Positions 1-64,000 of a DNA stretch of 64,000 bases are shown here, piece after piece (position 1 is the stretch's first letter; every line of letters begins with the position of its first letter). The DNA is from Lachnospiraceae bacterium (GTDB lineage Bacteria > Bacillota > Clostridia > Lachnospirales > Lachnospiraceae). A program made the position numbers and the translations under genes. The stretch lies in the NCBI GenBank assembly GCA_029225065.1, contig JAQXVT010000037.1:1-64000 (forward strand), given 5' to 3'. The notes below the pieces were generated by a model. It saw only the letters and a list, made by a program, of their open reading frames with translations, did no database searches and was not told where the DNA came from.

Positions 1-68
1 ATAGGACAGAGGTGGAAGTGTGGTAACACATGGAGCTGACTGTTACTAATCGGTCGCAAGCTTATCCA
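1..68 (+). rRNA. 23S ribosomal RNA, 3' end (partial)
   Basis: The first bases read through the conserved 23S 3' terminus, including the segment ending in GACTGTTACTAATCGGTC, which corresponds to the universal ACTAATCGGTCG end of bacterial 23S rRNA. The gene enters from the left edge, so only its last ~68 bases are visible; the exact 3' end is approximate. No 5S rRNA sequence (no CCGAACACGGAAGTTAAG-type core) and no tRNA follows before the terminator at about 195. Confidence 0.87.
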
Positions 69-194
69 AACGCGGAGGAAACGGAGTTTTCAAGATATCC
101 GGTTTCGAAGCAGGGTTAGGGTTAAATAAATCGGAGAACAAGATATAAACTGTATGTGGTTTTGAAGGTATGTATAACAGAATATTTGACTGAT

Positions 195-232
195 AGCCAT
201 TTTGCTCGAATATGTGTAAAATGGCTTTTTTT
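195..232 (+). terminator. Rho-independent terminator of the rRNA operon
   Basis: Perfect 9-bp stem AGCCATTTT (195-203) / AAAATGGCT (218-226) followed by a run of T to 232. It lies downstream of the 23S end and upstream of the promoter for the next operon. Confidence 0.85.
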
Positions 233-253
233 ACGATAAAATACTTATTTTTA

Positions 254-282
254 TTGACTTTACAAAGCGTATTTTTTATATT
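254..282 (+). promoter_or_regulatory. Sigma-A type promoter of the glycosyltransferase operon
   Basis: TTGACT (254-259), 17-base spacer, TATATT (277-282), about 125 bases before the first start codon of the operon and directly after the rRNA terminator. Confidence 0.55.
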
Positions 283-408
283 ACGATTTGAAATCCGGCT
301 TAGATCTGTGAAGCAAATAAAGTTTCAAAAATATAAGTATTTTATACCTGTTTATATGAAACTTTACTTGCCAAGAAACAGTAACAATGAGGAAGGAGAC
401 TACAGTTT

Positions 409-1404
409 ATGGAATATAGTCCAGTATTGTATATTGTGATTCCTTGCTATAATGAAGAGGCGGTGTTACCTGTAACCGCTCCACTTTTTCGGCGTAAACT
501 GGAGGACATGATGAATCAGTCTCTGGTCAGTGCAGACAGCAGAATTCTATTTGTGAATGATGGAAGTAATGATGGAACGTGGGAGTTGATCTGCACGATG
601 GCTCAGGAAGATCCGCATTATATTGGAATTTCTCAAAGCAGAAACAGGGGGCATCAAAATGCGGTACTGGCAGGTCTCATGGAGTCAAAAGATAAGTGCG
701 ATATTACTATTTCGATTGATTGTGACGGACAGGATGATCTGAATGCGATGGATGAAATGGTGAAAAGATATCTTGAGGGAAACGAGATTGTATATGGTGT
801 ACGCAGCAGCCGGGAGACGGATACATTCTTTAAGCGCTTCACGGCACAGGCTTTTTATAAATTACTGAACTGGATGGGGGTGGAAGTGGTATATAATCAT
901 GCAGATTATCGCCTTATTTCCCGCCGGGTACTGCAGGAATTTCAGAATTTTAAAGAGGTAAACCTGTATCTGCGTGGAATGATTCCACTGGTAGGATTTA
1001 AGAGCACGACCGTTTTTTATGAACGTCATGAGCGTATGGCAGGGAAAAGTCATTATCCTCTGTCAAAAATGCTGGGACTCGCATTTGATGGAATCACGAG
1101 TCTGAGTGTGCGTCCGATTCGAATGATTTCAGGGCTTGGAATTACGGTCTCTTTTATCAGCTTTCTTTTTATTATCTGGATTATGGTTCAATATTTTCGC
1201 GGAGAAACAGTAGCGGGTTGGGCGAGTATCTGTGCGATTGTTTGTCTGATGAGCGGAATTCAACTGATCTGTGCAGGTGTGATTGGGGAATATATCGGAA
1301 AAATATACCTTGAGACAAAGTCCAGACCAAGATATATTATCAGTGAGAGGACATACGAAGAAAAATGCAGCAAACAAAAAGAAGAGCTTCAGGCAGAACA
1401 ATGA
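409..1404 (+). CDS. Family 2 polyprenyl-phosphate glycosyltransferase (DPM1/GtrB-like)
   Basis: Membrane-anchored GT-A glycosyltransferase, 331 aa, that by family loads a sugar onto an undecaprenyl-phosphate carrier on the inner membrane face. N-terminal GT2 domain carries VIPCYNEE (about 10-17), NDGSNDGT (about 50-57) and the metal/nucleotide DxD region SIDCDGQDD (about 101-109); two hydrophobic helices near 233-255 and 265-288 end in a basic tail, the DPM1/GtrB layout. GGAAGGAGA lies 9 bases before the ATG. It is 16 bases upstream of a GT-C-like membrane protein, a common pairing in which the lipid-linked sugar is the donor for the partner. Donor sugar and acceptor are unknown. Confidence 0.85.
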   Translation: MEYSPVLYIVIPCYNEEAVLPVTAPLFRRKLEDMMNQSLVSADSRILFVNDGSNDGTWELICTMAQEDPHYIGISQSRNRGHQNAVLAGLMESKDKCDITISIDCDGQDDLNAMDEMVKRYLEGNEIVYGVRSSRETDTFFKRFTAQAFYKLLNWMGVEVVYNHADYRLISRRVLQEFQNFKEVNLYLRGMIPLVGFKSTTVFYERHERMAGKSHYPLSKMLGLAFDGITSLSVRPIRMISGLGITVSFISFLFIIWIMVQYFRGETVAGWASICAIVCLMSGIQLICAGVIGEYIGKIYLETKSRPRYIISERTYEEKCSKQKEELQAEQ

Positions 1405-1420
1405 ATAAAGGGAGAAAGCG

Positions 1421-3097
1421 ATGAAAAAAATACGTTTAAAAATAAATCAGAGAGGAAAGATGCTGCTGTTTTGTTTGACTGTGAACATTATCCTCCTGAT
1501 TGTGTTTCTTTTCATTTTCAGGCCTGCATTTGAGACAAATGATGATGCAGGACTTGCAAATATGGTAAATGGTGCAAAGGGAAAATTTGATCCTCATTTG
1601 ATCTATTCGAATTATATGATAGGACTGATTCTGGCAGTGCTTTATCGAATAAAACAGTGGGTACCATGGTATACGATTTATCAGTATGCGTTGATGCTCT
1701 GTTCTTTCACCGCATTGATGTATGTGATTGTAAAGAGGAGCGCAAAAAAAGAATATATCCTGGCAGCATTGACTGTGGTGCTTTTTTTTGCTTATGAATG
1801 TTACATAAAGATACAGTTTACGAAAACAGCAGGAGTTGCTTCAGCAGCGGGAATCTATCTTTTGTTTTATGCGATGGAAGAAGAGCGCATGCAATGGCCG
1901 GAGCTGATTTGTGGATATATCCTGGCAGGTTTTGGCTTTATGGTGAGGAAAGACCAGTTCTTGGCGGAATTTGCATTATTATCGGCAATTTGCCTTATAA
2001 TGCTTTTTAAACAGCTTCGTCAGGAAAAAAAGGTGCGAAATCATCTGCTGCTGAGAGATGTTCTTTGCGCGGCTGGTTTGTTTGCTCTTATCGGCGGCCT
2101 GTATTTTGTTGATGAAATGGCATATCAGTCACCGCAGTGGCAGGAATATCGCAGATATAACGATGCACGTTCTGAATTGCTGGATTACGGTTTTCCGAAG
2201 TACGACGATAATAAAGAAGCGTATGAAAAACTGGGAATTGATCGTTCGGCATATAAAATGCTGACGAAATGGAATCATATGGATCCGGAAGTTTTTTCCA
2301 CAGAAACATTGGAAGGTATTATTGCATTAAAAAAAGCAAGAGAAGTAAACAGTGATTTTTTTGAGAGTTTTTTTGAAAAATTTCCATTTAAATTTACAAC
2401 GATTCCCAGCTTTTGGATGTTTCTGATTATATTTACTTTTAGTATATGCTGGGGGCATTACGGTTGGAGTGAATGGATTGCGGCAGCATATGAGCTGATT
2501 CTAATTACAATTTTATATCTGTATCTGTTTTACTGTGGGCGCTATTTGCTGAACCGTGTGGATGTGGGAATCTGGCTGAGTGTCAGTCTTGTTGCCCTAT
2601 GGTCGGTGTCCAATAAAAGCAGGGCTTTTTCATACAGGACCGGAATACTGCTGTTTGCGGCCGTTTTGTGCATGCAGCAGAATACGGCAAGAAAAAACTG
2701 GCGGGTCAATACAGAAGAAAAAGAGGAGAACGCAGCAGAAGAAAGAGCCGTGCTGCAGGCAATCCATGCAGACCTCGATCATTTGTATGTGTTTAAACCC
2801 GGAACAATTTCTTTTGCAAAAGCATACCCGGTATTTTCAAGTGTGCCTTTTAATATGGCGCAAAATTTTTATCCGTTAGGGGGATGGACGGCTCCAACTC
2901 CACTTTATCAGGAGAGCCTGGAGAAATATGGAGTAACGAATCCGTTTCGTGACATAATTGGAAATGAAAAGATTTATTTAATTGACAACAGCATTGATAG
3001 TACGGTAGAATACTTACAGAAACATTATGACAAAAATGTGAAAGCAGTTTTTGTAACGCAACTGGGAAAATACAAAGTGTACAAAATTGAAAATTAA
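1421..3097 (+). CDS. Polytopic membrane protein, putative GT-C glycosyltransferase
   Basis: A 558-aa integral membrane protein with an N-terminal helix (about 13-33), a loop bearing ETNDDAG (acidic pair right after TM1, as in GT-C enzymes), roughly ten further hydrophobic segments and a ~130-residue soluble C-terminal region. No family name can be given with certainty. Position directly after a GtrB-like transferase suggests it transfers sugar from the lipid carrier to an extracellular acceptor such as a wall polymer; this is inference. GGGAGAAAGCG precedes the ATG. Its stop lies 40 bases before the chosen start of the L,D-transpeptidase. Confidence 0.6.
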   Translation: MKKIRLKINQRGKMLLFCLTVNIILLIVFLFIFRPAFETNDDAGLANMVNGAKGKFDPHLIYSNYMIGLILAVLYRIKQWVPWYTIYQYALMLCSFTALMYVIVKRSAKKEYILAALTVVLFFAYECYIKIQFTKTAGVASAAGIYLLFYAMEEERMQWPELICGYILAGFGFMVRKDQFLAEFALLSAICLIMLFKQLRQEKKVRNHLLLRDVLCAAGLFALIGGLYFVDEMAYQSPQWQEYRRYNDARSELLDYGFPKYDDNKEAYEKLGIDRSAYKMLTKWNHMDPEVFSTETLEGIIALKKAREVNSDFFESFFEKFPFKFTTIPSFWMFLIIFTFSICWGHYGWSEWIAAAYELILITILYLYLFYCGRYLLNRVDVGIWLSVSLVALWSVSNKSRAFSYRTGILLFAAVLCMQQNTARKNWRVNTEEKEENAAEERAVLQAIHADLDHLYVFKPGTISFAKAYPVFSSVPFNMAQNFYPLGGWTAPTPLYQESLEKYGVTNPFRDIIGNEKIYLIDNSIDSTVEYLQKHYDKNVKAVFVTQLGKYKVYKIEN

Positions 3098-3137
3098 AAG
3101 GGCACGCCATCAGAAAGATGGCGGGAAAGGAAGAAAA

Positions 3138-4439
3138 ATGAAGAGAAAAGGAAATGGATGGAAAGCAAGAATCAGAATGCTTGTTCTGCTTGCATGTGTG
3201 CTTTTTCTGACAGGAATTCCAAAGACGATGTCCCTGGCGGCAGAAAATCACACACCGGGAAATGTAACGAAGCTGAGTGTGACGGGAAAATCAGAAAATT
3301 CCGTTTCGCTGCAGTGGTCAAAGGTAAAAAATGCAGATGGATACATTATTTATTCCATTGACACGAAGACCGGAAAAGCTACAAATTTGGCTCATATGTC
3401 AAAAAACTCGTATACAGTAAAGAAGCTGAAATTAGGAAAGACCTATCAGTTTCAGGTATATGCCTATAATTATAACAAGGGGAAGGTATACAAGAGCGTA
3501 AAAGGAAGTCCGATTGTAAAAGCAACAACTGCTTATAAGAATCCTTCTAAGGTAAAAAATCTGCGCATCACCAGTTATGGTGATAAAAGTATGATATTAA
3601 AATGGAATAAAGCAAATAATGCAACCGGCTATATTGTAAAATGCTATGATAGCAAAACAAATAAGGCCACAACAATTAAAACGACAAAGAACACGCTGGT
3701 GCAGGTAAAAAATTTAACTGCGAAGAAAAAGTATTCTTTCTTTGTACAGAGCTACCGGAAAGTTGGAAATCAGACAATATATGGCAGTAATTCCAAAACG
3801 GTAACGGGAACTGCCAAGTCAATTAATATGAGTTCCGTACATGGACGTTACTATAACACAAAATTACGGTATAATTCAAAGGTTACAGAGAAAGCAACCG
3901 GCAGAAAGATCAGTTTACGCGCAGGTACAAAGATTGTAGCAAAACAGCGGAAGAATGGAAAGGTAGATGCGATCTGGAACGGCAAGGAGATCGAGGTAGA
4001 AGGCAGACGTTTGAGCTATAACAGCTTGAATACTTCCGGAAAAATGTATACATGGGCACAGGCTGAAGCTTTTGTAAATTCCAAAGGATATACCAGTAAG
4101 ACAAAGTATTTAATCTGGGTCAACCAGTATTCTCTTTATACTTATATATTTAAGGGATCGCAGGGTGAATGGGAAGGTGTCCGTAAAATGAAATGTGTCG
4201 TTGGAAAAAATGGAAGAACTCCAATTAAATCAACCTACACACTTGTCAGAAAGGGTTATATGTATGGTGGCCCGATCATTTACATTGCATGGTTTGGACA
4301 GAGAGGCTACGGATTCCATCGGAGAGTTTCTTCACTTACACAGGGAGCTGCATCAGGTGGCTGCATCAGACTTGGCGATGATGATTTGAGATTTCTTGAT
4401 CAGACCTGTCCGCTTGGAACCAAAGTTGTTTCCTACTGA
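3138..4439 (+). CDS. Secreted FN3-domain L,D-transpeptidase (YkuD family)
   Basis: 433-aa exported wall enzyme. A basic start and hydrophobic core (about 11-27) form a signal peptide; two fibronectin type III modules follow (about 38-130 and 135-230, each beginning with a NVTKLSV/VKNLRIT-type strand), then a linker and a C-terminal YkuD domain with the signature His (about 394) and SGGCIRL catalytic Cys (about 409). YkuD enzymes form 3-3 peptidoglycan cross-links or attach proteins to meso-DAP. I start at ATG 3138 because AAAGGAAG sits just upstream; an in-frame ATG at 3087 would overlap the previous gene and put a charged extension before the signal peptide. Distal gene of the glycosyltransferase operon. 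Confidence 0.85.
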   Translation: MKRKGNGWKARIRMLVLLACVLFLTGIPKTMSLAAENHTPGNVTKLSVTGKSENSVSLQWSKVKNADGYIIYSIDTKTGKATNLAHMSKNSYTVKKLKLGKTYQFQVYAYNYNKGKVYKSVKGSPIVKATTAYKNPSKVKNLRITSYGDKSMILKWNKANNATGYIVKCYDSKTNKATTIKTTKNTLVQVKNLTAKKKYSFFVQSYRKVGNQTIYGSNSKTVTGTAKSINMSSVHGRYYNTKLRYNSKVTEKATGRKISLRAGTKIVAKQRKNGKVDAIWNGKEIEVEGRRLSYNSLNTSGKMYTWAQAEAFVNSKGYTSKTKYLIWVNQYSLYTYIFKGSQGEWEGVRKMKCVVGKNGRTPIKSTYTLVRKGYMYGGPIIYIAWFGQRGYGFHRRVSSLTQGAASGGCIRLGDDDLRFLDQTCPLGTKVVSY

Positions 4440-4508
4440 TGCGATAGTCAGGTATTGAAAAATATAGAGAGAAAAATAAGAAGTTAAAAGATTAGCAAGT
4501 CTTAATAA

Positions 4509-4551
4509 AATCCCCTCAAGCAGGTTAAGTCATTTCCTGTCTGAGGGGATT
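4509..4551. terminator. Hairpin terminator after the L,D-transpeptidase
   Basis: 10-bp stem AATCCCCTCA (4509-4518) / TGAGGGGATT (4542-4551) extended inward by CAGG/CCTG. The T-run is weak on + (TTACTATGTT), while on the minus strand the flank is TTTTATTAAG; it may act in both directions. Confidence 0.55.
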
Positions 4552-4593
4552 ACTATGTTAAAAAATAAAATGGTTCAGGTTTTGAACACAGGA

Positions 4594-4625
4594 CACGAAG
4601 TGGATTGCAAGTATCCGCTTTACAG
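4594..4625. repeat. Dispersed palindromic repeat, family A copy 1
   Basis: Core GTGGATTGCAAGTATCCGC (4600-4618) folds as GTGGAT/ATCCGC. It aligns with copies at about 13763, 37343, 38481 and 41076, all intergenic. Confidence 0.55.
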
Positions 4626-4644
4626 AGGGGCTGAATGGGGAGCC

Positions 4645-5508
4645 TTAGCGTGCAGGCGAAAGTGAGACTGCCGCAAGCGTTTCGAGTGCCAGCAGGATTT
4701 CATTTCGTTCGCCAAGTGCGGCAGCATCTTCTCCGTTTTTATAGGAAGAGATGCCGTCCTTCAGGTCTTTTTTCCACTCAACAACGACGTTCAGAATGCT
4801 TGCAGTACGAAGTCCGCGCAGCGTGCCGACGGCGAAAAGAGCAGCCGTTTCCATATCGGATGCGTAGATGCCTTTGCCGGAGTAAAATTCGTCCAGAGCA
4901 GGTTTCGTTCGCTGATAAAGGGCATCATGGCAGCGGGTTGGGCCGATGGCGTACGGGAGACCAAGTACTTTCGCCTGGGACTCGCAAACGGAGAGCAGTT
5001 CTGGAGTGGCAAATGCATACTGGATGGCTGATTCGGAAGATGGGGCTGAGCTGTCTGTCGGAAGTTCGGCGCCACCGGAAATAGAGTGGTGAGCCGATTT
5101 ATCAGAAGAAGACAGATTGAGCTCTGCCGCTGCATAGCGAAGATAATTGGTGTAGGTCTGGCTGGTTCCATCGTCGCAGACCGCGCGATCACAGAGGACC
5201 AACTGCCCAAGCTGCAGCTGGCTTTGAAGTGCACCGCAGCTTCCGATACGGATCAGATCCCGAAATCCGAGGTCGGCGAGTTCTTCAACGCAGATTGCAG
5301 TTGAGGCACCTCCCATTCCTGTTGAGATGGCCAGAATGCGGCGGCCTTTGTAGGTGCCGGTGACGCTTTTATATTCACGGCTGAAACCTTCTTCTTTTAC
5401 ATCGGTCAAAAATGCAGCGATTGCGTCCACGCGGGCCGGATCACCTGGAAGAATGGCGGCTGTGGCGCCAATCGAATCATCTAATTGAATGTGCGGCATT
5501 TTGTTCAT
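4645..5508 (-). CDS. udp: Nucleoside phosphorylase (uridine phosphorylase-like)
   Basis: 287-aa cytosolic PNP/UDP-1 family enzyme that phosphorolyses a nucleoside to base and ribose-1-phosphate. Visible landmarks are ILPGDPARVDAIA near residue 19 (phosphate-binding GDPxR), ISTGMGGAST near 60-70 (phosphate loop), RIGSCGAL near 87-94, and SDMETAALFAVG near 217-228 (ribose-binding Met-Glu). The SDMETAALF context favours uridine phosphorylase over purine nucleoside phosphorylase, but substrate cannot be fixed from sequence. AAAGGAG precedes the ATG. A consensus promoter lies about 110 bases upstream. It stands alone on the minus strand, with a family A repeat just after its stop. Confidence 0.8.
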   Translation of the reverse strand: MNKMPHIQLDDSIGATAAILPGDPARVDAIAAFLTDVKEEGFSREYKSVTGTYKGRRILAISTGMGGASTAICVEELADLGFRDLIRIGSCGALQSQLQLGQLVLCDRAVCDDGTSQTYTNYLRYAAAELNLSSSDKSAHHSISGGAELPTDSSAPSSESAIQYAFATPELLSVCESQAKVLGLPYAIGPTRCHDALYQRTKPALDEFYSGKGIYASDMETAALFAVGTLRGLRTASILNVVVEWKKDLKDGISSYKNGEDAAALGERNEILLALETLAAVSLSPAR

Positions 5509-5527
5509 AACGTGACTCCTTTCGTGA

Positions 5528-5556
5528 TTGCAGAGCTTCCTGGAACTTGTTATAAT
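5528..5556 (+). promoter_or_regulatory. Plus-strand promoter, probably for the isochorismatase gene
   Basis: TTGCAG (5528-5533), 17-base spacer, TATAAT (5551-5556). It would give a leader of about 205 bases. It points into the minus-strand promoter at 5619-5648, so the two transcripts start face to face. Confidence 0.45.
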
Positions 5557-5618
5557 AGTTTAGAGCTCTTTTCTGCTGAGGGAAAATATTGATTGCAGAT
5601 TGAAAATCTTCTGTAACT

Positions 5619-5648
5619 ATTATAGGTTGTGGTTGGAACGATTGTCAA
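5619..5648 (-). promoter_or_regulatory. Consensus promoter of the nucleoside phosphorylase gene
   Basis: On the minus strand TTGACA (5648-5643), 18-base spacer, TATAAT (5624-5619), giving a leader of about 105 bases before the start at 5508. Confidence 0.65.
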
Positions 5649-5768
5649 CCGCAAGGAACTGAATTCGGTCGAAGCGGATATTCCAGGTCCGCAGGGGATT
5701 TGCCTGACTCGGCTAAAGTGAGAGCGGTTTAGAACGTGTTTTCAAAATAAAAAACCGGAGGAACCGAT

Positions 5769-6326
5769 ATGAAAGAAAAGAAAGATCTTTTGCTGGTGAT
5801 CGATATGCAGAATGTATATCTGCCCGGGCAGGAATGGGCCTGTCCGTCGATGAGAAGCGCATCTGATGCAATACAAAAGCTGCTTGATACATGCCAGTTT
5901 CAGCAGGTTATTTTTACGAAGTTTGCAGCGCCTGAAAAACCGCAGGGAGCCTGGAAAGCCTATAATGAAGTAAATCAGGCAGTTAATGAGGATAAGTGGT
6001 TGAATGACATTACGGAAGAGCTGAAACCGTACCTGGAAAAGGGAAAGGTCTGTGAAAAATCAGTTTATTCTTCAATGAAGATTCCGGAGGTTATGCAGGC
6101 GGCAAAAGAGGCTGAGCATATTGTGCTCACCGGTGTAGTGGCAGAATGCTGTGTGCTTGCAACGATGATGGAGGCGATTGATCTTGGATGTCCGGTGATT
6201 TATCTGACAGATGCGGTTTCCGGGCAGTCAGACGAGAAGGAAGCGCAGATTGCAGCGCTTGCGGAGAGTTTTGCACCAGTGCATACGCTTGTGGAGACGA
6301 GTGAGAGCTACCTGGAGCGTGTTTGA
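5769..6326 (+). CDS. Isochorismatase-family cysteine hydrolase
   Basis: 185-aa cysteine hydrolase of the isochorismatase/nicotinamidase superfamily. The Asp-Lys-Cys triad is visible: LLLVIDMQN (Asp about 12), IFTKFAAP (Lys about 51) and VVAECCVLATM (Cys about 119). The fold covers nicotinamidases, N-carbamoylsarcosine amidases and others; nothing here pins the substrate. ACCGGAGGAACC precedes the ATG. Its last codons and stop (GAG CGT GTT TGA) fall inside an 18-bp stretch also found at the end of the MITE-like repeat at 43.7 kb, so the C-terminus may have been set by a repeat insertion. The pyridoxal kinase gene follows after 92 bases. Confidence 0.8.
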   Translation: MKEKKDLLLVIDMQNVYLPGQEWACPSMRSASDAIQKLLDTCQFQQVIFTKFAAPEKPQGAWKAYNEVNQAVNEDKWLNDITEELKPYLEKGKVCEKSVYSSMKIPEVMQAAKEAEHIVLTGVVAECCVLATMMEAIDLGCPVIYLTDAVSGQSDEKEAQIAALAESFAPVHTLVETSESYLERV

Positions 6327-6328
6327 AA
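6311..6328. repeat. End fragment of dispersed repeat family B
   Basis: CCTGGAGCGTGTTTGAAA is identical (reverse complement) to 43688-43705, the right end of the MITE-like element there. It overlaps the stop codon of the isochorismatase-family gene. Confidence 0.45.
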
Positions 6329-6418
6329 TAATCCTGTACGTTGGTATGAGGATAGATGATTGTCGGTATCAGAAGTGCCGGCAGCAGGCAGAAACAAAAA
6401 GAAGAAAAGGAAGATAAG

Positions 6419-7246
6419 ATGTCACATAATAATCAGAAGAAAATTGCACTGATCAATGACTTTACAGGGTTTGGGAGATGCTCGATCGCGGTGGCACTGC
6501 CGGTGATTTCGATGCTGAAGGTACAGTGCTGTCCCCTTCCAACTTCCATTTTTTCCAATCATACGGGATTTCCAAGTTTCTTTTTTGATGACTATACAGA
6601 AAAAATGATGCCGTATATGGAGGAATGGAAAAAGCTTGGACTGGAATTTGCTGGAATCAGTACGGGATTCCTTGGGTCAAAAGAGCAGATTCGTATTGTG
6701 ATTTCGTTTCTGGAATCATTTAAAAAGGAAGACAATCTGGTGATTGTGGATCCGGTTATGGGGGATTATGGAAAAACGTATGCGACGTACACGAAAGAGA
6801 TGTGTCTGGAGATGAAAAATCTGGTATCGTATGCGGATATCCTGACACCGAATGTCACGGAAGCGTGTATTTTGACGGATACGCCGTATCGTGAAAAGTT
6901 TCGGATGAAGGATTATGAACGGATGGCGGCGCAGCTCTCATCACAGGGACCGAAAAAGGTGGTCATCACCGGAATTGTACAGGGCGGGTTTATTGCCAAT
7001 TACTGCTATGAGGCCGGGGCAGAGGCGAAGGTGGTTCGCTCACACAAAGTCGGAACACAGCGCTCTGGAACAGGGGATATTTTTGCGGCGATCATTGCGG
7101 CGGATGCGGTTAATCAAGTGCCGTTTTCGGAATCTGTCAGGAAAGCCTCGCGCTTTATTAAGAAATGTATTGAGCGTTCGATTGAGTTGGATATTCCGGT
7201 GACGGATGGAGTATGTTTCGAGGAAGTGCTTCATACGCTGCGGTGA
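6419..7246 (+). CDS. Pyridoxal/pyridoxamine kinase (PfkB-like ribokinase fold)
   Basis: 275-aa kinase of the PdxK/PdxY group, which phosphorylates B6 vitamers at the 5' hydroxyl for PLP salvage. N-terminal INDFTGFGRCSIAVALPV is the typical substrate-contact segment; VIVDPVMGDYGKTY and ILTPNVTEA follow, and HKVGTQRSGTGDIFAAIIA (about 200-220) holds the GTGD anion-hole/catalytic Asp of ribokinase-fold kinases. Start taken at ATG 6419 because AAAAGGAAG lies 6-14 bases upstream; the in-frame ATG at 6356 lacks a site and would add a charged, non-homologous 21-residue extension. Likely co-transcribed with the isochorismatase-family gene. Confidence 0.85.
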   Translation: MSHNNQKKIALINDFTGFGRCSIAVALPVISMLKVQCCPLPTSIFSNHTGFPSFFFDDYTEKMMPYMEEWKKLGLEFAGISTGFLGSKEQIRIVISFLESFKKEDNLVIVDPVMGDYGKTYATYTKEMCLEMKNLVSYADILTPNVTEACILTDTPYREKFRMKDYERMAAQLSSQGPKKVVITGIVQGGFIANYCYEAGAEAKVVRSHKVGTQRSGTGDIFAAIIAADAVNQVPFSESVRKASRFIKKCIERSIELDIPVTDGVCFEEVLHTLR

Positions 7247-7498
7247 TGGAGGATTATCAAGAGGACACAGGGCCTTTTATCGTGTCGGTAAACCCTCAGA
7301 TGCAATTTTGTGGAGAAATAATCAGTGGGGCTTACCGGTATCAAAATAATGGTTATGGATCGATTAGGAATGTCCGTTTTGATCAGTGTTCAGAGACACA
7401 ACAAGTGCCGGATATTCCCAGAAAATAATAAAAAAGCGCGCAGATAATTCCAGAGGAAAGCCCTGGCACATATGCGTGGCAGAAAAGGAGTAACGAAA

Positions 7499-8137
7499 AT
7501 GAGCGAAGCAGGAAAAAAGACAAAAAAAAAAGCAATGACGATTTTGTATGAAGTGCATGGAAATCTTTATATCAATCTTACGAATAAATGTCCCTGCGCC
7601 TGTACGTTTTGTCTGAGACAGACGCGCGATCATATGGAAGAATCCGGATCATTGTGGTTGGAGCATGACACCACGTATGAGGAGCTGGAAGCAGAACTTA
7701 AGAAGACAGATATGAGTCCATACAGAGAGGTTGTTTTCTGTGGTTTTGGAGAGCCGACAGAAGCACTTGATGTGCTGCTTCGTGGAGCGGCTTATATCAA
7801 AGCACATTACAATCTTCCAATTCGAATCAATACGAATGGATTAGGAAATCTCGTCAATGGAAAAGATATTGTTCCGGACATAAAAGCGGTGATCGATACC
7901 GTATCGATCAGTTTGAATACACCAAATGCAGAGGAGTACCATCGTCTGGTGCGCAGCCGATTTGGGGAGCAGTCTTTTGACGCGATGATTGATTTTGCAC
8001 GTGAGTGCGTAAAAGAGGGAATACAGGTAGTGCTGACAACGGTAGATACAACAATCACGCATGAGGAAGAGGCGCAGTGCCGGAAGATCTGCGAGGAGAT
8101 CGGGGCAGTGTATCGGATCCGTCCGTGGGAAGATTAA
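7499..8137 (+). CDS. TatD-associated-type radical SAM protein
   Basis: 212-aa radical SAM protein with only the core domain. The [4Fe-4S] cluster motif CPCACTFC (CxxxCxxC) lies near residues 29-36 after YINLTNKC, followed by FCGFGEPTEA (GGE-like SAM motif, about 79-88) and RINTNGLGNL. This arrangement matches the small radical SAM family usually encoded beside, or fused to, TatD nucleases, but no tatD is present in the window. The reaction is unknown. Start at ATG 7499 preceded by AAAAGGAGTAACG; an upstream in-frame start at 7472 has no site. The bidirectional terminator at 8292 follows the repeat element downstream. Confidence 0.75.
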   Translation: MSEAGKKTKKKAMTILYEVHGNLYINLTNKCPCACTFCLRQTRDHMEESGSLWLEHDTTYEELEAELKKTDMSPYREVVFCGFGEPTEALDVLLRGAAYIKAHYNLPIRINTNGLGNLVNGKDIVPDIKAVIDTVSISLNTPNAEEYHRLVRSRFGEQSFDAMIDFARECVKEGIQVVLTTVDTTITHEEEAQCRKICEEIGAVYRIRPWED

Positions 8138-8145
8138 ATGAACCA

Positions 8146-8206
8146 GTGTGTGAATGCTTTTTGCAAATTGTGATACACAGATTGCGTGAATGATTTTTGA
8201 AACACG
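8146..8206. repeat. MITE-like dispersed repeat, family B (deleted copy)
   Basis: About 60 bases aligning with the reverse complement of 43605-43705: AATGCTTTTTGCAAA, then a ~25-base deletion relative to that copy, then CAGATTGCG and AATGATTTTTGAAACACGC. It is intergenic, just after the radical SAM gene. Confidence 0.5.
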
Positions 8207-8291
8207 CAGAAAATATGGAATACAGAAAGTGATATGGTATAATGTGACATCAGCAGAAAAGCAGGATCAGAGTACAGGAATACAGCATAAA

Positions 8292-8331
8292 AAAGAGATT
8301 CCGTCTGTTAAAAAGCAGGCGGAATCTTTTT
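8292..8331. terminator. Bidirectional Rho-independent terminator
   Basis: 12-bp stem AGATTCCGTCTG (8296-8307) / CAGGCGGAATCT (8316-8327) with TTTT on the right and AAAAAA on the left, so it can end both the radical SAM transcript (+) and the carboxypeptidase transcript (-). Confidence 0.85.
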
Positions 8332-8373
8332 ACAATTCAGGAAATTTTTTACCGGAAATCTTTGGTGCTCTGT

Positions 8374-9837
8374 CTACAGATTATTGTAGGCGTAGTTTAA
8401 GAGTGTTCGTGAGTCGTTCCATCTGGCGGTGCTGGTAGAAGCGCCAAGGGTAACGGAAATATAGGTTCTTCCGCTTTTGGCCTTTATAACACCGACGAAA
8501 CAGGAACCAGCCTTGTTGGTGTAACCGGTTTTCATGCCTTTTACACCTGGCATAGTACCAAGCAGAGCATTTGTAGTATAGGCAGTGTAGGAACGCCCCT
8601 GTGTACTTCGGAATGAATAGGAGGAAGTACCGACCACTTTCTGGAAGGAACGGGCGTGCAGCCAGGCGTAGCGGGCAATTTTTGCGAGATCACATGCCGT
8701 CGTGTAATGATCCAGTCCGTTGTCCAATCCGTTCGGAGTTACAAAATGTGTGGAAGTGCAGCCAAGCTGTTTTGCTCTGGCGTTCATTTTGGCAGCAAAT
8801 TTTGTGGTGGAGCCGCTGACATACTCCGCGATTGCAACGGCGGTATCGTTATGGGAACCGAGCATCAGGGAATACAGAAGATCTTTCATTTTGAAAGAAT
8901 CCCCTGCTTTCATATAGAGCTTGGTTGGTTCCTGTGAAGCAGCATAGGCAGAGACTTTTACACGATTGTTAAGAGAAGCCGGACTGTTTTCCACTGCGAG
9001 AATGTAGGTCATAATCTTTGTGGTGCTGGCGTTGGCGTGTTTTTTGGTGCCGTTTTTATTGTAAATGACTTTTCCGGTAGCAGCGTCAATCAGCACTGCA
9101 CAGTCAGAAGAAATACTCAGTTTAGGACCGGTGGACAGCAGGACACCTTGATTACTAAAGTAGTAATCAATGCCGTTAATTTTGTGATAGCCCTTGTAAG
9201 CGCGGCCATCGGTATCAAAGTAATATCGTTTTCCGGAGATGGTCGCCCAGCCGTAGGTAGGCGTACCGTCTTTTTTCATATAAAAAATACGGTTTTTATA
9301 CTTCAGCCATCCGCCGGTGTATTTATATCCCTGATCCTGCGTGCCGAAGTAATATTTTTTGCCGTTGATGTGCTGCCATCCGCTGACACGTTTTCCATAT
9401 TTGTCAAAATAGTAGGTATGGCCCTGATATTTGACCCATCCGGTTGCGCGTTTTCCGCTTTTCTTGAGTAAATAAGTGCCATCCTTCTTTTTCAGCCAGC
9501 GCAGCTTGTACATATATCCTTCGCGATATGTGCCGAAATAGTAGTAATCATTTCCAATCTTCTTCCAACTGAATTGGCGATAGCCCTTTGGAGAAAAATA
9601 ATAGATCTTTCCATCGATGTTCATCAGACAGTCTTTTGCGTAGGTACCGTCTTTTTGCAGATACTTGTACCATTGCCCTTTTACATGAACAAATTTTCCG
9701 CCTTTTGAGATACGAATGTTGTCGGTAGAGGTGACCGCGGCATCCGCATGAAAGGGAATACTGACAAAAAAGACGAGCAGCAGAAGCGGCAGCAGACGGC
9801 GCCAAAATGCGCGTATGCAAGGTTTCATTTCTTTCAT
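8374..9837 (-). CDS. D-alanyl-D-alanine carboxypeptidase with N-terminal cell-wall-binding repeats
   Basis: 487-aa secreted penicillin-binding protein. After a signal peptide (about 12-33) come roughly eight aromatic, Gly/Lys-rich choline/glucan-binding type repeats (KYYFDxxGKxxxGW pattern, about 45-235), then a peptidase S11 domain with all three active-site motifs: ASTTK (SxxK, about 270), SHN (SxN, about 327) and KTG (about 440). S11 enzymes trim the terminal D-Ala of peptidoglycan stem peptides. The repeats should tether it to wall polymers or, in species lacking choline, to other glycans. The C-terminus ends soon after the KTG lobe, without the usual amphipathic membrane anchor, consistent with repeat-mediated anchoring. 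A promoter lies about 70 bases upstream. Confidence 0.88.
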   Translation of the reverse strand: MKEMKPCIRAFWRRLLPLLLLVFFVSIPFHADAAVTSTDNIRISKGGKFVHVKGQWYKYLQKDGTYAKDCLMNIDGKIYYFSPKGYRQFSWKKIGNDYYYFGTYREGYMYKLRWLKKKDGTYLLKKSGKRATGWVKYQGHTYYFDKYGKRVSGWQHINGKKYYFGTQDQGYKYTGGWLKYKNRIFYMKKDGTPTYGWATISGKRYYFDTDGRAYKGYHKINGIDYYFSNQGVLLSTGPKLSISSDCAVLIDAATGKVIYNKNGTKKHANASTTKIMTYILAVENSPASLNNRVKVSAYAASQEPTKLYMKAGDSFKMKDLLYSLMLGSHNDTAVAIAEYVSGSTTKFAAKMNARAKQLGCTSTHFVTPNGLDNGLDHYTTACDLAKIARYAWLHARSFQKVVGTSSYSFRSTQGRSYTAYTTNALLGTMPGVKGMKTGYTNKAGSCFVGVIKAKSGRTYISVTLGASTSTARWNDSRTLLNYAYNNL

Positions 9838-9905
9838 TTTCTCTTTTCCTCCTTGAATGTTGCTGACTTAACTGAAGCAAAACAGATTCAGTCATGATTT
9901 CTTTC

Positions 9906-9934
9906 ATTATAACGGATGCGAAGGAGAGAAGCAA
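9906..9934 (-). promoter_or_regulatory. Promoter of the D,D-carboxypeptidase gene
   Basis: Minus strand TTGCTT (9934-9929), 17-base spacer, TATAAT (9911-9906), ~70 bases upstream of the start at 9837. Confidence 0.55.
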
Positions 9935-10251
9935 GGAAAATGAGAGACTGGAAGGGTAGAGGCATACAGTTGACAGAGAATTTGTGAATGGCAGACGCTG
10001 GAGGGAGGCAAAAAAGGAGAACGGATAAAAAGGATGGAATAGAAAATCCTGAAAGAATGAGGCGAAACGACAGGAGAAAGAGAATAGATATCAAAACCGG
10101 AAAATCGGAAAAGAGTGTATAGAAAGGAAGGAACAGGAGATACTGGAAGAAGAGGTGACTGTAATAAAAAGAATCAGGTATTCCTGCGTTGAAGCAGGGA
10201 AAGAAAATCTGAGAAAAGACAGAAAATCAGAAAAGAAACGGGGGCCAGGGT
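9935..10251. other. Intergenic region without a recognisable gene
   Basis: About 317 purine-rich bases between the divergent carboxypeptidase and spore-germination-type genes. I see no RNA gene, convincing promoter or hairpin; the + side start codon is preceded by GGGGGCCAGGG. Confidence 0.5.
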
Positions 10252-11613
10252 GTGGAGATGATTCAGAAGGTTCATACAAGTCTTTCAGAGATTAAGGAGT
10301 ACATGAACACGATCCTGCCAATTCAGGAGAGCTTTGATCTGGTGGAACGATCTATCTGGGTAGGCGGAAAAGAAGGCGTTTTCTATTTTGTGGACGGACT
10401 TTTGAAGGATGAATCCATGGTAAAGATTATGGCGGCGTTTTTTGGAGTGAAGGAGCAGGATCTGCCGGAGGATGCGGAGACGTTTGCGAAGAAATGCATC
10501 CCGTGTGTGGAGGTAGACGTTGTCACGGACTTTGAGGAAATCGTAAAGGGAATCCTTTCAGGTGTGCTGGCGCTGTTTATTGACGGGTATGAATCATGTA
10601 TCATGATCGACTGCAGAACGTATCCGGCCCGGTCCGTGGACGAGCCGGAAAAGGATAAGTCTCTGCGCGGTTCGCGGGACGGCTTCGTGGAGACGGTGGT
10701 TTTTGATACGGCACTTATTCGCAGAAGGCTGCGTGATCCGCAGCTTGTGATGGAAATGCTGGAGGTCGGTAGTTCTTCCCGCAGTGATGTGGTGCTCTGC
10801 TACATGAAGCAGCGGGTAGATCCAAAATTGCTGGAGAATCTTCGAAAGAAGATCAGTGCAGTAAAGACAGAGGATCTCTGCATGAATCAGCAGAGTCTGG
10901 CGGAAGCACTGATGGGGACAAGATGGTATAATCCATTTCCGAAATTTAAATTTACAGAGCGGCCGGATACGACGGCTGCCTGTCTGATGGAAGGAAAGGT
11001 AGCGATTCTGGTGGATAATTCACCGTCCGCAATGATTCTTCCAACTTCGATTTTTGATATGATAGAGGAAGCGAACGATTATTACTTTCCGGCGTGGACA
11101 TCGCTCTATCTCAAATTTTCCAGAGTGCTGATTTTAATTCTGACCGTTTTCCTGACTCCGGTTTTTCTTTTGCTGATGCAGAATCCGCAGTGGATTCCGC
11201 CGGCACTTGAATTTGTGGCGGTTAAGGATACGGTAAATATTCCGCTTGTCTACCAGCTTTTGCTGCTTGAGCTGGTAATCGACGGCCTTCGTCTGGCAGC
11301 ACTCAGCACGCCAAATATGCTGAGCACGCCGCTCAGTATTTTTGCCGGGCTGGTGCTTGGAGAATTTTCCGTTAATTCCGGGTGGTTTAATGCGGAGGTA
11401 ATGCTGTACATGGCTTTTGTAGCAGTGGCGAATTATACGCAGCCGAATTTTGAGCTTGGATATGCGGTAAAATTTATGCGAATGCTGATCCTGATTCTGA
11501 CCGCGCTTTTTAACTGGGGCGGATTTCTTGCGGGCTGTGTCATTTTGCTGCTGCTTCTTTGTACGAACCGGACGCTGTCGGGACGGAATTATCTGAATCT
11601 GAGGATGAAGTGA
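10252..11613 (+). CDS. GerA/SpoVAF-family spore membrane protein
   Basis: 453-aa protein of the GerA alpha-subunit superfamily. A soluble N-terminal half (1-275) ends in the family signature region FTERPDT...EGKVAILVDNSPSAMILP, followed by four to five C-terminal membrane helices (about 290-310, 325-350, 360-380, 385-405, 410-435). It resembles SpoVAF more than a germinant-receptor A subunit, since no GerAB or GerAC gene adjoins; no other spoVA gene is present either. Expected location is the spore inner membrane. The start is a GTG at 10252; ATG 10258 is an alternative with poorer spacing. A strong terminator lies about 265 bases downstream. Confidence 0.78.
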   Translation: MEMIQKVHTSLSEIKEYMNTILPIQESFDLVERSIWVGGKEGVFYFVDGLLKDESMVKIMAAFFGVKEQDLPEDAETFAKKCIPCVEVDVVTDFEEIVKGILSGVLALFIDGYESCIMIDCRTYPARSVDEPEKDKSLRGSRDGFVETVVFDTALIRRRLRDPQLVMEMLEVGSSSRSDVVLCYMKQRVDPKLLENLRKKISAVKTEDLCMNQQSLAEALMGTRWYNPFPKFKFTERPDTTAACLMEGKVAILVDNSPSAMILPTSIFDMIEEANDYYFPAWTSLYLKFSRVLILILTVFLTPVFLLLMQNPQWIPPALEFVAVKDTVNIPLVYQLLLLELVIDGLRLAALSTPNMLSTPLSIFAGLVLGEFSVNSGWFNAEVMLYMAFVAVANYTQPNFELGYAVKFMRMLILILTALFNWGGFLAGCVILLLLLCTNRTLSGRNYLNLRMK

Positions 11614-11874
11614 GAAGCTGTGGTTAACCGAACAAGGCAAGTCTCCTGTTTCAATTGCGAGGAGCAATAAGCAGCTACTTTGATTATGAAATATCACGGG
11701 AGAAACCTGCTTGCGGAATCTCGTAAGGAGGGACCGATACCTTATGGGGTGGATTTCTAATGATTCTATAAAGAGAGGAACGGATTGAGAGCAGCAATAG
11801 AGAATCGGATCTGCTTATGGCAGAATATTTGACAGATATTTTGAAAAATTTGTCAATAATGCAAGATGTGAAAC

Positions 11875-11933
11875 AAAAAATCCTCGCGGAATCTGATGTA
11901 TGTAATTTTATCAGAAATTCGTGAGGATTTTTT
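11875..11933. terminator. Strong bidirectional terminator
   Basis: Long stem of AAAAATCCTCGCGGAATCTG (from about 11876) against its partner beginning TCAGAAATTCGTGAGGA and ending in TTTTTT at 11933. A and T tracts on both sides allow use by the converging GerA/SpoVAF (+) and deacetylase (-) genes. Confidence 0.85.
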
Positions 11934-12005
11934 GCTTTCTATATTATGAATGAAAATAAGAATTTTGATTCGGTTAAAATTCACTCTGAGACAGGTATCA
12001 GCAGA

Positions 12006-13574
12006 TCATGACTCTCCATTTGCAACAACTGGGGTCGGACGGCGCTGATCAAAAATTTCAGAAGCCGTGATCATGTTGTCGAGGACGGTTGTCTGACCAG
12101 TGCTTGCCTGATAGAGCAGGTAGCCGTCGAGGTCGATACGTCCCTGGCGGACGTACTGATCGGTAATCTGTACCCAGTACGGCTGTGAGCTGTCAACGTT
12201 GCAGAAGAAGTTGTAGCCGGCACTCTTAAAGTAATTGTAGACTTCGTTGTCGGAAGAGTAGCCTTCCCAGGAGCCGATATCATTGCCGTGTGCAAAGATG
12301 ATCGTATCGGTCGGCCCAACGATATTCTGGACGGTGTTGACCCATTTTTCATTGTCGGTGCGCAGCGCATCGACAGATTTACCGGTTACGCTCAAATGTC
12401 CCCAGGTATGGCTTGCAAATTCCCAGCCTTCTTCTTTGAGTGCATCAGCAATTTTAGTTGCCTCGGCAACGTCCTCATCCCAGTTGAAGTCCGGGTGCTC
12501 GTCCAGCCACTTGCGCTGGTCATCCATCAGGTTTTCTTTTACCTTGTAATCAATATCAGTCCGATAACCGAAGACGCCGTTGTAACCGGTCAGTGCGATC
12601 GTACCGCGTGCGCCCTTGTAAGCTCCGTCCGGATGCTCCTTCAGGAAGGTATTCAGGCGGGGAACAACGTCGAAATCACCGATATTTTCGCTGCCGTCCG
12701 TCTTTACATAATGGCATTTTACATCGCCGTTTTCGTCGATCACGAGCTTGTCCGGGAAGCTGGCCGGTTCGTAGGAATGGTAATAACTCAGATCGTCGAC
12801 AGAGAGAACAATCGCCTTCTTTCCCGGTGGGAGCATCAGGCTCTGGTTCGGAGTAAAGTGGACGGTTCCGTCTGCATCGGTGGTCTGCGTCACAAGATCA
12901 TGCAGGCTGACGTAAACGTATCCGTTGTCGTAGAGCTGCTGTGTGATCTTGTCGAATTCCTCTACCGTGGTCATCCAGGCGTTCATGCCGTCAGCCTGGC
13001 CCTGGCCGAGTGTGGCAGCATCGAAAGCGGCACTCGGATCATTGACAAGCGAATGGTAGAAGATATGAGGAATGGTTGTTACATCGACTGCAACACAGGA
13101 GGCCTTTGTGGTTTCGTACTCCTGGATGGCGGCGGTCACCGTCGCATCAGATTCATAATTCGGGATCGACTGGAGCAGTGCGATTGCACCGTCATAATCG
13201 TATCCGGCGGCAAGCAGCTGAGCCTGGGTGAGTGTATCTTCCTGGCTGGAAGCAGCAGCAGTTTCTTTTTCGGTCTGTGCTTCCGTTTGGATTGGCTGCG
13301 TTTCCGTCTGGGCCGGAGCTGCGGTCTCTTTTTCCGTCTGGATGAGAGTAGAATCCGTGGAAGACGGCTTCTGTGCCGGAGTGGAAGCAGTTCCATTTTG
13401 CTTTTTCAAGATAAGGCTGCCGGCGAAAATGGCTGCACCAATAAAGACAATTGCGAGTACGATTAAGGTAATCGTCCGGCGGATCATCGCCTGCCGTCTT
13501 CTTTTTCGGCGTCGTTCTCTGCGCGCCTGCGCCGCACGTTCGTATTCGGCGTCGTCGTAAAATTCATCGTTCAT
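12006..13574 (-). CDS. Membrane-anchored polysaccharide deacetylase (NodB homology)
   Basis: 522-aa single-pass protein: basic Arg-rich cytosolic N-terminus (about 12-30), one TM helix (about 31-52), a low-complexity Thr/Gln/Ser/Glu linker (about 58-115), then an extracellular domain. The carbohydrate esterase 4 fold is indicated by AIVLSVDDLSYYH (catalytic/metal Asp) and FASHTWGHLS (the HxxxH metal pair), with ALTGYNGVFGYRTD between them. Family members remove acetyl groups from GlcNAc or other wall glycans. The domain is longer than a minimal NodB unit and contains family-specific insertions, so the substrate is uncertain. GAGGGGG precedes the ATG. Monocistronic, ending at the shared terminator at 11875. 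Confidence 0.8.
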   Translation of the reverse strand: MNDEFYDDAEYERAAQARRERRRKRRRQAMIRRTITLIVLAIVFIGAAIFAGSLILKKQNGTASTPAQKPSSTDSTLIQTEKETAAPAQTETQPIQTEAQTEKETAAASSQEDTLTQAQLLAAGYDYDGAIALLQSIPNYESDATVTAAIQEYETTKASCVAVDVTTIPHIFYHSLVNDPSAAFDAATLGQGQADGMNAWMTTVEEFDKITQQLYDNGYVYVSLHDLVTQTTDADGTVHFTPNQSLMLPPGKKAIVLSVDDLSYYHSYEPASFPDKLVIDENGDVKCHYVKTDGSENIGDFDVVPRLNTFLKEHPDGAYKGARGTIALTGYNGVFGYRTDIDYKVKENLMDDQRKWLDEHPDFNWDEDVAEATKIADALKEEGWEFASHTWGHLSVTGKSVDALRTDNEKWVNTVQNIVGPTDTIIFAHGNDIGSWEGYSSDNEVYNYFKSAGYNFFCNVDSSQPYWVQITDQYVRQGRIDLDGYLLYQASTGQTTVLDNMITASEIFDQRRPTPVVANGES

Positions 13575-14094
13575 AAAAAAACCCCCTCTTCGATATGGTA
13601 ATTGTCCCGGTGCGTGTCTGCACCGCCTGAGACAAAACGTATATTCAGTTTATCATACATGTCAGGAAACGGCAATGAAAATAAAAAAGAAAACAAAAGA
13701 GAGAAGACTGGAATCAGAAAAAATGTGTAAGAAACAGAGGCATAAAATGTTTTAAATGAGTCACGCAAGTAGCGAAGTGGATTGCAAATATCTGCATTGA
13801 CAAGTAGAAAGAAATAGGAAGAATGGGTGAATGAAATTCCAGAAAAGAGCAACAAGGAGAGAACAGGAAAATTGAAAAGTCAGGAGAAAGGAAGCGCGAA
13901 AAGTTTGCGGTTGACAGAATGAGGAAAGTGGGTGAAAATAAGAAACAGACCGCTTCGTAAATACAGATAAGAGGGAGCATTTTTTGTTGAATCCAGCAAG
14001 TTCTGTGTTTCAAAAGAAGTAAAATCAAAAATAAGGAAACGGAATAAAAGAAATTCAGTAATATAGAAAAGAAAGTAAAAGAGAGGACAGAAAG
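13575..14094. other. Intergenic region carrying a family A repeat
   Basis: 520 AT/purine-rich bases between divergent genes. The only recognisable element is the dispersed repeat at 13763-13807. A possible minus-strand promoter (TTTCAT-17-TATGAT, about 13640-13680) could serve the deacetylase. No coding signal seen. Confidence 0.5.
13763..13807. repeat. Dispersed palindromic repeat, family A copy 2
   Basis: GCAAGTAGCGAAGTGG followed by ATTGCAAATATCTGC and TTGACAAGTAG. The core GTGGAT...ATCTGC pairs with G-U wobbles. Nearest relatives are the copies at 4594 and 37343. Confidence 0.6.
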
Positions 14095-14958
14095 ATGAAT
14101 AAAAAAATAGAAGACGCAATACAGGAATCCGAACGTATCCTGATCGGAATTGGAGAAGAATTTTCTCCGCAGGTACCGGCATGGGAAGGGCCGGACTGTC
14201 TGGAAGCATTTTATAAGAATCAATATTATGCGCAGCTTCCGGAGAATCATGAGGTGCTGCAGGCGTATCGGAAGCTGCGTGAGCTGGTCGGAGAGCGCCC
14301 GTATTTTGTGGTGACATTGAATACGGATGATCTGATCTACCGGGCAGGATTTGAGGCGGAGCAGGTGGTTGCACCGTGCGGAAGCTGCGGCAAGCTTCAG
14401 TGCAGTGAGCATATCGTGGATGCAGATGAGGTTTCGAAGCAGGTGATGGAGCAGTACCGGACGCAAATCGCACAGGAGAAGGAACTGTGCCTGGATGGTG
14501 TGGATTGGGAAGAAGGCTCAAAGGCAGAAAGAATAATGGATGCGCCATGCAATGAAAAGAAAAGAATATCAGAAAGTGAAGATTTCTCAAAAGTTCAGGA
14601 AGAGGCAGCGCAGAAGATTCTAAGAAAATTTGCGGTCTGTCCAGAGTGTGGAAAGCCGCTTGTGGCACATACAATCCAGATGGATGGCTATCTGGAAAGC
14701 GGATATCTTCCGCAGTGGGAAGCGTATAAAAAGTGGCTGGCCACGACTTTAAATAAAAAGCTGTGTGTGCTGGAGCTTGGCGTAGGATTCCAGTATCCGC
14801 AGGTGATTCGCTGGCCGTTTGAGCGGACTGCTTTTTACAACAAGAAAGCAGTCTTTGTGCGCGTACACAGCAAATTCCAGCAGATTGAAGCAGAACTGGC
14901 GGATAAAGCGATCACGGTGAAAGAATCGCCGGTGAAGCTGCTGCTTGATGCGGAATAG
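14095..14958 (+). CDS. Sirtuin-fold (Sir2-like) protein with degenerate active site
   Basis: 287 aa, recognisable as Sir2-related from TLNTDDLIYRAGF (about 74-86, equivalent to TQNIDxLHxRAG) and two zinc Cys pairs, CGSC (95-98) and CPEC (182-185). Key residues differ from active sirtuins: the GAGIS loop is replaced by GIGEEFS (18-24), the catalytic HGN motif by CGS (95-97), and the GSSL loop by LGVGF (about 218). The Asn and Asp of the QNxD motif remain. An insertion of about 55 residues separates the zinc pairs. Deacetylase activity is therefore doubtful; NAD or ADP-ribose binding, or another role, is possible. Monocistronic between an intergenic spacer and a strong terminator. Confidence 0.65.
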   Translation: MNKKIEDAIQESERILIGIGEEFSPQVPAWEGPDCLEAFYKNQYYAQLPENHEVLQAYRKLRELVGERPYFVVTLNTDDLIYRAGFEAEQVVAPCGSCGKLQCSEHIVDADEVSKQVMEQYRTQIAQEKELCLDGVDWEEGSKAERIMDAPCNEKKRISESEDFSKVQEEAAQKILRKFAVCPECGKPLVAHTIQMDGYLESGYLPQWEAYKKWLATTLNKKLCVLELGVGFQYPQVIRWPFERTAFYNKKAVFVRVHSKFQQIEAELADKAITVKESPVKLLLDAE

Positions 14959-15045
14959 AACTGGTTAAAGAAGAAGTTCTGGGTTTGCAGGGGAATTGAA
15001 TAATACGGAGACAAGAGTAAAAACAGGACGATATAAATATAATAG

Positions 15046-15082
15046 AAAAGGAACAGCACACCATGGAAGCTGTTCCTTTTTT
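15046..15082. terminator. Rho-independent terminator
   Basis: AAAAGGAACAGC (15046-15057) pairs with GCTGTTCCTTTT (15069-15080), followed by more T. It closes the Sir2-like transcript and, by symmetry, may also end the minus-strand ung transcript. Confidence 0.85.
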
Positions 15083-15150
15083 GAACGCAGATAAGCATTC
15101 CTCCGCTTCAAGTGTGCGGAGCACTAATGTCCGTTTTACAGCAGGAGAGG

Positions 15151-15825
15151 TCACACATTCTCAATCTGCCAGTCGATCGGCTCGATGCCGTGTGCCTTTA
15201 AAAATTTATTTGTCCGGCTGAATGGACGGCTTCCGAAAAAGCCGCGGTAAGCAGACAGAGGGCTTGGATGCGGAGATTCGAGAATCAGATGGTTCGGATT
15301 GGTGAGCATGTTCTTTTTCATCTGAGCAGGACGGCCCCAGAGAATAAAGACAAGCGGACGGTCGATATCATTTAAAATACGGATTGCCGCGTCTGTGAAT
15401 TCCTCCCAGCCGATCCCCTTGTGAGAGTTTGCCTGGTGAGCACGCACGGTGAGCACAGTGTTGAGCAGCAAAACGCCCTGATCGGCCCACTTGGTCAGAC
15501 AGCCGTTGTTTGGTATGTAGCAGCCGCAGTCCTCGTGAAGCTCCTGATAAATATTGACGAGAGAGGGCGGCACCTGTACCTGCGGCTGAACGGAAAAGCA
15601 CAGTCCGTGTGCCTGTCCCGGCTCATGGTAAGGATCCTGTCCGAGGATTACAACCTTTACTTTGGAGAGCGGGGTAAAGGCAAACGCGTTGAAGATATCA
15701 TCCGCAGGCGGATAGATCTCGCGTGTACGGTATTCTTCGTTGATTGTTTTATAAAGCTTTGCGTAATAAGGCTTGGAAAACTCCGGCTTTAACGGAGTAA
15801 GCCAGTCGTTTGAAATCGGAGGCAT
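15151..15825 (-). CDS. ung: Uracil-DNA glycosylase, family 1
   Basis: 224 aa, usual length. Excises uracil from DNA to start base-excision repair in the cytoplasm. Catalytic water-activating motif GQDPYHEPGQAHGLCFSV (about 62-79) with the conserved Asp, uracil-recognition LNTVLTVRAHQANSH (Asn about 122), and the DNA-intercalation loop HPSPLSAYRGFFGSRPF (about 186-202) are all intact. It lies 105 bases downstream of hisF on the same strand, so it may be read by the hisHF transcript, though no functional link is implied. AAAGGAC precedes the ATG. Confidence 0.95.
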   Translation of the reverse strand: MPPISNDWLTPLKPEFSKPYYAKLYKTINEEYRTREIYPPADDIFNAFAFTPLSKVKVVILGQDPYHEPGQAHGLCFSVQPQVQVPPSLVNIYQELHEDCGCYIPNNGCLTKWADQGVLLLNTVLTVRAHQANSHKGIGWEEFTDAAIRILNDIDRPLVFILWGRPAQMKKNMLTNPNHLILESPHPSPLSAYRGFFGSRPFSRTNKFLKAHGIEPIDWQIENV

Positions 15826-15930
15826 GATAAATGTCCTTTCTGAGAAGCTGTTTCATTTATGCCAAACATGCAGATCCTCAGCTGGCGCGGTAGACGATAG
15901 CCAGGAAAGGACTTGCCTGTTTGAAATATT

Positions 15931-16692
15931 TCAAAGCCGTACCGGCACATTCCGGTCGAGCAGGTATTGTTTCACTTCATTAATTTCCAGCTCTTTATAA
16001 TGGAACAAAGAGGCAGCAAGTGCGGCATCCGCATGGCCGTCGGTCAGTGCTTCATAAAAGTGTTCCTTTGTGCCGGCTCCGCCGGAGGCGATGACCGGAA
16101 CGGAGACGTGATCAGCGATGGTACGGGTCAGTTCGAGGTCATAACCGCTTTTCGTGCCATCACAGTCCATACTGGTGAGCAGGATTTCTCCGGCGCCTCG
16201 GCGGTCGGCCTCCATGGCCCATTCTACGGCGTCAATTCCCATATCAATCCGTCCGCCGTTTTTGTAGATATTCCAGCCGGATCCGTCCGAACGCCGTTTG
16301 GCATCAATTGCGACGACGACACACTGGCGGCCGAATTTATCGGCAGCTTCGCTGATCAGGGATGGGTTCTGGATCGCGGAAGAGTTGATGGAAATCTTGT
16401 CGGCTCCCTCACGGAGAAGAAGACGGAAGTCCTCCACGGTGCGGATTCCGCCACCGACAGTGAACGGGATAAAAACAGTTTCCGCCACGCGCCGTACCAT
16501 GTCGACGACGGTGTTTCTGGCGTCGGAGGAGGCGGTGATATCAAGAAAGACAAGCTCGTCGGCTCCGGCACGGTCATAGGCGGCGGCGATTTCCACCGGA
16601 TCTCCGGCATCGCGCAGGTCCACGAAATTGACACCTTTTACGACACGGCCATTTTTTACGTCGAGACATGGAATGATTCGTTTGGTAAACAT
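15931..16692 (-). CDS. hisF: Imidazole glycerol phosphate synthase, cyclase subunit
   Basis: 253-aa (beta/alpha)8 barrel that uses ammonia from HisH to turn PRFAR into imidazole glycerol phosphate and AICAR, the fifth step of histidine synthesis. N-terminal [16 protein letters not shown] holds catalytic Asp 11; [13 protein letters not shown] (phosphate site), VVAIDAKR with the second catalytic Asp (about 130), and [14 protein letters not shown] (second phosphate site) are intact. It follows hisH by 16 bases. No other his genes are seen nearby, so the rest of the pathway must lie elsewhere. AAAAAGGAGG sits before the ATG. Confidence 0.96.
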
Positions 16693-16708
16693 TCAGTGCG
16701 CCTCCTTT

Positions 16709-17332
16709 TTAAATAGAAAGAAAATTTTTCAGAATCGCCAGACCGATACTTCCGCTCTTTTCCGGATGGAACTGGCAGGCAAATACGTTGTCCTGCTCGA
16801 TCGAGGCATGGATTCTGGTACAGTAATCGGTGGATGCAGTGACAATGGAAGGTTCTGCGGCCTTAAGATAGTAGGAATGGACGAAATAGACGTAGGAATC
16901 TTCTGGAATGCCGCGAAACAGCCGTCCATTTGGATTGCCGCCGGCTTCTTCCGTATAGGAAAGAGAGTTCCAGCCCATGTGCGGAATCTTCATGCCGGGG
17001 GTCTCCGGAATGCGGAGAATGCGTCCGCGGCAGATGCCAAGGCCCTTTACGCCGGGAGTCTCCTCACTGGATTCAAAAAGAAGCTGAAGACCGAGGCAGA
17101 TACCGAGAAACGGTGTGCCTTTTTTTACCGTGTCCCGGATGACGTCGGTCAGCTGGTACTGGTGCAGTTTTTCCATCGCGTCGCCAAAAGAACCGACGCC
17201 GGGAAGGATTACTTTATCGGCTGAGAGGATCTGTGCCGGATCGCGGGTAATGACCGGAGAAGCGCCTAGGTACTGGAAGGCCTTTTCCACACTGCGCAGA
17301 TTTCCGGCATCGTAATCAATGATTGCAATCAT
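16709..17332 (-). CDS. hisH: Imidazole glycerol phosphate synthase, glutaminase subunit
   Basis: 207-aa class I glutamine amidotransferase that feeds ammonia to HisF. IIDYDAGNLRSVEKAF starts the fold; GICLGLQLLF (nucleophile Cys about 80) and CQFHPEKSG (catalytic His-x-Glu, about 187-189) complete the triad, and LPGVGSFGDAM forms the oxyanion-side loop. Length and motifs are those of a functional HisH. It precedes hisF by 16 bases on the same strand and makes an obligate heterodimer with it. TAAGGAGTG precedes the ATG. Confidence 0.96.
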   Translation of the reverse strand: MIAIIDYDAGNLRSVEKAFQYLGASPVITRDPAQILSADKVILPGVGSFGDAMEKLHQYQLTDVIRDTVKKGTPFLGICLGLQLLFESSEETPGVKGLGICRGRILRIPETPGMKIPHMGWNSLSYTEEAGGNPNGRLFRGIPEDSYVYFVHSYYLKAAEPSIVTASTDYCTRIHASIEQDNVFACQFHPEKSGSIGLAILKNFLSI

Positions 17333-17381
17333 GCTGTCACTCCTTAATTTTGATTTATTTCTACTTCATTCAGAATATAAA

Positions 17382-17413
17382 AAAGGGGAACGCTGCCAGG
17401 CAGCATTCCCCTT
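17382..17413 (-). terminator. Terminator of the activase gene
   Basis: On the minus strand AAAGGGGAATGCTGCC pairs with GGCAGCGTTCCCCTTTT and is followed by a T-rich tail (complement of the A-run at 17380-17385). It lies 170 bases after the activase stop and just upstream of hisH. Confidence 0.8.
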
Positions 17414-17471
17414 TAATTTAGCATAATTTACAGAAACATACAAGATATTCTGTTTTTTGTGGAAAATGCAA

Positions 17472-17530
17472 TTGTTCAAAGCCAGACAAAGCGAATGGAA
17501 CATGCTTGCCTTTTTGATGTGGCTCTGAAT
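17472..17530. repeat. Short inverted-repeat element, family C
   Basis: GTTCAAAGCCAGAC (17474-17487) faces TGTGGCTCTGAAT (17518-17530), making an imperfect 11-bp inverted pair around a ~30-base centre. Related single arms occur at 23971-23983 and 39545-39558. Confidence 0.35.
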
Positions 17531-17585
17531 GATTACGTAAGCTTTCTGAATGTTGCGGCGCGCAAGAAAGGCGTGAACCGCAGCC

Positions 17586-20500
17586 TTATTCGGCCTTATT
17601 CAGGTTCTTTACGGCAGTGGAGAGCATTAGCTTAATACGATTCAACTGGTTGACCTCGCTGGCACCCGGATCATAGTCAATTGCCACAATGTTGGAGGTC
17701 GGATACTGTCTGCGCAGCTCTTTGATAACGCCCTTTCCGACAACGTGGTTCGGCAGGCAGGCAAACGGCTGTGTGCAGACGATGTTATTCACACCGGAAT
17801 GGATCAGCTCAAGCATTTCACCGGTCAGGAACCAGCCCTCGCCGGTCTGATTGCCGCACGATACGATATCGGAAGCCATTTTTGCAAGCTCCTCGATGTG
17901 GCATGGCGGGTCGAAATGTTTACTTTCTGCAAGTGCCTTTGCGGCGGTGCCGCGCAGCTTTTCCAGAAAGGCGATGCCGAAGTTTGCGATTGTCGCGGAG
18001 CTCTTCTTTGTGCCCAGGTGCTCTGCCTTAAAGTTCTGATTGTAGAAGCAGTAGAGCAGGAAGTCCATCAGATCCGGCACGACCGCCTGCGCACCCTCAG
18101 ACTCCAGCAGCTCGACGAGATAATTGTTGGCCGCCGGAAGGAATTTTACGAGGATCTCGCCGACAACGCCGACCTTCGGTTTTTTCTCATCCGTGATTGG
18201 AAGTGTGTCGAAATCGTGGATGATCTCACGGCACATCTTTTTGAATTCGCGGTAGGATGGTTTGCCGGAGACAAACTCGCAGCAGCGTTTCTCCCATTTG
18301 CGGTGCAGCTCATTTGCGGAGCCCGGTACCTTTTCGTATGGGCGCATGCGGTAGAGACAGCGCATGAAGATATCGCCGAATACGACGGCAAACATGCCGC
18401 GTTTTACGAGATAGTAGCTGATGGAAAAGCCCGGGTTGCTCTCAAGTCCGCTTAAGTTGATGGAGATAACCGGAATCTGTTCCATGCCGGCCTTTTTGAG
18501 GGCGCGGCGGATGAAGCCGACGTAGTTTGACGCACGGCAGCCGCCTCCGGTCTGCGACATCAGAACTGCGGTGTGGTTGAAGTCATATTTTCCGGAGAGC
18601 AGCGCCTCCATGCCCTGCCCGACAACCATCAGGGATGGGTAGCAGGCGTCGTTGTTGACGTATTTCAGTCCGACATCGACGGATTTTTTGTTGTCATTCG
18701 GAAGAACGACAATATTGTAATCGGATGCGTTGAACGCGGCCTCCAGCATCTTGAAATGGATCGGTGACATCTGCGGGCAGAGGATCGTGTAGGTCTTACG
18801 CATTTCTTTTGTGAAGATAACACGCGGAGTGCTTGATGACACAATTTTCCGGTCGGTGCCGTGACGCTCCTTGCGGACACGGATCGCGGAGATCAGGGAA
18901 CGCACGCGGATTCTCGCGGCGCCAAGGTTGTTGACCTCGTCGATCTTGAGGCAGGTATAGATTTTGTCTGATCCGGAAAGGATATCGTTTACCTGATCTG
19001 TTGTGACAGCGTCGAGTCCGCAGCCGAACGAATTGAGCTGGATTAGATCAAGGTCTTCCCGCGTCTTTACGAAGTTGGCAGCAGCATACAGACGGCTGTG
19101 GTACATCCACTGGTCGAGCACGACAAGCGGCCGCTCCACCGGATTTAAGTTGGAGACAGAGTCCTCTGTGAGCACGGCGAGTCCGTAGGAGTTAATCAGC
19201 TCCGGAATGCCGTGGTTGATTTCAGAGTCAATATGGTACGGTCTTCCTGCAAGCACGATGCCGTGGTGTCCCGTCTCTTCGAGGTATTTTAACGTTTCCT
19301 GACCCTTGTCATACATGGCCTGTCGGGTGTGTGCGAGTTCCTCCCAGCCGGCTTTTACCGCCGCCTCCAGTTCAGAAGCCGGGATGTCCGGAAATGCCTT
19401 TTTCAGTCCGCTTGTTACCGTTTCAAGGTTTGTGAACGCGATGAACGGATTTTCAAAACGGATCTGTTCCGTGCGCAGCTCCTCAACGTTGTTTTTGATG
19501 TTTTCCGCGTAGGAGGTGACGATCGGGCAGTTATAATGGTTGCCGGCATCTTTAAATTCCGTCCGCTCATACGGGATGCACGGATAGAAAATGTATTTGA
19601 TGCCTTTTTTGATCAGCCATTCGATGTGGCCGTGCGCGAGCTTGGCCGGGTAGCACTCGGACTCACTCGGAATCGATTCAATGCCGAGCTCATAGATCTT
19701 TCGCGTGGACGAAGGGGAGAGCACGACGCGGTATTTTAATGTGGTGAAGAACCGGAACCAGAACGGATAGTTCTCGTACATGTTCAGCACGCGCGGAATG
19801 CCGACCGTGCCGCGGACCGCCTCGTCCTCGGAAAGCGGCTCGTAGGAGAAGAGTAGCTTGTTTTTGAACTCAAACAGGTTCGGCACGTGATCCTTGTTGC
19901 GCTCCTTGCCGATGCCGCGCTCGCAGCGGTTGCCGCTGATAAACTGGCGTCCGCCGGAGAAACGGTTGATGGTCAGACGGCACTGGTTCGTACAGCCCTT
20001 ACACTTTGCCATCGAGGTGGTAAAGGTGAGTGCGTTGATCCGGTCGATCGAGAGCATCGTTGTCTCCATGCCATCTTTGTAACGCTCTCTTGCGATGAGG
20101 GCAGCGCCGAACGCACCCATGATTCCGGCGATGTCCGGGCGAATGGCTTCACAGCCTGCAATCCGCTCAAAGCTGCGCAGAACGGCGTCATTGTAAAAGG
20201 TACCGCCCTGTACGACGATGTGGTGGCCGAGCTGTGTGGCATCAGAGACTTTAATTACCTTATATAATGCATTTTTGATAACGGAGTAGGCAAGTCCGGC
20301 GGAGATATCGGAGACCTCCGCGCCTTCTTTCTGTGCCTGCTTTACCTTGGAATTCATAAATACGGTACAGCGTGTACCAAGGTCAATCGGATGCTTGGCA
20401 AACAGTGCAGCCTTTGCGAAATCCTGTACGGAATAATTCAACGATTTTGCAAACGTTTCGATGAAGGAACCGCAGCCGGAGGAGCAAGCCTCGTTGAGCT

Positions 20501-21824
20501 GAACACTGTCAACGGTGCCGTTTTTGATCTTGATACACTTCATATCCTGACCGCCAATGTCGAGAATGCAGTCAACCTCCGGAGCAAAGAAGGAAGCGGC
20601 ATAGTAATGAGAAACGGTTTCAACCTCTCCTTCATCGAGCATCAGAGCTGCTTTGATCAGCGCCTCGCCGTAACCGGTTGAGCAGGAGTAGGAGATGTGA
20701 GCTGTGGACGGAAGCTTGCTGTAAATGTCCTGGATCGCGTGGATCGCGGTGCGCAGAGGACTTCCGTTGTTGTTGCTGTAAAACGAATACAGCAAAGAAC
20801 CGTCTTCGCCGACGAGGGCAGCCTTTGTCGTGGTGGAACCTGCATCGATGCCGAGGAAGCAGTTGCCGGAGTAAGAGCCAAGCGGAGCCGTCTTTACCTG
20901 ATACTGGTTCTGGCGGCGCACAAAAAGATCGTAGTCCTCCTCTGAGCGGAACAGTGGTTCCATGCGGGCTACCTCAAATTCAAGATGGATCGCGTGTGAC
21001 AGCCGCTCCTCGAGGTCAGCGAGTGTTGTGACCGTATCCGGCTTTGCATTTAATGCGGAGCCGATCGCTGCAAACAGGTGGGAGTTCTGCGGTACGATTG
21101 CATGCTCGTCATCGAGTTCAAGTGTACGGATAAACGCTGTGCGCAGCTCAGAGAGAAAGTGGAGCGGGCCGCCGAGAAAGGTGACGTGTCCGCGGATCGG
21201 CTTTCCGCAGGCCAGGCCAGAGATGGTCTGATTGACAACCGCCTGAAAAATAGATGCGGAAAGGTCTTCCTTTGTTGCGCCCTCGTTGATCAGCGGCTGG
21301 ATGTCAGATTTTGCGAAGACACCGCAGCGTGCTGCGATCGAGTAGAGGGATTGGTAATTTTTCGCATACTCATTTAATCCGGAAGCATCGGTCTGCAGCA
21401 GAGAAGCCATCTGATCGATGAAGGAACCGGTACCGCCGGCGCAGATGCCGTTCATGCGCTGCTCCACGTTTCCATTTTCAAAATAGATAATCTTTGCGTC
21501 CTCGCCGCCAAGCTCGATCGCGACGTCAGTCTGCGGAACGAGATGCTCCAGAGAGGATGCGACCGCGATGACCTCCTGAACGAACGGAATTTCGAGGTGA
21601 TTTGCAAGCGTCAGACCGCCGGAACCCGTGATGACCGGGGAGATCTGCAGATCGCCGAGTTTTTCACGCGCTTCACAGACGAGGGCGGCCAGTGTTTCCT
21701 GAATATTGGCATAATGTCTCCGGTAGTCGGAGAAAAGCAGCTCCTGCTCCGGAGAAAGGACCGCGACTTTGACCGTCGTGGAGCCGATATCGATGCCTAA
21801 CGTATGTAATGTTGTAACTGCCAT
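17586..21824 (-). CDS. Giant 2-hydroxyacyl-CoA dehydratase activase/CoA-substrate-specific enzyme fusion
   Basis: 1412 aa. Two tandem BcrAD/BadFG (HgdC-like) ASKHA ATPase domains are visible: [15 protein letters not shown] (about 9-23) with [10 protein letters not shown] and [10 protein letters not shown], and [16 protein letters not shown] (about 325) with ACSSGCGSF and [10 protein letters not shown]. In such activators the Cys of these loops bind a [4Fe-4S] cluster used for ATP-driven electron injection. A Cys cluster, CKGCTNQC, follows near 645, then a DUF2229-type region ([12 protein letters not shown]..., about 695) and an HgdB-like C-terminal part. This fused architecture is widespread in Clostridia, but its physiological substrate is unknown, and no hgdA/hgdB dehydratase pair is nearby. 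GC at wobble positions is higher than in the left-flank genes. GGAGGCGCGGG precedes the ATG. Confidence 0.82.
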
Positions 21825-22383
21825 AAAAGTATTTGCGGGGAATCCCGCGCCTCCTTTTCTTCTTTAAAAACAAATTCTTTTTAAAAACCTTATTATATTT
21901 TGTATATGCAGACTGTTTTTCGTGACAGGATCCAGTCACGGACAGATCCTCGGAAAAAACAGAAATCCTGCATGGTCTGATTCAACAGCGTTCTGATTAT
22001 ACGACAAAAATTTTAAAATATCAAATCGCTTGCATTCGCCAGAATTTGCATATATACTGATATCTCAGGGTGTTTTCGTTTGAGTGCGGCGTGTTTTTGT
22101 GAAAAATGTACGGCAGAGAAAGCGATAATGAACAAAAGAAAACGGGAAACAAAAGAAAACACTGGGGAAAACCGACAAAAATTTTGCAAATTCAAAAAAG
22201 AAAATAACTATGTTAAATTTTTGTTAAGAACAGATGAATGGCCGGAGATCAGACAGTTTCGAAGTGCGGTATGGAGAGGAGCAGGGCAGATCGTCGAATT
22301 TACCCTGTGGTTCGGACAGACGGCACACCAGAGCACCGGAATGGAGCTGAGGAAAAATTGCAGCCATTCAAAGGAGGAATGTT
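21825..22383. other. Intergenic region between divergent activase and tgt genes
   Basis: About 560 AT-rich bases. I see no RNA gene or coding fragment with a ribosome site. Minus-strand TATATTTTG near 21895 could be part of the activase promoter; nothing convincing was found for tgt apart from the GGAGG site before its start. Confidence 0.45.
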
Positions 22384-23517
22384 ATGTACAAAATTTTAAA
22401 AACAGACGGCCGTGCGAAACGCGCGGAATTTACGACGGTGCACGGCACGGTGCAGACGCCGGTGTTTATGAATGTCGGAACCGTAGCAGCGATCAAGGGT
22501 GCCGTGGCGACGACGGATTTAAAGGAGATTGGCACGCAGATTGAGCTTTCCAATACGTATCATCTTCATGTACGTCCGGGTGACGAGGTGGTGCGAAAGC
22601 TCGGAGGACTACACAAATTTATGAACTGGGATCGTCCGATCCTGACGGATTCCGGCGGATTTCAGGTCTTTTCACTTGCAAGCCTTCGGAAAATCAAGGA
22701 AGAAGGCGTGTACTTCCAGTCACATATTGACGGCCGGAAAATTTTTATGGGACCGGAGCAGAGTATGCAGATTCAGTCAAATCTCGGTTCTACGATTGCG
22801 ATGGCATTCGATGAGTGTCCGTCGAGTGTGGCTGACCGTGATTACGTGCAGCGCTCGGTCGAGCGCACGACAAGATGGCTGGCGCGCTGCAAGACGGAGA
22901 TGGATCGCCTCAACAGCCTGGAAGGCACAGTAAACCCGCACCAGATGCTGTTCGGGATCAACCAGGGTGCGATCTACAGTGACATCCGCATTGAGCATGC
23001 AAAACGCATCCGGGAGATGGATCTGGACGGCTATGCAGTCGGCGGTCTTGCGGTCGGAGAGACGCATGAGCAGATGTATCATATTCTGGATGAGGTCGTT
23101 CCGTATCTGCCAAAGGAGAAGCCGGTTTATCTGATGGGCGTCGGTACACCGCTCAATATTCTGGAAGCCGTTGACCGGGGCGTTGATTTCTTTGACTGCG
23201 TTTATCCGTCGAGAAACGGACGCCATGGCCACGTTTACACGAAGGACGGCAAGCTGAATCTGTTTAATGCGAAATACGAACTGGACAATCATCCGATTGA
23301 GGAGGGCTGCCAGTGCCCGGCATGCCGGAATTACAGCAGAGCCTACATCCGTCACCTGCTCAAGGCAAAGGAGATGCTTGGCATGCGTCTTTGCGTGCTG
23401 CACAACCTCTATTTCTACAATCATCTGATGGAGGACATCCGCGGCGCGATCGAAGAAGGAAACTATCAGGCGTTTAAAAAAGAGCGGGTGGAGCGGTATA
23501 CGCAGGGGCAGGCTTAA
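22384..23517 (+). CDS. tgt: tRNA-guanine transglycosylase (queuine tRNA-ribosyltransferase)
   Basis: 377 aa, standard length. Exchanges G34 of GUN-anticodon tRNAs for preQ1 in queuosine synthesis. Catalytic and substrate motifs are present: ILTDSGGFQVFSLA (Asp about 90), FDECPS, YAVGGLAVGE (about 218-227), CVYPSRNGRHG (nucleophile Asp just before, VDFFDCVYP, about 265) and the zinc site CQCPAC...H (about 303-308 plus His about 333). AAAGGAGGAATGTT precedes the ATG. Upstream queuosine genes are absent here. It is followed by yajC, whose own promoter lies in the gap, a tgt-yajC order common in bacteria. Confidence 0.96.
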   Translation: MYKILKTDGRAKRAEFTTVHGTVQTPVFMNVGTVAAIKGAVATTDLKEIGTQIELSNTYHLHVRPGDEVVRKLGGLHKFMNWDRPILTDSGGFQVFSLASLRKIKEEGVYFQSHIDGRKIFMGPEQSMQIQSNLGSTIAMAFDECPSSVADRDYVQRSVERTTRWLARCKTEMDRLNSLEGTVNPHQMLFGINQGAIYSDIRIEHAKRIREMDLDGYAVGGLAVGETHEQMYHILDEVVPYLPKEKPVYLMGVGTPLNILEAVDRGVDFFDCVYPSRNGRHGHVYTKDGKLNLFNAKYELDNHPIEEGCQCPACRNYSRAYIRHLLKAKEMLGMRLCVLHNLYFYNHLMEDIRGAIEEGNYQAFKKERVERYTQGQA

Positions 23518-23525
23518 AATTTTAC

Positions 23526-23554
23526 TTGCGCTATGCAGGCGGATTGTGTATTAT
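23526..23554 (+). promoter_or_regulatory. Promoter of yajC
   Basis: TTGCGC (23526-23531), 17-base spacer, TATTAT (23549-23554), about 48 bases before the yajC start. Confidence 0.5.
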
Positions 23555-23601
23555 AGTAGGGATATGTACAGTGTACAGAACCAAACAGGAGGAACAAAAG
23601 C

Positions 23602-23916
23602 ATGATGAATCTTTTAACAGAGTCTTCTGGTGCTGCTGGCGGCGGAATTGCGCTGATGCTGATCTATATCGTGATCATCGGTGCAGCAATGTATTTCTTT
23701 GCGATCCGTCCGCAGAAGAAAGAGCAGAAGAGAATGTCAGCAATGCTTTCTGCCCTTGAAATCGGAGACACGGTTGTAACGACAAGCGGTTTTTACGGCG
23801 TGGTAATTGACATTACAGACGAAGACTGTATTGTAGAATTCGGAAGCAATAAAAACTGCCGCATCCCGATGAAAAAGAGCGCAATCGCTGAGGTAGAAAA
23901 ACCGGGCGAGGCATAA
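23602..23916 (+). CDS. yajC: Preprotein translocase accessory subunit YajC
   Basis: 104-aa single-pass membrane protein of the SecDF-YajC complex that assists Sec-dependent export. One TM helix (about 16-35), then the diagnostic FAIRPQKKEQKRM basic segment, then a small beta domain containing GDTVVTTSGFYGVV (about 53-66). AACAGGAGGAAC precedes the start; ATG 23605 is an equally possible initiation codon. secD and secF are not adjacent. A strong terminator follows within 20 bases. Confidence 0.92.
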   Translation: MMNLLTESSGAAGGGIALMLIYIVIIGAAMYFFAIRPQKKEQKRMSAMLSALEIGDTVVTTSGFYGVVIDITDEDCIVEFGSNKNCRIPMKKSAIAEVEKPGEA

Positions 23917-23931
23917 AAAGCACAGAAAAAT

Positions 23932-23971
23932 AAGCCGACCGCTGTTTTTTAAGACAGTGCGTCGGCTTTTT
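23932..23971 (+). terminator. Terminator of yajC
   Basis: AAGCCGACCGCTGT (23932-23945) pairs with ACAGTGCGTCGGCTT (about 23954-23968), followed by TTTT. Confidence 0.85.
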
Positions 23972-24029
23972 CTGGCTCTGAACGAATGCAGAAAAAATTT
24001 TAAAAGAGAAGATTTAACGAATTAAACAG

Positions 24030-24058
24030 TTGAAATCTGTCCGAAAATGCATTATGAT
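24030..24058 (+). promoter_or_regulatory. Promoter of the leuB-ilvD-ilvB operon
   Basis: TTGAAA (24030-24035), 17-base spacer, TATGAT (24053-24058). It implies an untranslated leader of about 280 bases ahead of leuB. Confidence 0.6.
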
Positions 24059-24342
24059 AATGAGAAAGCTTTCGGCAGATATACGCTTTATGCGTCCGTC
24101 TGCCAAAAACGGCTGGCTGACTGAGAAAAACAGTCCGGACAGAGGGCAGGCTGCAACGGTGCAGTGATAACCGACAACCAGAGCATTGGTAAGGAATGGT
24201 TACAAGCAGAGTGGAAAAGCGGACATGGTTCGCCGAAGGAAAACATGCGGCAGGCTTCTGACAGCAGACGGGCAGAGGGACTGCCGCTTTGCATTAAGTA
24301 GAAAAGGGGCAGATGGGCAGTCAGCGGAAAGGATGACAGAAC
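24059..24342 (+). other. Long leader of leuB, possible regulatory RNA
   Basis: About 280 transcribed bases with several short stems (for example GGCAG-AGGGA-CTGCC near 24268-24282) but no clear terminator with a T-run and no Leu/Val/Ile-rich leader peptide that I could recognise. A weak match to the T-box core near 24212 (AGAGTGGAAAAGCGG) lacks the expected UGGU for a tRNA-Leu acceptor end. Function unknown. Confidence 0.35.
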
Positions 24343-25425
24343 ATGAATTACAAAATTGGAGTCATTCCGGGAGACGGAATCGGACCGGAAATTGTAAAAG
24401 AGGCACGGAAAGTGCTGGACCGGGCGGCCGAAAAATTCGGTTTTACGCTGGAATATACAGACCTTTTGATGGGTGGTGCATCGATCGATGTAAACGGAGT
24501 GCCGCTGACAGACCAGACGATTGAGACGGCAAAGAGCATGGATGCCGTTTTGATGGGATCGATCGGAGGAGACGCAAAGACCTCTCCGTGGTATCAGCTT
24601 CCGCCGGAAAAAAGACCGGAGGCAGGTCTTTTGAAGCTACGCAAGTCCTTAAACCTGTTTGCGAACCTTCGACCGGCTTATTTATATGAGGAGCTGAAGG
24701 CGGCATGCCCGCTGCGCGATGAGATCATCGGAGATGGATTTGATATGCTGATCATGCGGGAGCTGACCGGAGGTCTGTATTTCGGAGCAAGACAGACGGT
24801 CGAGAAGGACGGCGTGAAGGAAGCTACCGACACGCTTGTATACAGTGAGAACGAGATCCGCCGGATTGCGATTAAGGGATTCGATATCGCGAGAAAGCGC
24901 CGCAAAAAAGTCTGCAGCGTTGATAAGGCGAACGTTCTGGATTCCTCGAGACTGTGGAGAAGTGTCGTTGAGGAAGTCGCAAAGGATTACCCGGATGTGG
25001 AACTGTCCCATATGCTCGTTGACAACTGCGCGATGCAGCTGGTAAAGAACCCGGCACAGTTTGATGTAATTCTGACTGAGAACATGTTTGGCGATATCTT
25101 ATCCGACGAGGCGAGCATGGTCACCGGATCGATCGGAATGCTCTCATCCGCTTCGTTAAATGAGACGAAGTTCGGTCTGTATGAGCCGAGCCACGGTTCT
25201 GCACCGGATATCGCAGGACAGAACATCGCAAATCCGATTGCAACCGTTCTCTCTGCTGCGATGCTGCTGCGCTATTCTCTGGATCAGGATGCTGCCGCAG
25301 ATGCGATTGAGGCGGCGGTAAAGCAGGTATTAAAGGATGGCTACCGCACCGTGGATATCATGTCGGAGGGCTGCACGAAGGTCGGCACCGAAGAGATGGG
25401 AACACGGATCGCAGAGCGGGTTTGA
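24343..25425 (+). CDS. leuB: 3-isopropylmalate dehydrogenase
   Basis: 360 aa, NAD-dependent oxidative decarboxylation of 3-isopropylmalate in leucine synthesis. [13 protein letters not shown] opens the fold; [16 protein letters not shown] carries the substrate-binding Arg residues; ELTGGLYFG and the metal-binding Asp of [14 protein letters not shown] (about 245-258) and [18 protein letters not shown] (NAD site, about 285-302) are intact. GAAAGGATG precedes the ATG. Its partners leuA and leuCD are not in the window; the genes that follow, ilvD and ilvB, serve the shared branched-chain pathway. Confidence 0.96.
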
Positions 25426-25436
25426 ATGCAAAAAAG

Positions 25437-25469
25437 GCTGCCTGAAACGGAAATTCCGGTTCTGGCAGC
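25437..25469 (+). other. Intercistronic hairpin between leuB and ilvD
   Basis: GGCTGCC (from 25437) and GGCAGC (near 25464-25469) enclose an inner ACGG/CCGT pairing. No T-run follows, so it is more likely an mRNA processing or stability element, or a weak terminator, than a full stop. Confidence 0.4.
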
Positions 25470-25533
25470 TGCAAAATAAATAGATAGAAGCTGACTGAAA
25501 GGTCAGTGACAGGATACAGTGAGGAGTGACATT

Positions 25534-27210
25534 ATGAAAAGTGACGCAGTAAAAAAAGGAATTCAGCAGGCACCGCACCGGTCTTTGTTCAATGCGCTTG
25601 GACTGACCGAGGAGGAGATGAAGCGGCCGCTGATCGGTATCGTAAATTCCTACAATGAGATCGTCCCGGGTCATATGAATCTGGACAAAATCACAGAGGC
25701 TGTAAAAATGGGCGTGGCAATGGCAGGCGGCGTACCGCGTGTCTTCCCGGCAATCGCAGTGTGTGATGGTATTGCGATGGGACACGTAGGCATGAAATAT
25801 TCTCTGGTTACCAGAGACCTGATCGCAGATTCCACCGAGTGTATGGCAACTGCACACCAGTTTGATGCGCTGGTCATGATCCCAAACTGCGATAAAAACG
25901 TTCCGGGTCTTCTGATGGCAGCAGCAAGACTGAACATCCCGACTATTTTTGTCAGCGGCGGCCCGATGCTTGCAGGTCATGTACATGGCAGAAAGCGCAG
26001 CCTTTCCAGCATGTTCGAGGCAGTCGGTGAGCATGCGGCAGGCAAGATGACCGATGAAGATGTCGTAGAATACGAAAATAAAGTGTGCCCGACCTGTGGT
26101 TCCTGCTCCGGTATGTACACAGCAAACAGCATGAACTGTCTGACCGAGGTGCTCGGCATGGGATTAAAGGGCAACGGCACGATTCCGGCTGTCTATTCTG
26201 AGCGTATCCGTCTTGCAAAGATGGCCGGAATGCAGATCATGGAGCTGCTGAAAAAAGATATCCGTCCGAGAGACATCATGACCGAGAAGGCATTTATGAA
26301 TGCCTTGACCGTGGATATGGCGCTTGGCTGCTCCACGAACAGTATGCTTCACCTTCCGGCAATCGCGCATGAGGCAGGCGTGGAGCTGAACGTGGATATC
26401 GCAAACGAGATCAGCGCACGTACCCCGAATGTATGCCATCTGGCACCGGCAGGCCCGACCTACATGGAGGACCTGAACGAGGCAGGCGGTGTTTACGCTG
26501 TTATGAACGAGCTTTCTGAGAAAAACCTGCTGAATCTGGACTGCATGACAGTTACCGGAAAGACCGTAGGCGAAAATATCAAGGGCTGCAAAAACCTCAA
26601 TCCGGAAGTTATCCGTCCGCTTGATAATCCGTACAGCACGACTGGCGGACTTGCAATCCTGAAGGGCAACCTGGCTCCGGATTCCGGTGTCGTAAAGCGT
26701 TCTGCAGTAGTACCGGAGATGATGGTACATGAGGGGCCGGCAAGAGTCTTTGACTGTGAGGAGGATGCAATCGCAGCAATCCTCGGCGGCAAGATCAATC
26801 CGGGTGATGTCGTTGTTATCCGTTATGAGGGACCGAAGGGTGGACCTGGTATGCGTGAGATGCTGAATCCGACCTCTGCAATCGCAGGTATGGGACTTGG
26901 CTCTTCCGTTGCACTGATTACAGACGGACGATTCAGCGGTGCATCCCGCGGCGCATCCATCGGACACGTTTCTCCGGAGGCGGCAGTCGGCGGCCCGATC
27001 GCACTGGTAGAAGAGGGCGACATTATCAAGATCGATATTCCGAACTGCAGTCTGCAGCTGGATGTCAGCGATGAGGTACTGGCAGAAAGAAGAAGCAAAT
27101 GGCAGCCGAGAGAGCCGAAGATCACGACCGGCTATCTGGCACGCTACGCGTCCCTGGTAACTTCAGGAAACCGCGGAGCGATCCTTGAGGTACCGAAGAA
27201 AAATTCATAA
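25534..27210 (+). CDS. ilvD: Dihydroxy-acid dehydratase
   Basis: 558 aa. Iron-sulfur dehydratase converting dihydroxyisovalerate and dihydroxymethylvalerate to the 2-keto acids of Val, Leu and Ile. Cluster ligands are visible in [11 protein letters not shown] (about 115-120) and [18 protein letters not shown] (about 189-206, with the metal-site pattern [13 protein letters not shown]); [19 protein letters not shown] (about 470) is the C-terminal signature with the catalytic Ser. I chose ATG 25534, preceded at proper distance by GAGGAG; the in-frame GTG at 25519 overlaps that site. Second gene of the leuB-ilvD-ilvB set. Confidence 0.96.
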
Positions 27211-27236
27211 AAAGAAATACGGAAAGGATGTACGCG

Positions 27237-28910
27237 ATGAAACTGACAGGATCAGAGATTGTTATTGAATGTTTAAAAGAGCAGGGCGTAGATACGGTTT
27301 TCGGTTATCCGGGCGGAGCGATCCTGAATATATATGATGAGCTGTATAAACACAGCGATGAAATTCACCATGTCCTTACGTCGCATGAGCAGGGTGCTTC
27401 TCATGCGGCAGACGGCTATGCGCGGGCGACCGGAAAGGTAGGTGTCTGTATGGCAACTTCCGGCCCCGGTGCTACCAATCTGGTCACAGGTATTGCAACA
27501 GCCTACATGGACTCCGTTCCGATTGTTGCAATTACGGCGAACGTTTCTGTACCGCTTCTTGGACGCGACAGTTTTCAGGAGGTCGATATTACCGGCATCA
27601 CAATGCCGATCACAAAGCATAATTTTATCGTAAAAGAAGTGGATAAACTGGCGGACACGATCCGTGACGCATTCCATATCGCACGTGAGGGAAGACCGGG
27701 ACCGGTTCTTATCGATATTACGAAGGACGTAACAGCAGGCAGTGCAGAGTACACGCCGGTGAAACCGGAGCCAATCGAGCGCAGCGTGGAATATATCAAG
27801 GAGACAGATCTTCAGCAGGCGGTAGAGATGATTAATGCGTGCAGCCGTCCGTTCGTATTTGTCGGCGGCGGAGCAGTGATCTCAGATGCAGAGAACGAAC
27901 TGAAAACGTTTGTCGATAAACTGCATGCTCCGGTTGCAGATTCCCTGATGGGAAAGGGTGCTTACAGCGGAGAGAACGAGCTGTACTGCGGTATGCTCGG
28001 TATGCACGGTACAAAAGCAGCGAATCTCGGTGTTACGAAGTGTGATCTTCTGATCACCGTCGGCTCCAGATTCAGCGACCGTGTTGTAGGACAGGCAAAG
28101 AGCTTTGCAAAGAATGCAAAAATTATTCAGATCGATGTGGATCCGGCAGAGATCAACAAAAATATTCTGGTTGACTGCAGCATTATCGGTGATGTGCGCG
28201 AGGTATTGAAAAGACTGAATGCACGGATCGAGGATCATCGCCACGATGAATGGGATGAGGAAATCAAAGAGCTGAAGCAGAAATATCCGCTGAAATACGA
28301 TCACAGTGTTCTGACCGGACCGTATATTATGGAAGAGATCAACCGCCAGACAAAGGGCGACGCGATCATCGTGACGGAAGTCGGACAGCATCAGATGTGG
28401 GCGGCACAGTATTACAAGTACTTAAAGCCGCGCAGGCTGCTGACCTCCGGCGGACTTGGTACGATGGGATACGGACTCGGTGCCTCTCTTGGTGCAAAGA
28501 TGGGCTGCCCGGATAAAACCGTTATTAATATCGCAGGAGACGGATGCTTCCGTATGAATATGAATGAGCTTGCCACGGCAGCACGTTACAATATTCCGGT
28601 GATCGAAGTAGTCATCAACAATCACGTGCTCGGAATGGTACGTCAGTGGCAGACACTGTTTTATGGGCAGCGATATTCCCAGACAATTTTGAATGATTCT
28701 GTTGATTTTGTAAAGCTGGCAGAAGCACTTGGCGTGGAAGCATGCCGAGTGACGAAGCCGGAGGAATTTGGGCCGGCACTGGCACATGCGGTTTCACTCG
28801 GAAAACCATATCTGATTGACTGTGTGATCGGCAGTGATGATAAAGTGTTCCCGATGGTTCCGGCAGGAAAACCAATCGAGACCGTATTTGATCAGGATGA
28901 TCTGGATTGA
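27237..28910 (+). CDS. ilvB: Acetolactate synthase, large (catalytic) subunit
   Basis: 557 aa, ThDP/FAD enzyme joining pyruvate with pyruvate or 2-oxobutyrate, first common step of branched-chain synthesis. VFGYPGGAILNIYD and SHEQGASHAADGYARA (catalytic Glu about 50) mark the biosynthetic type; DSFQEVDITGITMPITKHN is typical of AHAS; the ThDP-Mg motif is GDGCFRMNMNELATAARYN (about 437-455). Start at ATG 27237: GGAAAGG lies 8 bases before it, while the in-frame ATG at 27228 overlaps that site. 26 bases after ilvD. The regulatory subunit gene ilvN does not follow; serC does. Confidence 0.95.
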   Translation: MKLTGSEIVIECLKEQGVDTVFGYPGGAILNIYDELYKHSDEIHHVLTSHEQGASHAADGYARATGKVGVCMATSGPGATNLVTGIATAYMDSVPIVAITANVSVPLLGRDSFQEVDITGITMPITKHNFIVKEVDKLADTIRDAFHIAREGRPGPVLIDITKDVTAGSAEYTPVKPEPIERSVEYIKETDLQQAVEMINACSRPFVFVGGGAVISDAENELKTFVDKLHAPVADSLMGKGAYSGENELYCGMLGMHGTKAANLGVTKCDLLITVGSRFSDRVVGQAKSFAKNAKIIQIDVDPAEINKNILVDCSIIGDVREVLKRLNARIEDHRHDEWDEEIKELKQKYPLKYDHSVLTGPYIMEEINRQTKGDAIIVTEVGQHQMWAAQYYKYLKPRRLLTSGGLGTMGYGLGASLGAKMGCPDKTVINIAGDGCFRMNMNELATAARYNIPVIEVVINNHVLGMVRQWQTLFYGQRYSQTILNDSVDFVKLAEALGVEACRVTKPEEFGPALAHAVSLGKPYLIDCVIGSDDKVFPMVPAGKPIETVFDQDDLD

Positions 28911-28948
28911 TCAAAATGGAAAGAATTGATCTGGGCTGATCAGAAAAA

Positions 28949-28982
28949 TGGGAAGTGCCGCACCGGATGGGCGGCATTTCCA
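28949..28982 (+). other. Hairpin between ilvB and serC
   Basis: GGGAAGTGCCGC (28950-28961) pairs with GGCGGCATTTCC (about 28970-28981). No T-run, so readthrough into serC is plausible. Confidence 0.45.
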
Positions 28983-29003
28983 TAAAATGAGGAGGATGAA
29001 GAC

Positions 29004-30086
29004 GTGAGCAGAGTTTATAATTTTTCGGCCGGACCGGCGGTATTACCGGAAGAAGTGCTGAAAGAAGCACAGGAAGAGATGCTGGATTACAGAGGATGCG
29101 GACAGTCTGTGATGGAGATGAGTCACAGATCCAAGGTATTTGATGACTTAATCAATGAGACAGAAGCAGACCTTCGTGATCTGATGCAGATTCCGGATAA
29201 TTACCGAATTCTGTATATGCAGGGCGGTGCAAGTCTGCAGTTTGCAATGATCCCGATGAATCTGATGAAGAACGGTGTTGCGGACTATATCATTACGGGA
29301 CAGTGGGCAAAGAAAGCATGGCAGGAAGCACAGAAGTACGGCCAGGCAAATGCCATTGCGTCCAGTGCAGACAAAACGTTTACGTATATCCCGGATTGCA
29401 GTGATCTGCCGATCGATGAGAAAGCCGATTACGTTTATATCTGTGAGAATAATACGATTTACGGAACGAAGTACAAAAAGCTTCCGAACACGAAAGGAAA
29501 AATTCTCGTCTCAGATGTATCCTCCTGTTTCCTTTCTGAGCCGGTCAATGTATCGGATTACGGTATCATTTACGGCGGTGTTCAGAAAAATATCGGACCG
29601 GCGGGCATGGTCATCTCCATTATCCGCGAAGACCTGATCACAGATGATGTCATGCCGTTTACTCCGACCATGATGAAATTTAAGACGCATGCGGATGCAA
29701 ATTCCATGTATAACACTCCGAACTGCTACTGCATTTACATGTGCGGCAAGGTATTTAAGTGGATCAAATCCATGGGCGGTCTTGCAGCCATGAAGGAGCG
29801 CAACGAGGCAAAGGCAAAAATCCTTTACGATTATCTCGACGAGAGTGCTCTGTTCCACGGAACCGTTGTAAAAGAGGATCGTTCCCTGATGAATGTTCCA
29901 TTTGTGACGGGCGACAAAGAGATGGATGCAAAGTTCGTAAAAGAAGCAGAGCAGGCCGGCTTTGTCAACCTGAAGGGACATCGGACCGTCGGCGGAATGC
30001 GCGCAAGCATTTACAATGCAATGCCTGTTGAGGGCGTGGAAAAGCTTGTGGCGTTTATGAAGGAATTTGAAAAGGAGAATGCGTAA
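29004..30086 (+). CDS. serC: Phosphoserine aminotransferase
   Basis: 360-aa PLP enzyme, class V aminotransferase fold, transferring the amino group of Glu to 3-phosphohydroxypyruvate. YNFSAGPAVLPEEVL and YRGCGQSVMEMSHRS (about 30-44) are SerC signatures; the Schiff-base Lys lies in YGGVQKNIGPAGM (about 199). The C-terminus has the FVNLKGHRTVGGMRASIYNAM phosphate-binding region (about 320-340). The start is GTG 29004 with GAGGAGG 8 bases upstream; the ATG inside that site reads into a stop after three codons. It overlaps the next gene, a dehydrogenase for the preceding serine step, by one base. Confidence 0.96.
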   Translation: MSRVYNFSAGPAVLPEEVLKEAQEEMLDYRGCGQSVMEMSHRSKVFDDLINETEADLRDLMQIPDNYRILYMQGGASLQFAMIPMNLMKNGVADYIITGQWAKKAWQEAQKYGQANAIASSADKTFTYIPDCSDLPIDEKADYVYICENNTIYGTKYKKLPNTKGKILVSDVSSCFLSEPVNVSDYGIIYGGVQKNIGPAGMVISIIREDLITDDVMPFTPTMMKFKTHADANSMYNTPNCYCIYMCGKVFKWIKSMGGLAAMKERNEAKAKILYDYLDESALFHGTVVKEDRSLMNVPFVTGDKEMDAKFVKEAEQAGFVNLKGHRTVGGMRASIYNAMPVEGVEKLVAFMKEFEKENA

Positions 30087-31243
30087 TGTTTCAGTATACA
30101 TGCCTCAATCCGATCGCCCAGACCGGTCTGGACGGATTTTCGGAAAATTATGAAAAAACAGAAGAATTAAACGGCGCAGATGCGATTCTGGTGCGCAGCG
30201 CCAAAATGCATGAGATGGAGCTGCCAAAGAGCGTGTGCGCAATTGCGCGGGCAGGGGCAGGCGTCAATAATATTCCGCTTGACAAGTATGCGAACCAGGG
30301 TATTGTGGTATTCAATACACCGGGGGCAAATGCAAACGGTGTAAAAGAGCTTGTATTTGCAGGAATGCTGCTGGCGGCAAGAGATATCATCGGAGGAGCA
30401 AACTGGACGAAGAGCCAGGCAGAAAATCCGGATGTGGCAGCTGCGGCAGAAAAAGAGAAAAAGAAATTTGCCGGAACAGAGCTTCTCGGAAAGAAGCTTG
30501 GTATCATCGGACTTGGTGCGATTGGCGTGAAGGTGGCAAATGCAGCAACCCATCTTGGTATGGATGTATATGGTTATGATCCGTATATTTCCGTCGATGC
30601 GGCCTGGAATCTTTCCAGAAATATCCATCATATCAATGATGTGGAGGATATTTACCGCCAGTGTGACTACATTACAATTCATGTGCCGCTTCTGGATTCC
30701 ACGAAAAAGATGATAAACAGCGATGCAATTGCAAAGATGAAGGACGGCGTTGTGCTTCTGAATTTTGCGAGAGACCTTCTGGTGGACGAAGAGGCTGTGC
30801 TTGAAGCAATCGAGAGCGGAAAAGTACATCGCTACGTTTCTGATTTCCCGAACACGACAACCGTCGGAAAGCCGGGCGTAATTGTGACACCGCATCTTGG
30901 CGCGTCCACAGCAGAGTCTGAGGAGAACTGTGCAGTCATGGCAGTAAAAGAGCTTCGCAATTTCCTGGAAAACGGAAATATCAAAAATTCCGTTAATTAT
31001 CCGAACTGTGATCTCGGTATCTGCGAGTCGGCATCCCGACTTGCGATCTGCCACAAGAATGTAAAGGGTATGATCAGCCGGTTTACCGATGTGCTGGCTG
31101 ACACGAACATTCACAACATGAGCAATGCAAGCAAGGGTGACTTCGCCTATACCTTACTTGATCTTGATTCTGTGGTATCCCCGCAGGAGCTTGCACAGGT
31201 GGAAGCAATTGAAGGCGTATTGAAGGTACGGGTAGTAAAATAA
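30086..31243 (+). CDS. serA: D-3-phosphoglycerate dehydrogenase
   Basis: 385-aa D-2-hydroxyacid dehydrogenase that makes 3-phosphohydroxypyruvate for SerC. NAD motif GKKLGIIGLGAIGVKVANAA (about 130-149), active-site Arg in LNFARDLLVDE (about 228), Glu in the YVSDFP/VGKPG region and His in VTPHLGAST (about 271) are present. The last ~70 residues (from CHKNVKGMISRFTDVL) form an ACT-type domain, which in this family can sense serine. The usual NTARGG motif reads NFARDL, a feature of this subgroup. Its ATG overlaps the serC stop (TAATG), and AAAAGGAGAA precedes it. Confidence 0.9.
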   Translation: MFQYTCLNPIAQTGLDGFSENYEKTEELNGADAILVRSAKMHEMELPKSVCAIARAGAGVNNIPLDKYANQGIVVFNTPGANANGVKELVFAGMLLAARDIIGGANWTKSQAENPDVAAAAEKEKKKFAGTELLGKKLGIIGLGAIGVKVANAATHLGMDVYGYDPYISVDAAWNLSRNIHHINDVEDIYRQCDYITIHVPLLDSTKKMINSDAIAKMKDGVVLLNFARDLLVDEEAVLEAIESGKVHRYVSDFPNTTTVGKPGVIVTPHLGASTAESEENCAVMAVKELRNFLENGNIKNSVNYPNCDLGICESASRLAICHKNVKGMISRFTDVLADTNIHNMSNASKGDFAYTLLDLDSVVSPQELAQVEAIEGVLKVRVVK

Positions 31244-31257
31244 AACGGAAATGCTGA

Positions 31258-31302
31258 AGAGAGAGGGCGGCTGCAGACAAAATGCAGCGGCTCTCTTTTT
31301 TG
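31258..31302 (+). terminator. Terminator of the serC-serA transcript
   Basis: Stem AGAGAGGGCGGCTGCA / TGCAGCGGCTCTCT with one bulge, then TTTTTT. Confidence 0.88.
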
Positions 31303-31397
31303 TGATTTTTGACTGAACCAGCCCTGCTTTTTTGTACATTCACGATAAAGACCACTGGATAAAGGGAAGAAAATTCTGGGATATTTTCCAATTATTC

Positions 31398-31426
31398 TTG
31401 AATTTGTCCGGATAAAATGGTAAACT
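31398..31426 (+). promoter_or_regulatory. Promoter of glgB
   Basis: TTGAAT (31398-31403), 17-base spacer, TAAACT (31421-31426), about 50 bases before the glgB start. Confidence 0.55.
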
Positions 31427-31475
31427 ATACAGTGTTAGATTTTTGACTATATTCACGAGTCTTGGAGGGTACCAT

Positions 31476-34163
31476 ATGGATGAGAAGTTATACGAGTTAA
31501 TGGACTGGGCAGGCGTCGAGGCGATCGTTTATTCGGAAGAGGATCAGCCGCAGAATCTGCTTGGAGCACATGTGACGGAAGATGGCATCACGATTCAGGG
31601 ATTTTTCCCCGGAGCCAGAGAAGTGGCTGTCAAGGTTAACGGCGGAAAAAAGGTATACCCGATGGACCTTGAGGATGAAGCAGGGTATTTTGCAGCACTG
31701 ATTCCCGGAAAGCGGATACCGAATTATGTGTATTGCGTGACGTATGAGGACGGAAGTGAGGAAGAACTGCTCGATCCGTACATTTTTGCACCGCAGATCA
31801 CAGAAAAAGAGACAAAGAAATTTAATGCAGGAATCTGCTATGACATTTACAAAAAGCTTGGCGCACACCCGATGACTGTAAATGGCGTATCAGGTGTGGA
31901 GTTTGCAGTATGGGCACCGAATGCGTTGCGTGTCAGCGTTGTCGGGGATTTCAATCTCTGGGACGGCAGAAGACTTCCGATGCGCAGACTGTGGGATTCC
32001 GGTATTTTTGAACTGTTTGTGCCGAATCTTCCGGATGGCGCGCTGTATAAATATGAGATTAAGGCAAAAGGCGGTCTGACCTATTTAAAGGCGGATCCGT
32101 ATGCAAACGCAGCAGAGCTTCGCCCGAATACGGCGTCTGTTGTAACCGATCTGTCAAAGTTCGAGTGGTCGGATGAAAAATGGATGGAGCAGCGGAAAAA
32201 GAAAAATGAGGATGAGGAGCCGGTAGCCGTTTATGAGGTGCATCTTGGTTCCTGGAGAAAGCCGGATGACGGACGGGAGTTTTACAATTACCGGGAGATT
32301 GCACCGATGCTGGCAGACTACGTAAAAGAGATGGGCTATACGCACGTGGAGCTGATGCCGGTGATGGAGCATCCGTTTGATGCATCCTGGGGCTATCAGG
32401 TGACCGGATATTATGCGCCGACAGCACGCTACGGTACGCCGCAGGATTTTATGTATTTCATGAATTATATGCATGAGCAGGGAATCGGCGTGATCCTTGA
32501 CTGGGTACCGGCACATTTCCCACGTGATACCTTTGGCCTGAGTGCATTTGACGGTACCTGTTTGTATGAGCATCTCGATCCGCGCAAGGGATCGCATCCG
32601 CACTGGGGGACACTGATTTACAATTATGGCCGTCCGGAGGTATCAAACTTCCTGATTGCCAACGCGCTGTTCTGGAAAAATGTATATCATGCAGACGGAA
32701 TCCGTATGGATGCGGTGGCATCAATGCTCTACCTGGATTACGGAAAGAACGACGGCGAATGGGTTGCAAATATTTATGGTGGCAATGAGAATCTGGAGGC
32801 CGTAGAGTTCTTCAAACATCTGAATTCAATTTTCAAAAAAGATAAGGATGGCGCACTGCTGATCGCGGAGGAGTCGACCGCATGGCCGAAGGTCACAGCT
32901 CCGGTAGAGGAAGAAGGCCTTGGCTTTGACTACAAGTGGAACATGGGTTGGATGAATGATTTCCTCGGCTATATGCAGCTGGATTCGATTTTCCGTTCCT
33001 ATCATCACGGGGAGCTGACGTTCAGCATGATCTATGCGTACAGCGAAAAGTTTATCCTGACGCTGTCCCACGATGAGGTGGTACACGGAAAGGGTTCCAT
33101 GATCGGAAAGATGCCTGGTAAGCGGAAAATGAAATTTGCAAACCTGCGTGCGGCGTATGGATTTATGCTCTCACATCCTGGCAAAAAGCTTCTGTTCATG
33201 GGACAGGATTTTGCACAGTTTGCCGAATGGAGCGAGGCAAAGAGCCTGGAGTGGGATCTGCTGCAGTATGAGGAGCATCAGCAGCTGAACAATTATGTGA
33301 AAGCACTTCTGAAGCTGTACAAGGAGCAGCCGGCGCTGTATGCAAAGGATTTCGATCCGATCGGTTTTGAGTGGATCAACAATATTTCGGCAGATGAAAA
33401 TATGCTTGTCTTTATGAGAAGAGGAGCGAAGGAGCAGGACGATCTGCTTGTCGTATGCAATTTCTCGCCGCTCGTTTATGAGAATCATAAGATTGGCGTT
33501 CCTTACAGCGGAAAATTCAAAGAGATCTTCAACAGCGACAGCACGGAGTTCGGCGGAGACGGTAATGTAAATCCGCGTGCGAAGAGTTCGAAGAAGAGTC
33601 CGTGCGATGACCGCGAGGATTCGATTCAGATCCTGGTGCCGCCGATGGGAATTTCAGTCTTTAAATGTACGCGGACAGAAGAGAAAGTAGCGACCGGTAA
33701 GAAGAAGAAAGAGACCGCATCTGCAGAGAAAAAGCGCCAGAAGAAAACGGAGCAGAAAAAGACGCCGGTGAAAAAGGCAGCTAAGGCAGCTCTAAAGGAA
33801 GCGGCGAAGGACGAGGCGGCAGTTACGGTTGCGAGCACTGAGACAAAAGTTGCGGTAAAGCCTGAACCGAAAGAGACAAAAGTGGCAGTAAAGCGCGAAC
33901 CGAAGGAAACGAAAGTGGCAGTAAAACGGGAACCGAAGGAGACCAAGGTAGCGGTAAAGCGCGAGCCAAAAGAGACCAAGGTAGCGGTAAAGCGCGAGCC
34001 AAAAGAGACCAAGGTAGCGGTAAAGCGCGAGCCGAAGGAAACGAAGGTAGCAGTAAAGCGCAAGCCGAAGGAGACCAAGGTAGCGGTAAAGCGTGAGCCG
34101 AAAGAGACGAAAGTGGCAGTAAAGCGCGAGCCGAAGGAAAAGAAAGCGGCTGGGCTGGAATAA
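31476..34163 (+). CDS. glgB: 1,4-alpha-glucan branching enzyme with repetitive Lys-rich tail
   Basis: 895 aa, GH13 branching enzyme that adds alpha-1,6 branches to glycogen. N-terminal CBM48-type domains (about 20-230), then the catalytic barrel with GYQVTGYYAPTARYGTP, DGIRMDAVASM (nucleophile Asp about 411), LIAEEST (acid/base Glu about 465) and LSHDEVVHGKGS (about 530), and a C-terminal beta domain to about 727. Unlike ordinary GlgB (about 630-760 aa), a tail of about 165 residues follows: a Lys/Ala-rich linker (about 730-788), nine 11-residue repeats ETKVAVKREPK (789-887) and EKKAAGLE. Start at ATG 31476 after GGAGGGTACC; an in-frame TTG at 31443 is rejected. glgA lies 27 kb downstream. 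Confidence 0.93.
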   Translation: MDEKLYELMDWAGVEAIVYSEEDQPQNLLGAHVTEDGITIQGFFPGAREVAVKVNGGKKVYPMDLEDEAGYFAALIPGKRIPNYVYCVTYEDGSEEELLDPYIFAPQITEKETKKFNAGICYDIYKKLGAHPMTVNGVSGVEFAVWAPNALRVSVVGDFNLWDGRRLPMRRLWDSGIFELFVPNLPDGALYKYEIKAKGGLTYLKADPYANAAELRPNTASVVTDLSKFEWSDEKWMEQRKKKNEDEEPVAVYEVHLGSWRKPDDGREFYNYREIAPMLADYVKEMGYTHVELMPVMEHPFDASWGYQVTGYYAPTARYGTPQDFMYFMNYMHEQGIGVILDWVPAHFPRDTFGLSAFDGTCLYEHLDPRKGSHPHWGTLIYNYGRPEVSNFLIANALFWKNVYHADGIRMDAVASMLYLDYGKNDGEWVANIYGGNENLEAVEFFKHLNSIFKKDKDGALLIAEESTAWPKVTAPVEEEGLGFDYKWNMGWMNDFLGYMQLDSIFRSYHHGELTFSMIYAYSEKFILTLSHDEVVHGKGSMIGKMPGKRKMKFANLRAAYGFMLSHPGKKLLFMGQDFAQFAEWSEAKSLEWDLLQYEEHQQLNNYVKALLKLYKEQPALYAKDFDPIGFEWINNISADENMLVFMRRGAKEQDDLLVVCNFSPLVYENHKIGVPYSGKFKEIFNSDSTEFGGDGNVNPRAKSSKKSPCDDREDSIQILVPPMGISVFKCTRTEEKVATGKKKKETASAEKKRQKKTEQKKTPVKKAAKAALKEAAKDEAAVTVASTETKVAVKPEPKETKVAVKREPKETKVAVKREPKETKVAVKREPKETKVAVKREPKETKVAVKREPKETKVAVKRKPKETKVAVKREPKETKVAVKREPKEKKAAGLE
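33840..34136 (+). repeat. Nine in-frame 33-bp tandem repeats in glgB
   Basis: Nine consecutive 33-bp units, each encoding ETKVAVKxxPK, span 33840-34136 exactly. Units 4 and 5 are identical; others differ mainly at third positions (ACA/ACG/ACC, GCA/GCG). Variant residues are P-E in unit 1 and R-K in unit 7. Confidence 0.95.
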
Positions 34164-34450
34164 GAAAAGAAATGCCAGAACAGTGTGTGGGAATAGTGAA
34201 GCACAGTTGATCCAGTGAAAGAAGCAGGAGACTATGCGGAACACGAAAATAAACGGAAAATCTGTATTGAGATTCTGAAACAGAGACTTACAGGTAAAGG
34301 GCAGGATGACTCATGCAGAGAAGAATATTCCAGCAGGGCAGTTCTTTCCGGCAGGCAGAAAAGACAAGGCAGCAATCTGATATCCATATGACAGAGAAGC
34401 TTTGGATATTATAGTGTCTGCGAAAATAAAAACGTACGGAGAGACGGAGA
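34164..34450. other. Intergenic region between glgB and the metal sensor gene
   Basis: About 290 purine-rich bases. I recognise no gene, hairpin with T-run, or clear operator. GATATTATAG near 34406 could be part of a promoter for the downstream gene. Confidence 0.4.
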
Positions 34451-34894
34451 ATGGAAAAGAAAAAAAGCAATGCAGTACATACACACATACTGGAAGATGG
34501 CACGGTGGTGACACATACCCATGACACACATCATGAGCACAGTCACGAAACGTCGTGTGCTCATGAGCATAACACTGAAATGGAAGCACATGAGCATGCT
34601 CACAGCCACGACCATGGCCACACGCATACTCATACGCACGAGAATACGAAAGCGGTTTTAAACCGTCTTTCCAGAGCAATCGGACATCTGGAATCGATTC
34701 GCAGAATGGTGGAGGATGGCAGGGACTGCAGTGAAGTGCTGATTCAGCTCTCAGCGGTCAAGTCTGCGATCAACAATACCGGAAAGGTGATCCTTCAGGA
34801 TCATATCCAGCATTGCCTGGTGGATGCGATCGAATCTGGAGATATGGAAACAATCGAAGAATTAAACAAAGCAATTGACCGGTTCATTAAGTGA
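34451..34894 (+). CDS. CsoR/RcnR-family metal-sensing repressor with His-rich N-terminal tail
   Basis: 147-aa all-helical DUF156-type DNA-binding repressor. The core (about 66-147) begins VLNRLSRAIGHLESIRRMVE and contains Cys83, His108 and Cys112 with exactly the spacing (25 and 4) of the CsoR Cu(I) ligands Cys-His-Cys, so copper(I) is the likeliest effector; Ni/Co sensors of the RcnR branch use extra His. The first ~64 residues are not part of the family core and hold 19 His in HTH/HEH/HDH patterns plus Cys36, suggesting metal buffering or additional Zn/Ni/Cu binding. No copper ATPase or chaperone gene adjoins. GGAGAGACGGAGA precedes the ATG. A sirtuin-like gene follows after 77 bases. Confidence 0.85.
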   Translation: MEKKKSNAVHTHILEDGTVVTHTHDTHHEHSHETSCAHEHNTEMEAHEHAHSHDHGHTHTHTHENTKAVLNRLSRAIGHLESIRRMVEDGRDCSEVLIQLSAVKSAINNTGKVILQDHIQHCLVDAIESGDMETIEELNKAIDRFIK

Positions 34895-34971
34895 TGGCGG
34901 AGCGACAGCAGAGGGCATAACATCAGGACTGCGGACAGATGATCGGAAAAAGCGGTACGGAGGTGTCAGTT

Positions 34972-35817
34972 ATGAATGGAAAAGAATTGGCTGGAGTTTT
35001 GTACAAAAGCAATTATACAGTATGCATTTCCGGGCGGGAGATGATCGTGGAGGACGGAATTGATTCCATGCGGAATCTGGAGACGGCCTACGAGATCGAG
35101 ACGAAGTATGGTTATTCACCGGAAGAGGTTTTCAGCGCCCGTTTTTTTAACACACGTACGGAGCAGTTTTATGAGTTTTACCGGGAAGAGGTGCTGGCGC
35201 AGGACAAAGAGCCTGGACCCGCCTATCAGGCGCTTGCAAAGATGGAAGAGCTTGGCGTGCTTCAGTGCACGATCACAAGACAGCTGTTTGACTTCCCGCG
35301 CCGTGCGGGCTGTCATCACGTTTACAACCTGCACGGAAACATCTTTGAGCGCAATGCCTGCCCGAGATGCGGAAAGCTCTATTCCATGGAATATTTAAGG
35401 GACAGCGGAAAGGTTCCGCTTTGTGAAAAATGCCGTGTGCCGGTTCATCCGGGTGTGACACTGCTCGGCGAGATGGTGGACATCGGGCTGACGACGAAGG
35501 CAGCAGACGAGGTGTCAAAAGCAGATACCTTGCTTCTGGCCGGTACCAATCTGTGGACGGAGACGGTACAGCAGTTCCTGAAATATTTCCATGGAACGAA
35601 TGTCATACTGATCCATTCCGGGAATCATTTTGCCGATAAGGATGCCGATATTTTCCTGAGCGGAAAGTGCTCGGAGATTCTGCCTGAGACGGCAAAGGAG
35701 CTGGAGCGGCTGAAAGGTCTGGAGGCAGAGAAAGAAAAAGCTGCTGCCTCTGCAGAAAAAATGGAAAAAGAAGCTGGTGAGGAAGAATGCAGTAGGGCTG
35801 AGGCAAAGAGGGATTGA
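34972..35817 (+). CDS. Divergent Sir2-family (sirtuin-like) protein
   Basis: 281 aa. The sirtuin frame is clear: catalytic-type His in NLHGN (121-123), zinc Cys at CPRC (130-133) and CEKC (151-154), GVTLLGE (161-167), and GTNLW (191-195) in place of GSSL. Yet the NAD-binding GAGIS...GIPDFR loop reads SGREMIVEDGIDSMR (20-34), and TQNIDxLH reads TRQLFDFP (100-107... with RAG following), so residues that bind the NAD ribose and nicotinamide pocket are lost. A charged, Glu/Ala/Lys-rich tail (about 240-281) follows the fold. Start at ATG 34972 with GGAGGTG; an in-frame ATG at 34939 lacks a site. May be co-transcribed with the metal sensor gene. Deacylase activity is uncertain. Confidence 0.7.
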   Translation: MNGKELAGVLYKSNYTVCISGREMIVEDGIDSMRNLETAYEIETKYGYSPEEVFSARFFNTRTEQFYEFYREEVLAQDKEPGPAYQALAKMEELGVLQCTITRQLFDFPRRAGCHHVYNLHGNIFERNACPRCGKLYSMEYLRDSGKVPLCEKCRVPVHPGVTLLGEMVDIGLTTKAADEVSKADTLLLAGTNLWTETVQQFLKYFHGTNVILIHSGNHFADKDADIFLSGKCSEILPETAKELERLKGLEAEKEKAAASAEKMEKEAGEEECSRAEAKRD

Positions 35818-35976
35818 AACAAATGGAGCAACTCTTCGCATTTATCTGAGTTAAGCCAGTCGGTTCACTTAATTGATGATATCCACTTTGATGCATGGTA
35901 TAAGACTCATACATATTTGATTTGAATAATATGTGACATTTAGATGGCGCCGACTGTATTCACAAATGACAGAAAG

Positions 35977-36007
35977 AACTTCCGGAATCGAAACCGGAAG
36001 TTTTTTT
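35977..36007 (+). terminator. Terminator after the second sirtuin-like gene
   Basis: Perfect AACTTCCGG (35977-35985) / CCGGAAGTT (35994-36002) stem with a T-run to 36007. Confidence 0.88.
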
Positions 36008-36130
36008 GTGCAGAATGGTGTAATTTCGCGTCAAAAAGGTACAGAATTGACTGGATTTGGGTATTCCCAAAAGGCGGGACTTGATATATAATTAGATATT
36101 GCGAAAATCTATTTTTACATGCAAATAGCT

Positions 36131-36159
36131 GGGATGTACCTTTCGTACATTCTCTTTTT
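36131..36159 (+). terminator. Terminator-like hairpin in the leader of the SGNH gene
   Basis: GGGATGTAC (36131-36139), 5-base loop, GTACATTCT (36145-36153), then CTTTTT. If the gene is transcribed from the TATAAT near 36084, this would sit in its leader as a possible attenuator. Confidence 0.4.
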
Positions 36160-36213
36160 GTGATAAAGAGCGAACATCTATAAGAGAAAAAAATAAGATA
36201 CAGGAGATATGCC

Positions 36214-37251
36214 ATGGCAAAATCAAAAGGCAAGCGGAAGAGACGGAATGATTCTCTTGTACTGCAGCTGATGATTCTGGTAGCGATCGTGCTTGTCGTG
36301 TTTGAGGGAAAATTCGTAGTTACGATGGTCACGCACCGCGCGTCCACCAGCGGAACGCAGTCCGCCGGTTCGAAAGAGGAAGGAACCACAGCAGACGGCA
36401 CAGAGACGGAGATACAGCAGGATAAAGATCTGGCATCAGTGTCAGCAGCAGATGGAAACAGCGATTTTTCTGTTCTGGCAGGACTTCCGTCAGGAAAGGG
36501 AACAGTGACAAAGCAGCAGGAGACAGAGGCCACTTACCCGACGGTATCCAATCCGGACAGCGCAGCGATTGTGAAAGAGGCAGCCACTCCGGTTGATGAC
36601 TTCTATTTTTCAGATGCAGTCTTCATCGGAGATTCGCGGATGCAGGGCTTTCAGAATGCATCGGGGATCACACAGGGTACATTCTTTACCAGTGTTGGCA
36701 TGTCGCTTGCAACCATGCAGAGTGAAGCGGTGATTCCGACCTCAGAGGGAAATGTGACGGTTGCGGCAGCGCTCTCTGGCGGAAACTATGGCAAGGTTTA
36801 TATCATGCTCGGTACGAATGATCTGGGTGAGTATGACTGGGATTCTTTTAAAGAAGGATTTATCTCCTGTACGAAGCGTTTTCAGGAGATTCAGCCAAAT
36901 GCGATTTTCTATATCTGCAGCGTCATCTATGTGGAGGAGTCCAAGATTACAAGCGGAAGCAGTTATGTCACAAATGCAAATGTGGATAAGATCAATTCGA
37001 TTTTGCTGGGTATCTGTGAAAGTGAAGGATACCATTATCTGGATTTGAATGAGATCCTGTCGAATGGTTACGGATCCCTGATCGAGGGTGCGTCCAGTGA
37101 TGGCGTTCACGTGTATGAAAAATACTGCCGGCAGATGCTTACGTATATGAAGTCCCATTATGTTACGGCAGATGATGGTTCTGCAGATTCTGGAGAAGAG
37201 AGTGAAACGGCAGAATCAGAGACAGAGACGGTCGCTGAAAAGAACAAATAG
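36214..37251 (+). CDS. Membrane-anchored SGNH/GDSL hydrolase
   Basis: 345 aa: basic cytosolic start, one TM segment (about 13-33), a low-complexity Thr/Ser/Glu linker (about 45-125), then an extracellular SGNH domain. The four blocks are visible: AVFIGDSRM (block I Ser, about 141), the Gly block in LSGGNYGK (about 186-193), IMLGTNDLGEYDW (Asn about 200) and SSDGVHVYE (Asp-x-x-His, about 295-298). Such enzymes are esterases, often removing acetyl groups from wall glycans; the substrate is unknown. C-terminal Glu/Ser/Thr-rich tail. ACAGGAGATATGCC precedes the ATG. Possibly controlled by the hairpin just upstream. Confidence 0.8.
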   Translation: MAKSKGKRKRRNDSLVLQLMILVAIVLVVFEGKFVVTMVTHRASTSGTQSAGSKEEGTTADGTETEIQQDKDLASVSAADGNSDFSVLAGLPSGKGTVTKQQETEATYPTVSNPDSAAIVKEAATPVDDFYFSDAVFIGDSRMQGFQNASGITQGTFFTSVGMSLATMQSEAVIPTSEGNVTVAAALSGGNYGKVYIMLGTNDLGEYDWDSFKEGFISCTKRFQEIQPNAIFYICSVIYVEESKITSGSSYVTNANVDKINSILLGICESEGYHYLDLNEILSNGYGSLIEGASSDGVHVYEKYCRQMLTYMKSHYVTADDGSADSGEESETAESETETVAEKNK

Positions 37252-37342
37252 CGGTGAGGTATCCGGACAAAGAGAATTACAGTAGTATTTATGGGATAAA
37301 ATCCGATAGAAATTGAACGCAGATCGTAAAGCAACTGTGCTT

Positions 37343-37388
37343 ACGAGCAAGTAGTGAAGCGAATTTCGAATGACTGCTTTACAATTAG
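37343..37388. repeat. Dispersed palindromic repeat, family A copy 3
   Basis: GAGCAAGTAGTGAAGCG, AATTTCGAATGACTGC, TTTACAATTAGG: aligns along its whole length with copy 2 at 13763. It lies between the SGNH and DUF4358 genes, just upstream of the latter's ribosome site. Confidence 0.55.
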
Positions 37389-37419
37389 GAAGACAGAAAA
37401 TCTGAAAGGAGATAAACAT

Positions 37420-37881
37420 ATGAAAAAATTAACAGCAGTGATCTGCACTGCAATGATGGCAATCAGCCTGACCGCGTGCGGAGGAAATACAAAAGAAGTA
37501 TCCGTGGATCCGGATAAGCTTGCCGAGGAGCTTCTTACGACAGTGACCTCAGATGATCTGTCAAAAAGTACGATGGATCTGTCGACGATTTACTTCTATG
37601 ATGCGAACAATGTAAACAGTGCAGTGGCTTACGCGAGCTCCGGTACAACCTCCTGTGAGGTGGCAGTAGTAGAGAGCAAGGATGCATCTGAGACAGCTGA
37701 CGTGGAAAAGAACTTCAAGACCAGAGTCGAGAATCAGAAAAATCTGTACGCTTCCTACAACGCAGAAGAGGCAGGCAGACTTGATGACGCAATCATTAAG
37801 AGCGCCGGAAAATACACAGTTCTCTGTGTCTGTGACGATACCGATAAGGCAAACGAAATTCTGAAGGAGAATGGTTTCTAA
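37420..37881 (+). CDS. DUF4358-type lipoprotein
   Basis: 153-aa exported lipoprotein of unknown function. A lipobox, SLTACGG, with acceptor Cys about residue 20 follows a short signal (MKKLTAVICTAMMAI). The mature part has the DUF4358 pattern: a short acidic start (VDPDKLAEELL), STIYFYD, a central VEKNFKTRVENQKNLYASYN helix and KYTVLCVCDDTDKANEIL at the end. Families of this type are common in Lachnospiraceae and other gut Clostridia, often several per genome. Start at ATG 37420 after AAAGGAGATAAAC; an in-frame ATG at 37354 has no site and would bury the signal peptide. Confidence 0.78.
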   Translation: MKKLTAVICTAMMAISLTACGGNTKEVSVDPDKLAEELLTTVTSDDLSKSTMDLSTIYFYDANNVNSAVAYASSGTTSCEVAVVESKDASETADVEKNFKTRVENQKNLYASYNAEEAGRLDDAIIKSAGKYTVLCVCDDTDKANEILKENGF

Positions 37882-37900
37882 AGAAGTGGTGAATTGAAAA

Positions 37901-37952
37901 GGTGAATTTCACTTTACAAAGATAAATTCTACTTTGTGGAACTAAATTCTAC
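37901..37952. repeat. 20-bp-period direct repeats, possible transposon end remnant
   Basis: Three units start at 37901, 37921 and 37941 with the shared core AATTTCAC / AATTCTAC / AATTCTAC at the same offset, exactly 20 bases apart. Serial 20-bp transposase sites at element ends are known for IS21-type elements; here no transposase gene is present. Confidence 0.45.
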
Positions 37953-38044
37953 ATGAAATAAAAAAATATTGAACCTGTATATGAAATTTCCCAAAATCAG
38001 AGTTAAAATAAAGGTAAAGGCTGTGGTTTTGGGGATTTTTTTGC

Positions 38045-38230
38045 ATGCTGCTCGGAAGCCGAGTATCCGCCGGCGTTCGGGAATACTGGATTATAAATCC
38101 GATGAAAGAAATCGTCAACGTGTATGATTTTGAAAAAAATACTCAGACCGGCCTCTATTCTTTTGACGATAGGATTCCGGTATCGATCTACCCCGGGTTC
38201 GCCATTCGAATATCAGATTTATTGGAATAA
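38045..38230 (+). pseudogene. Truncated Uma2-family endonuclease-like pseudogene
   Basis: The 61-residue reading frame contains AGVREYWIINPMKEIVNVYD and SIYPGFAIRISDLLE, the C-terminal third of Uma2 (DUF820, PD-(D/E)XK fold) proteins. The N-terminal part with the nuclease core is missing and the upstream bases show no start with a ribosome site, so this is a remnant. It sits between the 20-bp-period repeats and a tRNA gene, fitting a region hit by insertion and deletion. Confidence 0.7.
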
Positions 38231-38239
38231 CGCAAAAAC

Positions 38240-38262
38240 GTCCGGTGCTGGTAGCACCGGAC
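38240..38262 (-). terminator. Hairpin terminator downstream of tRNA-Thr (second of two)
   Basis: Perfect 10-bp stem GTCCGGTGCT / AGCACCGGAC with a 3-base loop. Read on the minus strand it is followed by GTTTTTG. Confidence 0.7.
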
Positions 38263-38283
38263 AGTCATGCACATTTTATACAA

Positions 38284-38308
38284 ATCAAAAAGCCCGTAAG
38301 CACGGGCT
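38284..38308 (-). terminator. Terminator of tRNA-Thr
   Basis: Minus strand AGCCCGT-GCTT-ACGGGCT stem (38308-38291) followed by TTTTTGATTT, directly after the tRNA 3' end. Confidence 0.8.
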
Positions 38309-38317
38309 CTTCAGACC

Positions 38318-38390
<73 letters not shown>

Positions 38391-38480
38391 AGATCGGCTT
38401 GTTCAGCCGACTCAAATATTATATCTGATTTTAAACGAAAAAGCAAGTCCTTTTTTCCGATTTTTAAATTTTTTTAGAAG

Positions 38481-38515
38481 CTCACGTAGCGGCTTGCGAA
38501 CGTCCGCTTTGATGA
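38481..38515. repeat. Dispersed palindromic repeat, family A copy 4
   Basis: ACGTAGC followed by GGCTTGCGAACGTCCGC and TTTGATG, with GCGG/CCGC pairing. It abuts the stop codon of the ZIP transporter gene. Confidence 0.5.
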
Positions 38516-38520
38516 AGCGT

Positions 38521-39297
38521 TCACCCAAGCGCCGTATCCAGCACCATCATCATACTGAATCCAACCGCAAAAAAGATTGTGCCGATATTAGAGTGGTTTC
38601 CCTCGGACATTTCGGGGATCAGTTCCTCGACGACGACATAGAGCATGGCACCGGCGGCGAAGCTGAGCAGATAGGGGAGGACGGGGACGAGGTAGCGTGC
38701 GGCGAGAATGGTGAGCACGGCGCCGATCGGTTCGACGATGCCGGAGAGGACACCGCCGGCAAAAGCCCGGCCTTTTTTCATGCCCTCTGCGCGCAGGGGC
38801 ATCGAGATGATTGCGCCTTCCGGGAAGTTCTGAATGGCAATGCCAAGAGAGAGCGCAAGTGCGCCGGCAGAAGTGATCTGCGTGCTCCCGGAGAGAAATC
38901 CGGCGTAGACGACACCGACCGCCATGCCTTCCGGAATGTTGTGCAGCGTTACGGCAAGCACCATCATCGTAGTGCGCTGCAGCTGGCTTTTCGGTCCCTC
39001 GGCGGCATCACTGCCGAGATGAAGGTGCGGGATGATGTGATCGAGCAGCAAAAGAAAGAGAATTCCGATCCAGAAGCCGATCACGGCTGGAAGAAAGGAA
39101 AGCTTTCCCATCCAGGAGACCTGCTGCATTGCAGGGAGCAGAAGGCTCCAGATGGAGGCGGCGACCATGACGCCGGCCGCAAAGCCGGTGAGCGCCCGCG
39201 AGATGGTTTCGTTCAGATTTTTTTTCAGGAAAAACACGCAGGCAGCGCCGAGTGTTGTCCCGAGAAAGGGAATGAGGATTCCGTAAAATGTTTGCAT
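38521..39297 (-). CDS. ZIP-family divalent metal transporter
   Basis: 258-aa polytopic importer (about eight TM helices) of the ZIP/ZupT family for Zn, Mn or Fe. The metal-path motifs in TM4 and TM5 are present: LHNIPEGMAVG (His-Asn-x-x-Glu, about 128-138) and IAIQNFPEGAIIS (about 160-172). A short His-containing loop (HLHLG) lies between TM3 and TM4. AAGGAG precedes the ATG. A consensus promoter and a perfect 7-6-7 dyad directly upstream indicate metal-responsive repression. A family A repeat touches its stop codon. Confidence 0.88.
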   Translation of the reverse strand: MQTFYGILIPFLGTTLGAACVFFLKKNLNETISRALTGFAAGVMVAASIWSLLLPAMQQVSWMGKLSFLPAVIGFWIGILFLLLLDHIIPHLHLGSDAAEGPKSQLQRTTMMVLAVTLHNIPEGMAVGVVYAGFLSGSTQITSAGALALSLGIAIQNFPEGAIISMPLRAEGMKKGRAFAGGVLSGIVEPIGAVLTILAARYLVPVLPYLLSFAAGAMLYVVVEELIPEMSEGNHSNIGTIFFAVGFSMMMVLDTALG

Positions 39298-39328
39298 GAT
39301 AAACTCCTTCCATGGATCATGTTCAAAA

Positions 39329-39348
39329 TAGTTAGATGAAACTAACTA
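39329..39348. promoter_or_regulatory. Putative metal-regulator operator of the ZIP gene
   Basis: Perfect dyad TAGTTAG-ATGAAA-CTAACTA (7-6-7) located 7-26 bases past the -10 element, covering the expected transcription start region. Half-sites with TTAG/CTAA are reminiscent of DtxR/MntR/IdeR-type operators; the regulator itself is not identified here. Confidence 0.6.
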
Positions 39349-39354
39349 AAAAAT

Positions 39355-39383
39355 ATTATACGCAGATGTTTTTGAAATGTCAA
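39355..39383 (-). promoter_or_regulatory. Consensus promoter of the ZIP transporter gene
   Basis: Minus strand TTGACA (39383-39378), 17-base spacer, TATAAT (39360-39355): a perfect consensus sigma-A promoter about 60 bases upstream of the start codon. Confidence 0.85.
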
Positions 39384-39485
39384 TAATGATACAGAATTCG
39401 TATATAGATAAAGACTTTATCCGGAAAAGCGTCACAGATAGAAAATTTCATGGAAATAAAACCGCCATACAGACAAAAAATTAAT

Positions 39486-39514
39486 TTGCTTCTCTCTGCG
39501 TTTTATTATATACT
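39486..39514 (+). promoter_or_regulatory. Promoter of the MBOAT operon
   Basis: TTGCTT (39486-39491), 17-base spacer, TATACT (39509-39514), about 120 bases before the MBOAT start. Confidence 0.5.
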
Positions 39515-39637
39515 AAACCGTGTTTACTTCTGAAACAGGCAACTGTTCAGAGTCAGACGAAATTTTATAAAACGGACAAAAATTCTTACATCTTTAAGCC
39601 GTTTTTTATCATCAAAGAACAAAAAGGAGAACGATCA

Positions 39638-41059
39638 ATGATTTTCAGCAGTCTGTTATTTTTGTTCCGGTTTCTTCCGGCGGTGCTGGTGCTGTATTAT
39701 CTCGCACCGCGTCCGCTGCGCAATCTGGTGCTGCTTCTGTGCAGCCTGGTGTTTTATGCGTGGGGAGAGCCGGTCTATATTATTCTGATGATTGTGTCGA
39801 TTCTGGTGTCGTATACGGGCGGCATTCTGGTCGACCGGTTTAAGACGCAGGGAAGGCAGAAGGCGGCTAAGGCAGCACTGATTGGTTCCTCTGTAATCAG
39901 CCTGTCGCTGCTTGGATTTTTCAAATATGCAGATTTTGTGATCGGGACGGTCAACAGCCTGACCGGGGCCGACATCAATCTGCTGAAGATTGCGCTGCCG
40001 ATCGGCATTTCCTTTTATACGTTTCAGACAATGTCGTACACGATCGATGTGTACCGCGGCGAGGCGCATGTTCAGAAAAATCTGATCTCGTTTGGTGCGT
40101 ATGTGACGATGTTTCCGCAGCTGATCGCGGGACCGATCGTACAGTACAAGACGATTGACCGTCAGCTTCGTACAAGAAAAGAAACGGCAGGACAGTTTGC
40201 GTACGGTATTCACCGGTTTATGATCGGACTTGGGAAAAAAGTGCTTCTGGCAAACAATGCCGGTTCGCTCTGGGATACAATCAGCAGCATGCCGCATACA
40301 CAGATCCCGGTGGCAATGTCCTGGATGGGGCTGGCCGCGTATACCTTTCAGCTGTATTTTGATTTCTCAGCCTATTCGGATATGGCGATCGGGCTGGGGC
40401 ATATGTTTGGATTCCGATTCCTGGAAAATTTTAATTATCCGTATGTGTCAAAGAGCATCACGGAATTCTGGAGAAGATGGCATATTTCACTCAGCACCTG
40501 GTTTCGGGATTATGTGTACATTCCGCTTGGCGGCAATCGCGTTGCGGCGTGGAAGCACATCCGAAATATTCTGGTTGTCTGGATGCTGACCGGTATCTGG
40601 CACGGAGCAAGCTGGAATTTTGTGCTCTGGGGGCTGTATTACGGCGTGCTGCTTCTGATCGAAAAATTTGTGCTTGGAAAATATCTGAAAAAGCTTCCGG
40701 GGGTGTTTCAGCACATCTACTGTATGTTTTTTGTAATGCTGGGCTGGCAACTGTTTGTATTTGACGATATGAGTGCCGGAATTTCATTTGCGAAAGCGTT
40801 GTTCGGCATGTATGGCAGTGGTCTTGCCAACCGGGAGACGCTGTATCTTCTATATAATAATGCAGTATTGCTGATCCTGCTGATTCTTGGAAGCACACAG
40901 CTTCCGGCGCGGGCAGGAAACTGGATCTGTGCAAAGCTGAAAGGAAACGAAATACTGCTGACAATCGTAAAAAATATCTTTTACGTTGTAATCTTTCTGC
41001 TGTCGGTTGCGTGGCTGGTGGATGCGTCTTACAATCCGTTTCTCTATTTCCGGTTCTAA
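39638..41059 (+). CDS. MBOAT-family O-acyltransferase (AlgI/DltB-like)
   Basis: 473-aa polytopic membrane enzyme that passes acyl groups, typically acetyl, across the membrane for wall or exopolysaccharide modification. Family marks are FYTFQTMSYTIDVYRGE (about 126-142), MFPQLIAGPIVQY (about 154-166), FDFSAYSDMAIGLGHMFG (about 242-259), FWRRWHISLSTWFRDYVY (about 277-294) and the invariant catalytic His in LTGIWHGASWNFVLWG (about 325). AAAAAGGAGAACG precedes the ATG. The DHHW protein encoded next is the usual extracytoplasmic partner, so the two probably form an AlgI-AlgJ/X-like O-acetylation pair. Confidence 0.92.
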   Translation: MIFSSLLFLFRFLPAVLVLYYLAPRPLRNLVLLLCSLVFYAWGEPVYIILMIVSILVSYTGGILVDRFKTQGRQKAAKAALIGSSVISLSLLGFFKYADFVIGTVNSLTGADINLLKIALPIGISFYTFQTMSYTIDVYRGEAHVQKNLISFGAYVTMFPQLIAGPIVQYKTIDRQLRTRKETAGQFAYGIHRFMIGLGKKVLLANNAGSLWDTISSMPHTQIPVAMSWMGLAAYTFQLYFDFSAYSDMAIGLGHMFGFRFLENFNYPYVSKSITEFWRRWHISLSTWFRDYVYIPLGGNRVAAWKHIRNILVVWMLTGIWHGASWNFVLWGLYYGVLLLIEKFVLGKYLKKLPGVFQHIYCMFFVMLGWQLFVFDDMSAGISFAKALFGMYGSGLANRETLYLLYNNAVLLILLILGSTQLPARAGNWICAKLKGNEILLTIVKNIFYVVIFLLSVAWLVDASYNPFLYFRF

Positions 41060-41075
41060 GCGCAGGAAGAACCTG

Positions 41076-41117
41076 ACAAGTCACCTGATTCTATTGCGAA
41101 TGTCCGCTCTGAATAAG
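41076..41117. repeat. Dispersed palindromic repeat, family A copy 5
   Basis: Contains ATTGCGAATGTCCGCTCTGAA, close to copies 3 and 4. It lies in the 190-base gap between the MBOAT and DHHW genes, inside the presumed transcript. Confidence 0.45.
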
Positions 41118-41251
41118 GCCAGACAGGTGCTATGCGAGGTTATGGTGCAGGGAAGTGTTTGCAAAATTGTGGATTTTCGCTTTGATGCATATGATTTCGA
41201 GTTGTGTGGGTGAGTATAAGAAAACAATGGTTACAAAAAAGGAGAAATACT

Positions 41252-42391
41252 ATGAGCAGACGACAGTCGTGGAACACGATTCTGGTGTTCTGCATTCTGA
41301 TTTTTGGCATGACGGTCGCGACGATACTGAAGCCGTCTACAGAATTTTCTGAGACGGAAAACCGTTCGCTGGCACAAAAGCCATCCCTCAGTGTAAAGCC
41401 ACTTTTAAATGGAGAATTTGAATCTGATTATGAGTCGTATCTGACGGATCAGTTTGTGCTGCGTGATCAGTGGATTGCACTGAAGACGAAGGCAGAGCGG
41501 GCGACGTTTAAGACGGAAAGCAAGGATATTTATTTTGCAGATGACGATTATCTGATTGAAAAACATACTGGGTCATTTACTTCAGATATGGCACAGCAGA
41601 ATATCCGCATTCTGCAGCAGTTTGTGGAAACGTATGAACCGCAGTTTGGTGCGGAACACATGTCAGTGATGATTGTACCGAACGCGGTCGATATTCTGCG
41701 TGACAAGCTGCCGGCGTTTGCGGCTCCGTATGATGAGGAGACGTATTTAAATCAGGCGGCGGAGGTGATGCCGTCCGGTGTGTGGTTTGACGCTTCTTCT
41801 GTGCTGCGCAGCCATCTGGATGAGGAGCTTTATTATCATACGGATCATCACTGGAAGACCGGGGCAGCATTTACGGTATATCAGGAATGGGCGGCGACCA
41901 AGGATCTTACGGTACCGTCCGAAGAGGATTATCAGATTGAAACGGCGACGGACAGCTTTGAGGGGACGATTCAGTCAAAGCTTGGCATTCACACCGTAAA
42001 AGATTCGATCGAACTGTATCAGCCGATCGACGATCTCTTTTACACGGTACAGATGGACGGCAGTGACGAGGTATCCTACAGCATTTATGACCGGACAGCT
42101 CTGGATACGAAAAATAAATACGGCGTTTATTTTGGCGGAAACCATGCACTTGTGAAGCTTCGCACGCGCAATACGAACGGGCGGAAGATGCTGGTAATCA
42201 AGGATTCTTATGCGCACTGCTTTGCACCGTTTCTGCTGCCGGATTTTGCAGAGGTTGATCTGCTGGACATTCGGTATTATAATCAGAAGGTGAGCGATCT
42301 CATCGCACAGGGCGGATACACAGATTTTCTGTTCCTGTATAATGCGGCGGGATTTGCGGAAGATACGAGTATTGCTAGGATAATAGGATAA
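41252..42391 (+). CDS. DHHW-family extracytoplasmic protein
   Basis: 379 aa with an N-terminal membrane helix (about 8-28) and an extracytoplasmic SGNH-like domain. The motif giving the family its name, YHTDHHWKTGAAF, is at about 195-207; SETENRSLAQKP near 35-46 and MLVIKDSYAHCFAPFL (Asp-Ser, about 325-340) match AlgJ/AlgX-type proteins, in which the Asp-His and Ser residues act in acetyl transfer. Start at ATG 41252 after AAAAGGAGAAATACT; an in-frame start at 41204 has no site. Expected to accept the acyl group delivered by the MBOAT protein. thyX begins 14 bases downstream, an unrelated function. Confidence 0.82.
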   Translation: MSRRQSWNTILVFCILIFGMTVATILKPSTEFSETENRSLAQKPSLSVKPLLNGEFESDYESYLTDQFVLRDQWIALKTKAERATFKTESKDIYFADDDYLIEKHTGSFTSDMAQQNIRILQQFVETYEPQFGAEHMSVMIVPNAVDILRDKLPAFAAPYDEETYLNQAAEVMPSGVWFDASSVLRSHLDEELYYHTDHHWKTGAAFTVYQEWAATKDLTVPSEEDYQIETATDSFEGTIQSKLGIHTVKDSIELYQPIDDLFYTVQMDGSDEVSYSIYDRTALDTKNKYGVYFGGNHALVKLRTRNTNGRKMLVIKDSYAHCFAPFLLPDFAEVDLLDIRYYNQKVSDLIAQGGYTDFLFLYNAAGFAEDTSIARIIG

Positions 42392-42405
42392 GGAGGACCC
42401 CATAC

Positions 42406-43080
42406 ATGAAAATTCAAAAAGCAGGTTATGAAATCCTGACCCCGATCTCAGAGGGCGGAGTGAAGGAGCTTCAGCACATCGAGCGAATTGGAAGAGTATG
42501 CTATAAATCAGAGGACAAGATTACAGAGGATGGCGAGAGCGCGAAAAAATTCGTAAAAATGCTGATCAATGCGCATCATGAGGCGATGATCGAGCACAGC
42601 ACACTCTCGGTAATGTTTACGGTTGACCGCGGTGTGTCACATGAGATGGTGCGCCATCGGATCGCAAGCTTTGCGCAGGAGAGCACAAGATACGTCAATT
42701 ATTCAAAAGATAAATTTGGAAATGAGATCAATGTGATCGACCTGAAGCCGGGAATCGAGCTTGACCGGAAAATGGCGGGAATGTCGGCGGAAGTGATTGA
42801 TGAGGTGTTAAAAGAGTGGGAGCAGGCGATGCTCGATGCGGAAAAGCATTATATGCGGATGATCGAGCTTGGCGCTACGGCGCAGATCGCACGTTCCGTT
42901 CTGCCGAATTCCACCAAGACGAACATCATGATCACGGCAAACTACCGGGAGTGGAGAAATTATTTCCGCCTTCGCACAGCGAGCGATGCGCATCCGCAGA
43001 TCCGGGAGGTATCCGTACCGCTTCTGAAAGAGCTGAAGGAGCGGATACCGGTTATTTTTGATGATGTCACAGTGGAGTGA
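42406..43080 (+). CDS. thyX: FAD-dependent thymidylate synthase ThyX
   Basis: 224 aa. Converts dUMP to dTMP with methylene-tetrahydrofolate, FAD and NADPH, releasing tetrahydrofolate. The ThyX signature RHRxxSxxxxSxR is intact as RHRIASFAQESTR (about 84-96), preceded by HEAMIEHSTLSVMF and followed later by RSVLPNSTKTNIMITANYREW and FRLRT. AAGGAGGACC precedes the ATG. It starts 14 bases after the DHHW gene and 13 bases before folA, so the last four genes of this block could share a transcript. Confidence 0.95.
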   Translation: MKIQKAGYEILTPISEGGVKELQHIERIGRVCYKSEDKITEDGESAKKFVKMLINAHHEAMIEHSTLSVMFTVDRGVSHEMVRHRIASFAQESTRYVNYSKDKFGNEINVIDLKPGIELDRKMAGMSAEVIDEVLKEWEQAMLDAEKHYMRMIELGATAQIARSVLPNSTKTNIMITANYREWRNYFRLRTASDAHPQIREVSVPLLKELKERIPVIFDDVTVE

Positions 43081-43093
43081 TCGAGGGATAACG

Positions 43094-43591
43094 ATGAATA
43101 TTATAGTAGCAGCAGACAAAAACTGGGGAATCGGTTATCAGAACAAGCTGTTGGTCAGCATTCCGTCTGACATGAAATTTTTCCGGGAGACGACAACCGG
43201 AAAGGTGGTCGTGATGGGAAGAAAAACGCTGGAAAGCTTTCCAAACGGACTTCCGCTTGCAATGCGCACAAACATTGTTTTGACAAGAAAGCCGGATTAT
43301 CAGGTCAAAGGCGCACTGATTTTTCGTTCGGTGGAAGACGTGCTGGAGGAATTGAAAAAATATGATTCTGAGGATATCTACGTGATCGGCGGAGAAGAGA
43401 TCTACCGGGAATTTCTTCCGTACTGCGATGTAGCCCATGTGACGAAGATCGATCATGAATACCTTGCAGATGCATTTTTCCCGAATCTCGACCAGGAGAA
43501 GGACTGGGTGATTACGGCGGACAGCGAGGAACAGACGTATTTTGATTTGGAGTATACGTTTCTGCGATATGAGCGCAGGGCGAAGAACTGA
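43094..43591 (+). CDS. folA: Dihydrofolate reductase
   Basis: 165-aa DHFR reducing dihydrofolate to tetrahydrofolate with NADPH. MNIIVAADKNWGIGYQNKLL opens the fold, with the Trp/Gly loop; IPSDMKFFRETTTGKVVVMGRKTLESFP carries the catalytic acidic residue (Asp about 27) and the NADPH site; YVIGGEEIYREFLPYCD (about 98-114) is the second nucleotide site. Start at ATG 43094 after CGAGGGATAACG; an in-frame ATG at 43058 overlaps thyX. Pairing with ThyX is notable because ThyX, unlike ThyA, does not produce dihydrofolate. Confidence 0.93.
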   Translation: MNIIVAADKNWGIGYQNKLLVSIPSDMKFFRETTTGKVVVMGRKTLESFPNGLPLAMRTNIVLTRKPDYQVKGALIFRSVEDVLEELKKYDSEDIYVIGGEEIYREFLPYCDVAHVTKIDHEYLADAFFPNLDQEKDWVITADSEEQTYFDLEYTFLRYERRAKN

Positions 43592-43604
43592 GCGCATTAA
43601 AGGG

Positions 43605-43705
43605 TGTTTGAAAAATCATTACCGCAATCTAAGTGGCTCATAAGGGATCCTTCCACAAATTGTGACACATATTTTGCAGAAAGCATTTTTCAAACACGCT
43701 CCAGG
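43605..43705. repeat. MITE-like dispersed repeat, family B (longest copy)
   Basis: About 100 bases bounded by inverted termini GTGTTTGAAAAATCATT (left) and GCATTTTTCAAACACGC (right), with interior CCGCAATCTAAGTGG and CAAATTGTGACACA. A deleted copy is at 8146-8206 and its right end recurs at 6311-6328. No coding capacity. Confidence 0.6.
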
Positions 43706-43783
43706 CAAAACGAATGCGGTGAATTAACCGAATCAGGCAAACAAAGCAATGCTCCTGATATACGAATGGAAAACAGTAAAAAG

Positions 43784-43825
43784 AAAGGCATGCCTTCCCA
43801 TCTACCGGAGCACATGCCTTTTTTT
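43784..43825. terminator. Terminator between folA and pyrI
   Basis: AAAGGCATG (43784-43792) pairs with CATGCCTTT (43813-43821), then T to 43825. It can end the folA transcript; A-rich bases on the left could let it serve pyrBI as well. Confidence 0.75.
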
Positions 43826-43874
43826 ATTTTCTGCTATTGTTCCGAGTCAGCATCCAAAATGCTGTACCGTTCTG

Positions 43875-44315
43875 TTACTGTTTCTTCCGGCTGCTGCGAT
43901 ACTTCTCCTCACAGTATTTGCAGCGGTAGGTTTCTGTCTTCTCATCTGCAAGCAGGAAGACCTGATCCAGACCCTGCTCGATCGAGGTGATGCAGCGCGG
44001 ATTCTTGCAGGAGATAATGTTGACGAGCTTTTTCGGAAGCGTCAGTTCCTTTTTGTCGACAATCACGCCGTCCTTGATGATGTTGACGGTGATGTGGTGA
44101 TCGATAAAACCGAGTACATCCAGGTCGAGCTCATCGATCGGGCACTCTACCTTGATGATATCCTTTTTGCCCATCTTGTTGCTGTGTGCATTTTTGATGA
44201 TTGCAACGCAGCAGTCCATTTTATCCAGCTTCAGGTATTTGTAGATCGACATGCTTTTTCCTGCCTCGATGTGGTCGAGTACAACACCTTCATTTAACCG
44301 TCCGACATTTAACAT
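43875..44315 (-). CDS. pyrI: Aspartate carbamoyltransferase regulatory subunit
   Basis: 146-aa regulatory chain that binds CTP/ATP and docks to PyrB. The N-terminal allosteric domain contains [20 protein letters not shown] (effector site residues), and the C-terminal zinc domain has the four Cys as CKNPRC (about 104-109) and CKYC (about 132-135). Its start overlaps the end of pyrB by 7 bases, ensuring translational coupling. Length is typical of clostridial PyrI. Confidence 0.95.
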
Positions 44316-45229
44316 ACCTCTACCTCCAGTAATGTGAGAATCAGTGCCATTCTGACGTAAACGCCATACTGTGCCTGCTTGAAATAGATCGCTCTCGGAT
44401 CATCGTCTACCTCCGGCTCAATCTCGTTGACACGCGGAAGCGGATGGAGAATCTGCATATCCGGTTTTGCAAGTGCAAGCTTTGCCTTGTCCAGAATGTA
44501 GAAATCCTTCATGCGGACGTAATCCTCCTCGTTGAAGAAACGCTCTTTCTGAACACGGGTCATGTAGAGCAGATCAAGCTGCGGAAGTGCATCCTCAAGA
44601 CGAACAACCTCCTCAAACTGCTGATTGTTGCGCACAAGCACATCATCACGGATGTAGTCCGGAAGACGAAGCTCGTCCGGGGAGATCAGGACAAATTTGA
44701 TGTTCGGATAACGGATCAGCGCTTTGATCAGAGAGTGAACGGTACGGCCGAATTTCAGGTCGCCGCACAGGCCGATCGTGAAATTGTCGAGGCGTCCTTT
44801 TTCGGAGCGGATTGTCATCAGATCCGTCAGCGTCTGGGTCGGATGCTGATGTCCGCCGTCGCCGGCATTGATGACCGGAATCGAAGAGTGCATGGAAGCT
44901 ACGAGCGGAGCGCCCTCCTTCGGATGACGCATTGCGCAGATATCTGCGTAGCAGGAGATGATTCGGATTGTATCGGCAACGCTCTCACCCTTTGAAGCGG
45001 AGCTGGAATCGGCCGAAGAAAAACCAAGTACACGGCCACCCAGATTCAACATTGCTGCTTCGAAACTGAGTCGCGTTCGTGTACTTGGTTCATAAAATAA
45101 CGTCGCTAATTTTTTACCTTCACAGGCGTGTGCATATTTTTCAGGATTGGCTTTGATGTCAGCTGCGAGATCGAGAAGTCGATCTACTTCTTCCACGGAA
45201 AAATCCAGTGGGCTCATTAGATGTCTCAT
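44309..45229 (-). CDS. pyrB: Aspartate carbamoyltransferase catalytic subunit
   Basis: 306-aa catalytic chain joining carbamoyl phosphate and aspartate in pyrimidine synthesis. Carbamoyl-phosphate loop [16 protein letters not shown] (about 50-65), the SASKGES 80s loop (about 78-84), [11 protein letters not shown] (about 133-143) and [10 protein letters not shown] (about 263-272) are intact. GAAGGAGG precedes the ATG. It forms an operon with pyrI. The predicted leader is only about 50 bases, with no PyrR-type attenuator visible. Confidence 0.97.
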
Positions 45230-45283
45230 AGTATCCTCCTTCTATGTGGTGAAGCAAATGATAATGCAAATTGCACTTTCCCT

Positions 45284-45312
45284 ATAGTATACTATCAGCT
45301 TCAAAAATTCAA
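45284..45312 (-). promoter_or_regulatory. Promoter of pyrBI
   Basis: Minus strand TTGAAT (45312-45307), 17-base spacer, TACTAT (45289-45284). TATACT in the same stretch gives an alternative -10 with a 15-base spacer. Confidence 0.5.
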
Positions 45313-45488
45313 GAGAAAAATTATGAAAAAAATTATCGGAAGATTCATTGAAGCAAGACGGTATTTTCGGTATAATAAAGAAATGAAACCGATAAATGCG
45401 GAACGATTAGACGGATCAGATCCGGGAACGAATCTGACTGTCAGGAAGAGAAAAGGCTCCGCATCCAGAAAGAACAAGGAGAAAAACA

Positions 45489-45875
45489 ATGACATATATC
45501 GAGAAAAAGAGATGGCCGTTTCTCGGCCTGCCGCTTACCTTTACGAAGTACACGATCACGGACGAGGTAATCACCATAAATTCCGGTTTTTTGAGAAGAG
45601 AGGAGAATGACTGCTACCTGTATAAAGTGGTGGATGTCCGGCTGGAAAGGACACTGGCGGAGCGAATGTTTGGGCTTGGAACAGTGCACTGCTTCAGCGG
45701 TGATGTGACCGACCCGGATCTGAAGATCCAGCACATCCGAAATGCAAAGCAGATCAAGGATTTTATTTTAAGGCAGTCCGAGGAGGAGCGCATGAAACGC
45801 AAGACGCTCCACACCCAGAGCCTGGACGGCGGCCCCATGCTTGGCGAGATGGGAAGACAGGACAGCTGTCGCTGA
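45489..45875 (+). CDS. Small bacterial PH-domain (bPH2/DUF304-like) protein
   Basis: 128 aa, no TM helix. KRWPFLGLPLTFTKYTITDEVITINSGFLRREENDCYLYKVVDVRLE is not quoted in full elsewhere, but the order TITDEVITINSGFLRRE, YKVVDVRLERTLAERMFGLG and IRNAKQIKDFILRQSEEE is that of YdbT/bPH2-type pleckstrin-like domains. Function unknown; related proteins often sit at the membrane as small accessory factors, although here membrane anchors are lacking. ACAAGGAGAAAAAC precedes the ATG. Its own promoter was not found; it lies divergent from pyrBI. Confidence 0.7.
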   Translation: MTYIEKKRWPFLGLPLTFTKYTITDEVITINSGFLRREENDCYLYKVVDVRLERTLAERMFGLGTVHCFSGDVTDPDLKIQHIRNAKQIKDFILRQSEEERMKRKTLHTQSLDGGPMLGEMGRQDSCR

Positions 45876-46014
45876 AACCGAAACTTCAATGAAAAAGTGT
45901 TCCGGAAAATCAGCAGGAAAATATGTCTGATCGCTCCAATGTTTCGAAAACAGCATGATGAAATGGATATTCGCAATTCGCTTTGCTGCTTGCCTGGATT
46001 CGGTTAAAATCTCG

Positions 46015-46043
46015 TTGACAGCCATCCGAAGGCTTGATAGAAT
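46015..46043 (+). promoter_or_regulatory. Promoter of prfC
   Basis: TTGACA (46015-46020), 17-base spacer, TAGAAT (46038-46043), about 70 bases before the start codon. Confidence 0.7.
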
Positions 46044-46115
46044 AGGCAGGATGGACTGAAAATGACTGAAGATAGATAAAACGGGAGCAAGCGCACCGTT
46101 TAGGAGGAAATAACG

Positions 46116-47705
46116 TTGGGCGATATCAGAAAAGAAATAGAAAAGCGACGCACGTTTGCGATTATATCACATCCGGACGCAGGAAAGACGACTCTGACTG
46201 AGAAATTCCTGCTTTACGGAGGAGCAATCAATCTGGCCGGATCCGTAAAGGGAAAAGCGACCGCACGTCATGCGGTGTCCGACTGGATGGAGATCGAGAA
46301 GGAGAGAGGTATTTCCGTTACCTCCTCGGTGCTGCAGTTTAATTATGACGGATTTTGCATCAATATTCTGGATACACCGGGACATCAGGACTTCTCGGAG
46401 GATACGTACCGTACGCTGATGGCAGCAGATTCCGCGGTCATGGTAATCGATGCTTCCAAGGGAGTCGAGGCACAGACGAGAAAGCTTTTCAAGGTCTGCG
46501 TGATGCGCCACATCCCGATCTTTACCTTTATTAATAAGCTGGACCGCGATGCAAACGATACGTTTGAGCTGCTCGATGACATTGAAAAAGAGCTTGGAAT
46601 TGCGACCTGCCCGGTCAACTGGCCGATTGGCTCCGGAAAAAATTTCCGCGGTGTCTACGACCGCAACACCGGAAAGGTGACGACGTACACTGACACGCAG
46701 AAGGGAACAAAGATGGGACATGCCACGGAGGTGGATGTGCACGATCCGGAGCTGGAAGAATTTATCGGGACAGAAAATAAAGAAAAGCTGCTCGAGGAGA
46801 TTGAACTGCTCGACGGCGCGTCAGCAGAGTTTGATCAGGAGATGGTCAGCAAAGGAGAACTTTCACCGGTATTTTTCGGTTCTGCACTGACAAACTTCGG
46901 TGTGGAGATTTTCCTGAAGTACTTCCTGGAGATGACGTCCTCGCCGCTTCCGCGAAAGGCAGACTGCGGTGTGATCGATCCGATGAGCGAAGACTTTTCC
47001 GCATTTGTATTTAAGATTCAGGCAAATATGAATAAGGCACACAGAGACCGGATTGCGTTTATGCGTATCTGCTCGGGTAAGTTTGATGCAGGCATGGAGG
47101 TTTACCACGTGCAGGGAGACCGCAAGCAGCGCCTTTCCCAGCCGCAGCAGATGATGGCCTCGGAACGCCAGGTGATTTCGGAGGCATATGCAGGCGATAT
47201 CATCGGAGTGTTTGATCCGGGCATTTTCTCGATCGGAGATACGATCTGCATGCCGGGCAAAAAATTCCGCTATGAGGGCATTCCGACCTTCGCACCGGAG
47301 CATTTTGCACGTGTCAGACAGCTCGATACGATGAAGCGCAAGCAGTTTATCAAGGGAATCAGCGAGATTGCGCAGGAAGGTGCAATCCAGATTTTCCAGG
47401 AGTACAACACCGGTATGGAGGAGATCATCGTCGGTGTTGTCGGCGTCCTGCAGTTTGACGTGCTCAAATACCGCCTGGAAAATGAATATAAGGTAGATAT
47501 CCGGCTGGAAGAGCTTCCATATGAGTACATCCGCTGGATTGAGAATGAGGACATTGACCTGAACCGTCTTGTCGGCACGTCTGACATGAAGAAGATCAAG
47601 GATCTGAAGGGCCGTCCGCTGCTGCTGTTCATCAACAGCTGGTCCGTCGGCATGGTGCTTGACCGCAACGAGGGTCTCGTACTTTCTGAATTTGGAAAGA
47701 ACTAA
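46116..47705 (+). CDS. prfC: Peptide chain release factor 3
   Basis: 529-aa translational GTPase that recycles RF1/RF2 after peptide release. G motifs are intact: SHPDAGKTTLTEK (P-loop, about 19-31), the RGISVTSS switch I segment, DTPGHQDF (about 86-93), and NKLDRD (about 141-146). The full RF3 length and C-terminal domains, ending VLSEFGKN, separate it from EF-G. Translation begins at a TTG (46116), since TTTAGGAGGAAATAACG sits at the right distance and no ATG is available before GDIRKEIEKRRTFAIISHP. Monocistronic, with its own promoter. Confidence 0.95.
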   Translation: MGDIRKEIEKRRTFAIISHPDAGKTTLTEKFLLYGGAINLAGSVKGKATARHAVSDWMEIEKERGISVTSSVLQFNYDGFCINILDTPGHQDFSEDTYRTLMAADSAVMVIDASKGVEAQTRKLFKVCVMRHIPIFTFINKLDRDANDTFELLDDIEKELGIATCPVNWPIGSGKNFRGVYDRNTGKVTTYTDTQKGTKMGHATEVDVHDPELEEFIGTENKEKLLEEIELLDGASAEFDQEMVSKGELSPVFFGSALTNFGVEIFLKYFLEMTSSPLPRKADCGVIDPMSEDFSAFVFKIQANMNKAHRDRIAFMRICSGKFDAGMEVYHVQGDRKQRLSQPQQMMASERQVISEAYAGDIIGVFDPGIFSIGDTICMPGKKFRYEGIPTFAPEHFARVRQLDTMKRKQFIKGISEIAQEGAIQIFQEYNTGMEEIIVGVVGVLQFDVLKYRLENEYKVDIRLEELPYEYIRWIENEDIDLNRLVGTSDMKKIKDLKGRPLLLFINSWSVGMVLDRNEGLVLSEFGKN

Positions 47706-47719
47706 TAACGAATATTTAT

Positions 47720-47747
47720 TTGCAAATATACATTTCTCTGGTATAAT
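47720..47747 (+). promoter_or_regulatory. Promoter of asp23 and the downstream block
   Basis: TTGCAA (47720-47725), 16-base spacer, TATAAT (47742-47747), about 50 bases ahead of the Asp23-family start. Confidence 0.6.
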
Positions 47748-47798
47748 GGTGAGTAATCATAAACCAGACAGTGGTGAATAACGGAGGTGTTCAATTTA

Positions 47799-48182
47799 AT
47801 GGAAAACACAGAACTTCATACACATAAAATAGAAACAGAGGAAAAATTCGGTGAGGTGCGGATCGCAGATGAGGTGGTTGCGATCATCGCAGGTCTGGCA
47901 GCGTCCGAGGTAGAGGGCGTGGCATCCATGGCCGGAAATGTGACGAGAGATCTGATCGAAAAGCTCGGCATGAAGAGCCTTTCCAAGGGTGTCAAGATCA
48001 CGATGGACGAGGATACGGTGCGCGTGGCACTTGCAATCAATATCCGCTACGGCTACAACGTGCCGTCCACCTGCACGAAGATTCAGGACAAGGTCAAGAC
48101 CGCAATCGAGACGATGACGGGACTGGAAGTTGCCGAAGTAAATATTAAAATTGTAAACGTATTGATGGACAACCAGAATTAA
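47799..48182 (+). CDS. Asp23/Gls24 family protein (YqhY-like)
   Basis: 127 aa. Asp23/Gls24 (DUF322) fold, with GEVRIADEVVAIIAGLAASEVEGVASM (shown in parts: RIADEVV, GLAASEVEGV) near residues 18-42 and a C-terminal TGLEVAEVNIKIVNV (about 107-121). In Bacillus the homologue YqhY lies at the same place, between acc genes and nusB, and influences acetyl-CoA carboxylase activity; the same role here is inference, as accB/accC are not adjacent. Start at ATG 47799 after CGGAGGTG; the GTG inside that site is rejected. First gene of the nusB-to-spo0A block. Confidence 0.88.
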   Translation: MENTELHTHKIETEEKFGEVRIADEVVAIIAGLAASEVEGVASMAGNVTRDLIEKLGMKSLSKGVKITMDEDTVRVALAINIRYGYNVPSTCTKIQDKVKTAIETMTGLEVAEVNIKIVNVLMDNQN

Positions 48183-48187
48183 GGCGG

Positions 48188-48253
48188 AGGGGCTGCTGCA
48201 GAACATGAAATACGGTCAGACCGGTTTATGCTTTGTGGCAGTCCTTTTTTCGA
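48188..48253 (+). terminator. Imperfect terminator/attenuator in front of nusB
   Basis: GGGGCTGC (from 48189) and CATGAAA face TTTATG and GGCAGTCC, with internal loops, followed by TTTTTT (48245-48250). The hairpin lies between the asp23-like stop and the nusB ribosome site. Confidence 0.55.
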
Positions 48254-48268
48254 AACAGAGGAGAAACT

Positions 48269-48679
48269 ATGACAAGAAGAGAGATCAGAGAGAACATTTT
48301 TAAGCTTGTGTTCTGTGGGGAATTTCATACAAGCGACGAGCTGCAGGGTCAGGTAGACGCGTATTTTGAGGAGCTTCCGGAGGCGACGGAAGAAGAGCGT
48401 GCGTATATGACGCAGAAATTTAACGGTATCAGGGATCGTATCACGGAGATAGACGCAAAGATCAACGAGGTGGCAAAGGGCTGGAAGACAGGCCGTATGG
48501 GAAAGGCAGAGCTTGCGATTCTCCGTCTTGCCGTCTATGAGATGCTCTATGACGAGGATGTGCCGGTAAAGGTTGCAATCAATGAGGCGGTCGAGTTGGC
48601 AAAGACGTTCGGCGGAGATGATTCGGCGGCGTTTGTCAACGGAATTCTGGCAAAGCTTGTCAAAGCAAACGAACAGTAA
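48269..48679 (+). CDS. nusB: Transcription antitermination factor NusB
   Basis: 136-aa all-helical RNA-binding protein that with NusE (S10) binds boxA RNA to form antitermination complexes, mainly for rRNA operons. [19 protein letters not shown] is the typical start (RREAR-like Arg patch), and [46 protein letters not shown] contains the NusB C-terminal signature ([18 protein letters not shown]). Start at ATG 48269 after AGAGGAGAAACT; an in-frame start at 48233 lies in the attenuator stem. A terminator-like hairpin immediately upstream could allow autoregulation. Confidence 0.94.
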
Positions 48680-48688
48680 TTAGATGAT

Positions 48689-49957
48689 ATGCAGAAGGTA
48701 TATTCAGTCAGTCAGATCAATACCTACATCCGAACGATGTTTACACAGGATTTTGTGCTGAACCGTCTCAGTGTGCGCGGGGAGGTATCCAACCTCAAAT
48801 ATCATACCTCCGGGCATATTTATTTTTCCCTGAAGGACGCGGGCGGTACAATCGCCTGTGTGATGTTCGCCGGGATGCGCGCCGGGCTTACATTCCGGCT
48901 GGCAAATGGACAGCAGATCGTCGTGGATGGCAATGTAAATGTCTACGAGCGGGATGGAAAATATCAGCTGTACGCCTCACGGATCCGGCTGGACGGTGCA
49001 GGTGAGCTGTACGAGCGCTTTCTTGCGCTGAAGGCAGAGCTGGAAGAGATGGGAATGTTTGCACCGGAGTACAAAAAGGAGATTCCGGTCTTTGTGCGCA
49101 GACTTGGCGTTGTGACGGCGCCGACCGGTGCGGCTGTGCGCGATATCATCAACATTGCGACGCGCAGAAATCCGGGAATCCAGATCATTCTTTATCCGGC
49201 ACAGGTGCAGGGCGAAGGTGCGGCGGCGAGCGTAGCCAGCGGCCTGGAAGCACTGGATCAGATGGACTGTGATGTAATTATTGTCGGGCGCGGCGGAGGT
49301 TCGATCGAGGATCTCTGGGCGTTCAATGAAGAAGAGGTTGCGCGGGCGATATTCGCGTGTCAGACACCGGTCATCTCGGCAGTCGGACATGAGACGGATA
49401 CGACAATCGCGGATTACGTGGCGGATCTGCGTGCGCCGACCCCTTCTGCGGCGGCAGAGCTTGCGGTACTGGATGTGCGGCAGATTCTGCAGCAGCTGGA
49501 TGCGGCGGAAGAAGAGCTGACGCGCCGGATGCGAAGGATTATTTACACAAAAAGGCAGGCACTTTCGCAGGTTCGTCTGCAGCAGCAGATGGAGCAGGTA
49601 CTGAAGGCAAAACGAAACCGCCTGCAGCAGTATCAGATCCATCTGCGGTATCTGGAGCCGATGCAGCGTGTGCGGGAGCAGCGGCAGCAGCTTGCGGATG
49701 CACAGGAACATCTGCAGCGGAGCATGGAACAGAGGGCGCAGCAGTACCGGAATCGGCTTCGGCTGTACGCAGAGCAGATGCGGCGGTGTTCCCCACTTGA
49801 GAAGCTGGCGCAGGGCTACGGGCTGATTACAAATGAGAGCGGTGAGCGCGTACACAGCGTATCGCAGGTGAAGGAAGGCGAGCTGCTGGATCTGTACGTA
49901 TCGGACGGAAAGATTACGGTACAGGTACAGAAAATAGAACAAACAGACAGGGAGTGA
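48689..49957 (+). CDS. xseA: Exodeoxyribonuclease VII large subunit
   Basis: 422 aa. Catalytic subunit of the ssDNA exonuclease acting in repair and recombination. N-terminal OB-fold (YSVSQINTYIRTMF to about 100, with RGEVSNLKYHTSGHIYFSLKD), then the catalytic domain containing RRLGVVTAPTGAAVRDI (about 132-148), IVGRGGGSIEDLWAFNEE (about 198-215) and VISAVGHETDTTIADYVADLRAPTPSAAAE (about 230-258), then a long coiled coil (about 270-385) that binds XseB. It starts 9 bases after nusB with only a weak ribosome site (ATTAGATGAT), suggesting translational coupling. Confidence 0.96.
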   Translation: MQKVYSVSQINTYIRTMFTQDFVLNRLSVRGEVSNLKYHTSGHIYFSLKDAGGTIACVMFAGMRAGLTFRLANGQQIVVDGNVNVYERDGKYQLYASRIRLDGAGELYERFLALKAELEEMGMFAPEYKKEIPVFVRRLGVVTAPTGAAVRDIINIATRRNPGIQIILYPAQVQGEGAAASVASGLEALDQMDCDVIIVGRGGGSIEDLWAFNEEEVARAIFACQTPVISAVGHETDTTIADYVADLRAPTPSAAAELAVLDVRQILQQLDAAEEELTRRMRRIIYTKRQALSQVRLQQQMEQVLKAKRNRLQQYQIHLRYLEPMQRVREQRQQLADAQEHLQRSMEQRAQQYRNRLRLYAEQMRRCSPLEKLAQGYGLITNESGERVHSVSQVKEGELLDLYVSDGKITVQVQKIEQTDRE

Positions 49958-49961
49958 TACT

Positions 49962-50195
49962 TTGGCGGGCAGAAAAAAGACAGAAGCGCAGGAAAAAGAA
50001 CCGACACTGGAGGAATGCATGCAGGAGCTGGATACAATCCTGAAAGCGCTGGACGGCGAGGAGCTCTCGCTGGAGGATTCTTTTGCGATGTACCAGAAGG
50101 GCATGACACTTCTGAAAAGCTGTAACGAAAAGATAGATACGGTAGAAAAGAAGATTCTGATCATGAATGGGGATGGCGGTCTTGATGAATTTTAG
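49962..50195 (+). CDS. xseB: Exodeoxyribonuclease VII small subunit
   Basis: 77-aa two-helix protein that coats the coiled coil of XseA. TLEECMQELDTILKALDGEELSLEDSFAMYQKGMTLLKSC is recognisable by its parts: LEECMQELD (about 14-22), GEELSLEDSFAMYQKGM (about 31-47), and the terminal coiled segment ending GDGGLDEF. The start codon is TTG 49962 with CAGGGAGTG upstream. It follows xseA by 4 bases and overlaps the next gene by 11 bases. Confidence 0.93.
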   Translation: MAGRKKTEAQEKEPTLEECMQELDTILKALDGEELSLEDSFAMYQKGMTLLKSCNEKIDTVEKKILIMNGDGGLDEF

Positions 50196-51072
50196 CGATG
50201 AAATGAAAAAACGGGTCACAGAGATAAAGAGCATTATCGAACGAAATCTTCCGGAGGAGGAAGGCTTTCAGAGGACACTTTTAGAGGCAGTCAATTACAG
50301 CATGCTGGTAGGCGGCAAAAAGCTGCGTCCGCTTCTGATGCAGCAGACCTATGTGATGTTCGGCGGAAAATCAAAGGCGATCGAACCGTTTATGACGGCG
50401 ATCGAGATGATCCACACACATTCCCTGATCCATGACGATCTTCCGGCGATGGATAACGACGAGTACCGCAGAGGGAAAAAGACAACGCACGTCGTATACG
50501 GAGAGGCGATGGCGATTCTTGCAGGCGATGCGCTTTTGAATCTTGCCTATGAGACGGCGTCGAAGGCATTTGAACTGGATCCGGCGAATCCGGCGGTTGG
50601 CAGGGCATTCGGAATTCTGGCAGCGAAGACCGGAATTTATGGAATGATTGGCGGACAGTCGGTGGATGTGGAGTATGAGGGAAAGCCGCTGACGGAAGAA
50701 CAGCTCTGCTTTATCTACCGTCTGAAGACGAGCGCGTTGATTGAAGCATCCATGATGATCGGCGCAGTGCTTGCAGGCGCAGGCGATGAGGACGTGGAAA
50801 AGATCGAGCAGATCGCGCGCAAAGTCGGGATGGCATTCCAGATCCAGGACGATATTCTGGATGTGATCGGGGATGCGGACACGCTTGGCAAAGCGACAAA
50901 GAGCGATGAGAAAAATAATAAAACAACGTACGTTTCGGTGAAGGGCCTGGAGCAGGCACAGAAAGACGTAGCGGAGTATTCGAAAGAGGCAGTAACGCTT
51001 CTGGAAGAGCTTCCGTACGAGAATGAGTTTTTGAAGGAACTGATTCTCAACCTGATCCACCGCAACGCATGA
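50185..51072 (+). CDS. ispA: Farnesyl diphosphate synthase (polyprenyl synthetase)
   Basis: 295-aa short-chain trans-prenyltransferase condensing IPP with DMAPP and GPP. First Asp-rich motif HDDLPAMDNDEYRRG (about 80-94) and second motif FQIQDDILDVIGDAD (about 216-230) bind the Mg-diphosphate; GGKKLRPLL (about 38-46) binds IPP; KTSALIEASMMIGA is also conserved. The insertion between the two Asp of the first motif (DDLPAMD) marks the bacterial farnesyl type. Start taken at ATG 50185 (MNFSDEMKKRV) after GGATGGCGG; in-frame ATGs at 50167 and 50173 are possible. Sits between xseB and dxs, as in Bacillus. Confidence 0.94.
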   Translation: MNFSDEMKKRVTEIKSIIERNLPEEEGFQRTLLEAVNYSMLVGGKKLRPLLMQQTYVMFGGKSKAIEPFMTAIEMIHTHSLIHDDLPAMDNDEYRRGKKTTHVVYGEAMAILAGDALLNLAYETASKAFELDPANPAVGRAFGILAAKTGIYGMIGGQSVDVEYEGKPLTEEQLCFIYRLKTSALIEASMMIGAVLAGAGDEDVEKIEQIARKVGMAFQIQDDILDVIGDADTLGKATKSDEKNNKTTYVSVKGLEQAQKDVAEYSKEAVTLLEELPYENEFLKELILNLIHRNA

Positions 51073-51078
51073 GGAAAG

Positions 51079-52950
51079 GTGGCGTTTACACTGTTAGAGC
51101 AGATTGAAAAGGTAAACGATATCAAAAAGATTGAGAAAGAAAAACTGCCGGAGCTGGCACAGGAGATCCGGGATTTTCTGGTTGAAAAGATCAGTATAAA
51201 CGGCGGACATCTGGCATCAAACCTGGGCGTCGTGGAACTGACCATGGCACTGCATCTGTCGCTGAATCTGCCAGAAGACAGACTGATCTGGGACGTCGGC
51301 CACCAGTCGTATACGCATAAGATTCTGACGGGCCGCAAGGACGGCTTCGACCAGATGCGCAAGTACGGCGGTATGAGCGGTTTCCCAAAGCGCAAAGAAA
51401 GCGACTGCGATGCGTTTGATACGGGACACAGCTCGACATCGATCTCAGCGGGACTTGGATACGTGAAGGCGCGTGACCTTCTGGGAGAAAACTATACGGT
51501 CGTGTCGGTGATCGGAGACGGCGCGCTGACCGGCGGAATGGCTTACGAGGCACTGAACAATGCTTCTCAGCTGAAAACGAATTTTATTATCGTACTCAAC
51601 GACAACAATATGTCGATCTCGGAAAACGTCGGCGGAATTTCCACCTATCTGAGCAATATCCGGACGGACCGTTCCTATATGGAACTGAAAAGCGGAGTGG
51701 AGCAGACCTTAAATAAGATTCCGCTCTACGGAGACCGGCTGGTAAAGGGCATTCGTTCCACGAAGCAGGGACTGAAGCAGTTTCTGGTGCCGGGCATGTT
51801 TTTCGAGGAGATGGGAATCAAGTACTTGGGTCCGGTGGACGGACACAACATCGGTCAGCTGATGCGCGTGCTGCGGGATGCAAAGCGCGTGGAGGGCGCG
51901 GTGATTGTCCATGTGGTCACGAAAAAAGGCAAGGGTTTCGGCCCGGCAGAGCGGATGCCGTCGCGGTTTCACGGCGCGGAGCCGTTTGACCCGGAAACCG
52001 GACTTCCAAATGCACGCCGGAAAAAGGCTTCCTATACGGATGTCTTTTCAACAGTCATGTGCAAGATGGGTGCACGGGAGCCGAAGCTGGTCGCAATCAC
52101 GGCGGCGATGCCGGACGGTACCGGACTCAAGCGGTTCCGGAATATGTACCGCGACCGGTTTTTTGATGTCGGAATTGCGGAAGAGCACGCGGTGACGTTT
52201 GCGGCAGGACTGGCGGCGGGCGGAATGAAGCCGGTTGTGGCGGTTTATTCGTCGTTTTTGCAGCGTGCGTACGATCAGATGATCCACGATGTCTGTATTC
52301 AGAATCTCCCGGTTGTCTTTGCAGTGGACCGCGCCGGTCTCGTCGGAAGCGACGGAGAGACACATCAGGGAATTTTTGATCTTTCCTACCTGTCCGGTAT
52401 TCCGAACATGTGCGTGATGGCACCGAAAAACAAATGGGAACTCGCCGATATGCTGAAATTTGCGATCGCCTATGACGGACCGATTGCACTGCGCTATCCG
52501 CGTGGCGAAGCATACGATGGCCTGCAGTCATTCCGTGCACCGATTGTGTTTGGAAAGAGCGAGATTTTGTACGACGAGTGTTCGTTGGCTCTTGTGGCGG
52601 TCGGAAGCATGGTAAAGACAGCGATTGAGGTGCGCGAGCTGCTCAAGGAGGTTGGATACAGTTGTACCGTGGTCAACGGTCGCTTTGTCAAGCCAGTTGA
52701 TGAGGAGATGCTTTCTTATCTTGCAAAGGATCATTCGATGATCGTGACAATGGAGGAGAACGTTAAAAACGGCGGCTTTGGCGAAAAGGTACTGGAGTAT
52801 TATAATGAGACGGGAGCAGCGGTAAAGGTACTGCAGATCGCGCTTCCGGATGATTATATTGAGCATGGCAATGTCGACCTGCTCAAAAAAGAGGCCTGTA
52901 TCGACGCGGAATCCGTATTCAAGCGGATTATCGCGGGGTATCAGGCGTGA
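51079..52950 (+). CDS. dxs: 1-deoxy-D-xylulose-5-phosphate synthase
   Basis: 623-aa ThDP enzyme, first step of the MEP isoprenoid pathway (pyruvate plus glyceraldehyde-3-phosphate). GHQSYTHKILTGR (about 73-85), the ThDP motif GDGALTGGMAYEALNNA (about 146-162) with DNNMSISENVGG, and FDVGIAEEHAVTFAAGLA (catalytic Glu about 363) followed by DRAGLVGSDGETHQG are all intact. Start is GTG 51079 with GAGGAAAGG upstream; no ATG lies near LLEQIEKVNDIKKI. It follows ispA by 6 bases, giving a compact isoprenoid pair. Confidence 0.96.
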   Translation: MAFTLLEQIEKVNDIKKIEKEKLPELAQEIRDFLVEKISINGGHLASNLGVVELTMALHLSLNLPEDRLIWDVGHQSYTHKILTGRKDGFDQMRKYGGMSGFPKRKESDCDAFDTGHSSTSISAGLGYVKARDLLGENYTVVSVIGDGALTGGMAYEALNNASQLKTNFIIVLNDNNMSISENVGGISTYLSNIRTDRSYMELKSGVEQTLNKIPLYGDRLVKGIRSTKQGLKQFLVPGMFFEEMGIKYLGPVDGHNIGQLMRVLRDAKRVEGAVIVHVVTKKGKGFGPAERMPSRFHGAEPFDPETGLPNARRKKASYTDVFSTVMCKMGAREPKLVAITAAMPDGTGLKRFRNMYRDRFFDVGIAEEHAVTFAAGLAAGGMKPVVAVYSSFLQRAYDQMIHDVCIQNLPVVFAVDRAGLVGSDGETHQGIFDLSYLSGIPNMCVMAPKNKWELADMLKFAIAYDGPIALRYPRGEAYDGLQSFRAPIVFGKSEILYDECSLALVAVGSMVKTAIEVRELLKEVGYSCTVVNGRFVKPVDEEMLSYLAKDHSMIVTMEENVKNGGFGEKVLEYYNETGAAVKVLQIALPDDYIEHGNVDLLKKEACIDAESVFKRIIAGYQA

Positions 52951-53011
52951 GGTAATCAGGCAGCAGATATGGCTGAAGTGAGAGGAAAACAATAAGGAGT
53001 AGGAGTTTGAT

Positions 53012-53836
53012 ATGAAGGAACGTTTGGATGTCCTGCTGGTAAGCCAGGGACTTGCCGCATCACGGGAAAAGGCAAAGGCGATTATTATGGCGGGAAATGT
53101 GCTGGTAAACGGCCAGCGGGAGGACAAGGCCGGGACGATGATCGATGTGAAGGCGGAGATCACGGTGAAAGGCAGTCAGTTAAAATATGTCAGCCGCGGC
53201 GGTCTGAAGCTGGAAAAGGCCATGAGCCATTTTGACCTGACCCTTATCGGAAAGGTATGTATGGATGTCGGTGCATCAACCGGAGGATTTACGGACTGTA
53301 TGCTGCAAAACGGAGCAGTAAAGGTTTATTCTGTGGACGTCGGGCACGGACAGCTGGACTGGAAGTTGAGAAACGATGAGCGGGTCACCTGTATGGAAAA
53401 GACGAATATCCGCTACGTTGTGCCGGAAGATATCGCCGAGCCGCCTGCATTCGTCTCAATCGACGTCTCCTTTATTTCCCTGACCAAGGTGCTGCTTCCG
53501 GTGCGCAATCTGATGACAGAGGACGGCGAAATCGTCTGCCTGATCAAGCCGCAGTTTGAGGCAGGTCGCGAGAAGGTCGGAAAAAAAGGCGTGGTGCGTG
53601 ATCCGAAGGTGCATGAGGAGGTCATCCACAATGTGATCGATTATGCGGCGGAGATTGGACTGGAGAGCCGGAATCTGGAGTTTTCCCCGATCAAGGGACC
53701 GGAGGGAAACATCGAATACCTGCTGCATCTGAAAAAGAAGGATGGACCGGAAGCGGTGCAGCCGTTTGAAATCAGTGTGGAAGAGGTTGTAAAAAAGGCG
53801 CATGAGACGCTGGATACCAAAGCGGAGCAGAAATAG
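53012..53836 (+). CDS. TlyA-family rRNA (cytidine-2'-O)-methyltransferase
   Basis: 274 aa. N-terminal S4 RNA-binding domain (MKERLDVLLVSQGLAASREKAKAIIMAG, in parts about 1-60, with KLEKAMSHF) and an FtsJ/RrmJ-type SAM methyltransferase: CMDVGASTGGFTDCML (about 84-99, SAM motif I), VDVGHGQLDWKLR, and SIDVSFISLTKVLLP (about 149-163). Homologue of Bacillus YqxC, in the same position upstream of argR-recN. TlyA methylates 16S and 23S rRNA; some relatives are called hemolysin A for historical reasons. AATAAGGAGTAGGAG precedes the ATG. Confidence 0.9.
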   Translation: MKERLDVLLVSQGLAASREKAKAIIMAGNVLVNGQREDKAGTMIDVKAEITVKGSQLKYVSRGGLKLEKAMSHFDLTLIGKVCMDVGASTGGFTDCMLQNGAVKVYSVDVGHGQLDWKLRNDERVTCMEKTNIRYVVPEDIAEPPAFVSIDVSFISLTKVLLPVRNLMTEDGEIVCLIKPQFEAGREKVGKKGVVRDPKVHEEVIHNVIDYAAEIGLESRNLEFSPIKGPEGNIEYLLHLKKKDGPEAVQPFEISVEEVVKKAHETLDTKAEQK

Positions 53837-53892
53837 GATTTTTCAGATATACTCTGATCTGGCCCGCGCCGGATGGTGAAATTGGAGTAAAA

Positions 53893-54753
53893 ATGGACAC
53901 CTTTTATATTATAACGAATTATCAGAAGGACCCGGAGATGGCGGTGGCACATGAGATTCAGGAATATCTGGAATCAAAAGGGAAAACGTGCTACATTCAG
54001 CAAAGAGAGGCGGAGGATCCGCAGGGAAAGTATCACTATACGGATGCACAGCGGGTTTCGGATGAGGTAGAGTGTGTGCTGGTGCTCGGCGGAGACGGAA
54101 CGCTTCTGCAGGCGGCGCGTGATCTGGTCGACCGTGCAATCCCGCTCCTTGGCATCAACATGGGGACACTGGGATATCTGGCGGAGATCGACCGGAAAAA
54201 CATTTTCCCGGCGCTCGATAAGCTGATCGAAGGGGAATACACGGTGGAGCACCGGATGATGCTGACCGGTACGGCCTTTCATCAGAGCCGCAGAATGCTC
54301 GCGGATATCGCGCTCAATGACATCGTCATCAGCCGGAATGGACGGCCGCGCGTAGTTGATTTTAATGTGTATGTCGACGGAGCATTTTTAAGCTCCTACA
54401 CGGCGGACGGCATCATCATCTCGACGCCGACTGGCTCGACCGGATACAATCTCTCCGTGGGAGGACCGATCGTTGCGCCGGAGGCTTCTTTGATTTTGGT
54501 GACGGCAATCGCGCCGCATACGCTGAATTCCAGACCGATCGTGCTGCCGGATTTTGTGGAGATCACGATCGAGATCGGCACGAATCACGGCACCGATATC
54601 GACGGAGCGGAGGCGACATTTGACGGCGACACCTCGGTAAAATTAAATTCCGGTGACCGGATCGTCATCACGCGCTCCAGGCGGGAGGCGCTGATGATCA
54701 AGACGAAAAATACCAGCTTTCTCGAGATTCTGAGAGAAAAAATGAGCAGGTAG
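53893..54753 (+). CDS. nadK: NAD kinase (ATP/polyphosphate-dependent)
   Basis: 286 aa. Phosphorylates NAD to NADP. The diacylglycerol-kinase-like nucleotide motif VLVLGGDGTLLQAAR (about 57-71) with GGDGT, the GINMGTLGYLAEID segment (about 84-97), and the C-terminal YTADGIIISTPTGSTGYNLSVGGPIV (TPTGSTAY-type, in parts about 168-190) are intact. It lies between tlyA and argR, the usual firmicute order. Only a weak ribosome site (TTGGAGTAAAA) precedes the ATG. Confidence 0.95.
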   Translation: MDTFYIITNYQKDPEMAVAHEIQEYLESKGKTCYIQQREAEDPQGKYHYTDAQRVSDEVECVLVLGGDGTLLQAARDLVDRAIPLLGINMGTLGYLAEIDRKNIFPALDKLIEGEYTVEHRMMLTGTAFHQSRRMLADIALNDIVISRNGRPRVVDFNVYVDGAFLSSYTADGIIISTPTGSTGYNLSVGGPIVAPEASLILVTAIAPHTLNSRPIVLPDFVEITIEIGTNHGTDIDGAEATFDGDTSVKLNSGDRIVITRSRREALMIKTKNTSFLEILREKMSR

Positions 54754-54773
54754 CAGCAGAAAGGAGATACAAC

Positions 54774-55229
54774 ATGAAAATCGGCAGACAGGCAAGAATT
54801 GTGGATCTGATCGGAAAATACGATATAGAGACACAGGAGGAGCTGGCAGATTATCTGAAGAAGGAAGGCTATCGCGTCACGCAGGCGACGATTTCCAGAG
54901 ATATACGGGAACTGAAGCTGACCAAGATCGCAACGAACGACGGACAGCAGAAGTACGCGCTGATGCAGCCGCAGGGGGCCGGAATGAATGAAAAGTATCT
55001 CCGGGTGCTCAAGGACGGATTCGTGTCGATGGATATGGCGCAGAATATTCTCGTGATCAAGACGGTGTCCGGCATGGCGATGGCCGTTGCGGCCGCGATC
55101 GATGCGATGCACTGGTCAGAAGTAGCAGGCTGCATAGCCGGGGACGATACGATCATGTGCGCGATCCGCAGCACAGAGGACACCCTGCGGGTGATGGACA
55201 AGATTGGAAGAATTGTGGGCAAACAGTAA
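54774..55229 (+). CDS. argR: Arginine repressor ArgR/AhrC
   Basis: 151-aa hexameric transcription factor controlling arginine genes. N-terminal winged helix: RIVDLIGKYDIETQEELADYL, then VTQATISRDIRELKLTKI (about 39-56), the DNA-recognition segment. C-terminal domain has VKTVSGMAMAVAAAIDAMHW (about 96-115) and AGDDTIMCAIRS (about 122-133), the arginine-binding region with the conserved GDDT. AAAGGAGATACAAC precedes the ATG. Position before recN matches AhrC of Bacillus. Confidence 0.95.
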   Translation: MKIGRQARIVDLIGKYDIETQEELADYLKKEGYRVTQATISRDIRELKLTKIATNDGQQKYALMQPQGAGMNEKYLRVLKDGFVSMDMAQNILVIKTVSGMAMAVAAAIDAMHWSEVAGCIAGDDTIMCAIRSTEDTLRVMDKIGRIVGKQ

Positions 55230-55279
55230 CCGCAGGCCGGAGACGGGAACAGACAGTCGGGGAGAGTACAGGAAAACAG

Positions 55280-56977
55280 ATGTTAGTAAGTTTACATGTG
55301 AAAAACATGGCGCTGATAAAAGAAGTAGAAGTAGAATTCGGCAGAGGATTAAATATCATGACCGGAGAGACGGGCGCCGGAAAATCAATTGTAATCGGAG
55401 CAGTCAACATCGCGCTCGGCACCGGAAATTTCCGCGATTATGTGCCGGAGAATGCGGACTATGCGCTGGTTGAACTCGTATTTGTGACGGACAATCCGGC
55501 CGTGCGCCGGAAGATGCTGGCGCAGGAGCTGCCATTTGAGGATGGAGAGATTATCATTACGCGGCGCTACCGTGCTGGCCGTTCGTCAAGCAAGATCAAC
55601 GGTGAGACGGTATCGGTCTCCTTTGTGCGGGAGCTGGCCGTGGAGCTGATTGACATTCATGGACAGCATGAGCATCAGTCGCTTCTGTATGAAAAAAATC
55701 ATCTCACAATCCTCGATGAATTTGCGCATGATGCGCTGGGAGACCGTCTGGCGCGCTGCAGGGAGCTGCACCGCAGTTACCAGAAGTGCCGCAGAAAGTG
55801 GCAGGATGCGCAGGCAGATGAGAGCCAGAGGGCAAAGGAACTTGATTTCCTGCAGTTTGAACTTGAGGAGATCGAGGCGGCAAACTTAAGGGTTGGCGAG
55901 GATGACGAGCTGGAGAGCAGCTATCGGCTGATGGCAAACGGTCAGAAGATCATGGAAGCGCTCTCAGAGACAGGGATCCTGACCGGAGCAAACGGCTGTG
56001 CCGGGGCAGAGGATGAGATCGGTCATGCGGTGCGTGCGCTTGCGGCCGTACAGTCGTACGACGATGGTCTGGAGGAGCTTGGCACTTCACTTGGTGAGAT
56101 CGAAGCGCTGCTCAACGATTTTAACCGCAGCCTTTCCGGCTATATGGATGAGTTTTCGTTTGATGCGCAGGCGATGAAGGAGACGGAGGAGCGCCTCGAT
56201 CTTCTGAACCGCTTAAAGACAAAATATGGAAATACGATCGAGGAGATTCTCGAGTTTGCCGAAGAAAAAAGGCAGCGGATGGATGTTCTGATGAATTATG
56301 AGACATACATCGAAGGGCTGCAGCACGAATATGAGCAGAAGAAAAAGGAATTTTTGAGGCTCACGGATGAAATTTCACAGATCCGTAAAAACTATGCAAA
56401 GAAACTTTCCGATCAGATCGTGGCGGCGCTGGTGGATCTGAATTTTCTGGATGTCCGTTTTGAGATTGCATTTAAAGAGCTTGCAGAGCCGAATGAAAAC
56501 GGAGGAGACGAGGTCTGCTTTATGATTTCCACGAATCCGGGACTTCCGCTCCGCCCGCTTGCGAGCGTGGCGTCCGGCGGTGAACTGTCGCGTATCATGC
56601 TGGCAATCAAGGCGGTCATGGCGGACAAGGATGCGGTGGAGACGCTGATTTTCGATGAGATCGACACCGGAATCAGCGGACGTACGGCGCAGAAGGTTTC
56701 CGAGAAGATGGCAGTGATTGCAAAAAATCATCAGCTTTTGTGTATCACGCATCTGGCCCAGATCGCGGCGATGGCGGATCAGCATTACATCATCGAAAAA
56801 AAGCCGGCGAACAGCAAGACCGTCACGAACATCGGACTGCTCTCCGAGGAGGAAAGCGTGCAGGAGCTTGCGAGAATTCTTGGTGGCGCGCGGATTACCG
56901 ATACGGTGCTCGAGAGTGCGCGTGAGATGAAAGAGCTGGCGGAGAGTATGAAAAAAATGGGCGCGGGTTCGAAGTAA
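55280..56977 (+). CDS. recN: DNA repair protein RecN
   Basis: 565-aa SMC-like ATPase recruited early to double-strand breaks. MLVSLHVKNMALIKEVEVEF and Walker A GETGAGKS (about 32-39) start the head; a coiled-coil/hinge middle (about 160-400, including RIDIHGQHEHQSLL-type IDIHGQHEHQ at about 120-130) follows; the signature SVASGGELSRIMLAIKA (about 430-446) and Walker B LIFDEIDTGISGR (about 456-468) complete the ATPase. Start at ATG 55280, 50 bases after argR; longer in-frame starts would run into argR. A weak site (AGGAAAAC) precedes it. Confidence 0.95.
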   Translation: MLVSLHVKNMALIKEVEVEFGRGLNIMTGETGAGKSIVIGAVNIALGTGNFRDYVPENADYALVELVFVTDNPAVRRKMLAQELPFEDGEIIITRRYRAGRSSSKINGETVSVSFVRELAVELIDIHGQHEHQSLLYEKNHLTILDEFAHDALGDRLARCRELHRSYQKCRRKWQDAQADESQRAKELDFLQFELEEIEAANLRVGEDDELESSYRLMANGQKIMEALSETGILTGANGCAGAEDEIGHAVRALAAVQSYDDGLEELGTSLGEIEALLNDFNRSLSGYMDEFSFDAQAMKETEERLDLLNRLKTKYGNTIEEILEFAEEKRQRMDVLMNYETYIEGLQHEYEQKKKEFLRLTDEISQIRKNYAKKLSDQIVAALVDLNFLDVRFEIAFKELAEPNENGGDEVCFMISTNPGLPLRPLASVASGGELSRIMLAIKAVMADKDAVETLIFDEIDTGISGRTAQKVSEKMAVIAKNHQLLCITHLAQIAAMADQHYIIEKKPANSKTVTNIGLLSEEESVQELARILGGARITDTVLESAREMKELAESMKKMGAGSK

Positions 56978-57163
56978 TATAAAGAAAGAACTGGCAGAAA
57001 ACACAAAAACATACCAGAGTTGGAATCGCTCCGATTCCACATACTGAAAGCAGAGACGAAAGTACTCTGCTTTTTCTGTGCACGAAAGTTCGGAACTCTG
57101 CCTGCCGCTTCCGAAACCGCCGGAAAAGGCGGCAGGCGAGCGGACGAAAGAGAGGTGCAAAGG

Positions 57164-58366
57164 ATGAATGCGAGAAAAAAGTACAGAATTCTGGTATGTA
57201 CGCTGCTGGTGCTGTCCGTCATGGCGACGGCGGGAGCATGCGTGGCGGCATTGAAAAGGCAGATTCCGGATCACATGACAGTGAGAGAGCGCGGGGAGGC
57301 TCCGGCCCTTTTTTCAGGACTTCTGGGAAACTGGATCGAGACAAAGGTGGAGGACAGCGTGGAAACTGGAGAGGGAAAATACGAAATTCTCTATTCCCTA
57401 TTTGGCAGGATTCCGCTGAAAACGGCGAGCGCCAGCGTAGCAGAATCCAAATCTGTCTACGTCGGCGGCGCGCCGGTTGGAATCTACCTGGACACAAAGG
57501 GCGTTTATGTGGTGGATACCGGGATGATTCAGACGGCCGCCGGGGAAAGCTGCTGCCCGGCGCAGGGCAGTGTGAAAAGCGGCGATTATATTGAAAAGGT
57601 AGACGGAAAAGAGATTGCGACAAAGGAAGAACTGGTGGAATGCATCAGCACATCCGGCGGAAAAGAGGTGGAACTGGGACTGCGGCGGGACGATCAGGAG
57701 GTATCCTGCACGGTCCTGCCGGTAGAGGATGACACCGGCACCTACCGCGCCGGAATCTGGGCGCGCAACAACACACAGGGCATCGGGACATTGACGTACG
57801 TCGATGAGGAGGGCCATTTCGGGGCGCTCGGCCACGGAATCAGCGACGTCGACACCGGCGAACTGCTGGAAATCACAGACGGCGTGCTGTACGATGCGGA
57901 TGTACTTTCCGTCGTGAAAGGGACACAGGGTTCACCGGGCGAGCTTTCCGGTGTCATCCACTACAAGGAGGGCTATAGGATCGGCGTGATCGATGAAAAT
58001 AGCAGCAACGGAATCTACGGGACAATCTCCGGTTTCCCGCTTTTGGCCGAGCATCTGACAAAGTACGAGACAGCCAACCGCCAGGAGGTAAAAACCGGAC
58101 CGGCATCGATTCTCTGCTTTGCGGGAGGCACGACGAAAACCTTTGAAATCGAGATCGAGGAGCTGCGGATGAATGACAAAAATATCAACAAGGGTATGGT
58201 GCTGCGCGTCACCGATCCAGAGCTTCTGGAGCTCACCGGCGGAATCGTCCAGGGCATGAGCGGCTCCCCCATCCTCCAGAACGGCCGTATCGTCGGAGCT
58301 GTGACGCATGTTTTTGTGAACAATCCGGAGAAGGGGTATGGGATCTTTATTGAGGATATGCTTTAG
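57164..58366 (+). CDS. spoIVB: Stage IV sporulation protein B, serine peptidase
   Basis: 400-aa S55 peptidase secreted from the forespore into the intermembrane space, where in Bacillus it triggers pro-sigma-K processing. N-terminal TM/signal segment (about 8-26), a PDZ domain (around GAVKSGDYIEKVDGKEI-like VKSGDYIEKVDGKEI, about 129-143), then the SpoIVB peptidase region with catalytic His in GALGHGISDVDTG (about 224) and Ser in GIVQGMSGSPILQNG (about 366). Start at ATG 57164 after AGAGAGGTGCAAAGG; an in-frame start at 57020 is unsupported. In Bacillus spo0A follows at once; here a hydrolase gene and a gene graveyard intervene. Confidence 0.94.
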   Translation: MNARKKYRILVCTLLVLSVMATAGACVAALKRQIPDHMTVRERGEAPALFSGLLGNWIETKVEDSVETGEGKYEILYSLFGRIPLKTASASVAESKSVYVGGAPVGIYLDTKGVYVVDTGMIQTAAGESCCPAQGSVKSGDYIEKVDGKEIATKEELVECISTSGGKEVELGLRRDDQEVSCTVLPVEDDTGTYRAGIWARNNTQGIGTLTYVDEEGHFGALGHGISDVDTGELLEITDGVLYDADVLSVVKGTQGSPGELSGVIHYKEGYRIGVIDENSSNGIYGTISGFPLLAEHLTKYETANRQEVKTGPASILCFAGGTTKTFEIEIEELRMNDKNINKGMVLRVTDPELLELTGGIVQGMSGSPILQNGRIVGAVTHVFVNNPEKGYGIFIEDML

Positions 58367-58428
58367 AGTTTGGAAATGCAGGATGGAAAAAAGGTAAAAA
58401 ACTGGAAAGAAACGGGAAATGAAACCAG

Positions 58429-58453
58429 CGGCAGCCTGCGGGCTGCCGGTTTT
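58429..58453 (+). terminator. Terminator of spoIVB
   Basis: CGGCAGCC (58429-58436), 4-base loop, GGCTGCCG (58441-58448), then GTTTT. It separates spoIVB from the genes inserted before spo0A. Confidence 0.8.
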
Positions 58454-58536
58454 CGGGTGGGGAAGCTGGAAACTGGACTGTTTTGCTTTGGAAGAATGGG
58501 ACCCTGTGTAAGCTGGGATGACCGTCATACATTGTC

Positions 58537-58565
58537 TTGACAATTCGAAACGGTATTATTAGAAT
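58537..58565 (+). promoter_or_regulatory. Promoter of the alpha/beta hydrolase gene
   Basis: TTGACA (58537-58542), 17-base spacer, TAGAAT (58560-58565). The leader would be about 190 bases and includes two hairpins. Confidence 0.65.
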
Positions 58566-58580
58566 AAAAACAGAAACGGT

Positions 58581-58639
58581 CGGAAGAAAGCGAACTGCTG
58601 TCTTCCGGGAAAGAGAAAGGCTGCCGAAGGGCAGCTTTT
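58581..58639 (+). other. Tandem leader hairpins, possible attenuator
   Basis: First hairpin CGGAAGA/TCTTCCG (about 58580-58606); second GCTGCC (58620-58625), 4-base loop, GGCAGC (58630-58635) then TTTT. The second resembles a short intrinsic terminator inside the hydrolase leader. Confidence 0.4.
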
Positions 58640-58764
58640 CTAATAAAAACAGGTTAGAAAAAACTAATCAAATACAGACGGAACGGACCGCTGTGGAATA
58701 TTTTGCGGTACGTTTGGGCTCGCTCGAAAATGGATTGAGACAAAAATAATCTGGAGGTAAGACA

Positions 58765-59532
58765 ATGAAAGTATATTCGTTTGGAAACACCAAGGCACCT
58801 GCAATTTTACTGCTTCCGGGCACCTGCTGCCACTGGGAGGGCAATTTCGGAGCGGTGATTCCGCTTCTGGATCAGGATTACCACGTGCTTTGTGTCAGCT
58901 ATGACGGATTTGACGAGACGGAGCAGACCGAGTTTTCGTCGATGCTGGAGGAAACGGAAAAGATCGAGGACTATATCAAACAGCATCTGGGCGGACGAAT
59001 CCGGGCAGCCTATGGATGCTCGCTTGGCGGTTCATTCGTCGGGCTTCTGGCTGCAAGGCAGAACATCCATATGGATTACGGAATCCTCGGAAGCTCCGAT
59101 CTGGATCAGACGTCGCCGTTTGTTGCAAAACTACAGACCGGGATTCTGATTCCGCTCTTGTATCCGTTTATCCGGAACGGAAAGTTCGGACTGCGCTTTC
59201 TGCAAAAAAGGATGGAAAAAAGTCTGGCGGAAAGAGGAGAATACGCCAGTAAATTTGTGGAAATGCTGGGCGGTGCGCGGCCTTATGTGACGAAGAAAAG
59301 CTGCCGGAACCAGTTTTACTCGGATCTGATCACAGCCCTGCCGGATCGGATCGACGTGCCGGGGACGGAGATTCATATTTTTTATGCACTGAAAATGGGA
59401 GAAAAATACCGTGCACGTTACGAACAGCATTTTGCACATCCGGTGATTCATGCGCAGGATATGCAGCACGAGGAACTGTTGGTCTGCCACCCTGGGCAGT
59501 GGGCACAGCTGGTGAAGAGCATTATCGGTTGA
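58765..59532 (+). CDS. Alpha/beta-hydrolase-fold protein
   Basis: 255-aa cytosolic alpha/beta hydrolase. LLLPGTCCHWEGNF (about 15-28) forms the oxyanion-side loop after strand 3, and AAYGCSLGGSFVGLLAAR (about 83-100) carries the nucleophile elbow GxSxG with Ser about 88; a late His, HAQDMQHEELLVCHPGQW, gives candidate catalytic His near 240. Substrate unknown; no lipase or esterase subfamily is clear. TCTGGAGGTAAGAC precedes the ATG. It has its own promoter and lies between spoIVB and the decayed cluster, so it does not appear to belong to the sporulation unit. Confidence 0.75.
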   Translation: MKVYSFGNTKAPAILLLPGTCCHWEGNFGAVIPLLDQDYHVLCVSYDGFDETEQTEFSSMLEETEKIEDYIKQHLGGRIRAAYGCSLGGSFVGLLAARQNIHMDYGILGSSDLDQTSPFVAKLQTGILIPLLYPFIRNGKFGLRFLQKRMEKSLAERGEYASKFVEMLGGARPYVTKKSCRNQFYSDLITALPDRIDVPGTEIHIFYALKMGEKYRARYEQHFAHPVIHAQDMQHEELLVCHPGQWAQLVKSIIG

Positions 59533-59604
59533 CGATATCGAAGAAAATGTGACCGGAGTCAGCCGGATGCAGGATCATAAAGAAAAGAAATCGAGATTTT
59601 GTTT

Positions 59605-59796
59605 TCAAATAACCATGAGAACGTGTTTATGTGTCAGTAGTTTTTTGACAGCGTTCTGATAGCTGTATGCATGATTTTCAGGATATCCGATCTCGTCAAT
59701 GGTGATCCATGCATCAGAGGAATTCAGAAAGGAATTAAAAAAGAAGTTCCTTTCTCGCAAAACGATTTCGGAACAGGCTGTATTCGATTTTCCGTA
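59605..59796 (-). pseudogene. Possible fragment of a THEP1-like nucleoside-triphosphatase
   Basis: A minus-strand frame ending at the TGA 59607-59605 reads VRYGKSN..., then AWITIDEIGYPEN and AVKKLLTHKHVLMVI. The IDEIGxxE element followed by a VL-x-VI strand resembles the Walker B region of THEP1/NTPase_1 proteins, which occur in molybdenum-enzyme gene clusters. No start, P-loop or ribosome site remains. It is in a different frame from the regulator remnant next to it. The assignment is tentative. Confidence 0.35.
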
Positions 59797-59831
59797 CCGG
59801 ACAGGTTTGGATCGAACCGGCCGGAAAAAGA

Positions 59832-59911
59832 GCGCAAAAGACGATATGGACCTTCGCCAAAGAATTTTTCATTGTTCTCATCAAAAAAATAATCTTTGTA
59901 ACTGCTTTCAT
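59832..59911 (-). pseudogene. Remnant of a ModE-like winged-helix regulator (frameshifted, truncated)
   Basis: A minus-strand ATG at 59911 has an excellent AGGAGGA site 9 bases upstream and begins MKAVTKIIF; after a run of seven T (A at 59883-59889) the frame must shift to continue as DENNEKFFGEGPYRLLR. That order is the N-terminus of ModE-type molybdate-responsive regulators of the kind linked to clostridial xanthine dehydrogenase clusters. Homology stops at about 59832, before the helix-turn-helix, so most of the gene is gone. Confidence 0.6.
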
Positions 59912-59926
59912 GAGATAACGTCCTCC

Positions 59927-59980
59927 TATGACATTTTTACCGTCATAGCCAGCTGACAGGTCGTTTACGGTTAACAGATT
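59927..59980 (-). pseudogene. Possible N-terminal scrap of an ABC transporter ATPase
   Basis: The minus strand encodes NLLTVNDLSAGYDGKNVI, the beta-strand 1 pattern (LLxVxxLSxGYxGKxVI) of ABC ATPases, cut off before the Walker A motif. It lies just upstream of the regulator remnant on the same strand. Eighteen residues only, so the call is weak; a molybdate ABC transporter would fit the setting. Confidence 0.3.
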
Positions 59981-60004
59981 CCTTCCGGATGCCTCCTCCT
60001 CAGA

Positions 60005-60150
60005 TACGGTGCAACACAGGGAATCTTTGCACTGGAGACATCCGTAAACGAACTTGCCGGGAAGCTGGGGATCGATCCGACGGTGCTCCGTGAGAAAAAC
60101 ATGCTTCGCGAGGGTATGAAAATGCCGGCTTATTACGGGGAAACGGCAAA
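60005..60150 (+). pseudogene. Fragment of xanthine dehydrogenase molybdenum-binding subunit
   Basis: The plus frame from 60005 reads YGATQGIFALETSVNEL, then AGKLGIDPTVLREKNMLREG and MKMPAYYGE. This is the xanthine oxidase/aldehyde oxidase family segment (G-x-Q-x-x-F-A-x-E-x-x-x-x-E-x-A-x-x-L-G-x-D-P-x-x-x-R-x-x-N). There is no start codon or ribosome site, and homology ends near 60150 where a permease fragment begins in another frame. Confidence 0.75.
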
Positions 60151-60161
60151 TGCCTGTGCCC

Positions 60162-60503
60162 TGGACCGGCGCAGTTTTTCTGATCCTTTGTGGACTCTGC
60201 CCGAAGCTTGCGGCGCTTGTTTCCATTATGCCGCAGTCTTTCCTTGGCGGTGCGGCTGTTATGATGTTCTCGTCGATCGTATTCAGCGGAATTTCCCTGA
60301 TCACAAAGACAGAACTTAATGCCCGGAATCTCTCTATTGTATCGGCGGCACTCGGCGTAGGCTATGGTATGGGAACCAATCCGGATATTCTTGTACATGC
60401 ACCGCAGCTGGTACAGCTTGTGTTCGGCGGTTCCGGGATCGTGCCGGCGGCGATGGCAGCGATCTTACTGAATATCATTCTTCCGAAAGAGGGGAAAGAA
60501 TAA
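60162..60503 (+). pseudogene. C-terminal fragment of an NCS2 xanthine/uracil permease
   Basis: About 113 residues from TGAVFLILCGLCPKLAALVS through MPQSFLGGAAVMMFSSIV to GGSGIVPAAMAAILLNIILP and the stop at 60503. MPQxxLGGAAxxMF is the NCS2 (UraA/XanP/PbuX) TM10 signature. The N-terminal ~330 residues are missing. It is fused, out of frame, to the xanthine dehydrogenase fragment, which marks a deletion joint at about 60150-60162. Confidence 0.85.
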
Positions 60504-60514
60504 TAAAAAATAAT

Positions 60515-60521
60515 TTCGACA
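60515..60521 (-). promoter_or_regulatory. Candidate Spo0A binding site (0A box)
   Basis: TTCGACA is the reverse complement of the 0A-box core TGTCGAA. It lies about 330 bases upstream of spo0A. A single 7-mer is weak evidence. Confidence 0.35.
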
Positions 60522-60646
60522 TTTTTTGCTTTTTCACTCTAAAATCTGTCACAAATCGACTTTTTAAACGTTATTATCCTGTGTGGATTCAGATTTTCCG
60601 TGTAGAATTTTGACGATTCGTGACGAACGGACGGGATAAGATTTTG

Positions 60647-60674
60647 TTGCGGATATAGGGGATTGTTATATAAT
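60647..60674 (+). promoter_or_regulatory. Candidate vegetative promoter of spo0A
   Basis: TTGCGG (60647-60652), 16-base spacer, TATAAT (60669-60674), about 165 bases before the start codon. Confidence 0.45.
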
Positions 60675-60844
60675 ACAGTTAGTGTTTATTCGTGACAGTT
60701 TTTTTGTTCGGGCCCACGGAAAATTCGGCGAATCAACAACAAAATAGGGCAGAAAGCGTATTCTTCGGAGAAATGGCTGGATGTTGGCAGGAGTCATTTT
60801 TGCGGGAAAACGTCGACTGCTGAGGGTGAGGAGAGGAATATAGG

Positions 60845-61642
60845 ATGGAGAAGCTGAATATTGCGATTGCCGATGATAATGCGCTGATGGTGCAGCTGCT
60901 GGATCAGATCGTCAGCAGCGACGAAGAACTGAGAGTGGTCGGGAAAGCCGGAAACGGAGAAGAACTGATCGATATCATCAGAGAAAAGAAACCGGATGTG
61001 GTTTTGATGGATATTATCATGCCGAAGCTGGACGGACTTGCGGTACTGGATCGTGTCAATCACGAGCCTGAGATGAAAAAGCCAGCGTTTATTGTGATTT
61101 CAGCAGTGGGTCAGGAAAAAACGACAGAGGATGCGTTTGAACTGGGTGCGGATTACTATATTTTAAAACCATTTGACCGTGACACAGTCCTGAAACGGAT
61201 CAAGCGGGCACGTGTAAAACGTCCAGGATTTCCGGTAAAAATAAAAGCTGCGGAAACAAATGTAAATGAAAACGAATATCTGGAACGGAATCTGGAGACG
61301 GACGTCACCAACATCATCCATGAGGTAGGCGTACCAGCACATATCAAGGGCTATCAGTATCTGCGGGATGCGATTATCATGTCGGTCACCGATATGGAGA
61401 TGCTCAATTCGATTACGAAAATTTTATATCCGACGATTGCAAAACAGCACCAGACGACACCGAGCCGTGTGGAGCGCGCAATCCGCCATGCAATCGAGGT
61501 GGCCTGGAGCAGAGGCAAGATGGATACGATCGAGGAATTGTTTGGATATACGGTGAGCGGCGGAAAAGGAAAACCGACAAATTCAGAATTTATTGCACTT
61601 ATTGCTGATAAAATCAGGCTGGAATACAAAAATCGCAGATAA
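60845..61642 (+). CDS. spo0A: Sporulation master regulator Spo0A
   Basis: 265-aa response regulator. Receiver domain with IADDN acidic pocket (about 10-12), phosphoacceptor Asp in VVLMDIIMP (about 56) and the Lys of YYILKPFD (about 107); a linker (about 130-150); and the Spo0A C-terminal DNA-binding domain with [16 protein letters not shown] and [20 protein letters not shown] (about 205-224), the recognition helix, ending in [10 protein letters not shown]. All domains are complete, so the regulator should work. GAGGAGAGGAATATAGG precedes the ATG. In Bacillus it directly follows spoIVB; here 2.5 kb of other sequence is inserted. Confidence 0.97.
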
Positions 61643-61657
61643 ATTTCGCAAATATAC

Positions 61658-61686
61658 TTTTCATTACGACGAAAATGAGTTATAAT
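61658..61686 (+). promoter_or_regulatory. Promoter of glgA
   Basis: TTTTCA (61658-61663), 17-base spacer, TATAAT (61681-61686), about 50 bases before the start codon. Confidence 0.45.
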
Positions 61687-61736
61687 TTTATAAAACTCAG
61701 GAGTCTGAGTTCAGACTCGTCGATGGAGGTTCGTGT

Positions 61737-63182
61737 ATGAAAAAAGTATTATTTGTAGCGTCTGAGGGCGTGCCGTTTATCAAGACAGGCGGTCTGGCAG
61801 ACGTAGTAGGTTCTCTGCCAAAATGTTATAATAAAGAAGAGTACGACGTTCGCGTCATTCTTCCGAAGTATATGTGTATGAAGGAAGAATGGAAAAATAA
61901 AATGAACTATGTGACGCATTTTTATATGGATCTTGCATGGCGTTCTCAGTATGTCGGCGTGCTGGAGATGCAGTATGACGGTGTACAGTTCTATTTTATC
62001 GACAATGAGTACTATTTTGCGGGACCGAAGCCGTACGGAAATATTTATCAGGACATTGAAAAATTTGCATTTTTCTCAAAGGCAGCGCTCTCAGCGCTTC
62101 CGGTCATCGGTTTCAAGCCGGACATCGTGCACTGCCATGACTGGCAGACAGGACTCGTTCCGGTGCTGCTGAAGGATAAGTTCCACGAGGGTGAGTTCTT
62201 CCGCGATATGAAATCAATCATCACGATCCACAATCTCAAATTCCAGGGTGTGTGGGATGTGAAGACAGTTCGCGATATCACCGGATTGCCGATGTATTAT
62301 TTTGCACCGGACAAGTTGGAGGCATACGGCGATGCCAATTACTTAAAGGGCGGTATCGTTTATGCAGATGCGGTGACGACGGTCAGCGAGACGTATGCGG
62401 AGGAGATCAAGACCCCGTTCTACGGCGAGCGGCTGGACGGTCTGATGCGTGCACGTTCCAACTGCCTGCGCGGTATCGTAAACGGCATCGATTACAACGA
62501 GTACAATCCGGAGACCGACCAGCTGATTGAAAACAGATACAACAGTAAGAATTTCCGCAAGGAAAAGATCAAAAATAAACGGGCACTGCAAAGAGAACTT
62601 GGCTTGGAGCAGAACGACTCCACATTTATGATCGGCATCGTTTCGAGACTGACCGACCAGAAGGGCTTTGATCTCATCGCCTATATGATGGATGAGATGT
62701 GTCAGAACAACCTGCAGTTTGTTGTGCTCGGCACCGGTGAAGAAAAGTATGAAAACATGTTCCGTCACTTTGCATGGAAGTATCCGGGCAAGGTATCGGC
62801 CAACATTTATTATTCTGAGCCGATGTCTCACAAGGTCTATGCATCCTGCGATGCATTCCTGATGCCGTCCTTATTTGAGCCGTGCGGACTCTCCCAGTTG
62901 ATGAGCCTGCGCTACGGCACCGTGCCGATCGTGCGCGAGACCGGTGGACTGAAGGATACCGTTATGCCGTACAATGAGTATGAGAGCACCGGTACCGGAT
63001 TCAGCTTTGCAAACTACAATGCGCATGAGATGTACAACACCATCCGCTATGCAATGGACGTATACTACAACCACCGCCGTGAGTGGAACAAGCTTATCGA
63101 TCGCGGTATGGCAGCGGACTTCTCCTGGAACAATTCTGCGAGAAAGTACGAGCAGCTGTACAACGACGTGCTTGGCTGGTAG
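61737..63182 (+). CDS. glgA: Glycogen synthase (ADP-glucose)
   Basis: 481-aa GT5 enzyme elongating alpha-1,4-glucan from ADP-glucose. FIKTGGLADVVGSLPK (about 14-29) is the donor-binding KTGGL motif; HCHDWQTGLVPVLLK (about 131-145) is the GlgA HDWxT region; IGIVSRLTDQKGFDL (about 302-316) and FLMPSLFEPCGLSQLMSLRYG (in parts, Glu about 381) carry the C-domain catalytic and donor residues. Length is standard. TGGAGGTTCGTGT precedes the ATG. Product is branched by GlgB, encoded 27 kb away; glgC and glgP are not in the window. Confidence 0.96.
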   Translation: MKKVLFVASEGVPFIKTGGLADVVGSLPKCYNKEEYDVRVILPKYMCMKEEWKNKMNYVTHFYMDLAWRSQYVGVLEMQYDGVQFYFIDNEYYFAGPKPYGNIYQDIEKFAFFSKAALSALPVIGFKPDIVHCHDWQTGLVPVLLKDKFHEGEFFRDMKSIITIHNLKFQGVWDVKTVRDITGLPMYYFAPDKLEAYGDANYLKGGIVYADAVTTVSETYAEEIKTPFYGERLDGLMRARSNCLRGIVNGIDYNEYNPETDQLIENRYNSKNFRKEKIKNKRALQRELGLEQNDSTFMIGIVSRLTDQKGFDLIAYMMDEMCQNNLQFVVLGTGEEKYENMFRHFAWKYPGKVSANIYYSEPMSHKVYASCDAFLMPSLFEPCGLSQLMSLRYGTVPIVRETGGLKDTVMPYNEYESTGTGFSFANYNAHEMYNTIRYAMDVYYNHRREWNKLIDRGMAADFSWNNSARKYEQLYNDVLGW

Positions 63183-63356
63183 AAAAGGTGAGATAAGAAT
63201 CAGAAGAGACCACAAAAAGAGGCGGAAATCGAAGGATTCAGTACGAAGTCAGATCGCGAAAGCGGACTTAAAGTGGATGCTTTGATAAAAAGTGATAAGG
63301 AAAAACGGAGTCGATAGATTTTTACAAAAAGAAAATCTGGTGATAAAATCAGATAT

Positions 63357-63418
63357 GAGAGATCCCCGGGGCATCCGAACTGCAGCAAGAGGCAGCGAAG
63401 TCCCGGGATTTCTTTTTG
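63357..63418 (+). terminator. Terminator of glgA
   Basis: GAGATCCCCGGG (from about 63358) pairs with TCCCGGGATTTC (about 63401-63412), followed by TTTTTG. The long loop contains an extra small stem. It may also serve the converging minus-strand gene. Confidence 0.75.
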
Positions 63419-63465
63419 TTTTTAAACGCTAGTCACGAAACGGCAGAGGATTCAGCAAAAACTGT

Positions 63466-64000
63466 CTATCTGTCCGCAGATGCTTTGATGCGTACGTACA
63501 CGGAAAAAAACAGCGCAGAGCACAGCAGGCCGCCGCCAATCAGGCAGATCCACCCGCCGCTTTCAAAAAACAGCCACCTTTTGAGCAACATCCCCCCGCA
63601 GACCGTGACCGCGCAGGCAAGCAGCGGACGCGGCAGAGTGAGCAGAAAATAGCGTGGAAGGCTGCCGGCACGATTGAGTGTCAGAAGCGCGAGGAGAAAG
63701 ACGATGCTCTGACCGGCAAGGGCGGAAAGCAGGTAGCCGGAGAGACCAAGACGCGGGATGAGCAGCAGTAAAAGCAGCAGGCGCAGGCCAAGGCTGAGCA
63801 TACTCTGAAAAGAGGCGGCGGCTGTTTTTCCAAGACCGTGCAGGATTCCGACCAGTATCGTGCTGACATACAACAGCGGACAGAGATAGGAAAACTGCCG
63901 GATGCACGCACCGGCGGAGGCATTGGAAAAAAGCAGAGTTCCAAGCTCATTGCCGAAAAGGAAAAAGAGCGTGAAAAAATACAGGCCGAGCAGGAGACCG
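63466..64000 (-). CDS. SpoVB-like polysaccharide/lipid flippase, C-terminal part
   Basis: The minus-strand frame is open from the right edge of the window to the TAG at 63468-63466, giving about 177 residues of a polytopic membrane protein cut at the edge. FGNELGTLLFSNASAGACIR, YLCPLLYVSTILVGILHGLG and LIPRLGLSGYLLSALAGQS match the C-terminal half of the MOP-superfamily SpoVB/MurJ-like group, with about five TM helices visible. SpoVB is needed for spore cortex precursor export; several paralogues exist per clostridial genome, so the exact role is open. The 5' end lies outside the window. Confidence 0.72.
   Translation of the reverse strand, partial: GLLLGLYFFTLFFLFGNELGTLLFSNASAGACIRQFSYLCPLLYVSTILVGILHGLGKTAAASFQSMLSLGLRLLLLLLLIPRLGLSGYLLSALAGQSIVFLLALLTLNRAGSLPRYFLLTLPRPLLACAVTVCGGMLLKRWLFFESGGWICLIGGGLLCSALFFSVYVRIKASADR

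Follow-up and report, generated by a model that had tools for sequence, protein, structure and literature searches.

Scraps of five genes from a xanthine-dehydrogenase (XDH)-type cluster are packed into about 0.9 kb (59581-60503) of the window, the 64,000-nucleotide stretch of Lachnospiraceae DNA analysed here, and are read as the non-functional relic of such a cluster, with a probability of about 0.93. The relic codes for nothing that is still able to do the job of the intact cluster, and it shows at good resolution how deletions wiped out a metabolic cluster whose two arms can both still be read. The left arm has left three scraps, all on the minus strand, from a THEP1-type NTPase, a ModE-like regulator and a FecE-type ABC ATPase (its start only); the right arm has left two, both on the plus strand, from the middle of XdhA and the final part of an NCS2 permease. 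The source genome is a 3.18 Mb draft in 88 contigs, estimated as 96% complete, and the window lies on contig 37, where the contig carrying the relic is 146 kb long. The features of the locus are as follows.

58765-59532, alpha/beta hydrolase gene (Pfam Abhydrolase_1), left flank of the scraps
about 59831-59581, minus strand, THEP1-type NTPase remnant of about 80 codons, with a frame break and a TGA
59911-59832, minus strand, ModE-like regulator, first ~27 codons, with its ATG at 59911
59927-59921, minus strand, intact AGGAGGA ribosome-binding site before the ModE start, read directly
59983-59927, minus strand, FecE-type ABC ATPase, first 19 codons, of which 18 are matched at 59980-59927
60005-60169, plus strand, internal piece of XdhA (Mo subunit), 55 codons, about codons 375-429 of 766
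60158-60169, plus strand, out-of-frame XdhA/permease deletion joint, placed by comparison with intact relatives
60165-60503, plus strand, C-terminal end of an NCS2 permease of the xanthine/uracil type, 112 codons followed by the permease's own stop
60845-61642, spo0A, right flank of the scraps

Between the end of the hydrolase gene and the NTPase scrap lie 48 bases (59533-59580) for which no match was found. On the other side, directly upstream of spo0A, a non-coding block at 60632-60746 is matched in 20 genomes of the genus at 71-83% identity and is probably the promoter and control region of spo0A.

Identity of the scraps

The XdhA piece shares 64-87% amino acid identity with intact XdhA proteins and matches Pfam MoCoBD_1 at 31.1 bits (cut-off 27); its best NCBIfam match is a molybdopterin aldehyde oxidoreductase model (E 8e-8), with the XdhA model at E 2e-6. 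A PF02738 match beginning at 59783 was taken as a spurious extension to the left of 60005, where it crosses stops and overlaps the minus-strand regulator. The permease piece reaches 84% identity, with E-values of 3e-27 for pbuX and 1e-21 for ncs2. The initial annotation had described the two fragments as fused out of frame, which is borne out, although the joint falls at about 60158-60169, a little to the right of the 60150-60162 first proposed. Both parents of the joint share GCCCTGG and ACCG(G), and the sequences are thus consistent with a deletion at short repeats. A complete XdhA with its cofactor-binding domains is absent, as only 55 of ~766 codons are left and no other copy was found in the genome, and the locus is therefore a relic and not a member of the XDH clusters. 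The source genome does carry two near-full-length NCS2 paralogues elsewhere, which makes the permease scrap surplus.

Profiles built from relatives were searched against six-frame translations of 59533-60510 and of 1000 dinucleotide-shuffled versions of it. The ATPase start scored 23.0 bits, the ModE start 41.8 and the NTPase (59736-59584) 54.9, against best shuffled scores of 6.8, 6.3 and 6.2 bits respectively, so that 0/1000 shuffles reach any of the three. In this way the ABC ATPase and THEP1-like NTPase scraps, at first proposed only as possible, were both confirmed, as was the frameshifted ModE-like start with its intact AGGAGGA, which can also be read in the sequence itself. Family models, profiles and the shuffle control together recovered all of the predicted homologies to the XdhA, NCS2 permease and ModE families. 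The regulator frame is broken at a run of seven T (59889-59883), and the NTPase is damaged twice, by a break in frame near 59736-59745 and by a TGA at 59607-59605; its portion further to the left (59816-59736) scores only 6.6 bits. The ATPase scrap reads AGG at the codon where 8 of the 10 relatives shown have ATG. A sixth candidate piece, a FecCD tail at about 60006-59971, has a plausible frame but was dropped, since 454 of 1000 shuffles score as high.

The ancestral cluster and its deletions

A profile of the permease end found a relative in 351 stretches, of which the best 80 were kept as named loci; this set possibly lacks records of the window's genome or of near ones. Among the 80, XdhA stands before the permease in 19, after it in 36, and is missing from the retrieved stretch in 25. 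Nine (L116, L117, L125, L128, L132, L134, L144, L147 and L159) have the full order MocA(-) ModE(-) ATPase(-) FecCD(-) SBP(-) FAD(+) FeS(+) XdhA(+) NCS2(+), and all five scraps agree exactly with these nine intact clusters in both order and strand. Together with the absence of any other MoCoBD_1 (XdhA-type) match in the source genome, this agreement with 9/80 loci upholds the proposal that the scraps are remnants of one cluster. The presence of both ATPase and NTPase scraps assigns the relic to the type of cluster that bears an ABC importer arm.

The ancestor would have had a leftward arm encoding a substrate-binding protein (SBP), a FecCD permease, a FecE-type ATPase, a ModE-like regulator and MocA/NTPase, and a rightward arm encoding the hydroxylase (FAD, FeS and Mo subunits) and the NCS2 purine permease. 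In the intact form, the NCS2 protein would import a purine such as xanthine and the hydroxylase would oxidise it; MocA would convert the cofactor to its cytidine form, and the ABC arm would supply a molybdenum-related substrate. Xanthine is assumed to be the substrate in intact relatives on account of the permease and the enzyme family; the XdhA of L117 scores 608.6 bits against the XdhA equivalog NF043082, below its cut-off of 780. Some relatives fuse MocA and the THEP1 NTPase, and either domain may come first (NTPase-MocA and MocA-NTPase; L118:1628-2743, L117:957-2105), and ModE is fused to MocA in L140.

An intact cluster has nine genes in ~9.4 kb (9.2-9.6 kb in L116, L117 and L132), and 923 bp are retained in the window. 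With L117 and L132 as references of identical gene order, the deletions come to ~2.1-2.3, 4.5-4.6, 0.73 and 1.0 kb; where the NTPase precedes MocA, as in relative L022, the regulator/NTPase deletion would be smaller. Four internal deletions and one joint at the left end would thus have taken ~8.5 of the 9.4 kb, leaving the scraps in their original order, and the comparison suggests that roughly 90% of the cluster was deleted.

The timing of the loss can be approached through the substitutions. No end branch in a permease tree with 60 relatives is longer than that of the window piece; of its 56 changes, 40 of 56 fall at third codon positions, as do 12 of 16 in the XdhA piece. Most of the divergence therefore came before the loss, while the genes still worked. 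The permease piece has four substitutions at columns at least 95% conserved (the other sequences have a mean of 0.67, with 1/60 having as many), and the XdhA piece has none at such columns (33 relatives).

Genomic place and rival origins

The initial annotation also looked to relatives for an intact cluster in the gap between spoIVB and spo0A, described these two genes as usually adjacent, and took the joints to allow the order of the deletions to be reconstructed; none of the three is supported in the genomes compared. XdhA, XdhB and XdhC are absent from all 20 stretches upstream of spo0A that were retrieved from the genus (1.6-12 kb, some ended by contig ends), and the cluster proteins matched there amount to six generic ABC ATPases and one FecCD. 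In the same stretches, some of them limited by contig ends, spoIVB lies upstream of spo0A in only 3/20. It is inverted in two of them, G030 and G001, and in G036 it stands at a distance of 6.8 kb. In the two inverted cases (L073 and L080, respectively) spoIVB adjoins spo0A divergently, and the two genes are on the same strand in the window. Conversely, in 126 loci of XDH clusters neither SpoIVB nor the neighbouring hydrolase was matched, and their Spo0A matches are distant response regulators only, at 34% identity or less. As for the order of events, no genome with an intermediate was found. The left arm has three small lesions and the right arm none, a distribution considered as a guide to that order, but with p ~0.06 no order is claimed.

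Four observations count against the reading as a relic: the ATPase scrap is just 18-19 codons long, the 48 bases at 59533-59580 are unassigned, the joints recur in none of the other genomes among the DNA matches listed, and no relative has the cluster at spo0A in the 20 unequal stretches. The last, along with spo0A neighbourhoods that vary widely across the genus, would fit scraps that came already broken, via horizontal transfer or rearrangement, and did not decay in place. However, the five scraps keep the ancestral order and orientation, for which the simplest account is a whole cluster that later suffered deletions, and 9/47 genomes of the genus have related XdhA genes at 65% identity or more, the remaining matches being at 24-29%; arrival as an already broken piece is therefore considered unlikely. 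That unrelated reads were joined in assembly is more improbable by far: the genome is indeed a draft in 88 contigs, but all five joints fall within 1 kb and are collinear with one natural cluster, and the stretch, on a contig of this length, has no second DNA match in the genome.

The right arm might instead have been reused, with the 117-amino-acid ORF at 60150-60503 (five new residues followed by the last part of the permease) encoding a working small membrane protein. The frame is open and has an ATG, its 112 permease codons are unbroken compared with three lesions in ~330 bases of the left arm, and the preference of its changes for third positions would agree with continued function. However, the adjoining XdhA piece, which is unable to work, is just as unbroken, the placing of all three lesions on the left reaches only the p-value given above, and the permease piece departs from its relatives at the four conserved columns. 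Moreover, the relic joints occur in no other genome among the DNA matches listed, which come from 46 other genomes of the genus and 396 others of the family and all stop there. Reuse of the ORF is thus very improbable, and decay of a once complete cluster is the preferred reading.

The importer arm and MoaC in intact relatives

The ABC arm of the relic itself is a dead scrap, and what follows concerns its intact relatives. Clusters were sorted by whether an SBP-FecCD-ATPase arm stands beside the XDH genes, and MoaC (PF01967) was then sought in the same genomes. Within the genus, MoaC was found in 0/6 genomes with the arm (G002, G003, G005, G030, G045 and G046) and in 2/3 without it (present in G004 and G026, missing in G024); the MoaA C-domain (PF06463) is also absent from all six with the arm. 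Beyond the genus, the set comprised 56 genomes, those of 50 of the 80 loci and six more, including the source genome (G000) and G024 again. The other 30 loci stayed outside the count: nine have just a permease in the retrieved DNA, three were taken as G104, G413 and G024, and 18 are others (eight with arm genes). Here MoaC was found in 1/31 genomes with the arm (that of L146 alone) and in 20/23 without it (missing in L175, L192 and G104). The pooled figures are 1/37 with the arm against 22/26 without (Fisher p 6e-12). Restriction to arm clusters with XdhA in the retrieved DNA gives 1/32, exclusion of Phascolarctobacterium leaves 16/20 without the arm, and the eight genomes of stated high quality give 0/4 against 3/4 (p 0.14).

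Shared ancestry reduces the number of contrasts. In an XdhA tree of 41 rows, in which MoaC accompanies 1/24 rows with the arm and 13/17 without, the arm changes state seven times on the best tree, with five changes forced by starred branches. Five independent pairs on starred branches gave on average three in the same direction, none opposite and two tied (median p 0.25). The contrast between arm and MoaC is a correlation, consistent in direction, with too few tree-independent contrasts for significance. An explanation of the missing MoaA and MoaC as a recent pathway loss in the source genome was rejected, as the MoaA C-domain and MoaC are each absent in 39/47 genomes of the genus. The source genome lacks both, like 38 others, and genomes without the MoaA C-domain or MoaC include some with an intact XdhA.

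The gene neighbourhoods also differ. MoaA, MoaC and MoCF_biosynth are each found near 4/25 arm-less clusters, and SBP_bac_11, read as ModA, near 5/25, compared with 0/36 each for clusters with the arm; a ModB-like protein occurs near 3/25 and 1/36, respectively. The MoaA, MoaC, MoCF_biosynth and ModA-type neighbours all derive from five loci, four of Phascolarctobacterium and one of Anaerostipes, and therefore carry little independent weight. The THEP1 NTPase is found with 21/36 clusters with the arm and 1/25 without.

What the arm imports

The arm of the intact relatives is of type II (BtuCDF/FecBCD), with a Peripla_BP_2 SBP, a FecCD permease and a FecE-type ATPase encoded together. Its SBP is nearest to PDB 4HN9 and MolA, with the fold of 4HN9/3PSA. 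We tentatively propose, at somewhat less than even odds and from gene content, that the arm imports molybdopterin or finished molybdenum cofactor (Moco) from gut neighbours, replacing the MoaA/MoaC pathway. MocA would then add CMP to the imported cofactor, and the THEP1 NTPase would perhaps trim imported dinucleotide forms. The arm occurs where an XDH-type Moco enzyme is encoded and MoaC is nearly always absent (present in 1/37 arm genomes); missing MoaC is predicted by a cofactor importer and not by a molybdate importer, which leads to the salvage reading. A MolBCA-like importer of plain molybdate or tungstate, and not of a pterin cofactor, is judged only slightly less probable. Molybdate alone should be useless without MoaC, which is absent in 36/37 arm-bearing genomes, and the SBP_bac_11 protein read as ModA lies near 5/25 arm-less clusters and 0/36 with the arm, although the five are those same Phascolarctobacterium and Anaerostipes loci.

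If cofactor salvage does operate, purine oxidation in some gut bacteria would rely on cofactor made by others, and bacterial salvage would explain many orphan molybdoproteins. More generally, the data describe a gene substitution in gut Clostridia, in which XDH clusters come with an importer arm or, mostly, with a MoaC genome, and almost never with both.

Comparison with known systems

The anaerobic purine/XDH clusters that contain selD, yqeB and yqeC (PMC2276186; described for C. difficile in PMC11448449), as far as the available portions of these sources describe them, have in common with the present clusters an XDH-type Mo hydroxylase, a permease of the NCS2 type and accessory genes, mocA among them. 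A FecBCD-type ABC arm sets the relic and the intact clusters like it apart from these, and YqeB is found near 2/36 clusters with the arm compared with 8/25 without.

Another close system is the molybdate importer MolBCA of Haemophilus influenzae, also of type II (PMC4031551). Unlike MolBCA as presented in the consulted part of that source, the arm described here is linked to XDH and MocA and occurs nearly always in genomes without MoaC. PDB 4HN9, from Eubacterium eligens, is titled as an iron ABC transporter solute-binding protein and is a very close relative of the arm SBP; judged from this relationship, 'iron' may be a misnomer.

Uptake of Moco is known in C. elegans, which according to the accessible text takes it from its diet by a transport route unidentified there (PMC9793310). 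In the accessible text of other sources, phrases of the Moco-uptake type appear in a genome report that names an import cluster (PMC4511579), as a model artefact (PMC3423039) and as speculation about T11SS (PMC12282271). The term 'molybdopterin transporter' was not met in the literature searched, most subscription papers lying outside that search.

Several hundred organisms have been reported to possess the molybdenum trait only in part, above all with molybdoproteins but an incomplete Moco pathway; the portion of that survey at hand lists such orphan molybdoproteins as unexplained and names incomplete genomes, pseudogenes, new parts of the biosynthesis and Mo-independence as possible reasons (PMC6147048). 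The arm clusters, with XdhA present and MoaC absent, are such cases, and a linked importer would be a further possible reason beyond those named in that portion. With a named, linked importer and a solved close relative of its binding protein in 4HN9, the question of the orphan molybdoproteins becomes directly testable.
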